Assembly: GCA_029256085.1 (NCBI GenBank)
Contig: JAQSYP010000007.1
Span: forward strand, 1-64,000
Direction of reading: 5' to 3'
Origin: Caryophanales bacterium
GTDB lineage: Bacteria; Bacillota; Bacilli; CAJFEE01
DNA length: 64,000 nucleotides
The position numbers were made by a program, and so were the translations under genes. Of this stretch, positions 1-64,000 are shown in pieces (within the stretch, counting starts at the first letter, position 1; each line of letters starts with the position of its first letter). A model generated the notes under the pieces. That model saw nothing but the letters and a program-made list of their open reading frames with translations, was not told the DNA's origin and searched no databases.

Positions 1-543
1 TGTGTTGCTGTGAAGCCTGTTAAAAAGGTTGTAAAAAAACCAACGGCTCCAGTTACTAAACCTTCTACACCGGTAGTTACTAAGCCAACAGCTCCAGTTA
101 CTACTACACCTAAAGCACCAGTTGTGACTCAGCCAACTACTCCAGTTGCTGAAACACCTACAACTGTAAGTGCTTATGAAAAGCAAGTTTTTGATTTAAC
201 TAACGTAGAGCGTGCAAAAGCTGGTCTTAAGCCACTTGTACTTGATGCTAAATTAAGTAGTGTTGCAAGAACTAAATCTCAAGATATGCATGATAAGAAA
301 TACTTCTCTCATACAAGTCCGACTTACGGATCACCATTTGATATGATGAAGAAGTTCGGAATCACTTACTCTTGGGCAGCTGAAAACATTGCTCAAGGTC
401 AAAGAACTCCACAAGAAGTAGTTACTGCATGGATGAATAGTGTTGGCCACAGAGCTAACATTTTATCACCAAAAGCAACTACACTTGGAGTAGGTTACGT
501 TGCTGACGGAAACTACTGGACTCAAATGTTTATCGCGAAATAA
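1..543 (+). CDS. CAP-domain (SCP/PR1-like) secreted protein, 5' partial
   Basis: The reading frame is open to the window edge (codons C-V-A precede the GTG at 10), so the true start and a probable signal or wall-binding domain lie outside. Seen: a Pro/Thr/Val-rich stretch of degenerate PTAPVT-like units (about 45 residues), then a CAP domain of about 120 residues with the family motifs LTNVERAKAGL, FSHTSP, AAENIAQG, VTAWMNSVGHRANIL and WTQMF. This is the layout of the YkwD-type extracellular proteins of Bacillus, whose biochemical role is unsettled. The linker looks like a flexible spacer between a wall-anchoring part and the CAP domain. A bidirectional hairpin terminator follows. Confidence 0.9.
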   Translation, partial: CVAVKPVKKVVKKPTAPVTKPSTPVVTKPTAPVTTTPKAPVVTQPTTPVAETPTTVSAYEKQVFDLTNVERAKAGLKPLVLDAKLSSVARTKSQDMHDKKYFSHTSPTYGSPFDMMKKFGITYSWAAENIAQGQRTPQEVVTAWMNSVGHRANILSPKATTLGVGYVADGNYWTQMFIAK

Positions 544-563
544 TATAGTATTAAATGGCTGCG

Positions 564-594
564 AAAAGGTCGTATCAATTGATACGACCTTTTT
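564..594. terminator. Bidirectional terminator between convergent genes
   Basis: GGTCGTATC and GATACGACC form a 9-bp stem around AATT, with A-rich and T-rich flanks on either side, so it can end both the CAP-protein gene and the thermonuclease gene. Confidence 0.85.
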
Positions 595-1132
595 ACTTTA
601 TATTATTATACCCTGATTCATCAACATAACCTTTGATACTCCAAATATTTTTTTTAGAATTCTTGGCACGTCTCTCGGAATCCTCTAGTTCATTTATATA
701 TTTCGTGTCTGGATCATAGACATATGCTATTCTTGCTAGTCCTTCTTCTATAATTAGTTCCTCATATAAATCCTTACCAATAAATACATACGCTAATAAC
801 CTTCCATATTTATCATAGGGATTTTTCTTTTTACTTAATTCTAAAGTTATAGTTTTTCCTTCGAGCATCTCTTTAGCAAATTTACTAGCTTCTTTTCCAA
901 ATGGTTGCCCTGCATTTGGACCATATACTTCAGGAGTATCAATATTTAAAACTCTAACAGTTATTATTTCATTATCAATATTAACTTTTATAGTATCTCC
1001 ATCAACAACCTTAACAACTTTCGATTCAATGAGCTCATTATCTTCAACTGATTGAATTACTTTGTATAAAGTTTGTGAATTACATGCACCTAACTGGAAA
1101 ACTAATAAAATTACTAAAATAAGTTTTTTCAA
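593..1132 (-). CDS. Thermonuclease-family (SNase-like) lipoprotein
   Basis: 179 aa. The N terminus has a short hydrophobic signal ending in the lipobox LGAC, so the protein is probably lipid-anchored outside the cell. The rest is an SNase (OB-fold) domain: VVDGDTIKV, the catalytic-Arg segment VRVLNIDTPEV, GKEASKFAKEML, and YDKYGRLLAYVF with the second catalytic Arg. The family cleaves DNA and RNA with Ca2+. The start is TTG at 1132, placed by an AGGGG site 8 bases upstream. It is the usual size for a single-domain secreted nuclease. Confidence 0.9.
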   Translation of the reverse strand: MKKLILVILLVFQLGACNSQTLYKVIQSVEDNELIESKVVKVVDGDTIKVNIDNEIITVRVLNIDTPEVYGPNAGQPFGKEASKFAKEMLEGKTITLELSKKKNPYDKYGRLLAYVFIGKDLYEELIIEEGLARIAYVYDPDTKYINELEDSERRAKNSKKNIWSIKGYVDESGYNNIK

Positions 1133-1152
1133 TAATTTTTCCCCTAAACTAT

Positions 1153-2034
1153 TTAAAATAATTTATCAATTAGTAAAGCAATATCTTTCGGAACTTCCGC
1201 CTCACAAAAGATTTCTTCATGGGTGAATGGGTGTTTGAACTTTACAGAATTAGCATGAAGAGCCTGTCTATTAATAGAAGTATCCCTACTTCCATACAGC
1301 TTATCTCCGGTAACTGAATGGCCAAGAAATTCGCAATGAACACGTATCTGATGAGTTCTCCCAGTTTCCAACTCAAACTCAACTAGTGTATGTCTTTTTG
1401 ACCTTTTCAAAACTTTGTAGTTAGTTACTGCTCTATCACCGTATATTGAGGCTTCTCTCTTTGTTGGGTGATCTTTCACACGATCAATAGGTTCATCTAT
1501 CTTGCCATAATCTTCTTCAAATACTCCATCACATACTGCAATATATGTTCGTTTGATTTCTCTTTCAGCTAGCATTTGATCCATTATACTCTGTGAGTAT
1601 ACATGTTTTGCGAAAATAACAGCTCCTGATGTATCCTTATCTAATCTATGTATATGCCTCGGCTCACTCATCTCATCTTTATCAGAAAAGTACTGAGCGA
1701 GAAAATTATTTAAAGTCCCTGTTTCACTTTCTGAATTTGGATGCACTTTAATACCGGGTCTTTTGTTAACAACCATTGTATGTTCATCTTCAAAAATAAC
1801 ATCAATTTCACCATATCTTGGCCTAACTTTACTAACAATATTAGGAATATATATTGAAAGTAGATCACCGTTATTAACTTCTTCATTAAATCTTAGAGGT
1901 GTATTATTTTTATGTACACCTTTCTCCATCCTTATTAGATGAATAAATTTTCTTCCTAATCCCCAGTAATCTCGTAGCAATGTTTCAACAGTAATTGGTT
2001 CATTTAAATTAGATATTATAAAATTTTTGTACAT
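1153..2034 (-). CDS. RluA-family pseudouridine synthase
   Basis: 293 aa. The N-terminal ~75 residues look like an S4-type RNA-binding region (LLRDYWGLGRKFIHLIRMEKGV). The catalytic domain carries the RluA motif HRLDKDTSGAVIFAKH with the nucleophilic Asp, followed by RTYIAVCDG and ELETGRTHQIRVHCEFLGH. The protein isomerises uridines in rRNA or tRNA; the exact target cannot be read from the sequence. GAGG lies just before the ATG. The thermonuclease gene follows after 20 bases on the same strand. Confidence 0.92.
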   Translation of the reverse strand: MYKNFIISNLNEPITVETLLRDYWGLGRKFIHLIRMEKGVHKNNTPLRFNEEVNNGDLLSIYIPNIVSKVRPRYGEIDVIFEDEHTMVVNKRPGIKVHPNSESETGTLNNFLAQYFSDKDEMSEPRHIHRLDKDTSGAVIFAKHVYSQSIMDQMLAEREIKRTYIAVCDGVFEEDYGKIDEPIDRVKDHPTKREASIYGDRAVTNYKVLKRSKRHTLVEFELETGRTHQIRVHCEFLGHSVTGDKLYGSRDTSINRQALHANSVKFKHPFTHEEIFCEAEVPKDIALLIDKLF

Positions 2035-2087
2035 TCTCTACCTCGGAAATATTTATTATCTTTTATTTTAACATAACACATCATTAA

Positions 2088-2111
2088 AATAGTCCCGAAT
2101 TGGGGACTATT
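2088..2111 (-). terminator. Terminator overlapping a stop codon
   Basis: AATAGTCCC pairs with GGGGACTATT around a short loop. On the minus strand the hairpin contains the TAG stop of the 2107-2532 gene and is followed by an A/T-rich tract. Confidence 0.7.
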
Positions 2112-2532
2112 TCGATAAATGATTTAACTGATCTTTGATGCTTTCTAATTCAACTAAATATTTTGTATCACCAAAATAAGAATACAATGCTTTTAAATCA
2201 TTGAATTTGTCTAATAATTCATCAACAGTTGGTACTACATCATTTTTTATATTCGTATTCATTTCGCTTATTAAAACAGGTGCAATTAATAATTTAGCAT
2301 ATTTTATTGGACTTTCTTTTGCCGGCCTAGAGATTAAAATTAAATCTTCCTCCTCGGCTTCTACGTTTAAACCATCGAAAGGTCTAACTAGCTCATATAC
2401 AATATAGATCCATTCCTCACCAGGAAAACTTCCATTATACTCAACATGAAACCCTTTAATACAATATAAGTGACTGTCACCTGTTTTTAGTCTCACTATA
2501 TCATTAACTTTAAACTTAAAGGGATGGTTCAT
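2107..2532 (-). CDS. Hypothetical protein, 141 aa
   Basis: Family not recognised. The first ~75 residues look like a small beta-barrel of the kind used for binding (KFKVNDIVRLKTG, then EEWIYIVYELVRPFDG and a Glu-rich strand); the C-terminal ~60 residues look helical. There is no signal peptide or membrane segment. The ATG is preceded by AAGGGAGAC. Codon use resembles that of its neighbours. Confidence 0.7.
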   Translation of the reverse strand: MNHPFKFKVNDIVRLKTGDSHLYCIKGFHVEYNGSFPGEEWIYIVYELVRPFDGLNVEAEEEDLILISRPAKESPIKYAKLLIAPVLISEMNTNIKNDVVPTVDELLDKFNDLKALYSYFGDTKYLVELESIKDQLNHLSK

Positions 2533-2746
2533 ATAACATGTCTCCCTTCTTTTTTAAATATTATCTGTAATACGGCTTTAATTTATTATAATCCCATTTA
2601 ATGTTTTTTGTTAAAAATACACTCTAGATTTTTACAATACAGTAAAAGCTGAACTTCCATTTATTACTTTAATAATGAACCGATTTAGTTTCATACTATA
2701 ATTAGTGAGTGAGTGTTATAACATAAGCTTACGAACTAGGTAGTAT

Positions 2747-2818
2747 CATTAACCTAAAATAAAACTTTGCAAAGTCTTTTGATAAATTTCAATTTTATCA
2801 TTTGAGTTTAGGTTAATG
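2747..2818. promoter_or_regulatory. Nested inverted repeats upstream of the Met-rich small gene
   Basis: The 325-base gap 2533-2857 has no supported gene. Within it, a perfect 12-bp inverted repeat (CATTAACCTAAA at 2747-2758, TTTAGGTTAATG at 2807-2818) encloses a perfect 12-bp palindrome ACTTTGCAAAGT (2764-2775) and an imperfect GATAAA/TTTTATC pair near 2781-2799. It ends 40 bases before the start at 2858, so an operator or a 5'-UTR structure is possible. The rest of the gap shows nothing recognisable. Confidence 0.55.
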
Positions 2819-2857
2819 AGTATAATTTGTAATACTCTACTTTAAAGGGAGATGTTT

Positions 2858-3076
2858 ATGTTGGGTAAAAAAACTATGTGGGTAGTTGCTATATCAGCAA
2901 TGGTCTTTCTTATGAGAAAAATGCCCATGATGAGATTCTGGAGTATGGCAAGTAATAAAACTCATGATATGAGTAATATGGTTTCTCGTATGGGTAGTAA
3001 TACTATGAGAAAAGTTAAACGTTTTTCACCTATTATGTTCCGAAGAATGAACAGAAAAGCAATGGGTGCAATGTAA
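2858..3076 (+). CDS. Small Met- and Arg-rich membrane-associated protein
   Basis: 72 aa from the ATG at 2858. The ATG at 2852 touches the ribosome site AAAGGGAG, whereas 2858 is about 7 bases from it, so 2858 is chosen. One hydrophobic segment (MWVVAISAMVFLM) is followed by a basic tail with 13 or more Met, including MRKMPMMRFWSM. It loosely resembles the short basic YrzQ-type proteins of Bacillus, but I do not claim the family. It stands alone behind the nested inverted repeats. Confidence 0.65.
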   Translation: MLGKKTMWVVAISAMVFLMRKMPMMRFWSMASNKTHDMSNMVSRMGSNTMRKVKRFSPIMFRRMNRKAMGAM

Positions 3077-3201
3077 TTTAATATCAGCGGAAATTATTGT
3101 TTTTAAAAAAGAAGCTTGAAACAGCCGTACGGTATATTTTTTTCACAATAAGTGTATTGTTGTAACAACCACAATATACTATGGATATTTTCGATGATAA
3201 T

Positions 3202-3217
3202 AAAAGTGATCACTTTT
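3202..3217. promoter_or_regulatory. 16-bp perfect palindrome
   Basis: AAAAGTGATCACTTTT is a perfect palindrome between the ends of two convergent genes and just before the terminator. It may be a protein-binding site or chance; no promoter lies next to it. Confidence 0.3.
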
Positions 3218-3232
3218 CTAAAATACATTAAA

Positions 3233-3262
3233 GAGAAGTACGGAACTTAAGTCCGTACTTCT
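3233..3262. terminator. Bidirectional terminator
   Basis: AGAAGTACGGA and TCCGTACTTCT form an 11-bp stem around ACTTAAG, with T-rich tails on both strands, between convergent genes. Confidence 0.85.
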
Positions 3263-3265
3263 TTC

Positions 3266-4075
3266 TTATATCTTTAATGATGAATTTTTTAAATAGTCAT
3301 TTGCTAGTTCAAAAACATCATCCATTAGTTGCTCCAACATTTTGATCCCGACTTTAGGTGAGAATCTATAAACTGCTTTAAATCTGTCAATTGAATCAAT
3401 TGGCTTAATTTGCATTTTATTTAAGGTGTTTTCTAACCATTTAAAATCTGGATGTTGAATGTACATCCCATTTAATCCAAACAAAATATTCAACAGTCTT
3501 TTTTGTTCAAAAACAATAAGTGAATAAAGAACTAAATAGTCTTCTCGTTCTGCTAAAGTATATCTTTGGCGCCATCTACCACTTACATTAATATTTTCAT
3601 TTATAATTTTTACTTTCAGTTCTTCTGGAAAGGTATTTAATTTAATCTTCCATCCTAATGCAGTATCTTCACCATACAGTGGAATCCCATCTATTATAGA
3701 TGATGCAATGAAATGAATATCTGTTTTTGTAGTAAAATTTTCAATTATTTCATTAATCCACTCTTCTATATTATGTTCAAGAAAGCTACTGACCTCTATT
3801 TTAACGCCATCTACAAAGTAATTATCTGCCCATTCATCATCTTCAAAGGGATGAAGTACAACTGACTCTCCATTTAAATCATTGATCAATGACATTCTAT
3901 CGTCATTAGTTGGTTCATCTTCCCATATAATATATAACTCAATATCTGAGAATTCATCGCTCCAACCACGCGCAACTGATCCAGCTAAAACTACACTCTT
4001 AACTTTTTGGTGTTTACCATAATTACTAGCAATTCGTTTAGCTAGCCCCTGATAATCCATCGTATATTCACTCAT
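3266..4075 (-). CDS. Nucleotidyltransferase-domain protein
   Basis: 269 aa. Residues 25-60 carry the nucleotidyltransferase-fold signature VVLAGSVARGWSDEFSDIELYI (GS..RG with D-x-E as metal ligands). The C-terminal ~130 residues are helical, as in the kanamycin-type nucleotidyltransferases. Such proteins move an NMP onto a small molecule, RNA or protein; the substrate is not readable here. The second acidic residue is Glu where Asp is more usual. It is a single-gene unit. Confidence 0.8.
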   Translation of the reverse strand: MSEYTMDYQGLAKRIASNYGKHQKVKSVVLAGSVARGWSDEFSDIELYIIWEDEPTNDDRMSLINDLNGESVVLHPFEDDEWADNYFVDGVKIEVSSFLEHNIEEWINEIIENFTTKTDIHFIASSIIDGIPLYGEDTALGWKIKLNTFPEELKVKIINENINVSGRWRQRYTLAEREDYLVLYSLIVFEQKRLLNILFGLNGMYIQHPDFKWLENTLNKMQIKPIDSIDRFKAVYRFSPKVGIKMLEQLMDDVFELANDYLKNSSLKI

Positions 4076-4180
4076 TTCATCGTATTTATCTATTGTAAAT
4101 TATACACATTTATAGTCAGCTTGTAATTAATTCAATATACAAAAATTCATTTATTTTAAGATAAAGGAGAATGAATTTTT

Positions 4181-4585
4181 ATGAGAAAATATACCATACC
4201 TTTATTTTTATTAATGTTAAATATCATAATAATAACTATAGTTTTTAAAATTGATGTTTACTTACGGCTGAAAACAATGCAAGACTATCAGACTTTACCA
4301 AATTTACAATTATCTGTCCTTATTTATTCTATTTTCGGATTATTTATTGGTGTAATAAAGTTGGTAGAAAATAGTAAAGATAGTGGAAAATGGATAATTA
4401 ATCTAGGATTGTTATTTTCTTTAGGTATTCCATCGTTATATTTCACATTTTTCGTAACAATACATTCCTACATAACCCCTGGAATATATATCATTTTTAT
4501 TTATCAGATTTTAGGTGTAAATACGTTCAAAGTTTTTGCCGTTTTATTAGGCTATAGTATTACAGCCTGTTTTGAAAAGAGATAA
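4181..4585 (+). CDS. Hypothetical membrane protein, 134 aa
   Basis: Four predicted membrane segments (residues about 5-25, 45-65, 72-95 and 100-125). It is not a recognised family. AAGGAG lies upstream of the ATG. The 21-bp repeat array at 4601 starts 16 bases after its stop codon. Confidence 0.65.
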   Translation: MRKYTIPLFLLMLNIIIITIVFKIDVYLRLKTMQDYQTLPNLQLSVLIYSIFGLFIGVIKLVENSKDSGKWIINLGLLFSLGIPSLYFTFFVTIHSYITPGIYIIFIYQILGVNTFKVFAVLLGYSITACFEKR

Positions 4586-4600
4586 GTATAAGCGCTGTGA

Positions 4601-4715
4601 TTTTTTAATCCATTTTATTAATTTTTTAATCCATTTATTAATTTTTTAATCCATTCAATACATTTTTTAATCCATATATTAATTTTTTTAATCCAATACA
4701 CTAGTTTTTTAATCC
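4601..4715. repeat. Phased 21-bp array 1 (core TTTTTTAATCC, 6 copies)
   Basis: AATCC, each time preceded by at least six T, starts at 4607, 4628, 4648, 4669, 4690 and 4711, giving periods of 21, 20, 21, 21 and 21. The 9-10 bases between cores vary. The 20-base unit breaks any reading frame, so helical spacing rather than codons appears to be kept. It lies between convergent genes. The same core occurs in array 2 near 62.5 kb. Confidence 0.92.
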
Positions 4716-4751
4716 GTTACACTTGCAGCCGTGTAAGAAGATCAATAGAAA

Positions 4752-4800
4752 AGCCGCCCAAAAGTCGTTTATTAATGACATGACTTTTGGGACGGCTTCT
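4752..4800. terminator. Terminator of the ABC-MMPL operon
   Basis: AAGCCGCCCAAAAGTC pairs with GACTTTTGGGACGGCTT around a ~12-base loop, with T-rich flanks. It lies directly after the MMPL gene on the minus strand. Confidence 0.85.
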
Positions 4801-6984
4801 TTAACTTCTTCTTTTATAAAAAGGTAGGTACCAATTAATATCACCTAAAAGCTTCATAATGCTTGGAACTAGAACCATTCTTATAATAGTTGCATCTAAA
4901 AAGATGGCAATTGCGATTCCAAGTCCAATTTGTTTAATAGGTAGTAAGTCTGTAAAGGCAAAAGCAGCTGTAACTACAATCATGATCGAAGCTGCAGATG
5001 TAATGATCTTACTCGTAGAGACCAAACCTTCTAAAGTTGCATAGTCGTTGTCTCCAGTTTCATTATATATCTCATGGATTCTAGAAATTAAGAATACCTC
5101 ATAGTCCATACTCATACCAAAAACCAAACCAAATATAAATACTGGCAAAATCAACATTATATTACCTTGGTCTATACCTAAGTTCCCGTACTGGAATAAC
5201 CAAACTAAAAACCCAAATGTAGCACTTAAACTTAGAAAATTCATAATAATTGCTTTGATTGGTATTAATAGAGATTTAAACGCAATTAATAAAATAATAA
5301 ATGTTGAAGTAATAATTATTAAAAGACCATATGGTGCTTTATTTTTTACTTCATCAAAAATCTCTTGATCAAACTTTGCTTCTCCACCAATATAGCTCTT
5401 AACATTTGAATTAACTGTTTTTGATCTTTCCTCATATTTTCTAGCCCAAGCTTTTGCCTCAGCTGATCCTGGTTTCGATTTTAGTTCAACATTTATCATC
5501 ATATATTTATTTGCAATAAATGCTTTCAGAGCAGGGTTTATTAGTAATTGCTGTTCAGTACCAAGTAAGCTGGCGATTGCATTTGAATCCATTTCAAGAG
5601 TACCAAAAATACTTGTAACCTTGTTTACTTCGTCATCATTTGCAAGCATATCTACATAATCTTCGGCAATTTGGAGCTGTTCCTTCGTTGAAAAGTTTGA
5701 CGAGTTGCTCTCCAATACAATCGTTGCTGATGCTTTATCTTTATTTTGAAAAGCATCCTCAAATTTTTCATGAGCAATTCTCGTTTCACTGTTTTTAGGT
5801 AAAGCATCGATTCCAGGTACCTTTAGGCTAACATCATTTACTGGAATAATTAATATTAATAAAATTGTGGTAGCTAGTATCGCCATACCTATAGGATACT
5901 TCATAACAAACTTTGAAAATTGTCTCCAAAAATTATTGTTACTCTTTGATTTAGGCAAGAATCTATTTAGTGATAACTTGTTAATCTTTGGTCCAAACAA
6001 ACCTAAAACTGCTGGTAATATTGTTAACGATAGAATAATTGAGATAAAAACAACAGTCATACCACCAATTGCCACCGATTTAAAAATATTAACGTCAAAA
6101 ACTAATAGTCCAGACAAACCAATAAAAACACAAATACCAGAAAATACTACAGATCTACCTGCTGTTGCAAATGTAGTTTCTAATGATTTCTTTACATCGC
6201 TACTAGTTTTTTCTAGTTCCTCACGGAAACGATTTACAAAGAGTAAAGCAAAATCAATTGATAAAGCAAGACCAATCATCGGAGCAACGTTTAACACATA
6301 AATTGATAGGTCATAATCTTTACCGATAAAATATAAAATTCCCATTGTTACAGTTACACTTAACCCACCAATAAATAGTGGAATAAGTGACGTAATAATA
6401 CTACCAAATGATAAAATTAAAACTAAAAACGCTATAGGAACACCAATCATTTCTGCCTTAGCAAGATCGCGTTGAGATGCCGTATTCATCTCGTTATTTA
6501 TTACTGAATATCCTGTTGGAGTTACCTGAACATCACTTGAAGAAAACTTTTTAATTTTTTTTGAGAAATTTAATGTCTTTTCCTCAAGTTTACTTCCTTC
6601 TTTTCCAGGCAGCTTAACAGTTAAGTATGCTATTTCTTCTTTATATAAATCCTTGTTGATTAAGGGATTGTTTACTTCTGCAGTTGGATATGTATCGCTA
6701 ATGTACTCTATAACATCAGAAATTTTATTATCAAATTCTGCTTTTGAAGTTTTATCTCTCTTTATAAATATAACTGGCATAACGTTCGCTGAGTGTTTAA
6801 ATTCTTCCTTAAGTATTTCATTTACATCTTCATAACTACCAGAAGTATTGAATCCATCCCCTTTTAGTTCACTAGGTAAGTCTTTAGCAAAATATGTGAA
6901 AATGAATGAAATAGCTATTACTACACTTAACGTAGATACTTTAAATTTATAAAAAAAACTACCGAATCTTTCCCAAATATTCAT
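4801..6984 (-). CDS. MMPL/RND-family membrane transporter
   Basis: 727 aa with the MMPL layout: one N-terminal membrane segment, a ~140-residue outer domain, a block of five to six membrane segments (about 175-345), a second outer domain, and a final membrane block. Motifs include LSIDFALLFVNRFREEL and MSMDYEVFLISRIHE, the paired acidic proton-relay regions of the family. It probably exports lipids or hydrophobic compounds by proton motive force. It is the third gene of an operon with an ABC-2 exporter (18 bases between genes). GGAGG precedes the ATG. Confidence 0.9.
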   Translation of the reverse strand: MNIWERFGSFFYKFKVSTLSVVIAISFIFTYFAKDLPSELKGDGFNTSGSYEDVNEILKEEFKHSANVMPVIFIKRDKTSKAEFDNKISDVIEYISDTYPTAEVNNPLINKDLYKEEIAYLTVKLPGKEGSKLEEKTLNFSKKIKKFSSSDVQVTPTGYSVINNEMNTASQRDLAKAEMIGVPIAFLVLILSFGSIITSLIPLFIGGLSVTVTMGILYFIGKDYDLSIYVLNVAPMIGLALSIDFALLFVNRFREELEKTSSDVKKSLETTFATAGRSVVFSGICVFIGLSGLLVFDVNIFKSVAIGGMTVVFISIILSLTILPAVLGLFGPKINKLSLNRFLPKSKSNNNFWRQFSKFVMKYPIGMAILATTILLILIIPVNDVSLKVPGIDALPKNSETRIAHEKFEDAFQNKDKASATIVLESNSSNFSTKEQLQIAEDYVDMLANDDEVNKVTSIFGTLEMDSNAIASLLGTEQQLLINPALKAFIANKYMMINVELKSKPGSAEAKAWARKYEERSKTVNSNVKSYIGGEAKFDQEIFDEVKNKAPYGLLIIITSTFIILLIAFKSLLIPIKAIIMNFLSLSATFGFLVWLFQYGNLGIDQGNIMLILPVFIFGLVFGMSMDYEVFLISRIHEIYNETGDNDYATLEGLVSTSKIITSAASIMIVVTAAFAFTDLLPIKQIGLGIAIAIFLDATIIRMVLVPSIMKLLGDINWYLPFYKRRS

Positions 6985-7002
6985 AAATTCCTCCGAAAAT
7001 GT

Positions 7003-8097
7003 TTATTCCCACTTAAATGTAAAACTAGCAATAACAAATGATACTACCATCCAACCAATTAATGAAAACAATTCAAATGACAGCTCACTTATACTTGTAC
7101 CTAAAGTCATTATTTCTCTTAAAGAAGTTGTAAGTTGCGCAATTGGCAGAGTTTTAACTATAGGTTGCAATAATTCTGGCATATTACTTATAGGAAAAAA
7201 TACTCCCCCTAAAAATAACATTGGAAACGATAAAAACCCCGCAATTGGTCCTGCACTTTCTGGTGTTTTAGCAATACCAGCTATTATAAACCCTAGCGAC
7301 ATGAAAGTTAATATACCGAGGACCGTGAATAATACCAACCCGACTAAAGAACCTCTAATTTGAATATCAAATACAAGCCACGCCAGTAAAATTACGAAGA
7401 AAGTTTGAGTCCCATTTAAAAATAACCTTGCTGTAATTTGTGCTGATATAAAATTTGATGCCTTAAGAGTGGTACCTTGCATTCTTCTTAATATACCACG
7501 TTCTCTCCATGAAGCAATTTGACCTGCTACTCCATTCATGTTCATATTCATAATCATCATAGCTACAATCCCAGGAACTAAAAAGTCAATATACTCTATT
7601 TTAATTGCTTCAATTCCCTTTGGAGTAATCTTAAATAGTGGATTATAATTTTGTGCATCCTTACTTATATTATCAAAGATATTATTTACAAGAGTGATTC
7701 CTACTTGAGCATTTGAATAGTTTTTTTCATTATAATAAACAGTTATTTCTAAAGGAGAACGGACTTGATCGTTTAATTTTTGTGTAAAACCTTTAGGTAT
7801 TTCAATAATTAGATCAACGTTTCCATTTTCTAATCTTTCATATGCAGTATCCTTATCTAGATTTTCTTTTATATTGAATAAAGAAGATTCTTTTATATTT
7901 TTTATAGTCGACTTTGTTAATTTTGTATTGTCTTTATCGACAATTGCAGTACTTAATTTTATACCTTGGTCCTTACCTACAAAGGCACCAAACATTAGCA
8001 TTATAAAAACCGGAAAGAAGAAAGTCCAAAATAATACTTGCCTATTTCTTGCAAATATTTTTAATTGTGCTTTTGTTAATAGAAGATAACTTTTCAT
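7003..8097 (-). CDS. ABC-2 type transporter permease
   Basis: 364 aa. One membrane segment at residues 20-40, a ~140-residue outer domain (KLSTAIVDKDNTKLTK...), then five membrane segments with the ABC-2 signature near the end (PIAGFLSFPMLFLGGVFFPISNMPE). It is the partner of the ATPase whose stop codon touches its ATG; its ribosome site AGGTGA lies inside the ATPase gene, implying coupled translation. It probably exports a drug or lipid. Confidence 0.9.
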   Translation of the reverse strand: MKSYLLLTKAQLKIFARNRQVLFWTFFFPVFIMLMFGAFVGKDQGIKLSTAIVDKDNTKLTKSTIKNIKESSLFNIKENLDKDTAYERLENGNVDLIIEIPKGFTQKLNDQVRSPLEITVYYNEKNYSNAQVGITLVNNIFDNISKDAQNYNPLFKITPKGIEAIKIEYIDFLVPGIVAMMIMNMNMNGVAGQIASWRERGILRRMQGTTLKASNFISAQITARLFLNGTQTFFVILLAWLVFDIQIRGSLVGLVLFTVLGILTFMSLGFIIAGIAKTPESAGPIAGFLSFPMLFLGGVFFPISNMPELLQPIVKTLPIAQLTTSLREIMTLGTSISELSFELFSLIGWMVVSFVIASFTFKWE

Positions 8098-9018
8098 TTA
8101 TTCACCTAACCTTCTTCCTGTCATAGAGATAAACACGTCTTCAAGTGTTGCAGTTCTAGTCTTAACATCTCTAAGTATCCAATTATTCAAATTAGCTATC
8201 TGAATTATAGTGAATAATGTTTTAGTAATATTACTTGAATATACCGTAAAATAATTATTATGTTCATTTATATTACTAACTTCTTCAGCAGCTTTAATAC
8301 TAGAAATATCAAAATCATCTTCACAATAAAATTCAATTGCATTTTCTCTATGTAAGTCATGAATTAAGTTATTAGGTGTATCAAGAGCAATTAACTTACC
8401 ACTATCAACAATAGCTATTCTATCGCACAAAACTTCAGCTTCTTCCATGTAATGTGTTGAAAGAATAACTGTCTTACCATTATTCTTTAGCTTAATTATT
8501 ATATCCCACAAAGTTCTACGCGCCTGTGGGTCAAGCCCTGTAGTAGGTTCATCCAAGAATACTATTTGAGGATCATGTACTATTGCTAGAGCTATCGCTA
8601 ATCGTTGCTTCTGACCTCCTGATAAACCTTTTACGCGAGCATGTTGCTTTTCTTTTAATAACATGTCGTTAATTAATGTGTCGTAATCAACGTTCGTACT
8701 ATAAAAACTTCCATAAAGTTCTATTAGTTCCCGGACAGTTAGCAAATCAAATAATGAAGTTGACTGTAATTGTATTCCAATAATTTCTTTGATCTTTTTA
8801 ATATCTTTAATATTATCTAAACCATTAATTATAATTGAACCATCATCAGGCTTTCTTAAACCCACGATCATTTCAATAGTTGTCGTTTTCCCTGCTCCAT
8901 TTGGACCTAAGAGTCCAAAAATCTCACCCATATTTACCGAGAAAGATATTCCATTTACTGCTTTTACATCACCATATGTTTTAATTACATTATTGAGTTT
9001 TATTATTTCAGTTTTCAT
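8098..9018 (-). CDS. ABC transporter ATP-binding protein
   Basis: 306 aa. Walker A GPNGAGKTT, signature LSGGQKQR, Walker B IVFLDEPTTGLD and the switch His (STHYMEEAE) are all intact. The ~85-residue C-terminal extension is typical of DrrA/CcmA-like drug- or antibiotic-export ATPases. First gene of the three-gene export operon, with AGGGGAT before the ATG. Confidence 0.93.
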   Translation of the reverse strand: MKTEIIKLNNVIKTYGDVKAVNGISFSVNMGEIFGLLGPNGAGKTTTIEMIVGLRKPDDGSIIINGLDNIKDIKKIKEIIGIQLQSTSLFDLLTVRELIELYGSFYSTNVDYDTLINDMLLKEKQHARVKGLSGGQKQRLAIALAIVHDPQIVFLDEPTTGLDPQARRTLWDIIIKLKNNGKTVILSTHYMEEAEVLCDRIAIVDSGKLIALDTPNNLIHDLHRENAIEFYCEDDFDISSIKAAEEVSNINEHNNYFTVYSSNITKTLFTIIQIANLNNWILRDVKTRTATLEDVFISMTGRRLGE

Positions 9019-9144
9019 TAATTATCCCCTACTCTAATTAATTTACAAAATTAGGAAAAAATAGAAATAAAGATTTATTTATGACACTTTTTTATTTTAA
9101 ATGTTACACTGTTATTATGTAATTTTGCACTAAGGAGGCACTTC

Positions 9145-10185
9145 ATGAAACTTTCTATCAAGAATATAATTCTCGCTATTATAGCGATTGTAATATTATT
9201 CTATATACTACCTAAGGCTGTTCCTTTAGTTTTGGCCTTTGTAACTGCAATCTTTATGGAACCGATCGTTAAATTTTTTCAACACAAGCAAAATCTAAGA
9301 CGGGTCTATGCAGTTCCTATAACTTTCTTTATTTTTCTAATAACATTTACTGGTTTCTCGTATTTTGTTGTAACTAAATTATATAAACAAGTTATAATGG
9401 TTTTTAATTCGTTGCCAACATACGTTTCAATGTTCAATTATAAAATATTTGATAAATATATTAATGAACTAAAAGACTTTTCACATTCATTACCAACACA
9501 ATGGATTAATTCAGTTGAAAATGCTATTAACTCGATAAATGAGAATATAATATCTCTTGCAACTAACCTTATCTCTACATTATCTCAAGGTTTAACTTCT
9601 ATTCCTAGTTTTTTATTAGAATACCTATTCTATTTAATTGCTGTTTATTTATTTTCCTTAGAACTACCTAGGATAAGTGAAGGATTTATGAATCTGTTTG
9701 CAGAACATACGAAAGATAAGATGGCGTTAGTATTAGATAAGTTAAAAGTTGCTTTTATTGGCTTTATAAAAGCTCAATTTTTTTTAAGTGCTCTTACTTT
9801 TTCAATCGCATATCTAGGATTAACTTTAATTGGAATTAAAGCAAAACTTTTTATTACTTTAGTAATTGTTGTTGTTGATATTTTACCTATATTAGGGACT
9901 GGCTCCATTCTAGTACCGTGGGCAATTTATAACTTTGTTATTGGAGATTCAACTACCGGTACATCATTAATTATTTTATTTATTTTTATAACTGTTGTAA
10001 GAAGATTAATTGAACCAAAAGTTTTTTCTCAAAGCATGGGAATAACACCGCTTGCTGCACTAGTTAGTCTATATTTAGGTTTTAAATTGCTCGGATTTAC
10101 TGGTGTAATTCTTGGTCCTGCTTTTGTGATTGTATTCGATACAATGCGTAAGGTTGGGTTAATTAAGTTCAAACATTTATTTTAA
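9145..10185 (+). CDS. AI-2E family transporter (UPF0118)
   Basis: 346 aa with about seven membrane segments in the family pattern: two or three at the N terminus, a helical loop (90-150), and a conserved C-terminal block with LPILGTGSILVPWAIY, RRLIEPKVFSQSMGITPLAALVSLYLGFKLLGFTGVILGP (read as separate short motifs). Members include proven ion antiporters as well as the disputed AI-2 exporter TqsA, so the substrate is open. AAGGAGG lies before the ATG. Divergent from the ABC operon. Confidence 0.85.
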   Translation: MKLSIKNIILAIIAIVILFYILPKAVPLVLAFVTAIFMEPIVKFFQHKQNLRRVYAVPITFFIFLITFTGFSYFVVTKLYKQVIMVFNSLPTYVSMFNYKIFDKYINELKDFSHSLPTQWINSVENAINSINENIISLATNLISTLSQGLTSIPSFLLEYLFYLIAVYLFSLELPRISEGFMNLFAEHTKDKMALVLDKLKVAFIGFIKAQFFLSALTFSIAYLGLTLIGIKAKLFITLVIVVVDILPILGTGSILVPWAIYNFVIGDSTTGTSLIILFIFITVVRRLIEPKVFSQSMGITPLAALVSLYLGFKLLGFTGVILGPAFVIVFDTMRKVGLIKFKHLF

Positions 10186-10249
10186 TTTAAAAAGTTCACA
10201 TAGTTTAAACACTTCTATGGTACTTTTTCTTGGATATAGAGAAAGTTTA

Positions 10250-10294
10250 AAAAACTGTCGAAAAACACAATTTAGTGCTTTGTCGACAGTTTTT
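10250..10294. terminator. Bidirectional terminator
   Basis: AAAACTGTCGA and TCGACAGTTTT pair around an ~18-base loop, between the AI-2E transporter and the convergent zinc-ribbon gene. Confidence 0.8.
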
Positions 10295-10299
10295 GTTTA

Positions 10300-10470
10300 T
10301 TATTTATTACACGGTAAATTAATATCCTTACTTCCCTCTTGGACATCAATCGCCTCTGTTAATGTTCCACATTCTTGACAGTTTGAAAATGTTCCTCTTT
10401 CAGTAAGTTTCACAGTTTGGATTGTTGTTTTATTGCATTTATTACAAAATAAAAATTTAGTATCGTACAT
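10300..10470 (-). CDS. Small zinc-ribbon protein, 56 aa
   Basis: Not a long ORF, but well supported: ATG at 10470 with AAAGGAG 8 bases upstream, and a protein with two Cys pairs (LFCNKCNKTT at about 8-17 and NCQECGTLTE at about 30-39), the spacing of a rubredoxin-like zinc ribbon. A final Cys lies near the end (LPCNK). It probably binds one Zn2+. The function is unknown; such small proteins often act as nucleic-acid or protein adaptors. It is followed by the terminator at 10250-10294. Confidence 0.8.
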   Translation of the reverse strand: MYDTKFLFCNKCNKTTIQTVKLTERGTFSNCQECGTLTEAIDVQEGSKDINLPCNK

Positions 10471-10681
10471 CTGACCGCTCCTTTACTAAAAAATCCTAAT
10501 TAGATTTTACTACAAAAATTTACTAGAATATATAAAATAATATGTTTAATATTTAAATAGCTTTTAAAATTGATATATTGATGTTATTATAAGAGTAGAC
10601 GTTCAATAATTTGTCACTTTTTATTAATTTATTGTACAAATTTACGGGTTGATTTTTAAAATCCCTTAGGAGGTGTTGTAA

Positions 10682-11089
10682 ATGCTCAAATGGTTCAATT
10701 TGAATAAATTTGATTTAGTATATCCAATACTGTTTTCTCCATTAGTATTCTTATCTCTCTATGTTACAGCAGTGAAAAATGCACTAAATCTTAGTCAATT
10801 AACTTATTACTCAATAGAAATCGTTCTTGGGCTAATGTCTATTACAATACCCCTATTATATAAAAACTTTTCTCAACTTTTTATTGGATGGATTTTGGGT
10901 TGCTTTGTTTCAGCTTTATTAGCATTTACTTTTATCCATAAAAATGAGGCAATAAGTTATAGTTATATCGAGGTTGGGATTACTTATACCGTAATTATGA
11001 AATCGATATATTTCCTACCTGCACAGTTTTTAGTGCATTGTATATCACGAATTTATTCTTTTAACATATTAAAAACGACTCAAAGATAG
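10682..11089 (+). CDS. Hypothetical membrane protein, 135 aa
   Basis: Four predicted membrane segments (about 15-32, 42-60, 65-88 and 100-122). Family not recognised. TAGGAGGTG lies 6 bases before the ATG. It is followed by a strong hairpin terminator, and the next gene is convergent. Confidence 0.7.
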   Translation: MLKWFNLNKFDLVYPILFSPLVFLSLYVTAVKNALNLSQLTYYSIEIVLGLMSITIPLLYKNFSQLFIGWILGCFVSALLAFTFIHKNEAISYSYIEVGITYTVIMKSIYFLPAQFLVHCISRIYSFNILKTTQR

Positions 11090-11104
11090 CTGAGTCGTTT
11101 TTTT
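11071..11104. terminator. Terminator between convergent genes
   Basis: AAAAACGACTCA and TGAGTCGTTTTT pair around AAGATAGC; the stem begins inside the last codons of the 10682 gene. Confidence 0.9.
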
Positions 11105-11111
11105 ATTTTAA

Positions 11112-11831
11112 TTACATTGAGGAAGTTTCAAATTTCTTCTCCTCTTTTGTAACATTATTTGATACATCTATTTCATCATCAGTTAGGTTTTCGTACCAAA
11201 TACTATGACGATGTTTCACATAATCCTCATCTAACTTACCTGTAAACATTCCCGGTATCATTTTTCTATTTTCCTTAAAAATAAATGCAGCGATATGACC
11301 AATCAATCCTAATATTAAAAGCATAGTTGCCGCATTATGGATATTGGTTACTATGGTATTAATACTATTAGGTATGTTAATGCTATCCAAATTTTTAAGC
11401 ATTTTAATAAATCCTGTTATTACTAATGTTAAAACATTTCCACCAATAAACGCGTATGCTATTCTTTGTTCTGCGAGATACTTGTCGCTTGGTGGTTCTT
11501 GAGATTTAGTAATCATTGCTTTAATAATTAAAAATGACTGAGTTACGTCCCCTTTTCTTGGTAGTATATCAAACTCTTTTGCAAAGTAATGAACAAACAG
11601 ATGATAAAAAACAAAGAAGCATAAAAAAGCAGCACTCAAATAATGCAAGTAAAGCATATTAATGAAACTGCCCAGAAATTCACCAAATGGTAGTTTTACT
11701 ATGTTATAACGTTTATACATCGGCATGTTTCCAAAACCACTAACTATTAATAATATAGTTGATATCGCAATACCCCAATGTACAATTCTATTAGAAAGAG
11801 ACTGACGAATAATTTTTCGATTATTTTCCAT
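11112..11831 (-). CDS. Cytochrome b subunit, formate dehydrogenase gamma (FdnI)-like
   Basis: 239 aa with four membrane segments and family-type His positions for two b hemes (NRIVHWGIAIS, LHYLSAAF with FYHLFVHY, and NIHNAATMLLILGLIGHIAAF). The family passes electrons from a membrane-bound molybdoenzyme to quinone. It overlaps the Fe-S gene by 11 bases, so the two are co-translated. No catalytic (molybdopterin) subunit is nearby. The C-terminal ~40 residues are a soluble acidic tail. Confidence 0.82.
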   Translation of the reverse strand: MENNRKIIRQSLSNRIVHWGIAISTILLIVSGFGNMPMYKRYNIVKLPFGEFLGSFINMLYLHYLSAAFLCFFVFYHLFVHYFAKEFDILPRKGDVTQSFLIIKAMITKSQEPPSDKYLAEQRIAYAFIGGNVLTLVITGFIKMLKNLDSINIPNSINTIVTNIHNAATMLLILGLIGHIAAFIFKENRKMIPGMFTGKLDEDYVKHRHSIWYENLTDDEIDVSNNVTKEEKKFETSSM

Positions 11832-12825
11832 CAGTTTTTTCCCCCTTTAACCTTTTTGACGCAACATATCCTGCTGTTATAATACCAGCAATAGGAGCAA
11901 TAGCAGCACTTATTGCCATTCCTGTAACAGTGTCTAGTTTGTTCTCAATTTCCGGTTCCATAAGGGGGCGTCCCATAATCGGTCCCTCGGGTGAAGTGTT
12001 CTGCTTTTTTAATTGGTCATTAATTTTTTCGAATGGTATTTTTGACAAGTAAAATGTTGATGTCCCACCATTTTCTTTATCCCCATAAACAAATCCATTC
12101 ATTTCTTTGGCAAGTTCATATACTTTCTTTCTAAGTTCTTCCTTTTCACCAAAAATAATTGCATTTTTTGGACAACTAGTTACACATGCAGGTTTCTGAC
12201 CATTCTTTAATAAGTCAGAACAGAAATCACACTTATACATTACCCCCCCACCTATATACTCTGGAGCAATTTTAGTGTAAATTCCAACTCCTGCTTGTCT
12301 TTGTGGTATACTCCAAGGGCACACATCTCTACATTTCGCGCCACCAAAACATAGTTCATCATTTATGCATACTGCTCCTGAATTTTCCTTTTCAATCGCT
12401 CCAAATGGACACATGCCTAGACACGTTGCATTATCACAATGCATGCACCTTCTAGGAATTGATATTATTTCACCATCGACTTCAACTTTATCGACAAACG
12501 TCCAATTATAAGGTGTTAATCTATCCGTTATGTCCTTATTTTTAGAATGATCTTCAAACTTAGGCTGTGGCCAATATGGCTTCAATAGTTCTTCATTAAC
12601 TACAGGAAATTTGTCTGAATTTTTTTTCGAACACGCCGTAACGCATGCAGGTGTCCCCAGATTCACACACCCATCGCACTTGGTAAGATCAATTATTGTA
12701 GCTTTATTAGAAAGCTCCGATTCTGCCTTAGCGATTTCATTTCCTACCGTAAGAGTTAACACACTAGCTATGCCAGCTGCTGTTGATCTTTTTAAAAATT
12801 CTCTTCTGTTTATACCATTTGACAT
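11821..12825 (-). CDS. Tat-exported four-cluster ferredoxin subunit (FdnH/HybA-like)
   Basis: 334 aa. The N terminus NRREFLKRSTAAG is a twin-arginine signal. Four Cys groups for four [4Fe-4S] clusters: CDGC..ACVTAC, CMHCDNATCLGMCPFGAI, CFGGAKCRDVCPW, and CDFC...PACVTSCP. A C-terminal hydrophobic helix (MAISAAIAPIAGIITAGYVA) anchors it beside the cytochrome b. It carries electrons from an unidentified outer-face oxidoreductase (formate, polysulfide or similar) to the cytochrome. AGGAGGGG lies before the ATG. Inverted repeats upstream suggest control. Confidence 0.85.
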   Translation of the reverse strand: MSNGINRREFLKRSTAAGIASVLTLTVGNEIAKAESELSNKATIIDLTKCDGCVNLGTPACVTACSKKNSDKFPVVNEELLKPYWPQPKFEDHSKNKDITDRLTPYNWTFVDKVEVDGEIISIPRRCMHCDNATCLGMCPFGAIEKENSGAVCINDELCFGGAKCRDVCPWSIPQRQAGVGIYTKIAPEYIGGGVMYKCDFCSDLLKNGQKPACVTSCPKNAIIFGEKEELRKKVYELAKEMNGFVYGDKENGGTSTFYLSKIPFEKINDQLKKQNTSPEGPIMGRPLMEPEIENKLDTVTGMAISAAIAPIAGIITAGYVASKRLKGEKTDGK

Positions 12826-12839
12826 ATAAGTCCCCTCCT

Positions 12840-12884
12840 ATACCGTATTAGGTATTAATTTATATTATATACGGTACGGGGTAT
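12840..12884 (-). promoter_or_regulatory. Inverted repeats upstream of the Fe-S/cytochrome b operon
   Basis: ATACCGTATTAGGTAT (12840-12855) is a dyad of ATACC/GGTAT halves. TACCGTAT (12841-12848) also pairs with ATACGGTA (12869-12876), and GGGGTAT ends the region. This sits 15-60 bases before the start at 12825, an operator position. The regulator is unknown; the GGGGTAT half recalls CsoR/CstR operators, but the other half does not match. Confidence 0.45.
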
Positions 12885-12907
12885 TTATGCTATATATTTT
12901 AACTAAA

Positions 12908-12948
12908 AAAATTGAACCCTGTATAGAACAGAATTCAATCTTTTAAAT
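12908..12948 (-). terminator. Probable terminator of hemAT
   Basis: ATTGAA..CTGT and ACAG..TTCAAT make an imperfect stem just after the hemAT stop on the minus strand. Confidence 0.5.
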
Positions 12949-12951
12949 ATA

Positions 12952-14271
12952 TTATAAATTTATAGCTGTATCGTTTAACGTTTCTGCAGATGATGCGACA
13001 CTAGTACTAGTTGCACCGATTTCATCCATAACAGTTACTAATGCAAGCATCTCTCTTTGAATCTCTGAAATTGTATTATTTGTATCTTCCATTGAATTCA
13101 TAATAGTATCATAGGTTTCAACAGTTCTTTCTGATTCGTTTACTCCTCCATCAACTAACACTCTAACTTCTCGGATAGAACTTACAACGCTTGATGTTAA
13201 GTTCGTTGATTTACCAACTAACTCAATAATTTGTAGCACCGAATGTTTTGTCTCGTCAGATAGTTTTCGAACCTCGTTAGCAACGACCGCAAATCCTCTA
13301 CCATGTTCACCGGCTCTTGCCGACTCAATGCTTGCGTTTAGTGATAATAAATTAGTTTGTTCAGCTATACGCTGAACTATTGATATAATTTCTTTAATTT
13401 GATCGGATGATTCCTTAAGTTGCTCAACTGTTTCTTGCATCCTATTCATACTTTCATTCATTGAACTCATGCGATCACCGAGTGTTTTTAAAGATGTATG
13501 CCCTTCAACAGCCAGTTCTTTAGTTTTTCTATATTGATCGGATGTTTCAACAACATTTTCATTTAACAATGATGCAGAAGCAATTAGTTCTTCAATAGAA
13601 GCATTAGTAGTCTGTGCAGCACCCGCAAGTTCAGAAGAAATAAGTTTCATTTGCTCCTTGATTTTAGCTTCCCTAGCAAGTTTTGCTTCTTCTTCAGCAT
13701 CCTTAACCTCTGTTTCATATGCTTCTAAAACTAACTGCTGTTCAAAGTTAATCATTACTGAAATGCAGTTAAATGCCTCAGATCTTAATCTATCATTATC
13801 AATATTTTTTAGAACAAGTTCAAACAATAGTTTCTGTAATGTTTGGAAAGACCCCATGTACCACTTTGGCATTAATTTAATAATGTGGTGTTTATGTGCG
13901 ATTCTTTTTCGAGTCTCTATATAGTTCTCATCTATTGTTCCTGCAAACATTTGAAGTACATGTGCTTTTAATGTCTGACGTAAACTACTAACTGTTGTAT
14001 GTTTTTCAATAAGATTCTTTAGTGTGTCTACTTGTAATAGATTACTATAAAAAGCATCTGTTACTTCATCAATATTCTTTTCTACTAGTTCAGAAACCAA
14101 ACTAGTTACCGATTTAGGAATCGATCTTAAATCTATTAAACTTACTTGATTCTCCATTTCCTTATAATTGTTTGGAATTTTTACATTTATTTTTTCATCT
14201 AAGTTGATTGATAATGTCGAATGCGAGTTATTAGTTGAGCCATTTGCAAAAATTTTGTTTAATAAACCCAT
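12952..14271 (-). CDS. hemAT: HemAT globin-coupled aerotaxis receptor
   Basis: 439 aa, the usual HemAT length. Residues ~25-190 are a protoglobin domain; the segment [11 protein letters not shown] followed by PKWYMG holds the proximal heme His (H126 or H128). A coiled-coil linker leads to a cytoplasmic methyl-accepting signalling domain with the hairpin tip [34 protein letters not shown] (read in parts). No membrane segments, as expected for a soluble oxygen sensor. It senses O2 through heme and steers flagella through CheA/CheW. AGGAGG lies before the ATG; monocistronic. Confidence 0.93.
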
Positions 14272-14391
14272 AATACTTTCCTCCTAAAAATCTATACTAT
14301 TATCCTAGTCTTTTATGCGCATATTTTCAACTTAAATGGACAAGTTTTTTTATATTTATTAAAAAATAATTATAATCTAATGATACTTATT

Positions 14392-15018
14392 CTAATTTTC
14401 GTTTATTTTGACTTTTTGATTTCTATATAGGACTATTGTTTCTTCCTTACTTGAGATACTTTCAAGAGCCTCATTCCAACTTTTTATATACTCACTAATT
14501 ATAAAATTATATTTACCACCTAAATCTGTGGGCTTTGTAAGCTTTGGAATTAGAATAATTGCTTCTTTATTTAACCCTCTAATTTTTAAAATTATTTCAT
14601 TGACATTATTAATGTATCTTCCTTTTATTATATCCGCTTTTCTATATCGAGTTGTTAAAGATTTACTACTAATTAGTTGATCAAATTCAGCGCCTGATGT
14701 GCTAATTGCTATTACTTTTGCATTTTTAATTGACTGATATATATTAGGACATTCCTTATTTCCGTATTTGAAAAGCCTCTTTAATTCGCTACTAGTCATT
14801 CCCTTTTCCGAACAAAATTTAATTTCCGACAATGATGTCACATCGTAAGCTACTTCCCTTTTTATTACTTCTCGTATCTCACTATTTCTCTCATTGAAAT
14901 TTTCTTGAGTAATATTTCCTACAATCAATAGCTTCGGAGTTAATACATCCTTTGCGTGAACAGTTTCTACTATAGCAATATTTAATATTATTATTAAAGT
15001 AACCAAGAATTTAGTCAT
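14392..15018 (-). CDS. Hypothetical secreted protein, 208 aa
   Basis: A clear signal peptide (MTKFLVTLIIILNIAIVETVHA). The ATG at 15018 is preferred over the GTG at 15027 because AGAGGTG lies 6 bases before it. The mature part mixes strands and helices (KLLIVGNIT, AKVIAISTSGAEFDQL, KEAIILIPKLTKP, YIKSWNEALESI). The order recalls SGNH-hydrolase-like secreted proteins, but there is no GDS motif, so no function is claimed. Confidence 0.65.
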   Translation of the reverse strand: MTKFLVTLIIILNIAIVETVHAKDVLTPKLLIVGNITQENFNERNSEIREVIKREVAYDVTSLSEIKFCSEKGMTSSELKRLFKYGNKECPNIYQSIKNAKVIAISTSGAEFDQLISSKSLTTRYRKADIIKGRYINNVNEIILKIRGLNKEAIILIPKLTKPTDLGGKYNFIISEYIKSWNEALESISSKEETIVLYRNQKVKINEN

Positions 15019-15213
15019 ATTTTTCACCTCTTTTTAGAATGACTAAATTTATGATTTATATTCAAAGTACTTTTTTAGTGAACTGGAAAACTTTAACTGT
15101 GCACTTTTTTCATTTTTCAAATAGACAACTTTCGACATATTACGTATAGTCAAATTATAGATTAATTTTTATTATAAGATTATGTATTATTATTCATTAC
15201 TGGAGGATTCGAA

Positions 15214-17226
15214 ATGTCTAGAAATACGGAGAAAAAGAGGTCAAACCTTAAAAGTGTAAAAACAAAAATTATTGCAGCGATGACTGCTGTTGCATTAGTT
15301 CCAACAATTTTACTTGGTGGTATTACGACTACATACACTAAAGATGTTGTTGAAACAGAAATGTCAGAGTCAATTCTAAAAATTACACAAGAATCAAGTA
15401 ATGGAATGGACCATTTTATGGACGGTGTTGCTAGTCAACTTCATTTACTTGCGAACAACGTAAACTTTACTGAATTTTATCAAAATCCTGATAATAAGAT
15501 TTATGGATTTTTCTTATTAGAAGGAACTCGTACAACTCGTGATGATTATCAAAACGTTTACTTTGCTTCATCTCAAAAAGAATTTGTAATCTCACCTAAA
15601 CAAGATCTACCAGAAGGGTATGATCCAACAGGTAGAGATTGGTATAAAAATGCAGTAAATAATGATGGCAAACCAACTTTCAATGAACCTTATCCAGATG
15701 CAATTAGCAAGGAAATGATAGTCACAGTGTCACAAGCTGTTAAAAAGGACGGCAAAATAATAGGTGTTGTTGCAGTCGATTTGGATACAAAAGTACTTGC
15801 TAAAGAAATAAGTGAAATAAAAGTTGGTAAAAAGGGTTATATGATGCTTGTTTCTAGTTCAGGTAATTTGATTATTCATCCTAATAAGGATTTAGTAGGT
15901 ACTGATACTGTTACAAAGCTTGACCTTTGGAAAGACCTATCATCTAAAGAAAAGGGACATAGCTCGTATAAATATAATGGAGACGAAAAGTTTTCAGCAT
16001 ATGTAACTAGTAAATCTACAGGTTGGAAGTTTGTATCTGCTATAGAGCAGAGTGAAATCCATGAGGATGCGCTTAGAATTCAAAATATTAGTATTACTAT
16101 TACTTTAATATTTGCCATTTTGTCGACAATTTTCGCATACTTCTTTGGTAGAAAATTAGCTAACAACATTAATCTTGTTAAAGGATCATTCGAGCAGGCA
16201 GCAGGTGGAGATTTAACAGTTAGATTAAACATAAATGCAAATGATGAGTTTAAAGATTTAGAGAATAGTTTCAATGATATGATGGATAACTTATCAAAGT
16301 CACTTCGACAAGTAGAAGACACATCACAAACAGTACTAAAAACTGCATCATCACTAACAGTTATGTCTGAAGAAACAACTGAATCTATTTCTCAAGTAGC
16401 TTCTGCAATTGGAGAAATTGCTCAAGGTACAGGGTTACAAGCTGAAAACAGCCAAGACATCGTACACCAAATCAACGATTTATCAACTAATCTTGATAAA
16501 ATATCAGTAGCAACGATTGATATGGATAGTGTTTCTACTTCATCTACTGAATTAAGTGAAAAAGGTCTAATTCAAGTTGGACAACTTACTGAGAAAGCTC
16601 AGCAAACACAAAAAGCAACAAATGAAGTAAGTGTGTTCGTTAAAGAAGTTTCAGATCACATGGAAGAGATTAACGCAATTATCAAAGCTATTTCTGATAT
16701 TACAGACCAAACTAATCTACTATCATTAAATGCTTCAATTGAATCGGCAAGAGCTGGTGAGCACGGTCGTGGCTTTGCGGTTGTAGCAAATGAGGTTAGA
16801 AATTTAGCAGAACAATCAAAAGCTTCTGCTGTTGAAATTCAAAAAATTGTTAGCAACATTAAATCTGTAGTTAAAAAAGCTGTTGAAGCAATGGACCGTA
16901 CAAAGCTTGTTGTAGAAGAGCAAGATGCTGTAGTTCTAGAAACTAAACAAATTTTCTCTGCAATTCTTACGTCTGTTCAAGACCTTGCTAGTAAGGTTGC
17001 AGAAGTAAAACAGACAGTTTCAAGTAGTGAAGCAAATAAGGTAATCGTTGTTCAACAGATGGAAAGTATTACAGCAGTTTCACAGGAAACAGCTTCTGCT
17101 ACTGAGGAAGTATCTGCTTCATCTGAAGAAATCTCTGCTACAATGGAACAATTTTCTGATTACGCTAGTGGCTTAAAAGGCTTATCAGAAAAACTTGATA
17201 GTGAAATTAAGAAGTTTAAACTATAA
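15214..17226 (+). CDS. Methyl-accepting chemotaxis protein with dCache sensor
   Basis: 670 aa. TM1 at about 20-42; an extracellular dCache-type double PAS sensor (~45-285, with PEGYDPTGRDWYKNAV and GKKGYMMLVSSSGNLIIHP, read in parts); TM2 at ~290-312; HAMP; then the signalling domain with the tip [25 protein letters not shown]. The sequence TGRDWY is a common amino-acid-binding dCache feature, so the ligand may be an amino acid. CTGGAGGA precedes the ATG. A strong terminator follows. Confidence 0.92.
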   Translation: MSRNTEKKRSNLKSVKTKIIAAMTAVALVPTILLGGITTTYTKDVVETEMSESILKITQESSNGMDHFMDGVASQLHLLANNVNFTEFYQNPDNKIYGFFLLEGTRTTRDDYQNVYFASSQKEFVISPKQDLPEGYDPTGRDWYKNAVNNDGKPTFNEPYPDAISKEMIVTVSQAVKKDGKIIGVVAVDLDTKVLAKEISEIKVGKKGYMMLVSSSGNLIIHPNKDLVGTDTVTKLDLWKDLSSKEKGHSSYKYNGDEKFSAYVTSKSTGWKFVSAIEQSEIHEDALRIQNISITITLIFAILSTIFAYFFGRKLANNINLVKGSFEQAAGGDLTVRLNINANDEFKDLENSFNDMMDNLSKSLRQVEDTSQTVLKTASSLTVMSEETTESISQVASAIGEIAQGTGLQAENSQDIVHQINDLSTNLDKISVATIDMDSVSTSSTELSEKGLIQVGQLTEKAQQTQKATNEVSVFVKEVSDHMEEINAIIKAISDITDQTNLLSLNASIESARAGEHGRGFAVVANEVRNLAEQSKASAVEIQKIVSNIKSVVKKAVEAMDRTKLVVEEQDAVVLETKQIFSAILTSVQDLASKVAEVKQTVSSSEANKVIVVQQMESITAVSQETASATEEVSASSEEISATMEQFSDYASGLKGLSEKLDSEIKKFKL

Positions 17227-17230
17227 TAAT

Positions 17231-17263
17231 AAAAAAGTTATCCAACTTTGGATAACTTTTTTT
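17231..17263 (+). terminator. Terminator of the dCache receptor gene
   Basis: AAAAAAGTTATCC and GGATAACTTTTTTT pair around AACTTT, immediately after the stop codon. Confidence 0.9.
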
Positions 17264-17293
17264 ACTATCTTTAATTTTATATCATCATGCAAC

Positions 17294-18283
17294 TCAATCT
17301 TTATAGATTTCTGCCATCTTCTGAATCTCGTCTCTAAGAGAGTGTCTTAAACTTATTGGATAAATAACCTCGACCTCACTCCCCCACTCTAAAACCCATT
17401 TAACCAAACCCTCATTTACTTTAGCCATAAACCTTATTTCAAACCATTTGTCATCAATAATCCTCATATCCATACTTAGCCCAAATCGATCAATCATTAC
17501 GTTTATTAGTTTATTGCGAACTTTAATACGAACTATCTCTTCCTCAGTTTCTCCTCCGTACATATTAAAGACTGATGGCATATAACTTTTTATATCAAAT
17601 TTCTCTGCCTCAAATGTTATTTCTGTTTCTTCTACTTCTCTTAATCTATCAACACGGAAATGACGAATCTCATTTGTTTTAATATATTTCCCTATCAAAT
17701 AATAGAAGTCATTATGCCATAATAAGGCATACGGTTTGACCTTATAAACTTGATTATTATTGGAGAGTATAACTTTTTTGTTTAGTCCATATCTTCCATA
17801 TTTAAAATGTATTTCAGTTCTTGAAGATATAGCATTATGAATTTTATCGATTGCATACCTTACTGTTAGGTTTTCAGCTTTTGTGTTTTCATCAACAACT
17901 AACTCATTTTTTAGTTTTCATGCAACATTCTTACTAGTTAATTTTTTAATCTTGAATAATAAACTTTTAGTATCTTTAATGGGAATAAATCTGGCTGCTG
18001 TTACTGCATCCATAAGCATTTTTAATTCATGTAGTTCAAATAGTCTTTCTTGATAGCTATATTTTATTGGATGACCATTTCCCTTTGTCTCCATATTAAT
18101 AGGCATATATAGCTCATCTATATCACGAATATCATCTTTAACTGATGCTGTTGATGGATTTATATTTTCTATAGCCCTTTGTTTCAGTTTGTCAATTATT
18201 TGTGAAATTGTAAAACTATTATTCTCATCGGATTCTTCTTCAAATATTTTAATTATTTCAATTACCCTTTGCCTATTATTCAC
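17294..18283 (-). pseudogene. WYL-domain transcriptional regulator interrupted by one in-frame TGA
   Basis: Two ORFs in the same frame are separated by a single TGA (minus strand, 17918-17920). Part 1 (18283-17918; GTG start with AAAGGGG upstream) is the N-terminal winged-helix region (NRQRVIEIIKIFEE, DDIRDIDEL). After the stop the frame runs on without a break (KLKNELVVDENTK...) into a WYL domain (EIHFKYGRYGLNK, VKPYALLWHNDFYYLIG, RHFRVDRLREV) and a WCX-like C terminus. Total ~329 codons, the usual length. No Cys lies near the stop, so selenocysteine is unlikely. A recent nonsense mutation is the simplest reading; array 3 lies just upstream. Confidence 0.85.
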
Positions 18284-18319
18284 TTTGACACCCCTTTAAA
18301 AACATTTACTTTAAAATAT

Positions 18320-18471
18320 CATAAACTTTATGTACATATATTTAATTTTTTACATATATAATTAACTTTTTATATAAAATATCATTAACTTTTTACAACT
18401 TATCATTAACTTTTTACAACATATCATTAACTTTTTACAACTTATCATTAACTTTTTACAACTTATCATTT
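18320..18471. repeat. Phased 21-bp array 3 (core AACTTTTTACAAC)
   Basis: AACTTTTTAC-type cores begin at 18387, 18408, 18429 and 18450 (period exactly 21, almost identical units ATCATTAACTTTTTACAACT). Weaker relatives at 18324, 18344 and 18364 extend the array to seven copies with periods 20, 20 and 23. It fills most of the 287-base gap between the subtilase terminator and the WYL regulator start, so it lies in the regulator's promoter region. Confidence 0.9.
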
Positions 18472-18525
18472 TAAACTAGAATATATTCTGTAAATGAAAG
18501 AAAGTAACAGTTTACACCTTAAATA

Positions 18526-18566
18526 AAAACAGTCATGCTACTGTATCTATAGCATAACTGTTTTTT
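18526..18566 (-). terminator. Terminator of the subtilase gene
   Basis: AAAACAGTcATGCTA and TAGCATaACTGTTTTTT pair around CTGTATCTA on the minus strand, just after the stop at 18571. Confidence 0.85.
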
Positions 18567-18570
18567 AAAA

Positions 18571-21500
18571 CTATTCAAAGATTTGTAAATAATATTTATT
18601 TCCAAAAGTATCAATAAGTTCAATATAGTAAACACATAAAATTTCTATTGACGATGTAGGCTTTTCATATATAAATTCCTGTAGTCCATTGAATTTACCA
18701 AAATTCCTCTCATCAATAAAGTTCCCGTCATAGTCAAAGACTATCACATTTAAGTCTAATGGATTAGTAGCTTCAGCCTCTACAATAAGATAATTATCAG
18801 TGAGGTTATAATCATAGGAAATGCTAACTAAATCAGCTGGCAAAGCTTCATTTTGAACATTAATTACTTTTGAAGCCTTCTTTCCTGTTGTGCTTATCGC
18901 ATTAATTTTGAAGCTGAACATTTCAATTTGGCTCGAGACCTTTACGCCATTTGCATTGTAACCGTCCCACTTAAAATAGTAGTTACCATTACTTCCTTCA
19001 ATATTTTTTAATGTTATAATTATTCTATTGAACCCATCTACTACATCTACAGTTGCGCTATGCATGTTACCTTGAATTTTAAAGAATACTTCAGCAACAT
19101 TTGATTTATCACTTGGAAATGACTGCACAACGTTTGGACCCTTTATTATAAACTCCTCAATATTAACATTGATATTAACTTGTGTAACTAAACTTCTGTC
19201 TAGTGAACCTTTGGTTGTGAAAACGATTTGGTACTTACCATCAACTACATAGTTGTTAGAGTTATCCCTACCATCCCATACAACATTATTTGACCCTTTC
19301 AATTGCTCAACATTCTCTATTAACTTTTTAACTATAATGCCGTCCTTTTGAACAACGATAGATACATGGCTATTTTTTGTTAAATTATAGTTAATTGATA
19401 ATGGAGTTAATTTACTATTAAGATTAAAAGTTGTTGTAGATAATTGTATTAAAGGTGGTCTATTGTCATTTACAATAATGGCTTTTGATAAGGTACTAAC
19501 ACCATTTTTTGCGTAATCACTTACAGTAATTGATATATAGTGATTTCCATTTGAGATATCATATCCACTTGAATATAATCCATCCCATGTGTAGTTAATT
19601 ACACCTTTACTATAAACTTTATTATTTATTATCGTTCTAACTACTTTTTTATCAGAATTTAAAATTTTCACATTAACATAAGCCTTTTCAGAAATGTAAA
19701 AGCTTCCCAATAATTTATTAGTATTGTTTACCTCGAAACTATAACTGTTAATCGATTGTTTACTAACAACTGGTGTTACTGAATCTAAATAAACATAAAT
19801 GTATTTCTTTTTTGATATTCTGTTTTTATTGTCTTTTCCAACGATGGAAATTCGATATGTTCCATCCGGTACTTTTTTCCCTAAAGAATTTGTTCCACTC
19901 CAAATAATAGAATTATTGCCACTTGGCATAGGATAATTAATTAAAAGCCTTTTAACAACTTGACCTGTAGAACTATATACCGTAGCTGTGACTTTCTGAG
20001 ACTTATTTAGATTAATATATGTTCTTAACGACGCTTTAGATTTTTTTGAGTAGTAGTATGAAGTGAGCTTTGGAATAATGTTTGGAGTTATAGCATTTGA
20101 CAAGCTCACCTTTGTAGTTTTATAAAACGCCCTTCCGTTTAATGTTATTTTTGCCTTTATTGTATAAACTCCAGTTCCAACGTAACTACCATTTGAATTA
20201 GTGCCATTCCATTTTATAGTTGATACGCCAGCTTGAATTGCTTTGTTTCTAGCAATATTTTTGACAATTGTACCTGAAGAATTATATACATCTGCTGTTA
20301 AAGTTGCTCCGTAAAGAACATTAACTGAAATTGGTAGAGAATTATCTCCAACTGCAGTGAATAAATACCTAGAGGACATACTTTTAAATGGTTCGCTAAC
20401 AAGTTTCAATGCCTTAGCAGCGTCAACTCTACCATATCCATAATATTTATCCCAACCTGCACTCCCTAATTCTACAGTCGATTTTTTTAATATTTCTAAA
20501 ACTTTTTCATCACTTAAATATGGATCACGTGATAACATCAGTGAAACTATTCCCGAAACTACAGGTGTTGCCATTGAAGTTCCTGACATATAACCATAAT
20601 AATTATTTCTTACTGGTAAAGTAGAATAAATACTTTCTCCTGGTGCAGTAAAATCTAGAGTGTTTCCATAATTAGAAAAAGAAGAACGTGAATCATATCT
20701 ATTAGTTGATCCAATCGCTAAAACCTTTGAATAACTTGCTGGGTATTCAATATAAGACGAACTATCATTACCAGATGCAGCAAGAATCGTAACATTTTTT
20801 GATGACGCATAATTAACTGCTTCTTGGAAAGATGCACTATACGAATCCCCGCCCAAGCTTAGATTAATTACCTTTGCACCGTTATTAACTGCATAGTATA
20901 TCCCTTTTACTATATCAGTGGTCGAAGCATATTCACCGCTAAAAACATCTATTGGCATTATTTTAACTCCTGTTGAAACTCCAACAGAGCCTTTACCATT
21001 TGCTAAGGCACCAATTATTCCCGCTACATGTGTCCCATGTTCGTCTTTATCAACATAAGTGCTACCACTTACAGCATTATAAGGCTTATAAATTACACCA
21101 TTAAATTCTGGATGAGTAATATCTACCCCACCATCAATTACAGCAACAATAGTATTAGAGGACCCCTTTGTTATGTTCCAAGCGTTTGGCGAATTAATCT
21201 TTGCTAGGTGCCACTGTAGGGAGTATCCATCGTCAGTTGGAACATATAATGATTTATAAATAACATTCGGCTCAGCTATTTTAACCCTATTATCAGTTTG
21301 AATCGACTTTACTAAGTCTATAGGTGTAAGGTTTTCTGGAACTTCAATGCTAACAATTTCACCTGTCTTTAATACTTTGAAACTATTAATCCCGAAATTT
21401 GAAAAAAAGCGCTTTAGCTCTTCATTATCTAATTTCTTGTTAAAGGTTACTATTAGTTCATTCTTATCAATATTATCTCTATTAAACATTGCTTCAACGT

Positions 21501-21609
21501 TCATATAATTAGTTTTTGCCTCTAATGGTACAACTCTTGCATCAACACCATACGGCACAGCAAATAAAAAGGAGATTATTAATAAAGTTAGTTTAAATAT
21601 AGTCCGCAT
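18571..21609 (-). CDS. Secreted subtilisin-like serine protease with FlgD-type Ig repeats
   Basis: 1012 aa. Signal peptide 1-25; inhibitor-like propeptide ~30-115; S8 catalytic domain ~130-405 with Asp159 (VAVIDGG), His191 (DEHGTHVAG), oxyanion Asn281 (AASGND) and Ser345 (SGTSMATP), all intact. About five FlgD-like Ig repeats follow, each with a W-(D/N/S)-G-x-N/D signature (IKWNGTNSNG, IIWSGTNSLG, YTWDGLYSSG, VVWDGRDNSN, FKWDGYNANG). There is no LPXTG or S-layer anchor. It is probably a self-processing extracellular protease whose repeats act as stalk or binding modules. GGGGAGG precedes the ATG; monocistronic. Confidence 0.93.
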   Translation of the reverse strand: MRTIFKLTLLIISFLFAVPYGVDARVVPLEAKTNYMNVEAMFNRDNIDKNELIVTFNKKLDNEELKRFFSNFGINSFKVLKTGEIVSIEVPENLTPIDLVKSIQTDNRVKIAEPNVIYKSLYVPTDDGYSLQWHLAKINSPNAWNITKGSSNTIVAVIDGGVDITHPEFNGVIYKPYNAVSGSTYVDKDEHGTHVAGIIGALANGKGSVGVSTGVKIMPIDVFSGEYASTTDIVKGIYYAVNNGAKVINLSLGGDSYSASFQEAVNYASSKNVTILAASGNDSSSYIEYPASYSKVLAIGSTNRYDSRSSFSNYGNTLDFTAPGESIYSTLPVRNNYYGYMSGTSMATPVVSGIVSLMLSRDPYLSDEKVLEILKKSTVELGSAGWDKYYGYGRVDAAKALKLVSEPFKSMSSRYLFTAVGDNSLPISVNVLYGATLTADVYNSSGTIVKNIARNKAIQAGVSTIKWNGTNSNGSYVGTGVYTIKAKITLNGRAFYKTTKVSLSNAITPNIIPKLTSYYYSKKSKASLRTYINLNKSQKVTATVYSSTGQVVKRLLINYPMPSGNNSIIWSGTNSLGKKVPDGTYRISIVGKDNKNRISKKKYIYVYLDSVTPVVSKQSINSYSFEVNNTNKLLGSFYISEKAYVNVKILNSDKKVVRTIINNKVYSKGVINYTWDGLYSSGYDISNGNHYISITVSDYAKNGVSTLSKAIIVNDNRPPLIQLSTTTFNLNSKLTPLSINYNLTKNSHVSIVVQKDGIIVKKLIENVEQLKGSNNVVWDGRDNSNNYVVDGKYQIVFTTKGSLDRSLVTQVNINVNIEEFIIKGPNVVQSFPSDKSNVAEVFFKIQGNMHSATVDVVDGFNRIIITLKNIEGSNGNYYFKWDGYNANGVKVSSQIEMFSFKINAISTTGKKASKVINVQNEALPADLVSISYDYNLTDNYLIVEAEATNPLDLNVIVFDYDGNFIDERNFGKFNGLQEFIYEKPTSSIEILCVYYIELIDTFGNKYYLQIFE

Positions 21610-21710
21610 AGTTACCTCCCCGATTGCTGATATTTCCTTATTTATAGATATATATTAACATACTAGTATAATAACTTAATAGAAGTACAAATTGACTATT
21701 TTACAACAAA

Positions 21711-21737
21711 AAAGAGCACCCGATTACGGATGCTCTG
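21711..21737 (-). terminator. Terminator of the ywiC-like gene
   Basis: AGAGCACC and GGATGCTCT pair around CGATTAC, with an A/T tract on the minus strand. Confidence 0.75.
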
Positions 21738-21748
21738 TAATTTCTTAA

Positions 21749-22465
21749 TTAAATTAATGCAAAGATGACAATCAGTGTGAAGTATGTTGAATTCACTATT
21801 TCGATTATTCCTACTTTCATGGGACTTGCTACTTTTCCATACATATATACTGCCCTTGCTAAACTAAACAAAAAGGCTAATGCAATTAAATTATAGCCAA
21901 AGGCTACAAAAAGAATAATAACTAATGAATGACCACCCCATGAATACCAACGATACATTGTATTACTTTTTTCTCTAATCATTGTTTTAACATAAAGTGT
22001 ACAAGTGAAGAAAAATAAAAACGTAGCTAATGTTGCAATTATTGATGTAGTGTTTATTGTATTTGTGCCAGCAAAGTATGCAGCTAAACCACCTATAGAA
22101 AAGATAACTATTGCAGCAAAGTCATTTAAGAGCGCACGTTCATTATTTGTTTTCGCGTAATAAACATTGATACAGAAAAACGGTAACATCGCTACGAGAA
22201 AATAAACTATGTTTAAATTCATAAGTGTTGTAATTAGTGCTAATGGAATTCCAATCACTGAGTATATAAGTGCCCATTTAATAAACTTATCATTTTTCTT
22301 TATTCTGAGGCTTGTTAAACCCATATAAGTTGCCATATAGATAAAAAGCCAAGACAGAAAAAATGGGATATGGATAAGGCTAGGATTTCCAATAAATGTT
22401 CCTATAATAAATGGAACAATCAACATTGCCCACGCCCCATGTTGTTTTGGTAAAAAAGGCTTCAT
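21749..22465 (-). CDS. ywiC: YwiC-like membrane protein
   Basis: 238 aa, seven to eight membrane segments. The N terminus KPFLPKQHGAWAMLIVPF is the hallmark of the YwiC family (PKQHGAWAM). In Bacillus subtilis ywiC lies near the anaerobic nitrate-reductase region; its function is unknown. AAGGAGG lies upstream of the ATG. Monocistronic, with a hairpin after it. Confidence 0.85.
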   Translation of the reverse strand: MKPFLPKQHGAWAMLIVPFIIGTFIGNPSLIHIPFFLSWLFIYMATYMGLTSLRIKKNDKFIKWALIYSVIGIPLALITTLMNLNIVYFLVAMLPFFCINVYYAKTNNERALLNDFAAIVIFSIGGLAAYFAGTNTINTTSIIATLATFLFFFTCTLYVKTMIREKSNTMYRWYSWGGHSLVIILFVAFGYNLIALAFLFSLARAVYMYGKVASPMKVGIIEIVNSTYFTLIVIFALI

Positions 22466-22555
22466 GAGAATACCTCCTTAAAGATAAATACTTCTTATAT
22501 TCTGATTTTACAATATAAAATATTAAGTAATTGTGATGAGAATCACTATCGCATA

Positions 22556-22584
22556 AAAAAAGAGCCTTATTTTTTAGGCTCTAA
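22556..22584 (-). terminator. Terminator of the 22585 gene
   Basis: AGAGCCT and AGGCTCT pair around TATTTTTT, with a poly-A run on the plus strand that reads as U-rich on the minus strand. Confidence 0.8.
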
Positions 22585-22872
22585 TTAGTTATTTGTAGAT
22601 GCTTCGTATAATAACCTTATCGATGTTACGAAATGTAATAACATACCAAGGAAAGGTATAAACCCTAGTATTGAAGCAGCAAAACCTACAAAATGTCCAG
22701 TCCTCATTTTTGATTCATCTGTTGCATACATAATTCCAAGTGTATGAATAATTAGCATTCCAAGTAAGGGTGTCCACCCAAAAGCAATAATTGTTGATCC
22801 ACCGATTACCGGTATTGCTAAAAACAGCTCTGCAAGACCTGCAAACCACTTAACTTTTCTAGAAGTACTCAA
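22585..22872 (-). CDS. Small membrane protein, ~95 aa
   Basis: Three membrane segments with a Gly/Ile-rich composition (LAELFLAIPVIGGSTIIAFGW, FVGFAASILGFIPFLGMLLHF). TTG at 22872 is preferred because GGGGGTG lies 7 bases before it; the GTG at 22881 lies inside that ribosome site. It is not assigned to a family. Similar short proteins are common in Bacillus, with unknown function. Confidence 0.65.
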   Translation of the reverse strand: MSTSRKVKWFAGLAELFLAIPVIGGSTIIAFGWTPLLGMLIIHTLGIMYATDESKMRTGHFVGFAASILGFIPFLGMLLHFVTSIRLLYEASTNN

Positions 22873-22930
22873 TATAAACACCCCCAGCCATATACTACAT
22901 ACTATTCATCTAGCTTGGGATGTGCTTATT

Positions 22931-23389
22931 TTAAGCATCAAAATACAAGTTTATCTTGTATTTTTTCTTCATTTCCTTAACAAAATTCTCAACTTCCTCA
23001 CGACTAGCCTTATCGTGAAGTTTCATTTTAGTATCTCTAATTATTTCCGACTTTAGCTTATCGTTCTTATCTTTTGCTTTTTTTAAATCCTTTTCTAAAG
23101 TTATATTAATCGAGAACGATAGGAAAAATAAAATTAACAAAAAAGTTCCTATTGGACTAAAAAACACACTAATGAAATTGCTAAAGAGATCACCGCTAGT
23201 ACCAAAAAAATTCCAAAAAAATAAGATTAATGAAAAAACGAAAACACAACACATTATAACAATTGTTATAAGTTGACGATCCTTTAATTTATCTACTTTA
23301 TTTTGGCGTTTTACTAGTTCATTTTTATATTCTTCAATTCTTTTTGAGTAAATATTATTATTACTTTTATTTTTTTTTGTTTCGTTCAA
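22931..23389 (-). CDS. Hypothetical protein with two membrane segments and coiled coil
   Basis: 152 aa. A polar N terminus, a coiled coil (NIYSKRIEEYKNELVKRQNKVDKL), two membrane segments (~48-68 and ~85-105), then a second charged coil (KKAKDKNDKLKSEI..). The start is TTG at 23389, with AGGGGGG 7 bases before it. Family not recognised. It lies between the B12 operon and the 22585 gene on the same strand. Confidence 0.6.
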   Translation of the reverse strand: MNETKKNKSNNNIYSKRIEEYKNELVKRQNKVDKLKDRQLITIVIMCCVFVFSLILFFWNFFGTSGDLFSNFISVFFSPIGTFLLILFFLSFSINITLEKDLKKAKDKNDKLKSEIIRDTKMKLHDKASREEVENFVKEMKKKYKINLYFDA

Positions 23390-23444
23390 TGTTTGTCCCC
23401 CCTTACAACAAATTTATGTAAGGGTTTATAAAATATACATTTGT

Positions 23445-24221
23445 TTATTTAAAAAAACTTGAAGGAAAATAAAGATTCCTGCCGTTTACAATAGTCTCAA
23501 TAAATTCAATTTCATAAACTTTCAATAGCTTTTCTATAGAAATTTTTTCATTACCTTCACCATTATCTATCAACCTACCGTTATTTAAGTAAATAATTTT
23601 ATCGCAAAAAATAGAGGCAATGTTAACATCATGAAAAACTGAAACAACTGTTTTGGAGTTTAATTTTGCATATTCTTTTATTTTCTTTAGGACACTTGCT
23701 TGTACTTTTAAATCTAAATGATTTGACGGTTCATCTAATAAAATCACATCAGAAGATTGAGCAAGTATTTGCGATAAAAATATTCTTTGCTTCTCTCCAC
23801 CGCTGAGTTCACCTAAATATCTATCCTTAAATTTATATGAATTAGTTGCATGAAGTGAATTTTTTATTATGAGATAGTCATCTTCAGTTAAATATTTCCA
23901 AAAACCGTTCTGATGAGCGTATCTTCCGAGACTTACTACTTCTTCACTTGTAAAATTAATATTATTTATAGACTCTTGGCTTAATACTCCAATCTTAGTA
24001 GCACGTTCTTTGCTTGAAAAGTCTTGTATTGATAATCCGTTAATCTTTATATCTCCTGAAAAATATTTTAAATATCCAGAAAGTAATTTTATTAATGTCG
24101 ACTTACCACTTCCATTTGGTCCTAATATTCCAACAAATTGACCCTTCTGTGCCGAAAAACTAATATCTTCTAAGAATTCAGTATTTTTATATGAAAAAGA
24201 AATGTTACAAACTTCAAGCAC
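23445..24221 (-). CDS. btuD: Cobalamin ABC transporter ATP-binding protein
   Basis: 258 aa from GTG at 24221, chosen because AAGGAGGAG lies 7 bases upstream; a longer frame exists but starts inside the permease gene. Walker A GPNGSGKST, signature LSGGEKQR, Walker B VILLDEPSNHLD and switch His (FHDVNIA) are intact, in the FecE/BtuD layout. It overlaps the permease by 8 bases. The riboswitch at the head of the operon identifies the cargo as vitamin B12 or a corrinoid. Confidence 0.92.
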   Translation of the reverse strand: MLEVCNISFSYKNTEFLEDISFSAQKGQFVGILGPNGSGKSTLIKLLSGYLKYFSGDIKINGLSIQDFSSKERATKIGVLSQESINNINFTSEEVVSLGRYAHQNGFWKYLTEDDYLIIKNSLHATNSYKFKDRYLGELSGGEKQRIFLSQILAQSSDVILLDEPSNHLDLKVQASVLKKIKEYAKLNSKTVVSVFHDVNIASIFCDKIIYLNNGRLIDNGEGNEKISIEKLLKVYEIEFIETIVNGRNLYFPSSFFK

Positions 24222-25269
24222 TATTTCTCCTCCTTCTAACAGAAATATAGATAATAACAGCAAAGAATGGTGCACCTATAAGAGCAGTAATTACTCCGAT
24301 GGGAAGTTCAATAGGTTGGATTATTTTTCTAGAAATAATATCTGCTATTACCAAGAATGTTCCACCATATAGGAAAGATAATGGTATTAATTTAATATAG
24401 TTCCCCCCATAAATAGCTCTAAGTAAGTGTGGGACAATTAATCCGACAAAACCGATTGTTCCAGAAACTGCTACTGCTGCACCTGTCGTAATAGAAGCAG
24501 CAATTAATATTATAAGTTTGGATTTTGTGACATTAACACCAAGGTTATGTGCATGTTCTTCACCAAGTGAGAATGCGTTTAATTCATACGCATACAGCGA
24601 GATAATGATAAACCCAATTATTATGAATGGTAACGCAAGTGAGATAGACTCCCACCCTCTCATCGAAACACTTCCAAGCAACCAAGAAATAACTTGTCTT
24701 AACTCTTGTCCAGAAATAGCTATAATTAGCGAGATTGTTGCTCCAATGAATGAACTAAAAACTACACCAGCTAAAATTAGTAATTCTAGCTTATTAACGC
24801 CACCAAACCCCTTTACTAGAAGTAATAGAAGTAAGATTGAACTTAATGAAAATAGCATACTAACAAAAGGTAACGTAAACTTACCGATTAAAGGTAACTC
24901 TATTCCAAGGAATATTACTAAAACAGCACCTAATGCCCCACCTGATGATGTCCCTAGAGTATATGGATCAGCGAGTGGATTTTTAAGTAAGCCTTGAAAA
25001 GCTGCTCCACACATTGCGAGGGCTGCTCCAACTATAAAGGCTAATATAATTCTTGGTGCTCTAATAAGCCAAATAATATTAAACACCGAGTCATTTTCAA
25101 TTGGATCACGGCTAATAAATGTAACTATAGATCCTAATATAGTAGAAAAAGGAATAGTCGTTGAACCTATTCCTATCCCTATAATTATAGTAATAATTGA
25201 AATTACTGCTGCCAATACGATTGGAAAAATAAAACTACTTAATGATCTCTGGGTATAGTGCTTTGGCAA
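24214..25269 (-). CDS. btuC: Cobalamin ABC transporter permease
   Basis: 351 aa, about ten membrane segments of the FecCD/BtuC family. Motifs: RAPRIILAFIVGAALAMCGAAFQGLLKNPLADPYTLG (in parts), GTIGFVGLIVPHLLR and the C-terminal ELPIGVITALIGAPFF. The start is TTG at 25269 with AAAGGGAG upstream, 35 bases inside the btuF gene. Forms the membrane channel that BtuF feeds. Confidence 0.92.
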   Translation of the reverse strand: MPKHYTQRSLSSFIFPIVLAAVISIITIIIGIGIGSTTIPFSTILGSIVTFISRDPIENDSVFNIIWLIRAPRIILAFIVGAALAMCGAAFQGLLKNPLADPYTLGTSSGGALGAVLVIFLGIELPLIGKFTLPFVSMLFSLSSILLLLLLVKGFGGVNKLELLILAGVVFSSFIGATISLIIAISGQELRQVISWLLGSVSMRGWESISLALPFIIIGFIIISLYAYELNAFSLGEEHAHNLGVNVTKSKLIILIAASITTGAAVAVSGTIGFVGLIVPHLLRAIYGGNYIKLIPLSFLYGGTFLVIADIISRKIIQPIELPIGVITALIGAPFFAVIIYISVRRRRNSA

Positions 25270-26179
25270 TTTCTTCTACTCCCTTTGCTAGTCGAGGACC
25301 AGGTCTAGAAACTAAATCATCATTTAAATCAAATACTTTTTTATTTTTAATTGCATTTACATTTGACCAAGCTTTTCTGTCTAAAACTTGTTGAGTTGCA
25401 TTTGGTGTATACGCCCCATAGGTTGTTAAAATAACATCTGGATTTTTCTGTACTACAGTTTCCTCCGATAACTTTACCCATCCCTTTTGGTCACCCGCAA
25501 CATTTTCTGCACCTAGAAGTGAAAGCATCTCATGCATGAATGTACCTTCACCAGTTGTGTAAATTTCAGGTGCTGGAGAAACTTCCACCCAAACCTTTTG
25601 CTTACCCTCACCTTGAACTTTATTCTTAATAGAATCAATATTAGATTTCATATCCTTCACTATTTTACTAGCTTCATCTGACTTACCAGTAGCTTTCCCA
25701 ATTGTGTTTATAGATTCATAAACGTCATTAAAACTTGTAGCATTACTAATTACTATTACATTTATGTTAGATGCTTTTAACTGATCAAACGCTTGTCCAG
25801 CTTGACCTAACATTGATTCATGGGCAAGAACAAGATCAGGATCTAGCGAAATGATTTTTTCTACATTAATTTCCATCCCACTAACTTTTTCTTTTTTTGT
25901 TGCTTCTTCTGGATAATTATCAAACTCTGAAACTCCGATAATTTCTTCATTAAGACCTAAAGCAAAAGCTGTTTCAGTATTACTAGGAATTAGGCTAACT
26001 ATTTTTTGAGGTTTTTTTTCAATTATTATTTCCTTTTTTGTTGCATCAGTTAAAGTTACTGGAAAATCAGCTTTCTTTTTTGGTGTAGATTCCTTTTTGC
26101 TTGTGTCGTTACATCCAACTGTAAGCAATAACAACATTGCCATACATACTGTTAAAAAACTTTTAAATATTTTGTTCAC
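25235..26179 (-). CDS. btuF: Cobalamin-binding lipoprotein
   Basis: 314 aa from GTG at 26179 (GGAGG 8 bases upstream; the longer frame has no such site and lacks the signal at its N terminus). Lipoprotein signal ending LTVGC, then a class III periplasmic-binding fold: KIVSLIPSNTETAFALGL, DLVLAHESML, SRPGPRLAKGVEEIAKALYP. It captures the corrinoid outside the membrane and docks on BtuC. First gene of the operon under the B12 riboswitch. Confidence 0.93.
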   Translation of the reverse strand: MNKIFKSFLTVCMAMLLLLTVGCNDTSKKESTPKKKADFPVTLTDATKKEIIIEKKPQKIVSLIPSNTETAFALGLNEEIIGVSEFDNYPEEATKKEKVSGMEINVEKIISLDPDLVLAHESMLGQAGQAFDQLKASNINVIVISNATSFNDVYESINTIGKATGKSDEASKIVKDMKSNIDSIKNKVQGEGKQKVWVEVSPAPEIYTTGEGTFMHEMLSLLGAENVAGDQKGWVKLSEETVVQKNPDVILTTYGAYTPNATQQVLDRKAWSNVNAIKNKKVFDLNDDLVSRPGPRLAKGVEEIAKALYPEIIK

Positions 26180-26203
26180 GTTTTTTCCTCCAATAAAAAA
26201 TAA

Positions 26204-26228
26204 TAACCCGCTAATATAGCGGGTTTTG
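26204..26228 (-). terminator. Riboswitch expression-platform terminator
   Basis: AACCCGCTA and TAGCGGGTT pair, followed on the minus strand by TTATTATTTTTT, 25 bases before btuF. It would form when cobalamin is bound and stop transcription. Confidence 0.8.
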
Positions 26229-26289
26229 ACTTCGAACAAAATATAATACACCATTTTAAAATGCATTAAATCCTTGTTCAAATTCTCAA

Positions 26290-26460
26290 TCCCCGAAGAT
26301 TTGATTTCGTACAAAAATATGGCAGGTCTACTGACTTTGCTTCAATTTACTCAGGGCCTTCCCATACATGAGTTGTACAGTGGCTATTCCTTTTCATCAG
26401 CATTACAGTTGCGGGGACAGTTTTGGCTTCGCACCAAATTCCCTATTAAGTCTAATAATG
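26290..26460 (-). ncRNA. Cobalamin riboswitch
   Basis: On the minus strand the class hallmarks appear in order: GGTGCGAAGCC, CTGTCCCCGCAACTGTAA (the conserved core), GCCACTG, GGGAAGGC, and the B12 box AAGTCAGTAGACCTGCC. It sits directly before a terminator and btuF, the standard arrangement for B12-uptake operons. Confidence 0.95.
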
Positions 26461-26530
26461 ACACCATAATTTGTAATATTTAATTTTCGATATACTCATT
26501 GTAATTTAAATAGAATATAAAATACAAATA

Positions 26531-27784
26531 TTAATTTTCATTTATTTCCATTTTGCTTTTCAAAAACTCATATAGCATTTGCTTTTCGTCTTTCACGTCA
26601 CTTCTAATTCCTTTAGAAATAATGTTACCACCATACTTAGCATTTATTTTCTCCACTACATTTACAATTGGTTCATCCTTTATGTCTTGCTCATAATTGA
26701 AAATATTAAGCTGTTTAAACGCATCAGATTTGTTGATTACTTCATGGGCAGTAACCCCTAGTAATCTGACTGGATCACCACTCCAATTTTTCATAAATAA
26801 GTCCACTGCCTCATGCAAAAGTTCTTGTGGATCTTGAATTGGGTTAAATAGTTTCTTACTACGAGTTACCATTTTTCTATTTGCATACTTAATCATAATT
26901 TGTAATGTAACTGCAACTGCATTTTTTCTTTTAAGTCTCATAGCCACTTTATCACTTAGTAGTTTTAATGTCTCAATCAAGTGTGATTCCTCAGAAACAT
27001 CATTTGGGAGTGTTGTTGAATTTCCAATTGACTTGAATTCTAAGATCGCATTTGGGTCAACTTCTCGCTCATCAATGCCGTTTGCTCGTTCTTTTAGAAC
27101 TAGAGCATAGTTTCCTATTTTCTGTTTTAATAAATATTCATTAGCTTTTGCTAGGTCTCCAATTGTGTAGATACTTATTTCATTTAACTTTTCAGCTGTT
27201 TTTATTCCAATTCCGTGCATCTCTTCAACTTTTCTAGGCCAAAGTATGGTGGGCACTTCTCTTTTTCTTAGCACAGTAATTCCAAGAGGCTTTTTCATAT
27301 CAGATGCTGTTTTTGCTAAAAAGCGATTAGGAGCAATACCTATACTACAAGGTAGCTTTAACCTTTCTAGTAATGCTGTTTGAATTTTTTCTGAAATCTC
27401 AATTGGTGTACCTAGGTGTGAACAATTAGATATGTCAATATACGCTTCATCAATAGATACAGGCTGGAGTATTGGCGAAAATTCTGCCATTATTTCAAAA
27501 ATTTGATATGCTGTCTTACGATACAATTCATGATTTGGCTTCCTAATTATAAGATGAGGACAACGTTTTTTTGCTTCCCAGAGGGGCATTGTTGCTCGGA
27601 TTCCAAAAGCACGTGCTTCATAGCTGCACGTTACAATAATCCCTCTGCGCTCTTTTTCATTTCCAGCAATAACAAGTGGCTTTCCTTGCAATGATGGATC
27701 GTTAGCAACTTCTACAGATGCGTAGTATGAATTCATATCTACATGTAAAATTACTCGTCCACTTTTCGGATAATAATTCTGCAT
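26531..27784 (-). CDS. dinB: DNA polymerase IV (Y-family)
   Basis: 417 aa. Catalytic motifs: ILHVDMNSYYASVE, the steric-gate region GIIVTCSYEARAFGIRATMP, and SIDEAYIDIS with the active-site Asp-Glu. A helix-hairpin-helix (GIGIKTAEKLNEISIYTIGDLA) and the little-finger domain follow. Carries out translesion synthesis. There is no clear C-terminal clamp-binding peptide, though the tail LYEFLKSKMEI was not tested. GGAGGGG lies before the ATG. Confidence 0.93.
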   Translation of the reverse strand: MQNYYPKSGRVILHVDMNSYYASVEVANDPSLQGKPLVIAGNEKERRGIIVTCSYEARAFGIRATMPLWEAKKRCPHLIIRKPNHELYRKTAYQIFEIMAEFSPILQPVSIDEAYIDISNCSHLGTPIEISEKIQTALLERLKLPCSIGIAPNRFLAKTASDMKKPLGITVLRKREVPTILWPRKVEEMHGIGIKTAEKLNEISIYTIGDLAKANEYLLKQKIGNYALVLKERANGIDEREVDPNAILEFKSIGNSTTLPNDVSEESHLIETLKLLSDKVAMRLKRKNAVAVTLQIMIKYANRKMVTRSKKLFNPIQDPQELLHEAVDLFMKNWSGDPVRLLGVTAHEVINKSDAFKQLNIFNYEQDIKDEPIVNVVEKINAKYGGNIISKGIRSDVKDEKQMLYEFLKSKMEINEN

Positions 27785-27822
27785 AATGCCCCTCCTTTCT
27801 TTCTAAAATATAGCTTAAAAAT

Positions 27823-27863
27823 AAAAAGAGGACAAATCTATTTTTCGTAGGCTTGTCCTCTTT
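27823..27863 (-). terminator. Terminator after yisL
   Basis: AAAAGAGGACAA and TTGTCCTCTTTT pair around a ~15-base loop, downstream of yisL on the minus strand and before dinB. Confidence 0.85.
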
Positions 27864-27907
27864 TAACATATGTAGTTGCATCTGAAATCCAGATGCTGTA
27901 TCACTTA

Positions 27908-28249
27908 TTAGAAATAAAATAAACCTTGAGGTAATTTTAGGCCAAGATATATTAATCCAATTAATACAATAACAAATTGGATCCATAAACCACTTGTATT
28001 ACCACCTTTTCTATCTCTTATCAATATCATCTCAAAAAGACCTAAGAACCATAATCCTAATACTAACTTAAGACCATATAGCAAGTCCATTTTGAAAAAT
28101 AACATACCTCCTGTAATAAATACAAGTACATACATTACTCTTAAAATCATGTGTAAAACTTTAACATTTTTACCACTGCGTTGGAGTAGATATGCAGCAC
28201 AAAAAATTACTAAAGCTAGAACTATTGATGTTAAATGCGCATGTGTCAT
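27908..28249 (-). CDS. yisL: YisL family membrane protein (UPF0344)
   Basis: 113 aa, four membrane segments. The N terminus MTHAHLTSIVLALVIFCAAYLLQ and the middle LHMILRVMYVLVFITGGMLF fit the YisL/UPF0344 family. Function unknown. GAGGTGAG precedes the ATG. It follows the AarF-like kinase gene by 32 bases and is probably co-transcribed with it. Confidence 0.85.
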   Translation of the reverse strand: MTHAHLTSIVLALVIFCAAYLLQRSGKNVKVLHMILRVMYVLVFITGGMLFFKMDLLYGLKLVLGLWFLGLFEMILIRDRKGGNTSGLWIQFVIVLIGLIYLGLKLPQGLFYF

Positions 28250-28281
28250 TACTTCTCACCTCCTTTAAATTATAAGCCAAA

Positions 28282-29961
28282 CTAACTTTTCATCTTAGAA
28301 TGAAAGTGAGGACTACGACGACGTTTACGTTCGCCTTTATCTCTAGTTTGTATAAGTGTTGTTAATGAGCCAAAAATCATAAGTGCAATTCCAATTGTCT
28401 GCTCTTCACTTAAAATTAATGTCCCAGATATTAGCAATCCTGTCCCAAAAATTGAATTAATAATTCTTTTTGTATTTCTGGATTGTTGGTTTATCATTTT
28501 ATTTTCAAAAGAAAGGGATGGCTTAAATCTCAGCTCGCCCGATTCTAATTGATCAATAACGTTTAACACTTTTCTAGTACTTGGAATAACATTAAGAAAG
28601 ACATTTTTAACTTGATCAATTATAGTATCTCTTGCGAAAGAATCCTCTGAATCATCTTCATCCATCATATCCTTTACAAATGGCTTGGCAATTCCAACAA
28701 AATCAAAGTTTTTGTCTAGACCGTTACAAATACTGAAGACAGTAATTATAGCCTTACCTAAAAAAGTAGTTTGAGATGGTATTTGAAATGGCATTTGATA
28801 TAGAAACTCACGCATTTCCAAAAGAAACTCTTCTTTATCTAAGTTATTAAAATTAAATCCTTCGTCAGTTAGATTTTCTAGGATAACTTTTACATTTTTA
28901 GTTAAAGCTGATTTATCAGCATGCTTACGCAAAAAGCCTAATTTATTAAATGCCTCGACTAGTCCACCTGCATCTTTCAAGTAAACTGACATCGCAAGTT
29001 GGAACATATTTTCCCGCATCGCTGTCGATACAGTTCCGACCATTCCAAAATCTATGAAAACTATTGTTCCATCTTCCTTAACAAGTATATTACCTGGATG
29101 CGGATCAGCATGAAAGAATCCATCTTCAAGCAACTGCTTTAAATAAGACATGAAAAGAATTTGTGCTAATTTTTTGTTTTTGACTTTATTGCTTGTTAAT
29201 TTATGTGTTTCATTGATTTTGACTCCAGTAATATACTCCATCACTAATACTTTGTTTGTAGTATAGTCCCAATAAACTTTTGGAACAGATACCCCTGGAA
29301 ATTCGCTAAAACTATCACCAAACTTCTCGATATTTTTTGCTTCTTTTAAGTAATCAAGTTCTTCATTAATTACTTCGTCGAACTCATCGTATACGTCGTT
29401 TAAATCAACATAATTCCCAACTTTAGTAAATTTCCGAGCAAACACAGTTAGTATTTTAAGCGTTTTTAAATCTAACGCTACGATATCTTCAATACCTGGC
29501 CTCATTACTTTGACAGCAACCATTGTTCCATCTGGCAAATGTGCTCTATGAACTTGACCTAATGATGCAGCTGCAATTGGCGTTGGTTCAAACGAATCTA
29601 GTGTATCTACTTTTAAGCTTGAATGTTCTGATTCTATTCTTTTAATAATTACTTCAGAGCATTCTGGTGCAACTGAATCCTGAAGTGTCGAAAGTGTATC
29701 AGTATATTCTTTTGGCAATATATCAACTCTAGAGCTAATAAATTGGCCCAGCTTGATAATAAGTCCACCCATTTCTACTGCAACAATAGAAAATTTATTT
29801 GCTTGGGATAAATATATTGCTTTATACTTTTTATCAGCTTTTGCCTTAGACATGAATCGTTTAGTTTTCCCAAGCCACCAAAACTGGGCTATGAATCCAA
29901 AAAACATAAAGAACGTTTTGCGAAATCTTTTGTTGAAAATTAAACGTGCAAATTCTCGCAT
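28282..29961 (-). CDS. AarF/UbiB (ABC1) atypical protein kinase-like
   Basis: 559 aa. ABC1-family motifs: GGLIIKLGQFISSR (KxGQ), AAASLGQVHRAHL with the Ala-rich loop, VAVKVMRPGI (catalytic Lys), FHADPHPGNI (catalytic Asp) and VFIDFGMVG (DFG). Two C-terminal hydrophobic helices (about 505-545) anchor it to the membrane. Relatives support quinone biosynthesis; in a menaquinone-using Bacillales species the exact role is open. The AbrB gene lies 28 bases upstream on the same strand. Confidence 0.9.
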   Translation of the reverse strand: MREFARLIFNKRFRKTFFMFFGFIAQFWWLGKTKRFMSKAKADKKYKAIYLSQANKFSIVAVEMGGLIIKLGQFISSRVDILPKEYTDTLSTLQDSVAPECSEVIIKRIESEHSSLKVDTLDSFEPTPIAAASLGQVHRAHLPDGTMVAVKVMRPGIEDIVALDLKTLKILTVFARKFTKVGNYVDLNDVYDEFDEVINEELDYLKEAKNIEKFGDSFSEFPGVSVPKVYWDYTTNKVLVMEYITGVKINETHKLTSNKVKNKKLAQILFMSYLKQLLEDGFFHADPHPGNILVKEDGTIVFIDFGMVGTVSTAMRENMFQLAMSVYLKDAGGLVEAFNKLGFLRKHADKSALTKNVKVILENLTDEGFNFNNLDKEEFLLEMREFLYQMPFQIPSQTTFLGKAIITVFSICNGLDKNFDFVGIAKPFVKDMMDEDDSEDSFARDTIIDQVKNVFLNVIPSTRKVLNVIDQLESGELRFKPSLSFENKMINQQSRNTKRIINSIFGTGLLISGTLILSEEQTIGIALMIFGSLTTLIQTRDKGERKRRRSPHFHSKMKS

Positions 29962-29989
29962 TATTGTTCTCCTTTTCTATATAAACATT

Positions 29990-30256
29990 TTACTCTTCGT
30001 CGTCTTCTGTTTGGTTTTCTGTTACATCGAAAATTTCTTTTGCAATCTTGTCAAATCGCTTTGATTTGTTAAAAAAGAAGTTTGCAAATTTATTCATAAT
30101 TTCAGATTTAACAAGAATCACTGTACCTTTTCTAGCATTACCAAAAACAACAAATTTCTCACCTGGTTGAATATCAAGTTCTTCTCTAGCTTCAGCAGGA
30201 ATTACTACTTGGCCTCTTTCACCAACACTAGTAGTTCCAAATATTTTTCCATGCAT
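29990..30256 (-). CDS. AbrB/SpoVT-type transcription regulator
   Basis: 88 aa. Residues 5-50 form a swapped-hairpin AbrB DNA-binding domain (TSVGERGQVVIPAEAREELDIQPGEKFVVFG in parts). The C-terminal ~35 residues are a charged helix and acidic tail (ENQTEDDEE) unlike the AbrB C-domain. It probably acts on its own operon with the AarF-like kinase. GGAGGTGATG lies before the ATG. Confidence 0.88.
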   Translation of the reverse strand: MHGKIFGTTSVGERGQVVIPAEAREELDIQPGEKFVVFGNARKGTVILVKSEIMNKFANFFFNKSKRFDKIAKEIFDVTENQTEDDEE

Positions 30257-30365
30257 ATTTCATCACCTCCACACTAGTATGATATATCATACTTTTCACA
30301 CTAACAATACTTTATATGTAATTTAATAAATATTTAATAATTATAAAGAAAACTAACTAAACAGA

Positions 30366-30417
30366 GGCTTATACTTTCCCTATAGCCAAAGAAAACTCGG
30401 CGATTGCCGAGCCTTCT
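30366..30417. repeat. Three-hairpin repeat, short permuted copy D
   Basis: This copy has the right end of the element (TTATACTTTCCCTATAGCC) directly followed by its left end (AAAGAAAACTCGGC..GCCGAG); full copies have them in the opposite order about 90 bases apart. On the minus strand the CTCGGC hairpin plus TTTTCTTT ends the Pnkp gene, whose stop is 7 bases away. Confidence 0.75.
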
Positions 30418-30423
30418 ACTAAG

Positions 30424-32976
30424 TTACAACCGTGGATCAACCTGATCGGCCTGCTGCGCAAGTACTCCAAGCACGCATTCATGAACTCGTTCAAGTGATT
30501 CACCAGCAACGAATCTTCTAATACCCTCTACTCCTAAACTGAATTCATTGATGGCTTGTTTTTGCTTTTTGCTAGTTTTACGTTTTTTCAATCGCTTCAG
30601 GTTATCTGGTAATAAATAATCCATACCATATACTATACGAAGAAAGTCTCTTCCCCTAACCTTAATTGCAGGTTGATAAATTTTGAGTTCTGAATCATTA
30701 ATATATAAATCTGGCTTTATTACTATACCCTCAAAACCATTACAAGCTATTTCTTTCCACCATTCAATTACCCCAGTTTCACTTTCTACATCATTAACTA
30801 ACTTAAACTCAGTTTCTATAAACAAACTAGAATATGAGGCAAGTTCACGCCCCATCTCTATATGCCATGTTTGTGGTTTATCAAAAAATGCTTTACCACT
30901 ATGAGCTATAATATATAAGGATTCAATTTGAATTTCTCCCATTTCTTCATCTTGTACCCCATAATCTTGAAAGACTTTCTTAAATTTTTTGGCATTTTCA
31001 AGCATTGCATTATACTCATCAATCCATCCTTGTAGTTTTGGATTTTTTAAAAACATCATTTTTTCCATTAACTTAGATCGATCTAGTATTGCACTTTCTG
31101 ACACATTAGAGTATAAGCTAATTTGTTCCTTAGCTTTTATATTCCAAGGCATAATTTCAACATCTATCAAAACAAAATCAGTCTCATACTTTTTAAAGTA
31201 GTTATTTTCAACTAAATCACTAACAATTCTTGAAACAAGTATCCTTTCGACCTTTTCCTCAAAAAACCGACTTCCATTACTTGAATAAATAATTCCTAAC
31301 GACTCAATCCCAGTATACTTAACTGCAGATTCAATATCTTTGAATAAAAACAGAACACCCCGACTACCCATATTCTTTTTCATAGCAATCATTGTTGATA
31401 CACCATTACTTCGGTAGTAATCAAATGCCTCACCTGGATGTTCTAAATAACAATCTAATTTAGATGTATATGGTGTTGGACTTGTCGTTGGTGGAATGTA
31501 AACCATTTGTTCAATTGGTATTGTTGAGTGTGATACAGTTTCAATAGCATGCCTAACTAAATCTGGATAAACTAAAATACTTCCAAACGATTCGGTTTGT
31601 ATTCTATAACCATCTATAAGTTTATGTATGTTAGGTGGTACGAGACGCTTTGATTCCAGTTCAATTAATGGATTTTTCTCTTCTCCCGAGTAATTCATAG
31701 CGGACTTTATCGAAACAACTTCCCTTTCAGGATATCTAAAGGCAGTTAAATTACCACCATACACAGCACCTTGATTAATATTCACAGTATTATTTTCGAT
31801 TAGTGGATGTTGTTTGAGATAGTGACCCCAAACTATAAGTAAATTAGTTTTATGTTCTAAATACCATTCCTCACTGCTGTTATCACCACTACGACAAAAA
31901 TCTGAAATCCTAGGAGACTGTTTTCCAATATAGTGGTCTTTAATACCTGCATGAGTACCCACTGCAATTTGAACCCCGTTTTCAGTAAAAACATAATGAG
32001 ATGGGGAATTAAATAGGAACTGTTTTAATTCTTCTTTTAACTCTTCCAATTTTTCAATACCATATTCAATTTTATAAGATTCAAAGTCAGAAGCTAATTT
32101 GGGGGCGATATTCATACTCTTAGTTTCTTCATTTATCCAATTAGCTATTTCAAATCCATTACTACTATCAACCATATATGCAAGGTTGTTATCAACATGT
32201 CGTTTTAAAAATATAATAGACTTTAAAGATTCCGGACCACTGCCAATTACATTTCCAATAGAAACAAATTTTCTTCCGTTTAAGTGAATAAATAATCCCA
32301 TATCATTTTCTCGATATCCTAACTTACTCAATAATAAAATCATTTCGTTATAACAGCCATTAATGTCACCGATAAAGTCTATTCCTTCTCCGACATTTAG
32401 TTCAAGAGGATTTTTCCGTCTCACAATACTAGGACTCTCATACTCATCTATATAATAAATTAAAGAAAAACCTTCATCTTTGAAAGACTTTCTTTCTTTA
32501 ATAAACCTTAGATACTGCTGCTTTACTCGTCTTATTCCTCGTGGCTGATCGCGATTTGAGTCACGGGTTAGTAATATATCTTCAGGAATATTCATCACTA
32601 TTGCTACAATAGGGACATGGTTCCTTCGTGCTATATCAATATATTTTTTTCGGTCTCCGTGCTGCAAATGTGTTGCATCTACGAAAGTTAACTTATTTAA
32701 ACGGCATCTTGCTTCAACAACAGTATCCATCAAAGCAAATGCTTCAATTGAAATTCTCTTGTATAGATCTTGGAGAGCGTCCGATTCATCTTTTGACCTG
32801 TTTTTCAATTCTACGAAATCTATATCACTAACCATAAGTCGAAAATCATCTGAACTCACAACTTCTGAAGTCATAATTACTTTTTTCATTAATAAATCCT
32901 TTAAAAAAGTAGACTTCCCGCTATTCGATGGTCCAATCAGAAGAACAATACCCGTGTGTGGTATTTGTAGTTTCAT
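30424..32976 (-). CDS. pnkp: Polynucleotide kinase-phosphatase-ligase (Pnkp) with a degenerate phosphatase
   Basis: 850 aa, the usual length of bacterial Pnkp. Kinase (1-180): P-loop GPSNSGKST (15-23), VDATHLQ, and Arg-rich LTRDSNRDQPRGI, all intact. Phosphatase (200-420): family motif GDxHG reads GDING (203-207), GDLVDRG reads GNVIGSG (241-247), and GNHD reads DSSNG (270-274); only HAG (342) and GH (384) remain. Ligase (500-850): K534 in KKNMGSRG, GSRFFEE, DVEIMPWN, EGIVIKP and QPAIKVRGRDFLRIVYG are intact. Hence a 5'-kinase and RNA ligase with a probably dead 3'-phosphatase. The ATG overlaps the hen1 stop by 4 bases. Confidence 0.92.
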   Translation of the reverse strand: MKLQIPHTGIVLLIGPSNSGKSTFLKDLLMKKVIMTSEVVSSDDFRLMVSDIDFVELKNRSKDESDALQDLYKRISIEAFALMDTVVEARCRLNKLTFVDATHLQHGDRKKYIDIARRNHVPIVAIVMNIPEDILLTRDSNRDQPRGIRRVKQQYLRFIKERKSFKDEGFSLIYYIDEYESPSIVRRKNPLELNVGEGIDFIGDINGCYNEMILLLSKLGYRENDMGLFIHLNGRKFVSIGNVIGSGPESLKSIIFLKRHVDNNLAYMVDSSNGFEIANWINEETKSMNIAPKLASDFESYKIEYGIEKLEELKEELKQFLFNSPSHYVFTENGVQIAVGTHAGIKDHYIGKQSPRISDFCRSGDNSSEEWYLEHKTNLLIVWGHYLKQHPLIENNTVNINQGAVYGGNLTAFRYPEREVVSIKSAMNYSGEEKNPLIELESKRLVPPNIHKLIDGYRIQTESFGSILVYPDLVRHAIETVSHSTIPIEQMVYIPPTTSPTPYTSKLDCYLEHPGEAFDYYRSNGVSTMIAMKKNMGSRGVLFLFKDIESAVKYTGIESLGIIYSSNGSRFFEEKVERILVSRIVSDLVENNYFKKYETDFVLIDVEIMPWNIKAKEQISLYSNVSESAILDRSKLMEKMMFLKNPKLQGWIDEYNAMLENAKKFKKVFQDYGVQDEEMGEIQIESLYIIAHSGKAFFDKPQTWHIEMGRELASYSSLFIETEFKLVNDVESETGVIEWWKEIACNGFEGIVIKPDLYINDSELKIYQPAIKVRGRDFLRIVYGMDYLLPDNLKRLKKRKTSKKQKQAINEFSLGVEGIRRFVAGESLERVHECVLGVLAQQADQVDPRL

Positions 32977-34187
32977 ACTGACTCCTCATTTCTAGAGAAA
33001 ATACAAATCATTTCTCCCTCATATTCATCAGAGGAATTACTATATCCATAATTAACCCCTAAGTCTCTACACCAATCATAATTAATTTTATTTGTAGTTA
33101 AGATTAACATCTTGGGCTTATATTTATTAAATATTGTCTCAAATACTTTAGGGGATCGTTGTTCAGTGTTATTAATAACTTCATTAATAATCATTACATC
33201 CTTATTTAATAATTTTTCATTAAAATAAACTAAAGATCCCCATGTGCTAGTTGGCGTAATAAAATCAGCTTTTTGGGCCGCTTTTTCAAAACGTTTAACT
33301 GCACGCAAAGTTAAACTTTGGGATGTATCAACTGCCAAAATTTCTTCAATCCCTTTAACAAATCCAAGTCTGAGAGATAGTTTTCCATCTTTGGAACCAA
33401 AATCAACAATACTATTTCTTGGTTCTATACAACTGACTAATTTTACTATCTTCTCATGTCTAAAATCTTCTAGGCTTACTCTTCGTTCCTTTTTAGATCT
33501 TAATTCAAGATTTTGAAAAACTTCCTTGAAGCGCAAAGATCTTTGTAGTATAAAGTCACGCAGTGGATGCTTGTCCAGCCAGCCCTCACCGTAACGTTCA
33601 ACCTTCTCAATTTCCTTTTTATCAATATAATAATGCTTATAATTATCCAATACAGGTATAAGTAAGAATATTTGCCTAAGACCAATTTGAAGTGTGGTCT
33701 CTCCTTTAAGATTAATAAACATTGTCGTTTCATGCCTCATAATCTCAGTTTGAAATGCAAGTGGTTCAAACAATTCTAAAATTTTATCCTCTGACATATC
33801 TGATACAACTGGACCGAAACTAAACTCAAATTGAAATTTGTAATTCACCCAACACAAATAATCTTCATGAGGTTGCCCATTTAGCGCTGTGCCTAAAGAA
33901 GGTCTAACAAGTGTACAAAATATACTACTAACCACAAATTCTCGATTATTTATATAATTAGTCATTTGATTTTTGCTTGATGAAGTTTTGATTATTTCAA
34001 ATGTATTAGGTGTTACAAATATTGTTGCTTCAATCTCTGTTTCCGAAAACTTCGTATAAAACATCCTGACTAGATGACCCTTTTGATTTCTTTCATAAAT
34101 ATTATTTGGATTTTTTGCTAGCAAATGAGACACTACTTGAGCGTTTTCACCTGTAGCTTTAATTGACAGTTGCATATAACTTATCAC
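32973..34187 (-). CDS. hen1: Hen1 RNA-repair protein with a degenerate methyltransferase domain
   Basis: 404 aa, shorter than usual (about 460). The N-terminal half (~5-230) matches Hen1-N, the part that binds and activates the Pnkp ligase (QLSIKATGENAQVVSHLL, LVRPSLGTALNGQP). The methyltransferase half keeps a weak SAM-binding loop (VDFGSKDGKL, 261-270). The family's metal-binding motif EVIEH reads EVINN (336-340), and the segment that normally brings the last metal His (HRFEWTRAEF-like) is absent. Start GTG at 34187 has AGGAAAG upstream; ATG at 34175 is possible. 2'-O-methylation is therefore doubtful; a scaffold role is likelier. Confidence 0.88.
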   Translation of the reverse strand: MISYMQLSIKATGENAQVVSHLLAKNPNNIYERNQKGHLVRMFYTKFSETEIEATIFVTPNTFEIIKTSSSKNQMTNYINNREFVVSSIFCTLVRPSLGTALNGQPHEDYLCWVNYKFQFEFSFGPVVSDMSEDKILELFEPLAFQTEIMRHETTMFINLKGETTLQIGLRQIFLLIPVLDNYKHYYIDKKEIEKVERYGEGWLDKHPLRDFILQRSLRFKEVFQNLELRSKKERRVSLEDFRHEKIVKLVSCIEPRNSIVDFGSKDGKLSLRLGFVKGIEEILAVDTSQSLTLRAVKRFEKAAQKADFITPTSTWGSLVYFNEKLLNKDVMIINEVINNTEQRSPKVFETIFNKYKPKMLILTTNKINYDWCRDLGVNYGYSNSSDEYEGEMICIFSRNEESV

Positions 34188-34299
34188 TACTTTCCTTTTA
34201 AATGCCCATTATATTTTCAACCATTTTTTAAAATGTGAAACATGTTTTGAATTAATATATAATATAGTTAGTTAGCACTATTTATTAAGGAGGATAAGA

Positions 34300-35136
34300 A
34301 TGTTAACTCCAAAACAATTGTTAGAAATCCGTGAGCTTCAAAATAAGTGTGAAATCGAAGATGGTTTAATGTTAAAGCTAAATTGGGACATGTTAAATTC
34401 TCGCTCATCCAATGAAAAAACAGATTTCCTTCACTATGTTAATACTAAACTAGTTGGTTTTATCGGTATATATGGATTTGGAAATAAAGTAGAAGTTTGT
34501 GGAATGGTAGACCCTGAGTTTCGTAGAAGGGGTATTTTTACAAAGCTATTTAAGGAAGCACTAATGGAAATTAAGGAGCGACAGTTTAGAAAAATTTTAA
34601 TAAATGCACCTGGTAACTCCGAAACAGCTAAAGGATTATTAGATAGCATTCCTTGTAAATTTGACATAACTGAATATCAAATGAGATGCACAGAAACATT
34701 AGCCAATCCAGAGCTCGACGAGATAAAAGTGCGCATAGCAACCCCTGAGGATTTTGATAAAGAAATACAAATAGAAGTTGAATGTTTCGGTTTTGAAAAG
34801 GAAGATGCAATTGATTTCTATCATCAAGTCCGTCGCGAAGGAAGAGATTTTTACGTAATTGAATTTCATGGTGAAGTTGTTGGAAAAATGCGTGTTTCAT
34901 ATTTTAAGGGTGAAGCATGGATCTTTGGATTCGGTATTTTGCCAAAATTCCAAGGAAGAGGTATTGGGAGAAAGGTTCTTTCATATATCGTTTCAAATGA
35001 GCTGAAAAATGGATATAACGTTGTTCTAGAGGTAGAAGCAAAAAATGATCATGCATTAAGACTATACGAATCTTGCGGATTTAGAAAGTACAGCTCTCAA
35101 GATTATTATGACTATAAACTAAGTTTAGGAGAATAA
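34300..35136 (+). CDS. Tandem GNAT-domain N-acetyltransferase
   Basis: 278 aa, two GNAT folds. The first has PEFRRRGIFTKLFKEAL (residues ~72-88). The second has the fuller acetyl-CoA loop LPKFQGRGIGRKVLSYIV (~215-232), with DHALRLYESCGF near the end, so it is probably the catalytic one. Substrate unknown. AAGGAGG precedes the ATG. Followed 4 bases later by the exonuclease gene, so likely one transcript; divergent from hen1. Confidence 0.88.
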   Translation: MLTPKQLLEIRELQNKCEIEDGLMLKLNWDMLNSRSSNEKTDFLHYVNTKLVGFIGIYGFGNKVEVCGMVDPEFRRRGIFTKLFKEALMEIKERQFRKILINAPGNSETAKGLLDSIPCKFDITEYQMRCTETLANPELDEIKVRIATPEDFDKEIQIEVECFGFEKEDAIDFYHQVRREGRDFYVIEFHGEVVGKMRVSYFKGEAWIFGFGILPKFQGRGIGRKVLSYIVSNELKNGYNVVLEVEAKNDHALRLYESCGFRKYSSQDYYDYKLSLGE

Positions 35137-35140
35137 CTAG

Positions 35141-36058
35141 ATGATATCTCCAGTCCGTGATTGGAAGGAATTTGAAAATAATAGTGAGAAAATAGAATTG
35201 TTAAGATCTTGGAAATTAGTGTCGGCAAAGGCTACAGTAATCAAACCATTTTATTATCGTGGTTATTACACTTCTGAGCCTGTTAGTTGCGATGTGATTG
35301 GCTACGTGGATGAGAATGAAATAATTATTTGTATAGGCGAAGGTTTAACACATTCTATATTTACAGAGCATTTTAGACAAATGCAAGAAGGGCTAAGTCA
35401 TATTCAGGCAGATCTACTTCCTGTTGAAGTGGATTGCACTGTCATAGATAATAATACCTCAGTTAACTGTCTAAAGGACTTCGTAGCAATTGATGTAGAA
35501 ACAGCAAATACTAATCGTCACAGTATTTGCTCAATTGCACTTGTTTTTGTTGAAAATGGAAAAATAGTAGACTCGTATTATACTTTAATTAACCCTGAGG
35601 AAAATTTTGACCGCAGAAATATAGGAATTCACGGAATATACCCACTCGACGTAATAGATGCTCCAACATTTGATGTTTTCTATGAGTCTATTAAGCATAG
35701 GCTAGAACATAAAAGGCTAATAGCACATAACGTTAGCTTTGATGGCTATGCCTTAAGAGATGTTCTGAGTAAGTACGGTGTAACTCCAGTAAATCATAAG
35801 TTCCTTTGCACGTTACAGATTGCTAAAAAGCTAGAAAAAAATGTCCAAAATTATAAGCTTCCATCTGTTTGTGAAGCTCTTGATATACCATTTGAAAATC
35901 ATCATCACGCATTAGCTGATGCAACAGCATGCGCTAATATTATGATTGAACTAATTAATAAGCATAAATTAGAAGATTTTAAAACTTTTACGAAGAAAAC
36001 TAGGTTAAAAGAAGGTAGTTTAACAAAAGATGGCTTCGAATCGTGCGTAACCGTATAA
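35141..36058 (+). CDS. DEDDh 3'-5' exonuclease with an extra N-terminal domain
   Basis: 305 aa. Residues ~108-275 form a DnaQ/PolC-type exonuclease: FVAIDVETAN (D-x-E), the middle Asp in AHNVSFDGYALRDVL, and HHHALADATACA (H and D). The first ~100 residues (FENNSEKIELLRSWKLVSA...) are not recognised and could be a substrate-binding domain. It may trim DNA or RNA. AGGAGAAT before the ATG overlaps the GNAT stop region. Confidence 0.88.
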   Translation: MISPVRDWKEFENNSEKIELLRSWKLVSAKATVIKPFYYRGYYTSEPVSCDVIGYVDENEIIICIGEGLTHSIFTEHFRQMQEGLSHIQADLLPVEVDCTVIDNNTSVNCLKDFVAIDVETANTNRHSICSIALVFVENGKIVDSYYTLINPEENFDRRNIGIHGIYPLDVIDAPTFDVFYESIKHRLEHKRLIAHNVSFDGYALRDVLSKYGVTPVNHKFLCTLQIAKKLEKNVQNYKLPSVCEALDIPFENHHHALADATACANIMIELINKHKLEDFKTFTKKTRLKEGSLTKDGFESCVTV

Positions 36059-36069
36059 TTTAGATATGA

Positions 36070-36097
36070 CTGTAGGTTAACTTCCTACAGTTTTTTA
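36070..36097 (+). terminator. Terminator of the GNAT-exonuclease operon
   Basis: CTGTAGG and CCTACAG pair around TTAACTT, followed by TTTTTT. Confidence 0.9.
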
Positions 36098-36186
36098 TTT
36101 AATCAAAAAATGGTATTATAAATAAGAATACTATCTATCTATTCTATAAATAATAATAGATATTATCGATGAAAGGATGTTACTTT

Positions 36187-37074
36187 ATGGATTTACATCA
36201 ACTGTATGTCTTTACAAAGGTAGTTGAACATAAAAGCTTTTCAAAAGCAGCAGATGACATATTCTTAAGTCAATCAACGATAAGTTCACATATACAATCA
36301 CTTGAGAAATCTCTTAATATAACACTCTTTGATCGTGTAGGTAGAGAAAGTATACTTACACCTTCAGGACAACAATTATACGATTGGGCATTAAAGCTTT
36401 TACTGCTAAAAGACCAGGCACTTTTAGATATAAAAAAAGGAAATAATGATTTTAAAGGAACGATTAAAGTAGCAGTTAGTACAGTTCCTAGCCAGTTTAT
36501 AATTCCAGGTATGATTAAGAAGTTCCGAGAAGATCACTCAAATGTTACGTTCCATCTTACTCAGTCCCCTTCAAAAGTTGTTTCTGAGAAAGTTCTGAGT
36601 GGCACAGTTGATTTTGGAATTCTTGGAGAAAAGTATGAAAATGATAAACTATGCTATATTCCCCTTACTAACGAAAAATTAGTATTAATTACTCCGAAAT
36701 CTTTAAATTTAACTGAACCCGTTACTTTTAAAAAAATCATGAAATATCCTATTATAATGAGAAATTCTGATTCTGGCACTAATTCAATATTCGAGAAATT
36801 CCTAAAATGTAATAAAATCTCAAAAGATGAGTTAAATATAATTGCATATACTGAAAATTTACTAGAGTTCGTTATGAAAGACATGGGAATTGCAATTATG
36901 TCTGAAATTGCAGCTAAAAATTATGCGAGAAATAATATGATAAGCATGTATGAAATTGAAGAATTTACTGATGAAAGAAGCTTTTACCTAGTGTATAACA
37001 TAAATAAAACCCAATCTCTAGTTTCTCAGCAATTTATTAAATCTATTAACCTACTTTTAGAACAAGTTGAATAA
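36187..37074 (+). CDS. LysR-family regulator, resembling selenium-metabolism-associated LysR
   Basis: 295 aa from ATG at 36187, which has AAAGGATG 7 bases upstream; the ATG at 36169 has no such site. N-terminal winged HTH (MDLHQLYVFTKVVEHKSFSKAAD.., SQSTISSHIQSLEKSL); effector domain ~90-295 (GTIKVAVSTVPSQFIIPGMIKKF, VDFGILGEK, YIPLTNEKLVLITP). The wording STISSHIQSLE, STVPSQF and EKLVLITP resembles, from memory, the LysR family found beside selenium genes; CysB-like regulators are the alternative. It fits the candidate selenoprotein at 51585. Not adjacent to sel genes here. Confidence 0.78.
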   Translation: MDLHQLYVFTKVVEHKSFSKAADDIFLSQSTISSHIQSLEKSLNITLFDRVGRESILTPSGQQLYDWALKLLLLKDQALLDIKKGNNDFKGTIKVAVSTVPSQFIIPGMIKKFREDHSNVTFHLTQSPSKVVSEKVLSGTVDFGILGEKYENDKLCYIPLTNEKLVLITPKSLNLTEPVTFKKIMKYPIIMRNSDSGTNSIFEKFLKCNKISKDELNIIAYTENLLEFVMKDMGIAIMSEIAAKNYARNNMISMYEIEEFTDERSFYLVYNINKTQSLVSQQFIKSINLLLEQVE

Positions 37075-37244
37075 TTTCATATTCTTACAGTAAAATATTC
37101 CTACAAATGTTTTCGATACTGACTAAAGACCTATGTTTCATTTACAGAAAATATTCTTATTCAGTAGCATAGTTAAACATTTATCGACATATATTCAAAC
37201 AAAAGCATAATGAATCATTATTTTTAGTTAGGGGTATATCAAAA

Positions 37245-38456
37245 ATGAATATTGTTGAAAAAGAAGCACAAATTGTCAAAAAAAGTTTAAATGTCGATAA
37301 TACAATTTTAAAGGCATTAATAAAATGCTTACCAGTTGGAATTTTTATTATTGATAGTAATGGAAAACTATTAGAAGTAAATTCATTAGTTTACAATATT
37401 TGGGGTGAATTTCAAGGAATTGAAAATATTCAGCAAGCTGACAAGTTTCAAGGTTGGAACTCTTCATCTGGTGAATTAATTTGCGGAAATGATTGGGCAT
37501 TAGTACGTGCTCTACATGGAGAAATTAGCTACGGGGAAGTTATAGATATTCTAAGATTTGATGGTAGAAAAGCGACAATATTAAATTCTGCAGCACCTAT
37601 TCTTGATGATAAAAATAATATTATTGGAGCAGTTGCAACAATATCAGATATTACAAAGATTCGCGATTTAGAAAAAGAGCTTATCCAACATAAGGAAATA
37701 CTAAAAAATTTAATAGAAATGAAAACTCATAAATTAATAAACATAAATGAGAAGCTAAGTAGAAAGATAACTATTAATGAACAATTAACAGATAAATTAA
37801 GACATATGGAACAATTAAACCTTATTGGGCAAGTTGCAGCAGGTCTTGGCCATGAAATAAGAAACCCTCTAACAACTGTAAGAGGCTTTTTGCAAATTTT
37901 CCAAGAAGATAATAACTTCCAAAATTATCACCCAATTTTTTCAACAATGATTTCCGAACTAGATCGTGCAAACTCAATTATTTCAGAATTTCTTAGTCTT
38001 GCACGCGTTAAAGAAGTTAATAAAGCTATGGTAAACCTTAACGAAATACTATCTGAGCTTTCCCCTCTTATACAAGCTCATGCACATATAACTTCAAAGA
38101 ATCTAGAGGTAATACTCGAGGATAATCTTAAGGATTTATATATCGATGAAAATGAAATAAGACAATTAATTTTAAATTTATGTAATAATGGCATTGAAGC
38201 AATGGGTCCTAATAAAACAATTACTCTTCATACTTACACTGAGAATAATCAAGTGATTCTTAAAGTTAAAGATGAAGGTTCTGGAATACCCAAAAATATA
38301 TTAGATAATATTGGCAAGCCTTTTTTAACAACAAAAGAAAATGGAACTGGACTAGGTCTTGCGACTTGCTTTAGTATTGCTGATAGAAATAATGCTCAAA
38401 TAAACATTGAAACGAACTCACTTGGCACATCCATATTAGTGTGTTTTGAAGAATAA
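37245..38456 (+). CDS. PAS-domain sensor histidine kinase
   Basis: 403 aa, cytoplasmic. PAS domain ~20-145 (LPVGIFIIDSNGKLLEVN), coiled coil ~145-200, phosphoacceptor motif GLGHEIRNPLTTVRGFLQIF (H box), then the ATPase domain with NLCNNGIEAM (N box), DEGSGIPKNI (G1) and ENGTGLGLAT (G2). Close in kind to Bacillus sporulation-phosphorelay kinases (KinA/KinE type), with no response regulator nearby. AGGGGTA precedes the ATG. Confidence 0.9.
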   Translation: MNIVEKEAQIVKKSLNVDNTILKALIKCLPVGIFIIDSNGKLLEVNSLVYNIWGEFQGIENIQQADKFQGWNSSSGELICGNDWALVRALHGEISYGEVIDILRFDGRKATILNSAAPILDDKNNIIGAVATISDITKIRDLEKELIQHKEILKNLIEMKTHKLININEKLSRKITINEQLTDKLRHMEQLNLIGQVAAGLGHEIRNPLTTVRGFLQIFQEDNNFQNYHPIFSTMISELDRANSIISEFLSLARVKEVNKAMVNLNEILSELSPLIQAHAHITSKNLEVILEDNLKDLYIDENEIRQLILNLCNNGIEAMGPNKTITLHTYTENNQVILKVKDEGSGIPKNILDNIGKPFLTTKENGTGLGLATCFSIADRNNAQINIETNSLGTSILVCFEE

Positions 38457-38488
38457 ACATAATGTATTCAAACATTAAAGTATAAAAT

Positions 38489-38528
38489 AGACTTATAATC
38501 TCATAGATATGAGATTATAAGTTTTTTT
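38489..38528 (+). terminator. Terminator of the PAS kinase gene
   Basis: CTTATAATCTCATA and TATGAGATTATAAG pair almost perfectly, followed by TTTTTTT. Confidence 0.92.
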
Positions 38529-38629
38529 GTATTCGTATAAACATACATTCTCTTAAAATGTAATTATTACAAATAATCAGAAATATAATGTATAATAAAA
38601 AATATAATTATTATTAGGAGTATATTCTT

Positions 38630-39721
38630 ATGTTATTTAATGTTGAGAAAATATTAAAACTTATTTGGCTTTTTGTTATTATATGTACTACATCATTAAT
38701 TACATTTTATAAATTAACTGGTATAGAGTTTGATTCTACTTTTTATATATTATTATTTACGTTTTTATTTTCTTACTTACCATTTACTATTCAATATAAA
38801 AAATTTCATGTAAAACAGCAGCAAGAACTTTTAGTTATTAATGGTTGTATTGCTACTTTAATCGTTGCTATGGTTTTACCTCTTCCTAGCCACGCATTTT
38901 TATATTTTATACCTGTACTGTCAATATTAATTCAAAACAACAAAATATTTTATATAATTAATTCTGTGGTACTAATCTCATATATGACAAGTGATTTTAA
39001 TAGTTATATAGAAATGTTTAGTCAAACTGCGGTTTTCATTTGTTTTATTATTTTAGTTAGATACGTCGGTGGACTTATTTTTTCAAGTATGAGAAGAAAT
39101 TTTTACTTTCGAAAAATGATCAATGCACTAGTTTTTGCAATTGAAACTAAAGACGTTTATACGCGTGGTCATTCACTTCGAGTAGCTGAATACACATATA
39201 TTCTAGGTAAGCATTATAACGCATTTGGTGGAAAATTAGATCTTGATACTTTAAAAATAGGTGCAATGCTTCATGATATTGGAAAAGTTCATATTCCTGA
39301 TCATATTATTACTAAGGAAGGTCCACTAAGTCTCGAAGAATATTCAGAAATAAAAATCCATCCAGAATATGGTGCAGAAATTGCAAGAGATTTTGACTAT
39401 CCATCAGAAATTATCGGCGACATTTTATATCATCATGAACGTTATGATGGAAAAGGCTATCCGTATGGACTAACTGGTAATGAGATTCCAATTACCGCTA
39501 GGATTATTGCAATAGCTGATACCTTTGATGCAATTACAAGTAATAGATCTTATCGAACTGCTTTTTCTATAGATAAAGCGAACAGTATCATTGCAGAAAA
39601 TTTCGGAACTCAGTTCGACCCTAGTTTGAAGGAAGTTTATATGTCAGCATTTCCTGAATTAAGTAAAAAGAAAGTTAAATTTGAGAGTAGTAATTATTTA
39701 GAAGAGCGTCGAGCTATATAG
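38630..39721 (+). CDS. Membrane HD-GYP phosphodiesterase, copy 1
   Basis: 363 aa. Five to six N-terminal membrane segments (~10-155), then an HD-GYP domain: RGHSLRVAEYTYILG, MLHDIGKVHIPD, HPEYGAEI, HHERYDGKGYP (GYP intact), ADTFDAITSNRSYR, FGTQFDP. The domain usually cleaves cyclic di-GMP. It is paralogous to the next gene (same length and topology). AGGAG precedes the ATG; a terminator separates the two. Confidence 0.9.
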   Translation: MLFNVEKILKLIWLFVIICTTSLITFYKLTGIEFDSTFYILLFTFLFSYLPFTIQYKKFHVKQQQELLVINGCIATLIVAMVLPLPSHAFLYFIPVLSILIQNNKIFYIINSVVLISYMTSDFNSYIEMFSQTAVFICFIILVRYVGGLIFSSMRRNFYFRKMINALVFAIETKDVYTRGHSLRVAEYTYILGKHYNAFGGKLDLDTLKIGAMLHDIGKVHIPDHIITKEGPLSLEEYSEIKIHPEYGAEIARDFDYPSEIIGDILYHHERYDGKGYPYGLTGNEIPITARIIAIADTFDAITSNRSYRTAFSIDKANSIIAENFGTQFDPSLKEVYMSAFPELSKKKVKFESSNYLEERRAI

Positions 39722-39729
39722 AGATTAAC

Positions 39730-39769
39730 GCCGTATAAAACTATTTTTGTTTTATACGGCTATTTTTTT
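39730..39769 (+). terminator. Terminator between the HD-GYP paralogs
   Basis: GCCGTATAAAAC and GTTTTATACGGC form a 12-bp stem around TATTTTT, followed by TATTTTTTT. Confidence 0.95.
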
Positions 39770-39869
39770 GAATATTTTGTCAGGTTTTGTAACAAAATGT
39801 TCAAATTCGTCCCCAAAACCTTAATTTATATTGTATAATAAATTAAGAAAATTCTGGGGAGTAACGCAT

Positions 39870-40958
39870 ATGATGAAATTTGATATAAGTCGAATGTTAA
39901 GAATGCTATGGTTTTTTGTCTTCGTTGCTTCATTCTCATTAATATTTATATATAAATATTTTAATTTTAATATAGATGCCACATTTTACAAGTTGTTGAT
40001 AACTTTTATCACCGGCTATATCCCTTTCACTTTATGTTACAAATTCATTCCTCAACACCTACAGCAGGAAATTCTTGTCATCAACGCATGTATTGTTACC
40101 TTAATTGTTTCAATTATAATTCCATTTGCTAATCATTTCTTTCTTTTCTTCATACCTGTTTTGTCACTTTTAGTTCAATGTAGAACTTGTTTTTATATTT
40201 TAAATACAGTTGTTTTATTCTTTTTCGTTACATTTGAGTCGCATAATTTTGTAACAGTAATTATAGAGTTTTCGGTATTTATTTGTTTTATAATTCTTGT
40301 ACGCTATGTTGGAGAAATCATTTTCACAAGCATTCAAAGAAATTTTCACTTTAAAAAAATGATTGATGCTCTCATATTCGCAATTGAGACGAAAGATAGA
40401 TATACTCGAGGACATTCATTACGTGTAGCAGAATATGCTATTATTCTCGGGGAGTATTATATTTTCCTGGGTGGTAAAGTTGATTTAGAGAAGTTGAAAA
40501 TAAGTGCCCTACTGCACGATGTAGGTAAAGTGTATATTCCTGATAATATATTAACAAAAAATGGCCCTTTAACGATTTCAGAATATAGTACGATTAAACA
40601 TCACCCTAAATATGGTGCCGATATAATCAAGGGCTTTGACTATTCAGAAGATATCATTAGCGATATTCTTCACCACCATGAAAGATATGATGGAAAAGGT
40701 TATCCAGATGGATTAGTTGGCGAGGATATCCCAATAAACTCTCGGATACTTGCCATTGTTGATACGTTTGATGCCCTTACTAGCAATAGATCGTATCGAA
40801 ATGCCTTTTCAAAAGAGGAAGCAAAAAAGATTATTTTAGATAACTTTGGCACACAATTTGACCCTAATTTGAGACGAAGCTTTGAATTCGCGTATCCGGT
40901 ATTAGCAGAAAATAAAAGTAGCTATGATCTAAAAACTTTTGTAGAAGAAATAATCTAA
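39870..40958 (+). CDS. Membrane HD-GYP phosphodiesterase, copy 2
   Basis: 362 aa from ATG at 39870, chosen because GGGGAG lies 8 bases upstream. Same plan as copy 1, with alignable membrane helices (LVIN/VINACIVTLIV, FFIPVLSLLVQ) and HD-GYP motifs LLHDVGKVYIPD, HHERYDGKGYP, VDTFDALTSNRSYR. All metal ligands are intact. The two probably arose by tandem duplication and later diverged. Its TAA stop abuts repeat copy A. Confidence 0.9.
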   Translation: MMKFDISRMLRMLWFFVFVASFSLIFIYKYFNFNIDATFYKLLITFITGYIPFTLCYKFIPQHLQQEILVINACIVTLIVSIIIPFANHFFLFFIPVLSLLVQCRTCFYILNTVVLFFFVTFESHNFVTVIIEFSVFICFIILVRYVGEIIFTSIQRNFHFKKMIDALIFAIETKDRYTRGHSLRVAEYAIILGEYYIFLGGKVDLEKLKISALLHDVGKVYIPDNILTKNGPLTISEYSTIKHHPKYGADIIKGFDYSEDIISDILHHHERYDGKGYPDGLVGEDIPINSRILAIVDTFDALTSNRSYRNAFSKEEAKKIILDNFGTQFDPNLRRSFEFAYPVLAENKSSYDLKTFVEEII

Positions 40959-41063
40959 AGAAAACTCGGCGATTGCCGAGCCTTAAGGGCGACGGCAGAG
41001 CCGTAGTTGCACTTATGCGTTAGGAAAGTATGAACAGAAGTTTATACTTTCCTTATAGCTAAA
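40957..41063 (+). repeat. Three-hairpin intergenic repeat, copy A (~107 bp)
   Basis: In order: hairpin 1 CTCGGC-GATT-GCCGAG, hairpin 2 ACGGC-AGA-GCCGT, then GTTGCACTTATGCGTTA, and hairpin 3 GGAAAGTAT..ATACTTTCC, ending TTATAGCTAAA. It starts at the stop codon of the upstream gene. Nearly identical to copies B and C. Confidence 0.93.
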
Positions 41064-41069
41064 TCAAAA

Positions 41070-41096
41070 CAAGGCAGCCTAATTGGCTGCCTTATT
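41070..41096 (-). terminator. Terminator of the three-PAS kinase
   Basis: AAGGCAGCC and GGCTGCCTT pair around TAATT; it includes the TAG/TAA region at the kinase gene's end on the minus strand. Confidence 0.85.
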
Positions 41097-42891
41097 TAGT
41101 ACCTTTAATCGGTAAAGTCACTGTAATGTGTGTACCTACATCTTTTTCACTTGAAACATGAATGTTACCTTTGTGATTTTCAATAATACTTTTACTTACC
41201 ATATATCCAAGTCCAGTACCATTTTGCTTACTAGTGTGAAAAGGTTGACCTAATTTTTCTGAAAATTCCTTAGACATCCCGCATCCATTATCAATAAATT
41301 CTATAATATATTTATTATTTTCTAAAATAGAACTTCTGACTACCAACCTTCCACCATTTGGCATCGCATCTATTGAATTTTTTATAAAGTTTATAAAAAC
41401 CTGCTTAAGTTGATTTTCATCGCATTGCAAATAAATATCGTTAGAGTCAAGATCATTAATAATCTCAATACTATTCATATTTGCAAGTGCCGTTAGAAGT
41501 GTAACAACATGATCTATTGTTTTATATATATTAGTTTTTTCAAATTTAATTTCTTGTGGTTTTGCGAGTACTAGAAGCTCATTTAAGATTAGCTCCATTC
41601 TCTCAATTTCTGACTCAACTATTTCATAATACATTTCATTAAATGAGCCTTTTTTCATTAATTGAATAAATCCTTTAATCGCTGTAACAGGGTTTCTTAT
41701 TTCATGAGCGATTCCAGCTGCCAATTGTCCTGCAACAGTTAATTTTTCCGCTTCAAGAAATATTTGTGCTGCCCTTTTTTTTTCTGTTATATCTCTAAGA
41801 CTTATTGCAAACCCATTATCAAAATTTAAATTATCTTTAATTGAAAAAATGGATAAAATTACATCAATCAGGGTACCATCTTTTCTTATTCTTTTAGTTT
41901 CAAAATCATGAGTTTTTTTGCCTGATAAAGCATTGTCAATCATAACCTGAGCTTCTGGTTTATATTCAAGTGGAATATATGGTGTGTCTATCAATTTCTT
42001 ACCAATAAAGTCGTCTGCAGTCCAACCAAGAAACTTATTTAGAGCATTATTTACTTTAGTTACTACCCCTTGATTATCAACAATAATTATTGGGTCATTA
42101 TTAAATTCAATAAAAGATTCAAGTTGAGCATGGATAAATTTCTCATCTGATATATCTCTTACTAAGCCTGCTAAAGCAACTATATCTTTATCATCATTAA
42201 AAATTGGTGACATGTTAATTGATACTGTTATCAGCTTTCCGTCTTTTCTTTGTTTAATAGTTTCAAAATCTTTAATATATACACCTTTTTTAGTTTCCTC
42301 AATAAGAAATTTTGCATGATGCATTGTAAAGCTCGGCGTTACTGGAAGTACCTTGTTTTTTACTTCATACTCCTTATACCCAAATATATCCTCGAATGCT
42401 CGGTTAACTTGAATTACTTTGCCTTCTAAGTCAAAAATCGCAATACCCTCAGACGCAAAATCATAAAAAGATTTGAGAATTTTATTTTCATCTAAGTATT
42501 CATTGTAATGAGTTATGTCTACAATTTGAGCAATCGTACAGTAAGACGAATCATTATACCCCTTAACTTTTGTTACATATAATAAAGCCCAAACAATTTG
42601 GCCATTTTTATGAATGTATCTCTTTTTTATATGATAAGATTTCACAAACCCATTAATTAATCCGTATCTAATTTCCTCATTACTTTTTATATCACTTGGA
42701 TAAGTAATATCTGCATAATTTATATTTTTAAGCTCATTTTCTGTATATCCTATAAACTTGGAAAACGAGCGATTAGTTCTAATAATATTACCTTTTTTAT
42801 CAGCAAGTACCATGCCAATATCAGTATTGTTAAATAGATTTACAAAAATATCAGAATCAATCATGTTATTTTCAATCATGTATTTTTTCAT
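41092..42891 (-). CDS. Multi-PAS sensor histidine kinase
   Basis: 599 aa, no membrane segments. Three PAS domains (about 12-130, 135-255, 262-375; e.g. VLADKKGNIIRTNRSFSKFIGY, IFDLEGKVIQVNRAFEDIFGY, IVDNQGVVTKVNNALNKFLGW). H box AAGIAHEIRNPVTAIKGF; N box NFIKNSIDAM; G boxes DNGCGMS and QNGTGLGYMV. It resembles KinA/KinE-type sporulation kinases that feed Spo0F. The signal is unknown. The start follows AGGATAGGGA. Confidence 0.9.
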   Translation of the reverse strand: MKKYMIENNMIDSDIFVNLFNNTDIGMVLADKKGNIIRTNRSFSKFIGYTENELKNINYADITYPSDIKSNEEIRYGLINGFVKSYHIKKRYIHKNGQIVWALLYVTKVKGYNDSSYCTIAQIVDITHYNEYLDENKILKSFYDFASEGIAIFDLEGKVIQVNRAFEDIFGYKEYEVKNKVLPVTPSFTMHHAKFLIEETKKGVYIKDFETIKQRKDGKLITVSINMSPIFNDDKDIVALAGLVRDISDEKFIHAQLESFIEFNNDPIIIVDNQGVVTKVNNALNKFLGWTADDFIGKKLIDTPYIPLEYKPEAQVMIDNALSGKKTHDFETKRIRKDGTLIDVILSIFSIKDNLNFDNGFAISLRDITEKKRAAQIFLEAEKLTVAGQLAAGIAHEIRNPVTAIKGFIQLMKKGSFNEMYYEIVESEIERMELILNELLVLAKPQEIKFEKTNIYKTIDHVVTLLTALANMNSIEIINDLDSNDIYLQCDENQLKQVFINFIKNSIDAMPNGGRLVVRSSILENNKYIIEFIDNGCGMSKEFSEKLGQPFHTSKQNGTGLGYMVSKSIIENHKGNIHVSSEKDVGTHITVTLPIKGTK

Positions 42892-42963
42892 TATTTTTCC
42901 CTATCCTGGTAGTATTTTCCAATAATCTAAGTATATCACGGAATTTAATACAGTAAATAAATA

Positions 42964-42992
42964 AAACCTACCTGATTTCTAGGTAGGTTTTT
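42964..42992 (-). terminator. Terminator of the YetF-like gene
   Basis: AAACCTACCT and AGGTAGGTTT pair around GATTTCT, beside the stop at 43001 on the minus strand. Confidence 0.85.
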
Positions 42993-43000
42993 GATATTGA

Positions 43001-43414
43001 CTATTGTAGTTGTTTCGGTGGTTCAACTGCATGTTTATTATGTATAATCTCTTCAAAATTGTTATTCTGAGGTTTTATATCTTTTTTGTTGCTTGAAATT
43101 GAATTACTCATAAAATAACCTTTTAATTGTTGCATTTCATATAACAACTCGTTGAATTCTTGCTTAGTTGCAGGTTGCTTTTCTGGTTTTAATATGTATC
43201 CTAGTTGTCCGTTAGGTTCTAGTGTTGCATATTGAATATCTTCAATACTCGAAATACTGTTTTGGCGGAGTCTCACCTCAAGTAAATCTACTGTAAGTCT
43301 TAGTTTTTTTAAAATTTTTTCATTTTGAGAAATCGACTTACGCCCTGATATCCTTAGCAAGATAGTTCCTCCTAAAACTACTATTCCTGCTTTCCACAAT
43401 AAATCCCAATCCAT
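43001..43414 (-). CDS. YetF/DUF421-like protein with a large internal deletion
   Basis: 137 aa. The N terminus (DWDLLWKAGIVVLGGTILLRISGRKSISQ) matches the start of YetF-family proteins, and from NEKILKKLRLTVDLLEVRLRQ through YATLEPNGQLGYILK it matches their cytoplasmic C-domain. The ~75 residues that normally lie between (two membrane helices and the first strand) are missing at residue ~30. The frame is kept. Family proteins are ~220 aa membrane proteins of unclear role in spores. No clear ribosome site is seen, so it may be a decaying gene; it could also be expressed as a one-helix form. Confidence 0.7.
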   Translation of the reverse strand: MDWDLLWKAGIVVLGGTILLRISGRKSISQNEKILKKLRLTVDLLEVRLRQNSISSIEDIQYATLEPNGQLGYILKPEKQPATKQEFNELLYEMQQLKGYFMSNSISSNKKDIKPQNNNFEEIIHNKHAVEPPKQLQ

Positions 43415-43579
43415 TTAAAACATCATTTCTATATAAACTCTAGAAATATTGTTTGTTAATGTATTATTAAGTATTACAATATGATCGAAACGAGTAAATA
43501 AGATTCACTCAACTATTACAAGCAGTCCTCCTACAGTATTATGGTTAATAAATTTTTGGAGTAAAAGGATGGGATATAT

Positions 43580-44101
43580 ATGATTCTTAAATCAATTGAT
43601 TTAAGTTTGATGTCTGAACATATGAATGTTCATAAAGGACAAGTGGAAAAGTTAGCTAATTATTATTGTGCTGCTAAAGATATGGAATTAAAAGAAATTA
43701 TATATAACCAATACTTAATTATGAAAAATCATGTGAAAGTCATGTTATTACTTATGGATCCTAATCAGAATGAAAGTATAACTTCTGAAATGTTAAAAAA
43801 AGTAGTTCCAACCGAGATTCCTTGCCAAAGCTTAAGCATTCAAATGTCAGAACAAGCTATTGCTACTGAAGGAAAAAATACTGCTAAAACTATGGCACAC
43901 GATAATTTTGCTTCAGCACTAATGATGAAGGCTAATAACGTTAGAGATATTCATATTCACATGGCTCTACAGCAAGTAATGATACAAGAGAGATACAACA
44001 AATTTACTGAGAAGAAGAAGTATGAGATGGCACCAACTACTACAATGCAAACACAAGTTGAAACAATGCAAAACTTTAAGAAAATGTATAATATTGAATA
44101 A
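43580..44101 (+). CDS. CotF-like spore coat protein
   Basis: 173 aa, mostly helical with many Met and Gln. A four-helix, ferritin-like pattern (SLMSEHMNVHKGQVEKLANYYCAAKD, YNQYLIMKNHVKVMLLLMD, IHIHMALQQVMIQERYNKF) is typical of coat F-domain proteins. The match is by pattern, not by a signature motif. AAAGGATGGG upstream. Its TAA stop abuts repeat copy B. Confidence 0.65.
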   Translation: MILKSIDLSLMSEHMNVHKGQVEKLANYYCAAKDMELKEIIYNQYLIMKNHVKVMLLLMDPNQNESITSEMLKKVVPTEIPCQSLSIQMSEQAIATEGKNTAKTMAHDNFASALMMKANNVRDIHIHMALQQVMIQERYNKFTEKKKYEMAPTTTMQTQVETMQNFKKMYNIE

Positions 44102-44211
44102 AGAAAACTCGGCGATTGCCGAGCCTTAAGGGCGACGGCAAAGCCGTAGTTGCACTTATGCGTTAGGAAAGTATGAACTGCGCAGAAGTTTATACTTTCC
44201 TTATAGCTAAA
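44099..44211 (+). repeat. Three-hairpin intergenic repeat, copy B (~112 bp)
   Basis: Same element as copy A with hairpin 2 reading ACGGCAAAGCCGT. Hairpin 3 is longer: GGAAAGTATgAACT and AGTTtATACTTTCC around GCGCAGA. It starts within the stop codon of the CotF-like gene. Confidence 0.93.
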
Positions 44212-44212
44212 A

Positions 44213-44248
44213 AAATGTCGCCATGCATAATTGCCTGGCGACATTTTC
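44213..44248 (-). terminator. Terminator of the CZB chemoreceptor
   Basis: AAATGTCGCCA and TGGCGACATTT pair around TGCATAATTGCC; it serves the minus-strand gene ending at 44261. Confidence 0.9.
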
Positions 44249-44260
44249 TTATATTTATAA

Positions 44261-45547
44261 CTATTTTAGAATCTTACCTAAATTTCCTAGTAGCTTAACA
44301 ACTTTATTTGAGTTAGCTTCTATTTCTGTTAAAAGTTTTTCTGCAAGAGCTATATTTCCACTATTATATGCTTGAATTGCTTCTCTAGCTTGCTCGTGAA
44401 TCTTAGAGTGCGGACCTTCTAATTCTGATAATGCAAGTTGCAAATTACTATCACCCTCTAATGTACTTACCCACTTACCAAGTCGACATTCTTTATGGTT
44501 TACAACCGCTTGGCTATCAAATTGAACATAGCCTAGAATCATATTATATACTCGCCATTTCCACATTAAATGGTCTGTAATAATTAATTCGATCAAAGAA
44601 TTGTTGTCAACTTTCTCTATTTTGTCTAATACACTTAATCTTATTTTATCTATTTTTTGTGAGATTTCAAAAAAAGCATTTCCAGTGCGATTCGTTTCAT
44701 CTCTTAGGTTAATTGACTTTTCATTAACAATCATTAAATTTGATGACATTTCCTGTGATGCTGCGGTTTGTTCCTCTACATTTGCTGAGATTTCTGAAAA
44801 ACAATAGTTAACCATTTCCATTGAGTTTTCTATCCCTTTAATACTAGAAGTTGCCTCATGAATTGATGTTTTTGAACTATTAAATGAATGGATTACATCA
44901 TCAAAAGCTCTAGAAGTGTCAATAATTTTTGAATTTAGCGAGCTAACTGTATTTTGTATAAAATCAACTTGTTGTTTTGAACTATCAGATAATTTTTTAA
45001 TTTCACTAGCAACAACTGCAAATCCTCTACCTTGCTCACCAGCTCTAGCAGCCTCAATAGACGCATTGATAGCAATTAAGTTTGTTTGATCGGCTACAGC
45101 TTTAATAACATTTACCATTTCAAAAATCTTTTCTGTTTCGTTTGTTACCGATACCATTATCTTTTTAATTTCATCCATCTTATCAATATTTTTTTCCAAT
45201 TGAACAAAAGTAGTATCAATATTATGTAGACTACCTTGAGTATCATTTATACTTTTAGTAGTTGTTTCAGCAGATTTATTAACAAAACCGGATATATCTT
45301 CTGCTGTTGCAGTCATTTCTTGACTACTTGCAGCAACTCCATCTACCATTTTCGTTTGTTCATTTACATCTATAATCATATCTTTTACATAATTTAACCT
45401 AGTGATATATTGCAATAATTCATTAACTTGTATAAGAGCCTCAGTTGAGCAACCATTCTGGATAGTTAATTTTTCTTGTAACTTCTGTACTTCATCATTA
45501 CATAAATTATCTTCTATTACATTTTCTGTCTTTTTACTCCAGAACAT
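44261..45547 (-). CDS. Cytosolic methyl-accepting protein with C-terminal CZB domain
   Basis: 428 aa from ATG at 45547 (GGGAGAG 6 bases upstream). No membrane segments. A coiled coil and a signalling domain with the tip [28 protein letters not shown] (in parts). The C-terminal ~120 residues are a CZB zinc-binding domain: [21 protein letters not shown] and [13 protein letters not shown] provide the His-Cys-His ligands. In other bacteria CZB receptors sense zinc or hypochlorous acid through the Zn-bound Cys. Monocistronic. Confidence 0.9.
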
Positions 45548-45683
45548 AATTTTCTCTCCCATTTTTTATATATATTTTTTACAAAATCAGACAATTTTTT
45601 ATTATATATTAATAGTAATATTTTATGTAATGACACTTCAATGTTTTTTTCGACAATATTATGGAGATTAAAAGACAAAAAAA

Positions 45684-45710
45684 CACACATAGACGTGTTT
45701 AATCTATGTG
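45684..45710 (-). terminator. Probable terminator of the TetR-MMPL operon
   Basis: CACATAGA and TCTATGTG pair around CGTGTTTAA; the poly-A run on the plus strand reads as a T-run on the minus strand. Confidence 0.8.
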
Positions 45711-45738
45711 CTCAGTTTGTTTAAAAAGTATTAAATAT

Positions 45739-47919
45739 TTAGTTCTCCTGTGAGCTATACCTTTTCACTTTCGATGGCCAGAAAGCCCACTTACCTAATA
45801 GAACTGTAATTGCTGGAACTAAGAATGGGCGAACAACGAATGTGTCTAAGAGTACACCTATTGCTGTTATAAAACCAAAATGAACAAGAACTTGAATTGG
45901 CATCGTAGTAAGTATCATAAATGTAGCTGCTAGTATTAAACCTGCAGAAGTTATTACTGCACCAGACTCTGAAACACCTTCCTTAATTGCTTGATTGAGT
46001 GGCATAACTTTGCTTTTTTTCCAGATACTCGAAATCATAAATATGTTATAGTCTTCGCCAAGTGCAACGATAAATACAAAGGCATATAAAGGGATGAATC
46101 CTTGAATCGCATCAACGCCAAAGAAGTAATGAAGAATTACCCACCCTAGTCCGAGTGCACTGAAATATGATAATAAAACTGTTGCAATTAAGTAAATTGT
46201 TGCTGTAATTGAACGGAGGTATACAAGTAATAACGCTGCAATCATTACAATAATTGTCGGGATAACAATGTTACGATCTTTGTCAGTTACTACTTTAGTA
46301 TCATGCTGCTCTGCAGTCATACCTGAAATCCAAACGTTTTGACTTGGATTATTAACTCCTTCTTTCTTGAGCGAGTTAATTACTTTTGCTTCAATATCTG
46401 GTATTTTGTCCATAGCCTCATTTGAATAAGGGTTTATATTAAACTTTACGTTATACTTTACGAAATTTTTGTCATTTTCGGAAGGTACACCCTCAGTAAC
46501 ATTTGCTACATACGATAGAGTTTCTAATTCTTTTTTTACAGATGAATTTGTTTGATTATTTTTCACGATAACTTCAACTGGTGCTAGCTCACCAGGACTG
46601 TAGTGATCTGAAATTAATTTAAATCCTTCTCTTGAAGGCAGGTCTTTTGGAAATGAGCTTAACGTATCAAACGTATATTGAATTTTTAATGAAAACAATG
46701 CAAATGCAAATAAGAAGACAGTTGTAATTAATGTTACAGTCCATGGTTTTTTAACAATTATATTCCCTACGCTAGCTCCTATTTTGATCTTACTAATCTT
46801 TTTTGGCTTTGCTGGGTTTGGAATGAATGGAAAAAATGAAGCCCTACCTAAAATTGACAAAAGAGCAGGTACTAAAGTTAAACTTGCCAACATCATAATT
46901 AATATCGAAAGACTAAATGGAATTCCAAATCTGTTAATTGCACCGTATTTAGTTAAAAGTAATGCTAATAATGAAAATACTACTGTTAAGCCACTCATTG
47001 CAATTGCTCCAGAAGAGTTGGTTATTGCAAGTCTCATAGCTAAAAACTTGTCATCAACTTCTTCAAGTTGCCTACGATAGCTTGAAATAAGAAACAAGCA
47101 GTAATCAGTTCCTGCACCAAACAACAGAACTGTCATTATTGAAAGACTTTGTGAATCAAATTCAGCTAGACCACTTTCACCTATCCAACCTAGAATTGGA
47201 CTGATTACTCCATATGCTATTCCAACTCCTATTAAAGGAATAATCGCAAGAATTGGTGATCTATAAATAAGTAAAAGTAGAATTAATACAATTGCAACTG
47301 TACCAAATAAAAGTGTTAAGTCACCTTGACTAAATAGTTTAGTAGCATCTACAGCAATTCCAGCTGGTCCGGTAGTTCGGACTACTAATTCTTTAGAATC
47401 TATTTTGGCTTTTAATGGGTTATTTTGGAATATCTTGTCTATTTTCTCGGAAATATCATTAATCCCATCTTCCATTTCCACAGAGCTAGCACCTTTTTTG
47501 AAAGTAACAGGTACAATTAAAGTTGTACCATCTTTAGAAATTTGAGCTTGTAACGCAGGTAAAGGCATTCTATGTAAAGGGACAACGCTACTTTGATTTA
47601 TTGCTGGGTTTTGTTCTAAATCCTGAGTTAGCTTCTGAATTTGCAGAAGATCATCATTTGTAAGTCCACCAGTACGATACCAAGTTAATAAAGCAGGTGT
47701 TCCTGTGCCATTTGAGAAGTATTTTCCAGAAATTTCTTTAGCTTTCTGTGACGGTAGCTCACTACTTAAATTTCGTGCAGTATCATTTTTCTGTGTACTA
47801 GCCTGAGGTAACGTCATATTTAATACAGCAAGTAAAATTAACCATACTAATAAAGTAATCCAACGTCCTCTTTTCCCTCCTACCAATTGTCCATATTTTC
47901 CAATTAAATCTTTGTCCAT
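45739..47919 (-). CDS. MMPL-family transporter under TetR control
   Basis: 726 aa from ATG at 47919 (GGGAG 9 bases upstream; the ATG at 47928 touches that site). Typical MMPL plan with 11-12 membrane segments and two outer domains; family motifs FGAGTDYCLFLISSYRRQL and VALGEDYNIFMISSIWKKS. Similar to YdfJ-type exporters. It is the second gene after tetR (9-18 bases apart), so probably an inducible efflux or lipid-export system. Confidence 0.9.
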   Translation of the reverse strand: MDKDLIGKYGQLVGGKRGRWITLLVWLILLAVLNMTLPQASTQKNDTARNLSSELPSQKAKEISGKYFSNGTGTPALLTWYRTGGLTNDDLLQIQKLTQDLEQNPAINQSSVVPLHRMPLPALQAQISKDGTTLIVPVTFKKGASSVEMEDGINDISEKIDKIFQNNPLKAKIDSKELVVRTTGPAGIAVDATKLFSQGDLTLLFGTVAIVLILLLLIYRSPILAIIPLIGVGIAYGVISPILGWIGESGLAEFDSQSLSIMTVLLFGAGTDYCLFLISSYRRQLEEVDDKFLAMRLAITNSSGAIAMSGLTVVFSLLALLLTKYGAINRFGIPFSLSILIMMLASLTLVPALLSILGRASFFPFIPNPAKPKKISKIKIGASVGNIIVKKPWTVTLITTVFLFAFALFSLKIQYTFDTLSSFPKDLPSREGFKLISDHYSPGELAPVEVIVKNNQTNSSVKKELETLSYVANVTEGVPSENDKNFVKYNVKFNINPYSNEAMDKIPDIEAKVINSLKKEGVNNPSQNVWISGMTAEQHDTKVVTDKDRNIVIPTIIVMIAALLLVYLRSITATIYLIATVLLSYFSALGLGWVILHYFFGVDAIQGFIPLYAFVFIVALGEDYNIFMISSIWKKSKVMPLNQAIKEGVSESGAVITSAGLILAATFMILTTMPIQVLVHFGFITAIGVLLDTFVVRPFLVPAITVLLGKWAFWPSKVKRYSSQEN

Positions 47920-47936
47920 TTGATTCATCTCCCAAA

Positions 47937-48557
47937 CTATTTTCCAATTCCACTTAATAAAACATTAACAATTAATTTTGATTTCCTTTCAATAAAGAAT
48001 TCCTTATCTGCTTCATTTAAGTTCTTTAGAAGCTTAGGCTCAAGAGATCCTTTGATTGTGTTCAAGATTAGGAAACCTATTTCAATTGGTTGAGCATCAA
48101 TTAAACTTAGATTTTTTAGTTCACCTTGTTTTATCCCATCTTCAACGATTTTTACAACAGGATCAAGGAAACCCTTTGCCCACCAACCATAAATTATTTT
48201 TTGAGTATCTGCATCAAATATATGATAAATATCATGGAACATTTTAGTGATATCTTCTTGAAAGTTGCTAAACATGTACTTTGAAAATTTATGTAAACGT
48301 TTCTCTACTTCAAGATTCTCACTAAGAATATTATTAATATCATTCTCAGTTGTATTAAGTGTTCGTCTAATGACCTCTAAATACAGTTCCTTTTTACCTT
48401 TAAAGTGATGATACAAAGCTGGTTGGGTAATTTCACACGCATCAGCAATTTGTCTCGTGGATACAGCCTGATAACCATGTTCCATAAAAAATTTCTGAGC
48501 GATTTTTATAATCGTATTGTATCTTGTACTAGACTCTTCAATTTGATTTTCAGTCAT
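47937..48557 (-). CDS. TetR-family repressor
   Basis: 206 aa from ATG at 48557, with AGAGGAGAG 5 bases upstream. N-terminal HTH: IIKIAQKFFMEHGYQAVSTRQIADACEITQPALYHHFKGKKELY (in parts). The helical ligand domain fills the rest. The 20-bp palindrome 19 bases upstream of the start is the likely operator, so it should repress itself and the MMPL exporter. Confidence 0.92.
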   Translation of the reverse strand: MTENQIEESSTRYNTIIKIAQKFFMEHGYQAVSTRQIADACEITQPALYHHFKGKKELYLEVIRRTLNTTENDINNILSENLEVEKRLHKFSKYMFSNFQEDITKMFHDIYHIFDADTQKIIYGWWAKGFLDPVVKIVEDGIKQGELKNLSLIDAQPIEIGFLILNTIKGSLEPKLLKNLNEADKEFFIERKSKLIVNVLLSGIGK

Positions 48558-48576
48558 ATTACTCTCCTCTCTTCGC

Positions 48577-48596
48577 AACTTATCACTTGATAAGTT
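48577..48596. promoter_or_regulatory. Likely TetR operator, 20-bp palindrome
   Basis: AACTTATCA-CT-TGATAAGTT: two perfect 9-bp arms around a 2-bp centre, the usual size of a TetR-family operator, located just upstream of the tetR start. Confidence 0.8.
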
Positions 48597-48719
48597 AAAT
48601 ATAAATGGAAAAACATGTAAAGTAAAGTGAACAGATTTTACCTAGATCTCGGTTATAAATACTATCTATCAGCATATACATACTAGGGCCTGTACTTTTT
48701 TATAAATGGGAGGGTCTAT

Positions 48720-49616
48720 ATGACAGCTATTTTATGTGGAATCTATAGAGATTTTGAAAGTGGTTTTTTAAGTAAACTTACTAACCTTGTGAAATCTGAC
48801 AGTACACTAAACATGGAGTTTCGTTGCAAGTCAAAATCTATAAACCTTTACTATCGGGGTGGAAATATTCTTAGAGTCACAAAGTCTACTAACGATACAT
48901 ATAACATATATTTTGATAGAAATTTTTTATCTGACTCCAAGATTATTGAAAGATTACCAAAAAAAGTTCAAAACGAGAAAGAAATAGCGGAGTGGATTAA
49001 TGTTTTTCCAATCCTTAAAAATGCAATGGATCATTTTTTTACAAAAATACAGAAAAATGAGAGATTTTTCCAACAACTAGTGGTCTATGATAATAATATT
49101 AGTAAAACAGCAAGATCAACAGATTATTATATTTGTGATACTGAATTTGTAATTAATGATACCCAATTTGATATGATTGGTGTAAGGTGGCCTTCGTCAT
49201 CAGTCCAAAGAAAGAACAATGAAAAACTTAAACTAGCAATTATTGAAATGAAGTACGGTGATGATGCAATTACTGGAGATTCAGGTATAGTAGATCACTT
49301 TAGTAAATTTATGAAAACTGCAGACGAGCTTCCTCGTATTGCAAGAAGTGCCGAATGTACTTTTAATTGCAAGCTTGAGCTAGGACTAATAGACTGTGGT
49401 AAATCTATTAAAGATATTTCAGCTGATAATCCTGAATATATTTTATTGTTAGCAAATCACGATCCACAGAAATCCAATCTAAAAAAAGAATTAATTAAAC
49501 TAAAGCATCTAAATAAAGGAATGTTTGATGTAAAAATTGCTACTTCCTCGTGTATGGGATACGGTTTATACCAAGAAAATATGATAGATTTAGATACATT
49601 TATAGAAAAAATATAA
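48720..49616 (+). CDS. Orphan protein with a PD-(D/E)XK-like motif
   Basis: 298 aa. Family not recognised. The central part has the order expected of a restriction-endonuclease-like fold: TEFVINDTQFDMIGVRW (candidate Asp), then LKLAIIEMKYGDDA with E-x-K at a strand end. The Glu-x-Lys and preceding Asp are what is seen; nuclease activity is inference. The N-terminal ~110 residues and the C-terminal part are unassigned. GGAGGG precedes the ATG. The gene stands alone, and its terminator runs into the two-copy 21-bp repeat with the TTGTCGAAAA flank. Confidence 0.65.
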   Translation: MTAILCGIYRDFESGFLSKLTNLVKSDSTLNMEFRCKSKSINLYYRGGNILRVTKSTNDTYNIYFDRNFLSDSKIIERLPKKVQNEKEIAEWINVFPILKNAMDHFFTKIQKNERFFQQLVVYDNNISKTARSTDYYICDTEFVINDTQFDMIGVRWPSSSVQRKNNEKLKLAIIEMKYGDDAITGDSGIVDHFSKFMKTADELPRIARSAECTFNCKLELGLIDCGKSIKDISADNPEYILLLANHDPQKSNLKKELIKLKHLNKGMFDVKIATSSCMGYGLYQENMIDLDTFIEKI

Positions 49617-49646
49617 TGTCCGATTTCCGTTTCGGGCATTTTTTTA
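49616..49646 (+). terminator. Terminator of the 48720 gene
   Basis: ATGTCCGA and TCGGGCAT pair around TTTCCGTT, followed by TTTTTTT. Confidence 0.85.
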
Positions 49647-49691
49647 TTCTATCGATCAAATTTACATTTCTATCGACCGTTTTGTCGAAAA
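49647..49691. repeat. Two-copy 21-bp repeat with the array flank (remnant array 6)
   Basis: TTCTATCGA at 49647 and 49668 are exactly 21 bases apart. The second is followed by CCGTTTTGTCGAAAA, nearly the same flank (TTGTCGAAAA) that closes arrays 5a and 5b, at the same distance from the last unit. Confidence 0.65.
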
Positions 49692-49771
49692 CCTTTCTAG
49701 ATTCATATGGCAAGAATACTTTTATTAGATTAAGATAAAATTAATCAAGTTATTGAAAGGAACAACCCTAG

Positions 49772-50893
49772 ATGAAAAAGATATTATTTTTCCCTTTATT
49801 AAGACTTCCGTCTGGGCATCATCAAGTTGCTGATACAATCGCAGGATACTTGAAAAATAGAGACTTTGAAGTTGATTGTAAAAAGATAGATTTACTAAGT
49901 GAATGGAATTCAGTCGTTGAAAGTATAGTTACAAATAGTTATCTTAAATGGATTCACCATTCACCAAAAACTTATGCATGGATTTATAAACAAATGGCGT
50001 ATACTTCCGAATCTGGACGTTCTTACAAATACTATGACTTTTTGTTTTTAAATAAAATGAAACAAATACTGGCTGATGAGAAACCAGATTTAATTATTTG
50101 TACGCACGGCTTTCCATCGTATTTCCTGAATCTATTAAAAAGTAAAAATGAGTGTAACGTTCCTGTAATTAACGTATATACCGATTTTTTCATAAATGAT
50201 GTTTGGGGGAAACAATATATTGACTATCATTTTGTACCTAACTTAGGAGCAAAAGATTATCTAATTAACACAAATCGAATATCCGAAGAAAAAATTATAG
50301 TAACTGGAATACCAACTAATGAGGCTTTTGATACGAAAATTAGAGATGGAAAAAATGCAACAAAGATTAGTGTACTTCTATCTGGAGGCAGTGTGGGATT
50401 AGGAAACATTTCCGAAATACTACAAAAAAGTAAAAACGATAATATTGAGTTTTACGTTTTAAGTGGGAAAAATAAAAAACTCCTTCATGAAATTGAACTA
50501 CTTAATTCAGAAAACATTCATCCTTTACCGTATATTTCATCAAGGGAAGAAATGAATGAACTTTACAGTAAAGTTGATGCTATCGTCACGAAGCCCGGTG
50601 GTGGAACAATAAGTGAAGCACTAAAAAAAGGACTTCCGATATTCGTGAATTCAGCGCTACCTGGTCAGGAAGAAATTAATTTAAACATGTTAATTGAACT
50701 AAACCTAGTTCAAAAACTCGACGAGAATAAATCACTTGATGAACAAATCACCGAATTTTTTAATGATAAAAAATTAGTGGAGCAATTTCAAACTGCTCTT
50801 CAGCAATACTTAACAGAGATTGCAGCTGGTAATCCTGACAAAATTTCTGAATTAATACAGTCACTCATATATAAGAGTCCTGCAAATGATTGA
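49772..50893 (+). CDS. Diacylglycerol glucosyltransferase / MGDG synthase-like
   Basis: 373 aa, GT28/UgtP-like. The N-terminal domain starts ILFFPLLRLPSGHHQVADTIAGYLK (acceptor-binding, with the GHH motif; read in parts) and has THGFPSYFLN. The C-terminal donor domain has LSGGSVGLGNI, a glycine-rich VTKPGGGTISEALKKGLPI, and PGQEEINLNML. It adds a sugar from UDP-hexose to membrane diacylglycerol, or works on a similar acceptor. It overlaps the DedA gene by 8 bases (ATGATTGA). Confidence 0.85.
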   Translation: MKKILFFPLLRLPSGHHQVADTIAGYLKNRDFEVDCKKIDLLSEWNSVVESIVTNSYLKWIHHSPKTYAWIYKQMAYTSESGRSYKYYDFLFLNKMKQILADEKPDLIICTHGFPSYFLNLLKSKNECNVPVINVYTDFFINDVWGKQYIDYHFVPNLGAKDYLINTNRISEEKIIVTGIPTNEAFDTKIRDGKNATKISVLLSGGSVGLGNISEILQKSKNDNIEFYVLSGKNKKLLHEIELLNSENIHPLPYISSREEMNELYSKVDAIVTKPGGGTISEALKKGLPIFVNSALPGQEEINLNMLIELNLVQKLDENKSLDEQITEFFNDKKLVEQFQTALQQYLTEIAAGNPDKISELIQSLIYKSPAND

Positions 50894-51500
50894 ACAAGTT
50901 TTAGAATGGATTCACACCCTTGGACTCCCAGGACTTTTTGTAGTTATGTTTTTAGAAGGGTCCTCGTTACCTTTTCCTGGTGTAATTATGGTACTTTCGT
51001 TCGGTTTTTTGTTTTCACCAGGATATTTAGAAACTACTTTCATTGCGGTTGGAATGAGTTTAAGCTATTGTATTGCGAGCCTTATCCCGTATTATTTAGG
51101 GAAAACACTAGAGGATTACATTCCTAAAAGATTTAAGAATGGGTTGCAAAAAGGACAAGACTTTTTTAATAAATACGGTGTGTGGAGCGTTGCCCTATCA
51201 AGGCCATTTGGGATTGGAAACTATATTTCGTATGTTGCTGGGATAAGTCGCGTTAGCTTCTTTAAATATTTCACCTTAACTTTTATTGGGATCTATCCTT
51301 GGTCCTTTGTTATGATACTTCTCGGAAATTATTTTAACGGAAGTATTGATGCCGTAAAAGATTTTTTTAATTCTTATAAGCATTACGGATATTTGAGTGT
51401 AGCTGTTTTTATTTTTCTGATTGGACTATTATATTTTATAAAAATACAAAAAAATAAAAATAAATCTCTGAAAAAGGATAATATTAATATAGGAAAGTAA
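50886..51500 (+). CDS. DedA/SNARE-associated family membrane protein
   Basis: 204 aa, five to six membrane segments. Family motifs: LEGSSLPFPGVIMVLSFGFLF, PYYLGKTLEDYIPKRF, F.KYGVWSVALSRPFGIGNYISYVAGISRVSF. DedA proteins include phospholipid and undecaprenyl-phosphate flippases. Translational coupling to the glycolipid synthase suggests a shared role in lipid handling. The C-terminal tail is basic (KIQKNKNKSLKKDN). Confidence 0.9.
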   Translation: MIEQVLEWIHTLGLPGLFVVMFLEGSSLPFPGVIMVLSFGFLFSPGYLETTFIAVGMSLSYCIASLIPYYLGKTLEDYIPKRFKNGLQKGQDFFNKYGVWSVALSRPFGIGNYISYVAGISRVSFFKYFTLTFIGIYPWSFVMILLGNYFNGSIDAVKDFFNSYKHYGYLSVAVFIFLIGLLYFIKIQKNKNKSLKKDNINIGK

Positions 51501-51584
51501 TTTAAGAAATTTATAAGAATTAGTTAATAGCTCGTTAATTTTTATTAGATATATTAGAATTAAGTTATAGAAAGAGGTGTGTAT

Positions 51585-52145
51585 ATGAATCATACATTAC
51601 AAACCCAATTTGGTGGGGAAGTTAAATTTGACAAATTAATTAAAGGAGAATTTACCTTAGTTGCATTACTAAGGCATCTTGGTTGAACGTTCTGCATCGA
51701 TAATCTTGCGCAGTTGCGTAAGTCATATAATGAAATTACTAAAAAGCATTTAAAGATTGTAGTCGTTGTACCTACAACTTGGGAACAAATTGATAACCTT
51801 GTTGAAGCGTATGGACCTTACCCTTTTTCAATTTATGGTGATCCAAGTCATGCACTTTATAAAGACCTTGGACATGTTTATTTATCAAAAGCAAAATTCT
51901 GGCCAAAGGTTGCTAGTCTTGCAATCTCTTCAGCAATTAAAGGAACTTTAAAAGATAAACTACCACAAACGAAAGAGCAAAAGGCAGTTTTTAAGAAATC
52001 TATGGATACACAAAATATCTATCTTCAAGGTGGAACATGGTTATTTAATCCTGAAGGAGAAGTTATTTGGAAACACAGAGATAAAAGTCCTGATGACCAC
52101 GTATCAATAAAAGAGATTATAGAAGTAATAAATACAAATATATAA
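51585..52145 (+). CDS. Candidate selenoprotein: peroxiredoxin-like (AhpC/TSA type) with a UxxC site
   Basis: 186 aa if the in-frame UGA at 51684-51686 (codon 34) is read as selenocysteine. AGAGGTG lies 5-7 bases before the ATG at 51585. The frame stays open on both sides of the UGA: LVALLRHLG-U-TFC-IDNLAQLRKSY, where relatives have a CxxC with Cys at the UGA position (FxRHxGCxFC). The remainder has a thioredoxin fold (LKIVVVVPTT, SIYGDPSHALYKDLG, LQGGTWLFNPEGEVIWKH). A 7-bp stem-loop follows the UGA. Other genes here use UGA as stop (50893), so specific recoding is needed. The alternative is a nonsense mutation. Repeat copy C begins at the stop. Confidence 0.75.
51705..51722 (+). promoter_or_regulatory. 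Candidate bacterial SECIS stem-loop
   Basis: CUUGCGC (51705-51711) pairs with GCGUAAG (51716-51722) in 7 bp, one of them G-U, closing an AGUU loop. The loop starts 26 bases after the UGA and has G at its second position, in line with known bacterial SECIS elements (loop about 16-37 bases after UGA, G among the first loop bases). Confidence 0.6.
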
Positions 52146-52255
52146 AGAAAAACTCGGTGATTGCCGAGCCTTAAGGCGACGGCAGAGCCGTAGTTGCACT
52201 TATGCGTTAGGAAAGTATGAACTACGCAGAAGTTTATACTTTCCTTTTAGCTAAA
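52143..52255 (+). repeat. Three-hairpin intergenic repeat, copy C (~112 bp)
   Basis: Same element as A and B, with small differences (CTCGGTGATTGCCGAG; one G fewer in AAGGCGACGG). It begins at the TAA stop of the candidate selenoprotein. Confidence 0.93.
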
Positions 52256-52297
52256 AAAGCTGTTTCCCAAGTAAGTAAGTTTGGGAAACAGCTTTTA
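52256..52297 (-). terminator. Terminator of the 52312 two-component operon
   Basis: AAGCTGTTTCCCAA and TTGGGAAACAGCTT form a long stem around GTAAGTAAGT, just after the response-regulator stop on the minus strand. Confidence 0.92.
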
Positions 52298-52311
52298 TTT
52301 TGAAATTAAAA

Positions 52312-53004
52312 TTAAATTTTAAATCGGTAACCCGCTCCCCAAATTGTTTCGATATGCTGAGGATTTGACGAGTCTGCCTCCACCTTTTCACGAAGCTTAC
52401 GAATATGAACTGTTACTGTTGAAACATCACCAATAGCATCGATACCCCAAATTCTTTCAAACAAGTCCTCTTTACTAAAAACATGATTAGGGTTATTTAT
52501 TAAAAATAATAGTAAGTCAAACTCCTTAGACGTTAAAGTAATTTCATTACTGTTAACAAATACTTTACGGTTTTCAACATCAACCAGAATGTTACCGACA
52601 GTTAACTTGGTGTTCTTGGATACTTGTTTACCTATTAGATGCTCATACCTAGAGATGTGGCCCTTAACACGAGCTACTAATTCACTCGGGCTAAATGGCT
52701 TGACGATATAGTCATCCGCACCTAATCGAAAGCCTCGGATTTTATCAACGTCTTCTTTCTTTGCAGAAACAAAAATAATCGGAACATCTCGCTCTTTTCT
52801 TATTTCTCTGCAAATTTCAAAACCATTAACATTAGGAAGCATTAAATCTAATATGAAAAGATCATAAGATTCCGTAAGAGCACGTTGCAAACCACTCTCT
52901 CCGCTCGACTCTATATCTACTTGATATCCTTCTGCCTCTAGATAATCACGTTGTAATTCTGCAATACTACTATCGTCTTCAATTATTAATATTTTTTTCA
53001 TCAC
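52312..53004 (-). CDS. OmpR/PhoB-family response regulator
   Basis: 230 aa. Receiver domain with IIEDD acidic pocket, phospho-acceptor Asp in YDLFILDLMLP, Thr/Ser in IIFVSAKK and Lys in DYIVKPFSP; C-terminal winged helix (LTSKEFDLLLFLINNPNHVFSKEDLFERIWG in parts, VTVHIRKLREKVE). It overlaps the kinase gene by 26 bases. Transcription order: secreted protein gene, kinase, regulator is not fixed by the data, but all are on one strand. Confidence 0.93.
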   Translation of the reverse strand: MMKKILIIEDDSSIAELQRDYLEAEGYQVDIESSGESGLQRALTESYDLFILDLMLPNVNGFEICREIRKERDVPIIFVSAKKEDVDKIRGFRLGADDYIVKPFSPSELVARVKGHISRYEHLIGKQVSKNTKLTVGNILVDVENRKVFVNSNEITLTSKEFDLLLFLINNPNHVFSKEDLFERIWGIDAIGDVSTVTVHIRKLREKVEADSSNPQHIETIWGAGYRFKI

Positions 53005-54445
53005 TTACGCTCCTACATAAAGTAAAGTGAATTTCTGTACCTAGCTTAACACTTGGACTCGCCCAAATTTGCCCACCGTGTTCTTCTATTATCTGCTTTG
53101 CAATAGCTAGTCCAAGGCCACTACCAGATTTATCGCTATTCCTAGAATCATCAGCTCGGTAAAATTGCTCAAAAATAAATGGAAGTGTTTCTTTTGAAAT
53201 ACCTGGACCATTATCAGCAATGATAACTTCAACATAATCTTTGTGTTCATCTAATGAGATAGTTACTAAACCATCAGCCTTATCCATATATTTTACACTG
53301 TTAGAAATAATATTTGTAAATACTCGCATTAATTTTTCCTGATCTGCTTTTACATTAACCGGGCCCTTTGACGCACTTTGGAACAATATTTTAAACTCAT
53401 CATCTTTGTAATCAAGTGATAAATCCTCAGTACATTCCTTAATATATTTAACGATGTCTATTTTATTAAAATTAAATGGAATTCGTTTCAAATCTAGTTT
53501 CGATAATAAAAATAATTCATCGATCATTGAGTCCATTTCATTAGCTTTTTTGTATATTGTATTAGTATACCTTTCGAGTTTTTCAGGACTGTTCGCGATT
53601 CCATCCCTGATTCCTTCAATATAGCCTTTTATTGAAGTTATTGGAGTTTTTAGATCATGCGAAATATTGGAAAGTAGTAGCTTTCTATTTTCTTCGTATT
53701 TTATTTGCAGCTCAACTGACTTTTGTAGCTGAATCCTCATTTCCTCAAAAGAAGTTGATAACGCTCCAATTTCATCATTTCGATTAGTTTCTATCTCAAA
53801 ATCTAATTGTCCATTTTTAATCTTTTCAGTTGCCTCTTTGAGCTTTGTTAATGGAAAAATAATATCTTTTGAAACAAGGTACGAAATAAATCCATTAGTG
53901 ATAATCAAAATAACTAGTAATAATACTAATAACCATAAGAAATATTCAGTTGTGAATTGTTCGATAGCACTCGGTTCTTTTATAACAAAAATACTACCCT
54001 TTGCATTATCAGGAAAATAGAAATCATGTTGTTCATATTTAAAAGTTTTTTCATTAACATTAATTGAGTCATGTGAATGCTTCTTAAACTCGCCAAACTT
54101 TGCTAGATACTTATTAAAATCATATTGCTTAATATCATTCGAGTAATATGTTATTTCATTATCAACCCTGACTAATAGAGATGTATTAGCATTATTAAAT
54201 TTTTCACTCATATTATCTAGGTAATTTGTGTCTAATAGTTGATCAGGGTTTGAAGTCGTCATAAGTTTCAACTGAGAAATTAAATCATGCTCCATTTTAG
54301 CCTGTTCTCTAAAAAGAACTGGATTAATAAATTGATCTTTTCCTGCGAAAGAAAAGAATAATGCTAAGATAGCGATTGAAAATAATAAACATGGAACGAT
54401 AATGATGGCAACATATGATATTATTAGTTTTCTTCTGATTGTCAT
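52979..54445 (-). CDS. Sensor histidine kinase with HAMP domain
   Basis: About 488 aa from ATG at 54445 (GGGAAAG upstream; ATG at 54460 and TTG at 54463 are alternatives). TM1 ~10-35, outer sensor ~40-170, TM2 ~172-195, HAMP (ELVSKDIIFPLTKLKEATEKIKNG-like), H box NISHDLKTPITSIKGYIEGI, N box NIISNSVKYM, G1 DNGPGIS, G2 SGSGLGLAIAK. Partner of the overlapping regulator downstream. The signal is unknown. Confidence 0.9.
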   Translation of the reverse strand: MTIRRKLIISYVAIIIVPCLLFSIAILALFFSFAGKDQFINPVLFREQAKMEHDLISQLKLMTTSNPDQLLDTNYLDNMSEKFNNANTSLLVRVDNEITYYSNDIKQYDFNKYLAKFGEFKKHSHDSINVNEKTFKYEQHDFYFPDNAKGSIFVIKEPSAIEQFTTEYFLWLLVLLLVILIITNGFISYLVSKDIIFPLTKLKEATEKIKNGQLDFEIETNRNDEIGALSTSFEEMRIQLQKSVELQIKYEENRKLLLSNISHDLKTPITSIKGYIEGIRDGIANSPEKLERYTNTIYKKANEMDSMIDELFLLSKLDLKRIPFNFNKIDIVKYIKECTEDLSLDYKDDEFKILFQSASKGPVNVKADQEKLMRVFTNIISNSVKYMDKADGLVTISLDEHKDYVEVIIADNGPGISKETLPFIFEQFYRADDSRNSDKSGSGLGLAIAKQIIEEHGGQIWASPSVKLGTEIHFTLCRSVSDEKNINN

Positions 54446-54479
54446 AGTAATCTTTCCCATCAAGTTTATAAAAACAGTA

Positions 54480-54512
54480 ACAGATAGGGTAAAAAATCCG
54501 CCCTATCTGTTT
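54480..54512 (-). terminator. Terminator of the 54523 gene
   Basis: ACAGATAGGG and CCCTATCTGT pair around TAAAAAATCCG on the minus strand. Confidence 0.9.
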
Positions 54513-54522
54513 AAATTATATA

Positions 54523-55425
54523 TTATTTATGTCCGTGTTTGAATAATGATTTATCTAAAGTAGTTGTTTCGCTTGGATCAACTGTTATCGGTTGGATTGA
54601 TGTGTTATTTATATTTGAGTAATCCATGTTCATTACTGATTCTAGTACATGTTTTTTCCCATCTTTATCAGTTCCAGAAAACTTAACATACACCTTTTGG
54701 TCATCAATTAATTTGTCTGCTGTTAAATTTGTAACAACTTTTACGTGCTCTAATTCGAAATTATCTACAAGAACAGGCATTTTCACTGAGATATTTCCAC
54801 TTAGAAATGGATATTTGCTAGATTCCATTGTAGCATTTGCATGAGTACTTAACATTTTCTTTAGCATGTATTCGCTGCCTTCTTGAATTAAACTTGGAAT
54901 CTCTTCCGAAGTCAAATCTGCTGTAATAGTCTGTAGACCATTTTCCTCAGTAATTACAAAATCATCATGAGTTTGAATAGTTAATGTATCGAATACCTTC
55001 TCAGCTAAGCTTAGTAATTCAGGATTGTGATGTGATTCGAACTTTTCTCTTTGCTCAGCTTCTGTTAACTCGCTACCTTGAACTACAAAGTATTTTTCCT
55101 GAGCATCGTTCTTTATCATAAAATCGTTGTCTTGGTAGAATAAATTAAAATTCATAGATTCAGTTGGAGTTTCAACAATTACATTACCTTTTCCTAGCTT
55201 ATCTATTAGGTTGTAATCAGTTGTCATTTTCATACCTTGAATTAACTGACCGTTATCCTTCATTGAAGCCTCAATGCTAACACTTGCATTTTTAACTTTA
55301 TGTGAATTCTTCATTGCCTCTTTAAATAGATCATACCCATCATTACTAGCAAAAGCCGAAATAGTAGTTCCTGCTAATATTAATGCACTTAACGAAATAC
55401 CTGTTATCCAATATTTTTTCTTCAT
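54523..55425 (-). CDS. Hypothetical secreted protein, 300 aa
   Basis: Start ATG at 55425, with AGGAGG 9 bases upstream. Signal peptide (MKKKYWITGISLSALILAGTTISAFA). The mature part is a repeated beta-strand pattern (VKNASVSIEASMKDNGQLIQGMKMTTDYNLID in parts; later NISVKMPVLVDNFELEHVKVVTNLT), recalling lipoprotein-localisation-like folds, but no family is claimed. It lies directly upstream of the kinase gene on the same strand, separated by a terminator, so it may be linked to the signal that system senses. Confidence 0.65.
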   Translation of the reverse strand: MKKKYWITGISLSALILAGTTISAFASNDGYDLFKEAMKNSHKVKNASVSIEASMKDNGQLIQGMKMTTDYNLIDKLGKGNVIVETPTESMNFNLFYQDNDFMIKNDAQEKYFVVQGSELTEAEQREKFESHHNPELLSLAEKVFDTLTIQTHDDFVITEENGLQTITADLTSEEIPSLIQEGSEYMLKKMLSTHANATMESSKYPFLSGNISVKMPVLVDNFELEHVKVVTNLTADKLIDDQKVYVKFSGTDKDGKKHVLESVMNMDYSNINNTSIQPITVDPSETTTLDKSLFKHGHK

Positions 55426-55519
55426 AAGAATTAGCCTCCTATAATGTTCTATTATAAGAATAACCACTAATTCTAAATCTTTTCTAAATAAAATATTAAT
55501 TAATTCTTAAATAAAAAAA

Positions 55520-55542
55520 GAAGCCTCAAAAAATAGAGACTT
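55520..55542 (-). terminator. Terminator of the 55544 kinase gene
   Basis: GAAG.CTC and GAG.CTTC pair around AAAAAATA with an A-run on the plus strand (T-run on minus); one mismatch. Confidence 0.65.
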
Positions 55543-55543
55543 C

Positions 55544-56905
55544 CTATTTTGGTAGTATTACTTCAAAAATAGTTCCTTTTCCTATTATACTATTCACTTT
55601 TATCTCCCCGCCATGTATCTCAACATATCCTTTTGCAATTGAGAGGCCAAGTCCGGTACCACCATCATCACGATTACGCGCTTCATCTGCACGGAAAAAG
55701 CGTTCAAATATAAATGGTAGTTTTTCTGGCTCAATGCCACAACCAGTGTCGGAAAAACTTATACTAATATGATGTTTTTCATTTTTTACAATAACTGTAA
55801 CTACTCCTCTATTAGGAGTATAGCGCAAAGCATTTCCTAATAGGTTAACAGCAACTTGAGTTATTCGGTCAGTATCTATTTCAATAAAAAGCTCTTCTGG
55901 ACTCCTACTTAGTTGAAGTGAAATATTTTTCTCGTCTGCTAACCATTGAAATTTCTCAATAATTACTTCCAATAGTTTGTTTACTTCAGTATTTTTTTTA
56001 TGAAGTTTTAATGACCCAGACTCTGCTTGACTTAATTGTTGCAAATCACTAACTAGTCTTGAGAGCCTATAAACCTCGTCACTTAATTGCAAAATAACTT
56101 CCTCTGTCGGTTCAAGTGCTCCTGTTTGAATAGATTCAAGCTTTGCACCGATAATCGATAACGGAGTTCGCAGTTCATGTGCAACATCAGCAACAAGAGT
56201 TTTCCTAACACGTTCAGTTCTCTCAAGTGTATTAGTCATTTGATTAAAAGCTTCACCTAACTGATGAAATTCATCTTTAGAATTAATTGCTACACGATAA
56301 TCTGTGTTTCCTCTAGCTACATTTTCTATGCCTGACATAAGCTGTGATAATGGTTTAGTAATTTTTCTTGAAAGAAAATATCCGATTATCAAACTAATTA
56401 TCCCTGCAAAAAAGAACCCTAATAAAATTGCTAATTTAACTGAATGTACGAATTGCTGTTCAAGGCGCTCAATTGAAGAATTTTTTGTAGGATAAACATT
56501 TATTGTTCCGATTGTTTTTCCATTTATGATAAGCTCCTGTTTAATTGAGTTTACAGATATGTTTTTGGCAGTATTGGCCATGACGTTGCCTGATGCATCC
56601 TTGACAATTACTCCAAAAGAAGTTCCACTCATATGACCCATCATTCGCCCCATACCCATGCCCATGCCGTAGTTCTGTCCATTAATACTATCATCGAGTA
56701 TTCTATCAATGCCTTCTAGTGATCCAAACGTTTCATAGTAGGAAATTATATTCTGTTTGATCATTTCAATTCGCATTTGATCGCTTTCTGAAAGGTAATT
56801 TTCAAATGTTTTTTCAACGCGCGATTGTAAAAAAAATGATTGAAATAAACCCATAAAAAGTATTACAGCAGCTAATGATACGAGTAACTTCCCTCTAAGT
56901 TTCAT
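55544..56905 (-). CDS. Sensor histidine kinase with a Met-rich outer loop
   Basis: 453 aa from ATG at 56905 (GGTGGA 4 bases upstream; it overlaps the regulator by 11 bases). TM1 ~8-28; outer sensor ~30-155 with NYGMGMGMGRMMGHMSG, a Met/His/Gly cluster; TM2 ~157-180; HAMP; H box DVAHELRTPLSIIGAKL; N box NLLGNALRYT; G boxes DTGCGIE and GGTGLGLSIAK. The Met-rich loop suggests Cu(I) or Ag(I) sensing (inference). Confidence 0.9.
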   Translation of the reverse strand: MKLRGKLLVSLAAVILFMGLFQSFFLQSRVEKTFENYLSESDQMRIEMIKQNIISYYETFGSLEGIDRILDDSINGQNYGMGMGMGRMMGHMSGTSFGVIVKDASGNVMANTAKNISVNSIKQELIINGKTIGTINVYPTKNSSIERLEQQFVHSVKLAILLGFFFAGIISLIIGYFLSRKITKPLSQLMSGIENVARGNTDYRVAINSKDEFHQLGEAFNQMTNTLERTERVRKTLVADVAHELRTPLSIIGAKLESIQTGALEPTEEVILQLSDEVYRLSRLVSDLQQLSQAESGSLKLHKKNTEVNKLLEVIIEKFQWLADEKNISLQLSRSPEELFIEIDTDRITQVAVNLLGNALRYTPNRGVVTVIVKNEKHHISISFSDTGCGIEPEKLPFIFERFFRADEARNRDDGGTGLGLSIAKGYVEIHGGEIKVNSIIGKGTIFEVILPK

Positions 56906-57593
56906 TTGTTCCACCAAAACGATAACCGATTCCATAAACAGTTTGAATATTTAATAGTGAATCATTATCTGTAAGTTTCTTTCTCAAGTTACTAACATGG
57001 GTGTCTATTGAGCGTTCATAGTTTACGTAGGCTTCCCCCATAGCGATATTCATTAACTGCAATCTGCTATATACACGTCCAGGTTTTTCTGCAAGTGCTG
57101 CTAGTATTCTAAATTCTGTTGGTGTCAGATTTATTCTTGCATCATTTACAAAAACTTCGTAAGTTGATAAATTTATTTTCACATTAGCTTGATGAATCCA
57201 TTCATCATCTACTTGTTGTTGAATTGCAGTTCTCCTAAGTACAGCCTTCATTCTTGCAACAACTTCTCTAAGACTAAATGGTTTTGTTATATAATCATCT
57301 GCACCCATTTCAAGACCAAGTAATTTGTCAAGTTCATCAGTTTTTGCCGTCAGTAATATTACTGGCGTGCTATTTTGAAGCATTCTTAACTCTCTTAACG
57401 TTGTGAGGCCATCCTTATTAGGCATCATTACATCTAGTAGAATCATATCAATATTTAAACTGTTTTTAATTATTTTTAAAGCCTCTTCCCCGTCCCTAGC
57501 ACTCACCGTATTATATCCTTCGTTTTCTAAAAATACGGTAATTGACTCCCTTAATTCGTCTTGGTCATCAACAACCATAACTGTTTTTTTCAT
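56895..57593 (-). CDS. OmpR-family response regulator
   Basis: 232 aa from ATG at 57593, with AGAGGAT upstream. Receiver: VVDDQDELRE, Asp in DMILLDVMMPNKDG, VILLTAK and YITKPFSLREV. Winged-helix output (LTPTEFRILAALAEKPGRVYSRLQL, DTHVSNLRKKL). Paired with the Met-rich-sensor kinase downstream. Confidence 0.93.
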   Translation of the reverse strand: MKKTVMVVDDQDELRESITVFLENEGYNTVSARDGEEALKIIKNSLNIDMILLDVMMPNKDGLTTLRELRMLQNSTPVILLTAKTDELDKLLGLEMGADDYITKPFSLREVVARMKAVLRRTAIQQQVDDEWIHQANVKINLSTYEVFVNDARINLTPTEFRILAALAEKPGRVYSRLQLMNIAMGEAYVNYERSIDTHVSNLRKKLTDNDSLLNIQTVYGIGYRFGGTNET

Positions 57594-57621
57594 ATGGAAA
57601 ATCCTCTCGAACCTATAATTA

Positions 57622-57648
57622 AAACCTTGATAAAAGTTTATCAAGGTT
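57622..57648 (-). terminator. Terminator of the 57668 gene
   Basis: AAACCTTGATAAA and TTTATCAAGGTTT pair in 12-13 bp around a 1-3 base loop, between the Met-rich protein gene and the response regulator. Confidence 0.85.
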
Positions 57649-57667
57649 TATTGTCTAAAATCAATAT

Positions 57668-58180
57668 TTACAGATTTTCATTAGAGTCATTTAAATTATT
57701 AGTCATGCAAGGATGTGAAGTTTTGTTTAACATCATATCAAAATTATCACCCATACGACTTAACATCATTTCCTTTTGTTGTGACGAAATTTTGCCATCC
57801 TTCTCTAACTGATTTAAATGATTTTTCATTACTTTTTTCATATTCTCTGTTAATGTTGCTGACTCAACCCCTTCATTCTTAGCAATTTCTGCAAGTGATT
57901 TTCCATCTTGCATCGCCTTCTGAAGGTCTTCAGTAGTCATTTTTAAAGTTTTTGCTGCCACAGAAAGCATGTCATTATGCATATCTTGCATTAGGCCCAT
58001 CATTCCACCTTGGCCCATCATTCCGCTTTGGCCCATCATTCCGCCTTGCTTCACAGCTGGTTGTTTTGTCACCGTATTTTGAAGTGTATCTGTGTTAGCT
58101 GATGTAAAGATGTTTCCTGTTGACATCGATCCGATAAAAAATGCTCCAGCCAGTCCTGCAACAACTAGTAACTTCTTCAT
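57668..58180 (-). CDS. Secreted Met/Gly-rich DUF2680-like protein
   Basis: 170 aa from ATG at 58180 (GGAG upstream). Signal peptide (MKKLLVVAGLAGAFFIGSM). A repeat of QSGMMGQGGMMG units (three copies of a GMMGQ motif), then a helical part with the DUF2680/YckD pattern (SLAEIAKNEGVESATLTENMKK, LNQLEKDGKISSQQKEMML). Paralogous to the next gene upstream. The Met clusters could bind Cu(I)/Ag(I). Confidence 0.78.
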   Translation of the reverse strand: MKKLLVVAGLAGAFFIGSMSTGNIFTSANTDTLQNTVTKQPAVKQGGMMGQSGMMGQGGMMGLMQDMHNDMLSVAAKTLKMTTEDLQKAMQDGKSLAEIAKNEGVESATLTENMKKVMKNHLNQLEKDGKISSQQKEMMLSRMGDNFDMMLNKTSHPCMTNNLNDSNENL

Positions 58181-58200
58181 AATTTTCAACTCCTATAGTT

Positions 58201-58230
58201 TAGTGAGGTATGGATTTTATTTTCCATACC
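58201..58230 (-). promoter_or_regulatory. Inverted repeat in the 5' region of the Met-rich gene
   Basis: GGTATGGA (58207-58214) and TCCATACC (58223-58230) are perfect arms around TTTTATTT. They extend outward as TAGT and ACTA after a 2-base bulge. Lying 20-50 bases before the start, this may be an operator, e.g. for the adjacent response regulator, or a 5'-UTR hairpin. Confidence 0.5.
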
Positions 58231-58298
58231 ACTAATATAACCAATTGAATTCCAGAACTTATTAGGGAAATGTCAAGAAGTTGTTAAGATTATAAAAA

Positions 58299-58330
58299 AG
58301 TCGAGATCTCCTTCTAGAGACCTCGAGAAA
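58299..58330 (-). terminator. Terminator of the 58338 gene
   Basis: TCGAGATCTC and GAGACCTCGA pair (imperfectly) around CTTCTA, with AAAAAA on the plus strand. Confidence 0.75.
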
Positions 58331-58337
58331 ATTAATA

Positions 58338-58826
58338 TTATAACTGTAAGTCATTAGAATTAAACGCTTCATCCGAGTTAATTAAGGAATCAATTTTCTC
58401 ACCTAAATGATACATCATGAATTCCATTTGGATTTTAGTAATTTTACCTTGATCGTTTAGTTGGTTGAAATAATTTTCAACTTCTTTTTTCATGCTGTCA
58501 CCAAGTTTTTCAGTCTTTACCCCTTTTTCTTCAGCAATTACTTTAAAAGTTTTGCCACTTTGAAGTTCAGTCTGAAGTTCTTCAGCTGTCATCCCTAACG
58601 TTTTTGCTGCTCCATCATACATCTCAATCATTGTACCTTGCATGTATTTCATAAGGCCCATCATTTCTTCTTGAGTCATTTTTTCATTTTCGTCTACTGG
58701 TGCTTGATCAATTGCTTGGCTATTATTATATTTTTTCTGACTTTTTTCTGTTAAAAGTGAACCATACGTCTTAAATCCTATAAAGAATACCACTGCTATT
58801 GCCGCAACCACTATTATTTTTTTCAT
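58338..58826 (-). CDS. DUF2680-like secreted or anchored protein
   Basis: 162 aa. N-terminal hydrophobic segment (KKIIVVAAIAVVFFIGFKTYG) that may be a signal or anchor. The helical domain is parallel to the 57668 gene (MTQEEMMGLMKYMQGTM; KTLGMTAEELQTELQSGKTFKVIAEEKGV; FNQLNDQGKITKIQMEFMM), with fewer Met. The two are tandem paralogs. AGGAGAG precedes the ATG. Upstream lie the two 21-bp arrays. Confidence 0.78.
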   Translation of the reverse strand: MKKIIVVAAIAVVFFIGFKTYGSLLTEKSQKKYNNSQAIDQAPVDENEKMTQEEMMGLMKYMQGTMIEMYDGAAKTLGMTAEELQTELQSGKTFKVIAEEKGVKTEKLGDSMKKEVENYFNQLNDQGKITKIQMEFMMYHLGEKIDSLINSDEAFNSNDLQL

Positions 58827-58952
58827 CTAAGTACTCTCCTGTTAATGTGTTGACCTTAATTATAATATAAATGTTTAGTTTTAAGGACATATTTTGATAA
58901 TGTCATGAAGTTGTAAGATTCAAAAAAATTCGAAATGTACTTTCTCCTTTTT

Positions 58953-59054
58953 GCACCGCTATTTAAGAAAATTGCACCGTCAATTTGATTTATTGCACCA
59001 CCTTTATGCAAAAGTGCACCAAGAAATAAACTTTTTGCACCGCCTTGTCGAAAA
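58953..59054. repeat. Phased 21-bp array 5a (core GCACC, 5 copies)
   Basis: GCACC starts at 58953, 58974, 58995, 59016 and 59037, exactly 21 bases apart each time (minus-strand core GGTGCAA). The last unit is followed 8 bases later by TTGTCGAAAA. The intervening 16 bases vary. It lies beyond the proBA terminator and before the 58826 gene. The minus strand is open as a ~116-codon frame with 7-residue repeats, but no ribosome site is seen. Confidence 0.93.
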
Positions 59055-59099
59055 AATTTGAAAGCATGTACACAAAGTTTGGTAACCACAAATTTTTTC

Positions 59100-59201
59100 G
59101 TACGCATTTTATCGAGATCCGTACAGGATTTTAGATTTTCTGTACGGATTTTATTAAGAACCATACCTAAAACTATACTTTCCGTACGTTCTTGTCGAAA
59201 A
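59100..59201. repeat. Phased 21-bp array 5b (core CGTACGGA, 5 copies)
   Basis: GTAC (ATAC once) starts at 59100, 59121, 59142, 59163 and 59184, exactly 21 bases apart, and TTGTCGAAAA follows 8 bases after the last, exactly as in 5a. The spacing from the last core of 5a to the first of 5b is 63, three units. The variable parts of 5a and 5b are partly alignable, so they are probably diverged copies whose cores changed together. Gap 58827-59237 (411 bases) holds these arrays and the proBA terminator. Confidence 0.93.
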
Positions 59202-59209
59202 TACATAAA

Positions 59210-59236
59210 AAAACTTGGGACCAGGCCCAAGTTTTC
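59210..59236 (-). terminator. proBA terminator
   Basis: AACTTGGG and CCCAAGTT pair around CCTGGT (minus strand), followed by TTTTTTT. Confidence 0.93.
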
Positions 59237-59237
59237 A

Positions 59238-60479
59238 TTATACACGTATTTGTCCAGTTCCACGTACAACTGCTTTTGATGTAGTGATAGCTCGTAATCC
59301 CATTGGGCCTCGTGCATGTAGTTTTTGTGTGCTAATGCCAATTTCAGCCCCGTATCCAAACTGCTCTCCATCTGTAAACCGTGTTGATGCATTATGGTAT
59401 AAAACCGCTGCATCAACTGCTTGAAAAAATAGATCGACATTACTCTCAGATTCACTAATAATTGCTTCAGAATGCTTTGTTCCGTAAACATCAATATGGT
59501 TTAATGCTTCTTCAATATTACTAACTGATTTTACAGCTAAAATTGGCGCAAGAAATTCTGTATGCCAATCCTCTTCAGTTGCTACTCCGATAAACGAATA
59601 AATCGAAGCTAACTCTTCGTCGCCACGAAGTTCAACACCTTTTTCGTGAAGTTCATTCAATAAACCTGCGATAAACGGCCAGTTTTTATTTATCAGAACT
59701 GTTTCAGCAGCATTACACACTGATGGGCGATGTAATTTTGCATTGATAACAATGTCGTATGCCATTTGTTGTTGCGCAGTATCGTCTATAAAAATATGAC
59801 AATTACCAACCCCAGTCTCTAGTACAGGAACTGTTGCGTTTTGAATAACGGTTTGGATTAACCCCGCTCCCCCACGTGGGATTAGAACATCAAGATACTT
59901 ATTGAGCTTAAACATTTCCGCTGCAGTTTCACGACTCGTATCCTCAAGAAGTTGAAGCGCATTGGCTGGTATTGCGGAATTCGCAAGTGCTTCACGCATT
60001 ACATGCACAAGGGCTTTATTTGAATTAATTGCTGACGAGCTACCTCGCAAGAGCACAGCATTTCCGGCTTTTAAACAAAGACTTCCAGCATCCACCGTAA
60101 CGTTAGGACGAGCTTCATATACCATACCGATAACACCGAGTGGTACACGTACATTTTTAATATGCAGCCCGTTTGGTCTTTCCCACTCCTCAATTGTTTC
60201 GCCAACTGGGTCTTCTAATTTAATTAACTGGTGAATACCATCAACAATTTGTTCAATTCTATCTTCAGTTAATAATAATCGGTCTAGGAGTGAATCAGAT
60301 AGACCATTCTCTTTCCCTAACCGGATATCCTTTTGGTTCTCTCCTAGAATATAATTCTTTTCAATTAAAAGAAGTTCTGCCATTTTAGATAAGGCATCAT
60401 TCTTATCTTCAGTTGTTAGCATGCCTAATGTCTTAGAAGCGTTTCTTAATTTTATAGCTTTTTGTATTAACTCACTCAT
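59238..60479 (-). CDS. proA: Gamma-glutamyl phosphate reductase
   Basis: 413 aa, full length. The catalytic Cys lies in [14 protein letters not shown]; the cofactor-binding region [19 protein letters not shown] and [15 protein letters not shown], plus the C-terminal [22 protein letters not shown], are typical. It reduces glutamyl-5-phosphate with NADPH in proline synthesis. It overlaps proB by 4 bases (ATGA). AGGAGCTG lies before the ATG. Confidence 0.96.
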
Positions 60480-61600
60480 TTTAAAATCAGCTCCTTTGAC
60501 ACTGTAACCCAGTTATCTCTATGAATTACTTCAGCTCTTAATTTAATAGAATAGCATTTTGCTTGCTCACTTTTTAAACCTTTTACCTTCTCTAAATCAT
60601 CAGATGAATAATAGATTTGACCTTTTCCAATAACCTGCCCTCGCTGATTCCTAACTACTACTACGTCTAATGCATTAAACTTACCTATTACTCTAGTAAT
60701 TCCAACCGGGAGAAGGCTTTTATGCTTTCGAATAATTGCTATCTCAGCCCCATCATCTACCTCAATTATTCCAGAGATTTGAGAGTGATAGGCAATCCAT
60801 TGTTTTTTCGTATGCATTTGCGATTGGAAGGGACCTCCTATATATGTCCCATCACCTTTACCTTCTAATATTTCCGTTAGTTTTTTCTGACCTTCACCTT
60901 TCCCAACAAAAACACTTACTCCTAGCGAAAGTGCTTTCTTAGCAGCTAGTAGTTTTGATTTCATTCCACCAGTACCAACTGAAGATCCACTGTCACTTGC
61001 ACCATTTAACAATTCGTCCGTAATATCTGGTATGAAGTGGTACTTTTTTGTTTCCTTTGAAACTCTAGGATTGCCATCGTAAAGACCATTTATATCGGTA
61101 AGTATAATAAGTGCATTTGCGTGTAGGAATCCACTAACAAGTGCAGATAACATGTCGTTATCGCCGAAAGTCAACTCGTCAATAGAAACTGAGTCATTTT
61201 CATTAATTATTGGAAGTACATTTCGTTCAAGCAGCTCAGAGATTGTTGAGTAAAGATTTCTAAACCTTTCCTCACTGTAAAAATCTTCACGAGTTAAGAG
61301 CATTTGAGCAGGCACGATATTTACTTCCTTACAAAGTGAAGTGTAGCCCTGCATAAGAAGACCTTGACCGACAGCAGCTGCAGCTTGCTTCCCTGCTAAC
61401 GCTTTCGGACGACCTGGATATCCAAGAGAGGAAAAACCTGAAGCGACAGCACCAGATGAAATAAGAATTATTTCGTGCCCTTGTTGCCTTAAAAATGCAA
61501 GCGCCTCAATATGATCACGCATCTTTTGCTCACATAAAGTCCCCGATTCAGAAGTTAGTGAACTACTCCCAATTTTCACAACGATCCGCTGTCTTTTCAT
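60476..61600 (-). CDS. proB: Glutamate 5-kinase
   Basis: 374 aa from ATG at 61600 (AAAGG 10 bases upstream; the start at 61651 lacks a site). Amino-acid-kinase domain: [50 protein letters not shown]-like, [13 protein letters not shown]. The C-terminal ~90 residues are a PUA domain (GTYIGG..; [15 protein letters not shown]). It is the feedback-controlled first step of proline synthesis, in an operon with proA. Confidence 0.95.
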
Positions 61601-61783
61601 CCCCTTCGTACCTTTCTTTTGAAAATTTAAATACTTATATTTATTCAACATTATGAATATTTATACTATTTTTGTTATTATCTTTTAAAAGCAGGGCTTT
61701 GTCAATAGGAATGGTGTTAATTGTGTTGGGTAATTATGTAAGCTATTATGGAGTTATTGGGTTAATTTTAGGGGGAAGAGTAA

Positions 61784-62479
61784 ATGATAGAATTGTATTT
61801 AATGGCAGCAAGTTTGTTTTTACTAGGTTTCTTGGTAATGGTAGTTCCGAAATATATTAAATTTGTGAATTCAAAATACAAGTTTTCTAGTGGCAATGGT
61901 TTTCTTAAAACTGTCTTGGATATTGGAAATTATGGAGAATTCCTAACGTTTACAGTACTTGAAAAATTAGGCAATAATCAGAAACTACTGACTAATTTAT
62001 ACATACCAAAAGAAGATGGCACAACGACTGAAATCGATTTAGTTTTGATTTCTAATACAGGTATTTATGTTATTGAATCAAAAAATTATAGTGGATGGAT
62101 TTTTGGAGATGAAAAAAATAAAAACTGGACCCAATCACTTCCAAACAAACGAAAAAATCAATTTTTTAACCCAGTTTGGCAGAACAGCGCACATATTAAC
62201 GCATTAAAAAATGTATTGGAATTTAAAAATGACGACTTCTATAAATCTTACATTGTTTTTAGTGAACGTTGCACACTTAAGAAAATTAATGTTTCTTCTA
62301 AAATAAAAGTTATTAAGCGAGATTCTTTTTTAAAATCTATAAAAAGTGATATAGAGTGTTCTTCCAAATTATTATCTGAGCCAGAAGTGGATAAATTATA
62401 TAATTTTTTACAAAAATTCTCGCTTGCAAGCGACAATATAAAGAAAAATCATATTAATAGATTAAAAGTTAAAGCATAA
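61784..62479 (+). CDS. NERD-domain membrane protein
   Basis: 231 aa. One N-terminal membrane helix (YLMAASLFLLGFLVMVVP), then a NERD domain: GNYGEFLTFTVLEKL, DGTTTEIDLVLISNTGIYVIESKNYSGWIFG (E-I-D...E-x-K, nuclease-type catalytic pattern; read in parts), NPVWQNSAHINAL. NERD proteins are predicted DNA-processing nucleases. GGGGGAAG precedes the ATG. Array 2 begins 45 bases after the stop. Confidence 0.88.
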   Translation: MIELYLMAASLFLLGFLVMVVPKYIKFVNSKYKFSSGNGFLKTVLDIGNYGEFLTFTVLEKLGNNQKLLTNLYIPKEDGTTTEIDLVLISNTGIYVIESKNYSGWIFGDEKNKNWTQSLPNKRKNQFFNPVWQNSAHINALKNVLEFKNDDFYKSYIVFSERCTLKKINVSSKIKVIKRDSFLKSIKSDIECSSKLLSEPEVDKLYNFLQKFSLASDNIKKNHINRLKVKA

Positions 62480-62523
62480 TTCTACCTAAATCACGATTTT
62501 ATCAATGAAGTTAAAGCTCATAT

Positions 62524-62631
62524 AATCCAAACTTTAGGTTTTTTAATCCAAAATCAAATTTTTTAATCCGAACTCACGATTTTTTAATCCAAAATCAAAT
62601 TTTTTAATCCGAACTCACGATTTTTTAATCC
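62524..62631. repeat. Phased 21-bp array 2 (core TTTTTTAATCC, 6 copies)
   Basis: AATCC starts at 62524, 62545, 62565, 62586, 62606 and 62627 (periods 21, 20, 21, 20, 21). The central four units form a perfect 41-bp dimer repeat (62545-62585 equals 62586-62626). The core is the same as array 1, 58 kb away, and the rest differs. The alternating 20/21 spacing rules out a coding frame. It lies between the NERD and YmaF genes. Confidence 0.93.
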
Positions 62632-62744
62632 AAACTCATACTTTTGCTACAATCATCCAATTCCGTTGAAAAATCCTAACATAAGTAAGTTATTAAATTA
62701 GTAAACTCTATATTAGGGCACACACTTGATTAGGGGGAAACTAA

Positions 62745-63086
62745 ATGGGGGAAGTTTACAAAAATGATTTTGTTGAGGGATTTGTAGCAAATCATAATCA
62801 CGGTTCGGTAAGTTATACATCGGTTGATGATGGGCATGTTCATCAATGTTTGGATGTAAGTTCACCACCAATGCCGTCTCAAGATGGATCTAGTCATATT
62901 CATTACACCGAGGGGTATGTATTATTTGACGATGGCCATAACCACTATTACAAAGCATACTCTAGTCCTGCTATTTCTGTTGGTAACGGCATGCATGTTC
63001 ACTATTATGATTTCTACACAACTGAAAATGATGGCCATAAGCATCGTGTTAAAGGTGTCGATCAACCAATGCCAGGTACTAAATAA
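62745..63086 (+). CDS. YmaF-family His-rich protein
   Basis: 113 aa. Repeated (D)DGHxHxx units (NHNHGSVS, DDGHVHQCLD, DDGHNHYY, GMHVHYYDF, NDGHKHRVKG) with S.P.PM linkers, the YmaF pattern. About 18 His suggest metal binding (Zn, Ni or Cu). The function is unknown; related genes occur in spore formers. GGGGGAAAC precedes the ATG, and a terminator follows. Confidence 0.85.
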   Translation: MGEVYKNDFVEGFVANHNHGSVSYTSVDDGHVHQCLDVSSPPMPSQDGSSHIHYTEGYVLFDDGHNHYYKAYSSPAISVGNGMHVHYYDFYTTENDGHKHRVKGVDQPMPGTK

Positions 63087-63094
63087 CCACAAGA

Positions 63095-63122
63095 AAAAAG
63101 CTTACACTTTGTAAGCTTTTTG
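63095..63122 (+). terminator. Terminator of the YmaF-like gene
   Basis: AAAAAAGCTTAC and GTAAGCTTTTT pair around ACTTT. Confidence 0.9.
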
Positions 63123-63143
63123 TAATTATGGACTTTTATTTAA

Positions 63144-63299
63144 TTAAAATCCAAATCCGCCACCGTAACCGCCTACACCACCACCGAAGCCTGCATAGCT
63201 AGCACCTACAATGATTAATAAGATGAAAAGAACAACGATTAATGCAAAACCTGCACCATTGTTATATCCAACACCTGTTCCTGGTCCAACACCGCTCAC
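63144..63299 (-). CDS. YjcZ-family small sporulation protein, 51 aa
   Basis: GTG start at 63299 with GGAGGTG 8 bases upstream. Sequence plan: Gly-rich N terminus ([10 protein letters not shown]), one membrane helix ([18 protein letters not shown]), then a Gly-rich tail ([15 protein letters not shown]). This is the YjcZ/YdgTU family of tiny spore-associated proteins. It is not part of a larger operon. Confidence 0.88.
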
Positions 63300-63387
63300 T
63301 AAAATCACCTCCGCTTTTTTTAATCTAGGTTATAGTATGTAATTAAAATAAATTTGACTAGACATTTATCCAATTTCCTTTAAAGAA

Positions 63388-63423
63388 AAAAGGAACCGAC
63401 ACATTTAAATGTATCGGTTCCTT
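63388..63423 (-). terminator. Terminator of tyrA
   Basis: AAGGAACCGA and TCGGTTCCTT pair around ~12 bases, directly after the tyrA stop on the minus strand. Confidence 0.92.
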
Positions 63424-63433
63424 AAATATCATA

Positions 63434-64000
63434 TCATTCTTCAACAAAAGTTTTATAATCATTTCTTTGAAGTAAAGATTTTGCCTGATTTCTCTCTAAC
63501 TCAGTTTGGAAACTTATGCAAAGAACCCCAAGCAAACCTTCTCTTGATTCGATTATATTAATGTTCGTTATACTGATTTTTTGCTCTGCCAAAAGACCAG
63601 TAATATGGGCAATTGCTCCTGGAACGTCCATGACATCTACAAGTAAATCGTAGAACGCAGGAATTGCACCTTTTGAGCGAACAGGCAATGAGTCACGAAA
63701 TTCTTTTGACTCTGTAAAAAAGCGAGTAAGTGCCTGATCATTTTCTTCACTTAAAATCGACTGAACACTCTTTATTTCCATGATCCATTCATCTAATAAA
63801 TTAGACAAGTTCTCACGATTTTCTTTAACAATTCCTTTCCACATTTGTGGGTTACTCGATGCAATTCGCGTAATATCCCTAAATCCTCCTGCTGCCATAA
63901 TATTAATAAGCGGATTCTGGTCGGCATGCTTTTTCGCAAGATTCACAAGACATGAAGCAATAATATGCGGAAAATGACTAATTACCCCAGTAATATAATC
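63434..64000 (-). CDS. tyrA: Prephenate dehydrogenase, 5' partial
   Basis: 188 codons to the window edge, with the start outside. Seen: the end of the catalytic domain (DYITGVISHFPHIIAS with the catalytic-type His, AAGGFRDITRIASS, MWKGIVKENRENL) and a C-terminal ACT domain (VMDVPGAIAHITGLLAEQKISITNINII, in parts) for tyrosine feedback. It oxidises prephenate to 4-hydroxyphenylpyruvate. The internal GTG at 63946 is not the start. Confidence 0.93.
   Translation of the reverse strand, partial: DYITGVISHFPHIIASCLVNLAKKHADQNPLINIMAAGGFRDITRIASSNPQMWKGIVKENRENLSNLLDEWIMEIKSVQSILSEENDQALTRFFTESKEFRDSLPVRSKGAIPAFYDLLVDVMDVPGAIAHITGLLAEQKISITNINIIESREGLLGVLCISFQTELERNQAKSLLQRNDYKTFVEE

Follow-up and report, generated by a model that had tools for sequence, protein, structure and literature searches.

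CRISPR arrays are built from a leader, a constant repeat of ~23–50 bp and variable, unique spacers. Plasmid iterons and centromere-type direct-repeat arrays, which are bound by Rep or ParR-like proteins, are single loci beside the gene for the protein. Gyrase-binding BIMEs, in turn, occur behind genes in E. coli. One published account describes BIMEs as regularly spaced, protein-binding sites (PMC2817692), and another gives REPs as palindromes of 20–40 bp (PMC3733652).

The window analyzed here, a stretch of 64,000 nucleotides from a Caryophanales bacterium (contig JAQSYP010000007.1, positions 1 to 64,000), carries two arrays of short, regularly spaced cores behind a proA-like gene (Table 1). 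An earlier note on this DNA, made from the sequence alone, had described five GCACC cores exactly 21 bases apart, and these were confirmed with starts at 58953, 58974, 58995, 59016, and 59037. It had also claimed five GTAC cores at the same spacing; the 21-base step holds, but only four of the five cores are intact (59100, 59121, 59142, and 59184), with ATAC in place of GTAC at 59163. The two arrays are indeed in mutual 21-bp phase, with an offset of 63 bases (3 × 21), and TTGTCGAAAA does lie at 59045 and 59192, in each case 8 bases past the start of the last core. Both arrays, however, run along the minus strand, which makes the supposed end flank of each a leader that precedes its first core. 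Read along that strand, the locus passes from the end of proA through a terminator-like hairpin, TTCGACAAGAA, the class C units at exact 21-base steps (in order, CGTACGGAAAGTATAGTTTTA, GGTATGGTTCTTAATAAAATC, CGTACAGAAAATCTAAAATCC, TGTACGGATCTCGATAAAATG, and CGTACGAAAAAATTTGTGGTT), a linker, and TTCGACAAGGC to five GGTGCA units. Two overlapping 5-mers with at least two G/C, TGCAC and GCACC, recur five times at exact 21-base steps in the window, and no 5-mer with at least two G/C did so in 50 second-order Markov shuffles of it; the two arrays cannot have arisen by chance. Beyond this pair, the window holds three more long arrays, two with GGATTA cores and one with AGTTAATGATA, and a two-unit GATA module. 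Outside the arrays, two neighboring minus-strand genes (57668–58189 and 58338–58826) encode look-alike small, secreted-looking proteins without a Pfam family, beside a two-component system, and a cobalamin riboswitch is found at 26304–26482 on the minus strand.

Table 1. Arrays and neighboring features in the 64,000-nucleotide window.
Feature	Positions	Strand	Remarks
Class B array	4606–4715	-	Six GGATTAAAA cores, 20–21 bp steps; flanked by convergent genes
Class D array	18380–18470	-	AAAGTTAATGATA units, 21 bp; degenerate units continue to 18316
Short module	49644–49689	-	TTCGACA leader, then two GATA-type units (GGTCGATAGAA, GATCGATAGAA) 21 bp apart; 3′ of a terminator
Small secreted-looking protein gene	58338–58826	-	Downstream of the arrays; without Pfam family
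Class A array	58952–59041	-	Five GGTGCA cores (GCACC on the plus strand), exact 21-bp steps; spacers alternate A-rich/T-rich after the core
Class A leader	59045–59054	-	TTTTCGACAA (TTGTCGAAAA on the plus strand); TTCGACA-N4-GGTGCA, matching other class A arrays
Class C array	59099–59188	-	Five CGTACG-type units, exact 21-bp steps; degenerate unit (GTAT) at 59163
Class C leader	59192–59201	-	TTTTCGACAA, then GAACGTACG
Terminator-like hairpin and T-run	59206–59237	-	Between proA and the class C array, which it immediately precedes (AAACTTGGGCCTGGTCCCAAGTTTTTTT); read from sequence
proA-like gene (aldehyde dehydrogenase family)	59238–60479	-	Arrays follow its 3′ end
Class B array	62523–62631	-	Six GGATTAAA cores, 20–21 bp steps

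The arrangement recurs throughout the host genome (2.63 Mb), where roughly 64 array loci fall into at least seven core classes: GGTGCA (class A), GGATTA (B), CGTACG (C), AGTTAGTGATA, GGTTGATA, GGATGATA, and GCTCGATAGA. When pattern matches are merged by hand, the loci number about 13 for class A, 20 for B, 11 for C, 10 for D, and at least 10 for E, F, and G. Across the genome, GCACC triplets at 20–21 bp gave 25 matches and TAATCC triplets at 19–21 bp gave 55, with none for either reversed-pattern control; for the TGATA pattern the reversed control was non-zero (seven matches), so weaker matches to it are less sure. Since GGTGCA and CGTACG are separate classes genome-wide, with 11–13 loci each, the local, concerted change of one window array into the other proposed in the note is not supported, and duplication of one into the other with core replacement is rejected. 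The broader observation behind it, constant two-turn spacing and cores uniform within each array but different between arrays, turns out to be a genome-wide rule, and it is found again, with different cores, in further families of the Bacilli. A core-free array finder applied to 787 kb of the host genome returned 74 clusters, against 2 in one Markov-shuffled copy, and strong clusters numbered 56 at period 21 and 0–3 at periods of 12, 15, 18, 24, 27, 30, and 33, figures that show the period and not the density because the sampled stretches were partly or often picked around pattern-found arrays. A long, exact 21-bp repeat with GTACTTGAGCTTGT and GTAC matches (C14:18785–19337, or L075:6786–7357) was excluded as a probable coding seven-residue repeat.

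The arrays, ~70–170 bp in length, combine 6-bp cores with A/T-rich spacers of ~15 bp that show shared trends. Over the 51 units of class A, core positions are 96–100% constant, with the wobble bases of GGTGCA at 100%, and spacing is 21 in 39 of 39 steps. Steps in classes C and D are also exactly 21, and those of class B mix 20 and 21, with two of 19. The only palindrome among the tested cores is CGTACG; GGTGCA, GGATTA, and AGTTAGTGATA are non-palindromic. The leader common to class A, class C, and GATA-type cores, (A)TTTTTCGACA, stands four bases ahead of the first core; five classes open with TTCGACA at this distance. Two class C arrays (L201 and L203) have a wider gap between leader and core, and classes B and D are without the TTCGACA leader, D opening with a single GGATTAAATA. 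The tracts that follow the core alternate in class A: units 1 and 3 have A-rich tracts, and units 2 and 4 have mixed to T-rich ones. Another family has arrays in which a 42-bp alternation of this kind is visible by eye. The autocorrelation of AA/TT peaks at 21 bp (0.33–0.91), and classes A and B show a second, weak peak near 10 bp; the 10.5-bp phasing of these tracts is weak beside the 21-bp one, too weak to prove DNA wrapping. The linker between the C and A arrays of the window (59047–59099; TTACCAAACTTTGTGTACATG...) is common to a distant locus (L063:4331–4410), which argues that a compound C+A module was copied whole.

Evidence on conservation comes from GATA-type arrays that are orthologous between two species of another family, located 3′ of rplT (identified by eye from translated sequence) and of usp. 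In these two orthologous arrays, to which the test is confined, changes affect 1 of 63 core positions and 28 of 103 spacer positions (Fisher p = 5e-6), and the steps, whether 20 or 21, are identical between the species. In the host itself, a relative of the window class A array at L063 (C4:90 kb) has lost the fifth core; over the other four units, none of 24 core positions and 12 of 60 spacer positions differ. Cores and spacing are under purifying selection. No array was seen 3′ of usp in six congeners, which indicates that arrays come and go.

In other genomes, arrays built in this way are common, though with cores other than GGTGCA. The leader followed by GGTGCA matched in the host alone among 399 Bacilli genomes, and the leader with two GGTGCA cores gave six matches in a collection of 85,000 species. 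One of these, on inspection, is a true array in an uncultured Bacillota MAG (L119), 195 kb of which contained no further array, and the other five, in unrelated phyla, were taken for chance without inspection. GATA-type cores matched in 18 of the 399 Bacilli genomes; the loci inspected include several intergenic arrays (G353, G082, G128, G277, G313, G286, G335, and others) as well as loci that look coding or simple-repeat. Core-free scans found arrays with CGCCCG, ATATCATGAAA, AATCCC, and TTCGG(A/T)CAA, plus one coding-like repeat, in a random 200 kb of G353, and one array with CGCGAATAGAA in G277. In one Bacilli family, GAGCG triplets matched in 44 of 121 genomes, five of them with 340–590 matches and a reversed control of 0, with the proviso that some low-count genomes also match the control and that some of the matches may lie in coding sequence. 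The nearest relative examined, a member of the host's own family, has no class A or B arrays, and a 400-kb sample of it was array-free save for CRISPR-looking repeats. The expectation that related genomes should carry such arrays was borne out for other families of the class, where similar arrays exist, but not for this family member.

Several side observations may be added. In genome G001, the array finder caught a probable CRISPR-type repeat (ATTTCAATACATCTTATGTTACGGTTCAAC; L139:15148–15240). The GATA arrays of genus g114 (L245/L246/L287/L288 and others) end in GATAAATTTTTCACAA, which resembles the host leader TTTTTCGACAA but stands across the cores from it. A tailed phage contig, IMGVR_UViG_3300021255_000002 (L131:12325–12903), holds a long GGATTAAA array of class B build, with ~19 exact copies and additional degenerate ones at multiples of 21 bp, adjoining the 3′ end of an amidase-like gene and a terminator, and IMGVR_UViG_3300028908_000012 (L128:1972–2021) has three GGATTAAAA units at 20–21 bp steps (TAAGCACGGATTAAAATACAC).

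The position of the arrays relative to genes is far from uniform. A search for seven fixed cores gave 61 arrays. With genes called by a simple longest-frame rule, 55 of them could be classified by their flanking genes; three of the remaining six lie at a sequence edge or have no usable neighbor, and three overlap short opposite-strand frames that were taken as spurious. The classified arrays occupy 36 tandem and 19 convergent gaps and no divergent gap, against 148 tandem, 50 convergent, and 48 divergent gaps in the intergenic background of the same stretches. The absence from divergent gaps (0/55 vs. 48/246) has a probability of about 7e-6 if loci are assumed to be independent. Between tandem genes, the orientation of the array is that of the upstream gene in 26 of 36 cases, and a terminator-like hairpin was detected by a strict finder within 150 bp upstream of 24 of the 61 arrays, compared with 7% of random positions.

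The explanation that we propose, and to which we would assign about an even chance of being correct, is that the arrays are rows of binding sites for sequence-specific DNA-binding proteins, helically phased and placed at the ends of transcription units. The constancy of cores across unrelated loci, where spacers differ, implies a base-specific reader, and steps of 20–21 bp, which do not keep to multiples of three, point to double-helical rather than codon geometry. On these grounds, it can be proposed with moderate confidence that such readers exist. With a site every two helical turns, bound copies of the protein would lie along the same side of the double helix and could touch, so that binding might be cooperative, with one contact per two turns, beginning at the leader. 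The TTCGACA leader would then mark the start of the array in five classes, and the core classes may each have a protein of their own or share one that exists in variants of different specificity. A candidate reader for the leader alone is Spo0A: the host genome encodes it, and its box, TGTCGAA, is the exact reverse complement of TTCGACA. Located behind terminators and between convergent genes, the arrays would delimit transcription units at their 3′ ends, and the nucleoprotein rows might, in the weakest step of the proposal, form barriers to read-through or supercoiling, i.e., boundary elements; this role at the ends of transcription units is suggested by position and proposed with low confidence. 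A counterpoint to the binding-site reading is that no fewer than seven cores would each need a reader within one genome, and the position behind terminators is one that also tolerates neutral or selfish repeats. Candidates tried and rejected include TTCGACA as a promoter −35 box (by eye, class A has no consistent −10), a plasmid origin, and a viral origin. Blastn of the window arrays and of two arrays from other genomes gave no match in plasmid records, and pattern scans of viral contigs returned no leader-type array and almost no arrays at all.

Mobility is the first alternative to be weighed, since dispersed selfish repeats of the REPIN kind, spread and kept by a mobilizing enzyme that recognizes leader and core, would sit outside genes simply because they are tolerated there. 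Lineage-specific cores, the extragenic location at 3′ ends, the module structure common to class A (a leader, alternating units, and GGTGCAATC as the last unit of many arrays), and the compound C+A module found with a similar linker in the window and at L063 all suit this explanation, which we nevertheless judge unlikely: apart from that pair of loci, the inspected arrays do not have the common spacers or flanks expected of recent copies, no linked transposase was seen, and plasmids yielded 0 matches and viral contigs almost none. It is quite improbable that the arrays are topology elements without a specific reader, their A/T tracts, phased at two turns, bending the DNA or making it easy to wrap for gyrase or a nucleoid protein, in the manner of the gyrase-binding BIMEs of E. 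coli. The length of the arrays, their A/T tracts in phase with a weak ~10 bp peak in A and B, and their location behind genes and between convergent genes would be compatible with such a role, but the invariance of the GGTGCA, GGATTA, and CGTACG cores, like the ortholog test, demands a reading of bases beyond shape. Neutral minisatellites generated by slippage would account for the nearly identical units seen in some arrays of classes D, F, and G. Classes A and C, on the other hand, keep cores and exact spacing despite diverged spacers, identical cores are found at unrelated loci, enrichment is confined to the 21-bp period, and the core and spacer rates of the ortholog test differ (p = 5e-6); the contrast between core and spacer largely refutes slippage, which we hold to be highly improbable.

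The remaining alternatives concern other readers of the same letters. Asymmetric cores of 5–6 bp that depend on lineage and coexist in one genome are reminiscent of the recognition words of restriction-modification or other defense enzymes, kept as decoys or as products of cut spacing, but the terminator position, the leader, and the two-turn spacing would be left unexplained, and the probability of this origin is very small. A transcribed RNA element, such as a sponge or a processed small RNA, would fit arrays that follow genes in the direction of the gene, and the window class C array does fold better than its shuffles (z −3.5), as its palindromic core permits. However, folding stayed at the shuffled level in seven of the eight arrays tested (z −1.4 to +1.3), no Rfam family reached threshold over the arrays, where weak, sub-threshold miRNA-type matches were seen, many arrays lie behind terminators, and a 20–21-bp spacing has no RNA rationale, which leaves this possibility scarcely credible. 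That orthologous arrays hold on to their cores and spacing as the spacers change fits base-specific reading in helical phase, as postulated in the earlier note; an RNA partner that reads a fold is not supported. Coding for seven-residue repeats, finally, has next to no probability. It draws on the identity of 21 bases with seven codons, on some class A arrays that read as GAKNLI-GAVLNKS heptads, and on frame 0 being open in 7 of 12 class A arrays. Even the best frame, though, is open in only 7 of 12 class A and 7 of 25 class B arrays, and steps of 20 and 21 bp are mixed in class B and in other genomes. The translated, conserved protein that the note had named as fatal to its own reading did not materialize, as frame 59494–58856 has no Pfam family, stops interrupt several other GGTGCA arrays, and the wobble bases of the core are invariant.

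If the binding-site explanation holds, several Bacilli families, in whose genomes array matches can number in the hundreds, would carry a non-coding class of element defined by geometry and not by sequence, and chromosome-binding proteins with diversified specificity would be revealed. The separation of neighboring transcription units in bacteria would become directly testable, and short open frames with seven-residue repeats, which the arrays can generate, could be accounted for. A more far-reaching version, possible in our view but rather doubtful, is that many Bacilli maintain chromosome-wide boundary marks at transcription-unit ends, with a constant two-turn pitch and interchangeable core words, of which each genome has several and each lineage its own. 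A family of DNA-binding proteins with diversified specificity would read these marks, which would be the bacterial equivalent of insulator or boundary sites.

A search of the open-access literature, which misses most subscription papers, found no published description of such arrays, and their architecture, function apart, appears to be new. The presence of a leader, a constant repeat, and variable spacers is reminiscent of CRISPR, but here the repeat is ~6 bp, the spacers are A/T-rich and 15 bp long, and the arrays are short and number in the dozens. Unlike Spo0A boxes, most TTCGACA leaders lie behind terminators and not at promoters, and the arrays of classes B and D have no such leader. Tandem sites in helical phase with a unit near 20 bp (21-bp steps, or 20–21 in class B) are also a property of iterons and ParR-type arrays, from which the present arrays differ in occupying about 64 dispersed chromosomal loci at the 3′ ends of genes and in having unconserved spacers. 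The arrays resemble REPs and BIMEs in being extragenic, dispersed, lineage-specific, and located behind genes, and in avoiding divergent promoter regions (0/55). In contrast to REPs, however, their unit is not an inverted repeat, and the fold z-score is near 0 in seven of eight arrays; and where BIMEs alternate in orientation, these arrays keep a single orientation, with mostly non-palindromic cores set 20–21 bp apart and several unrelated cores per genome.
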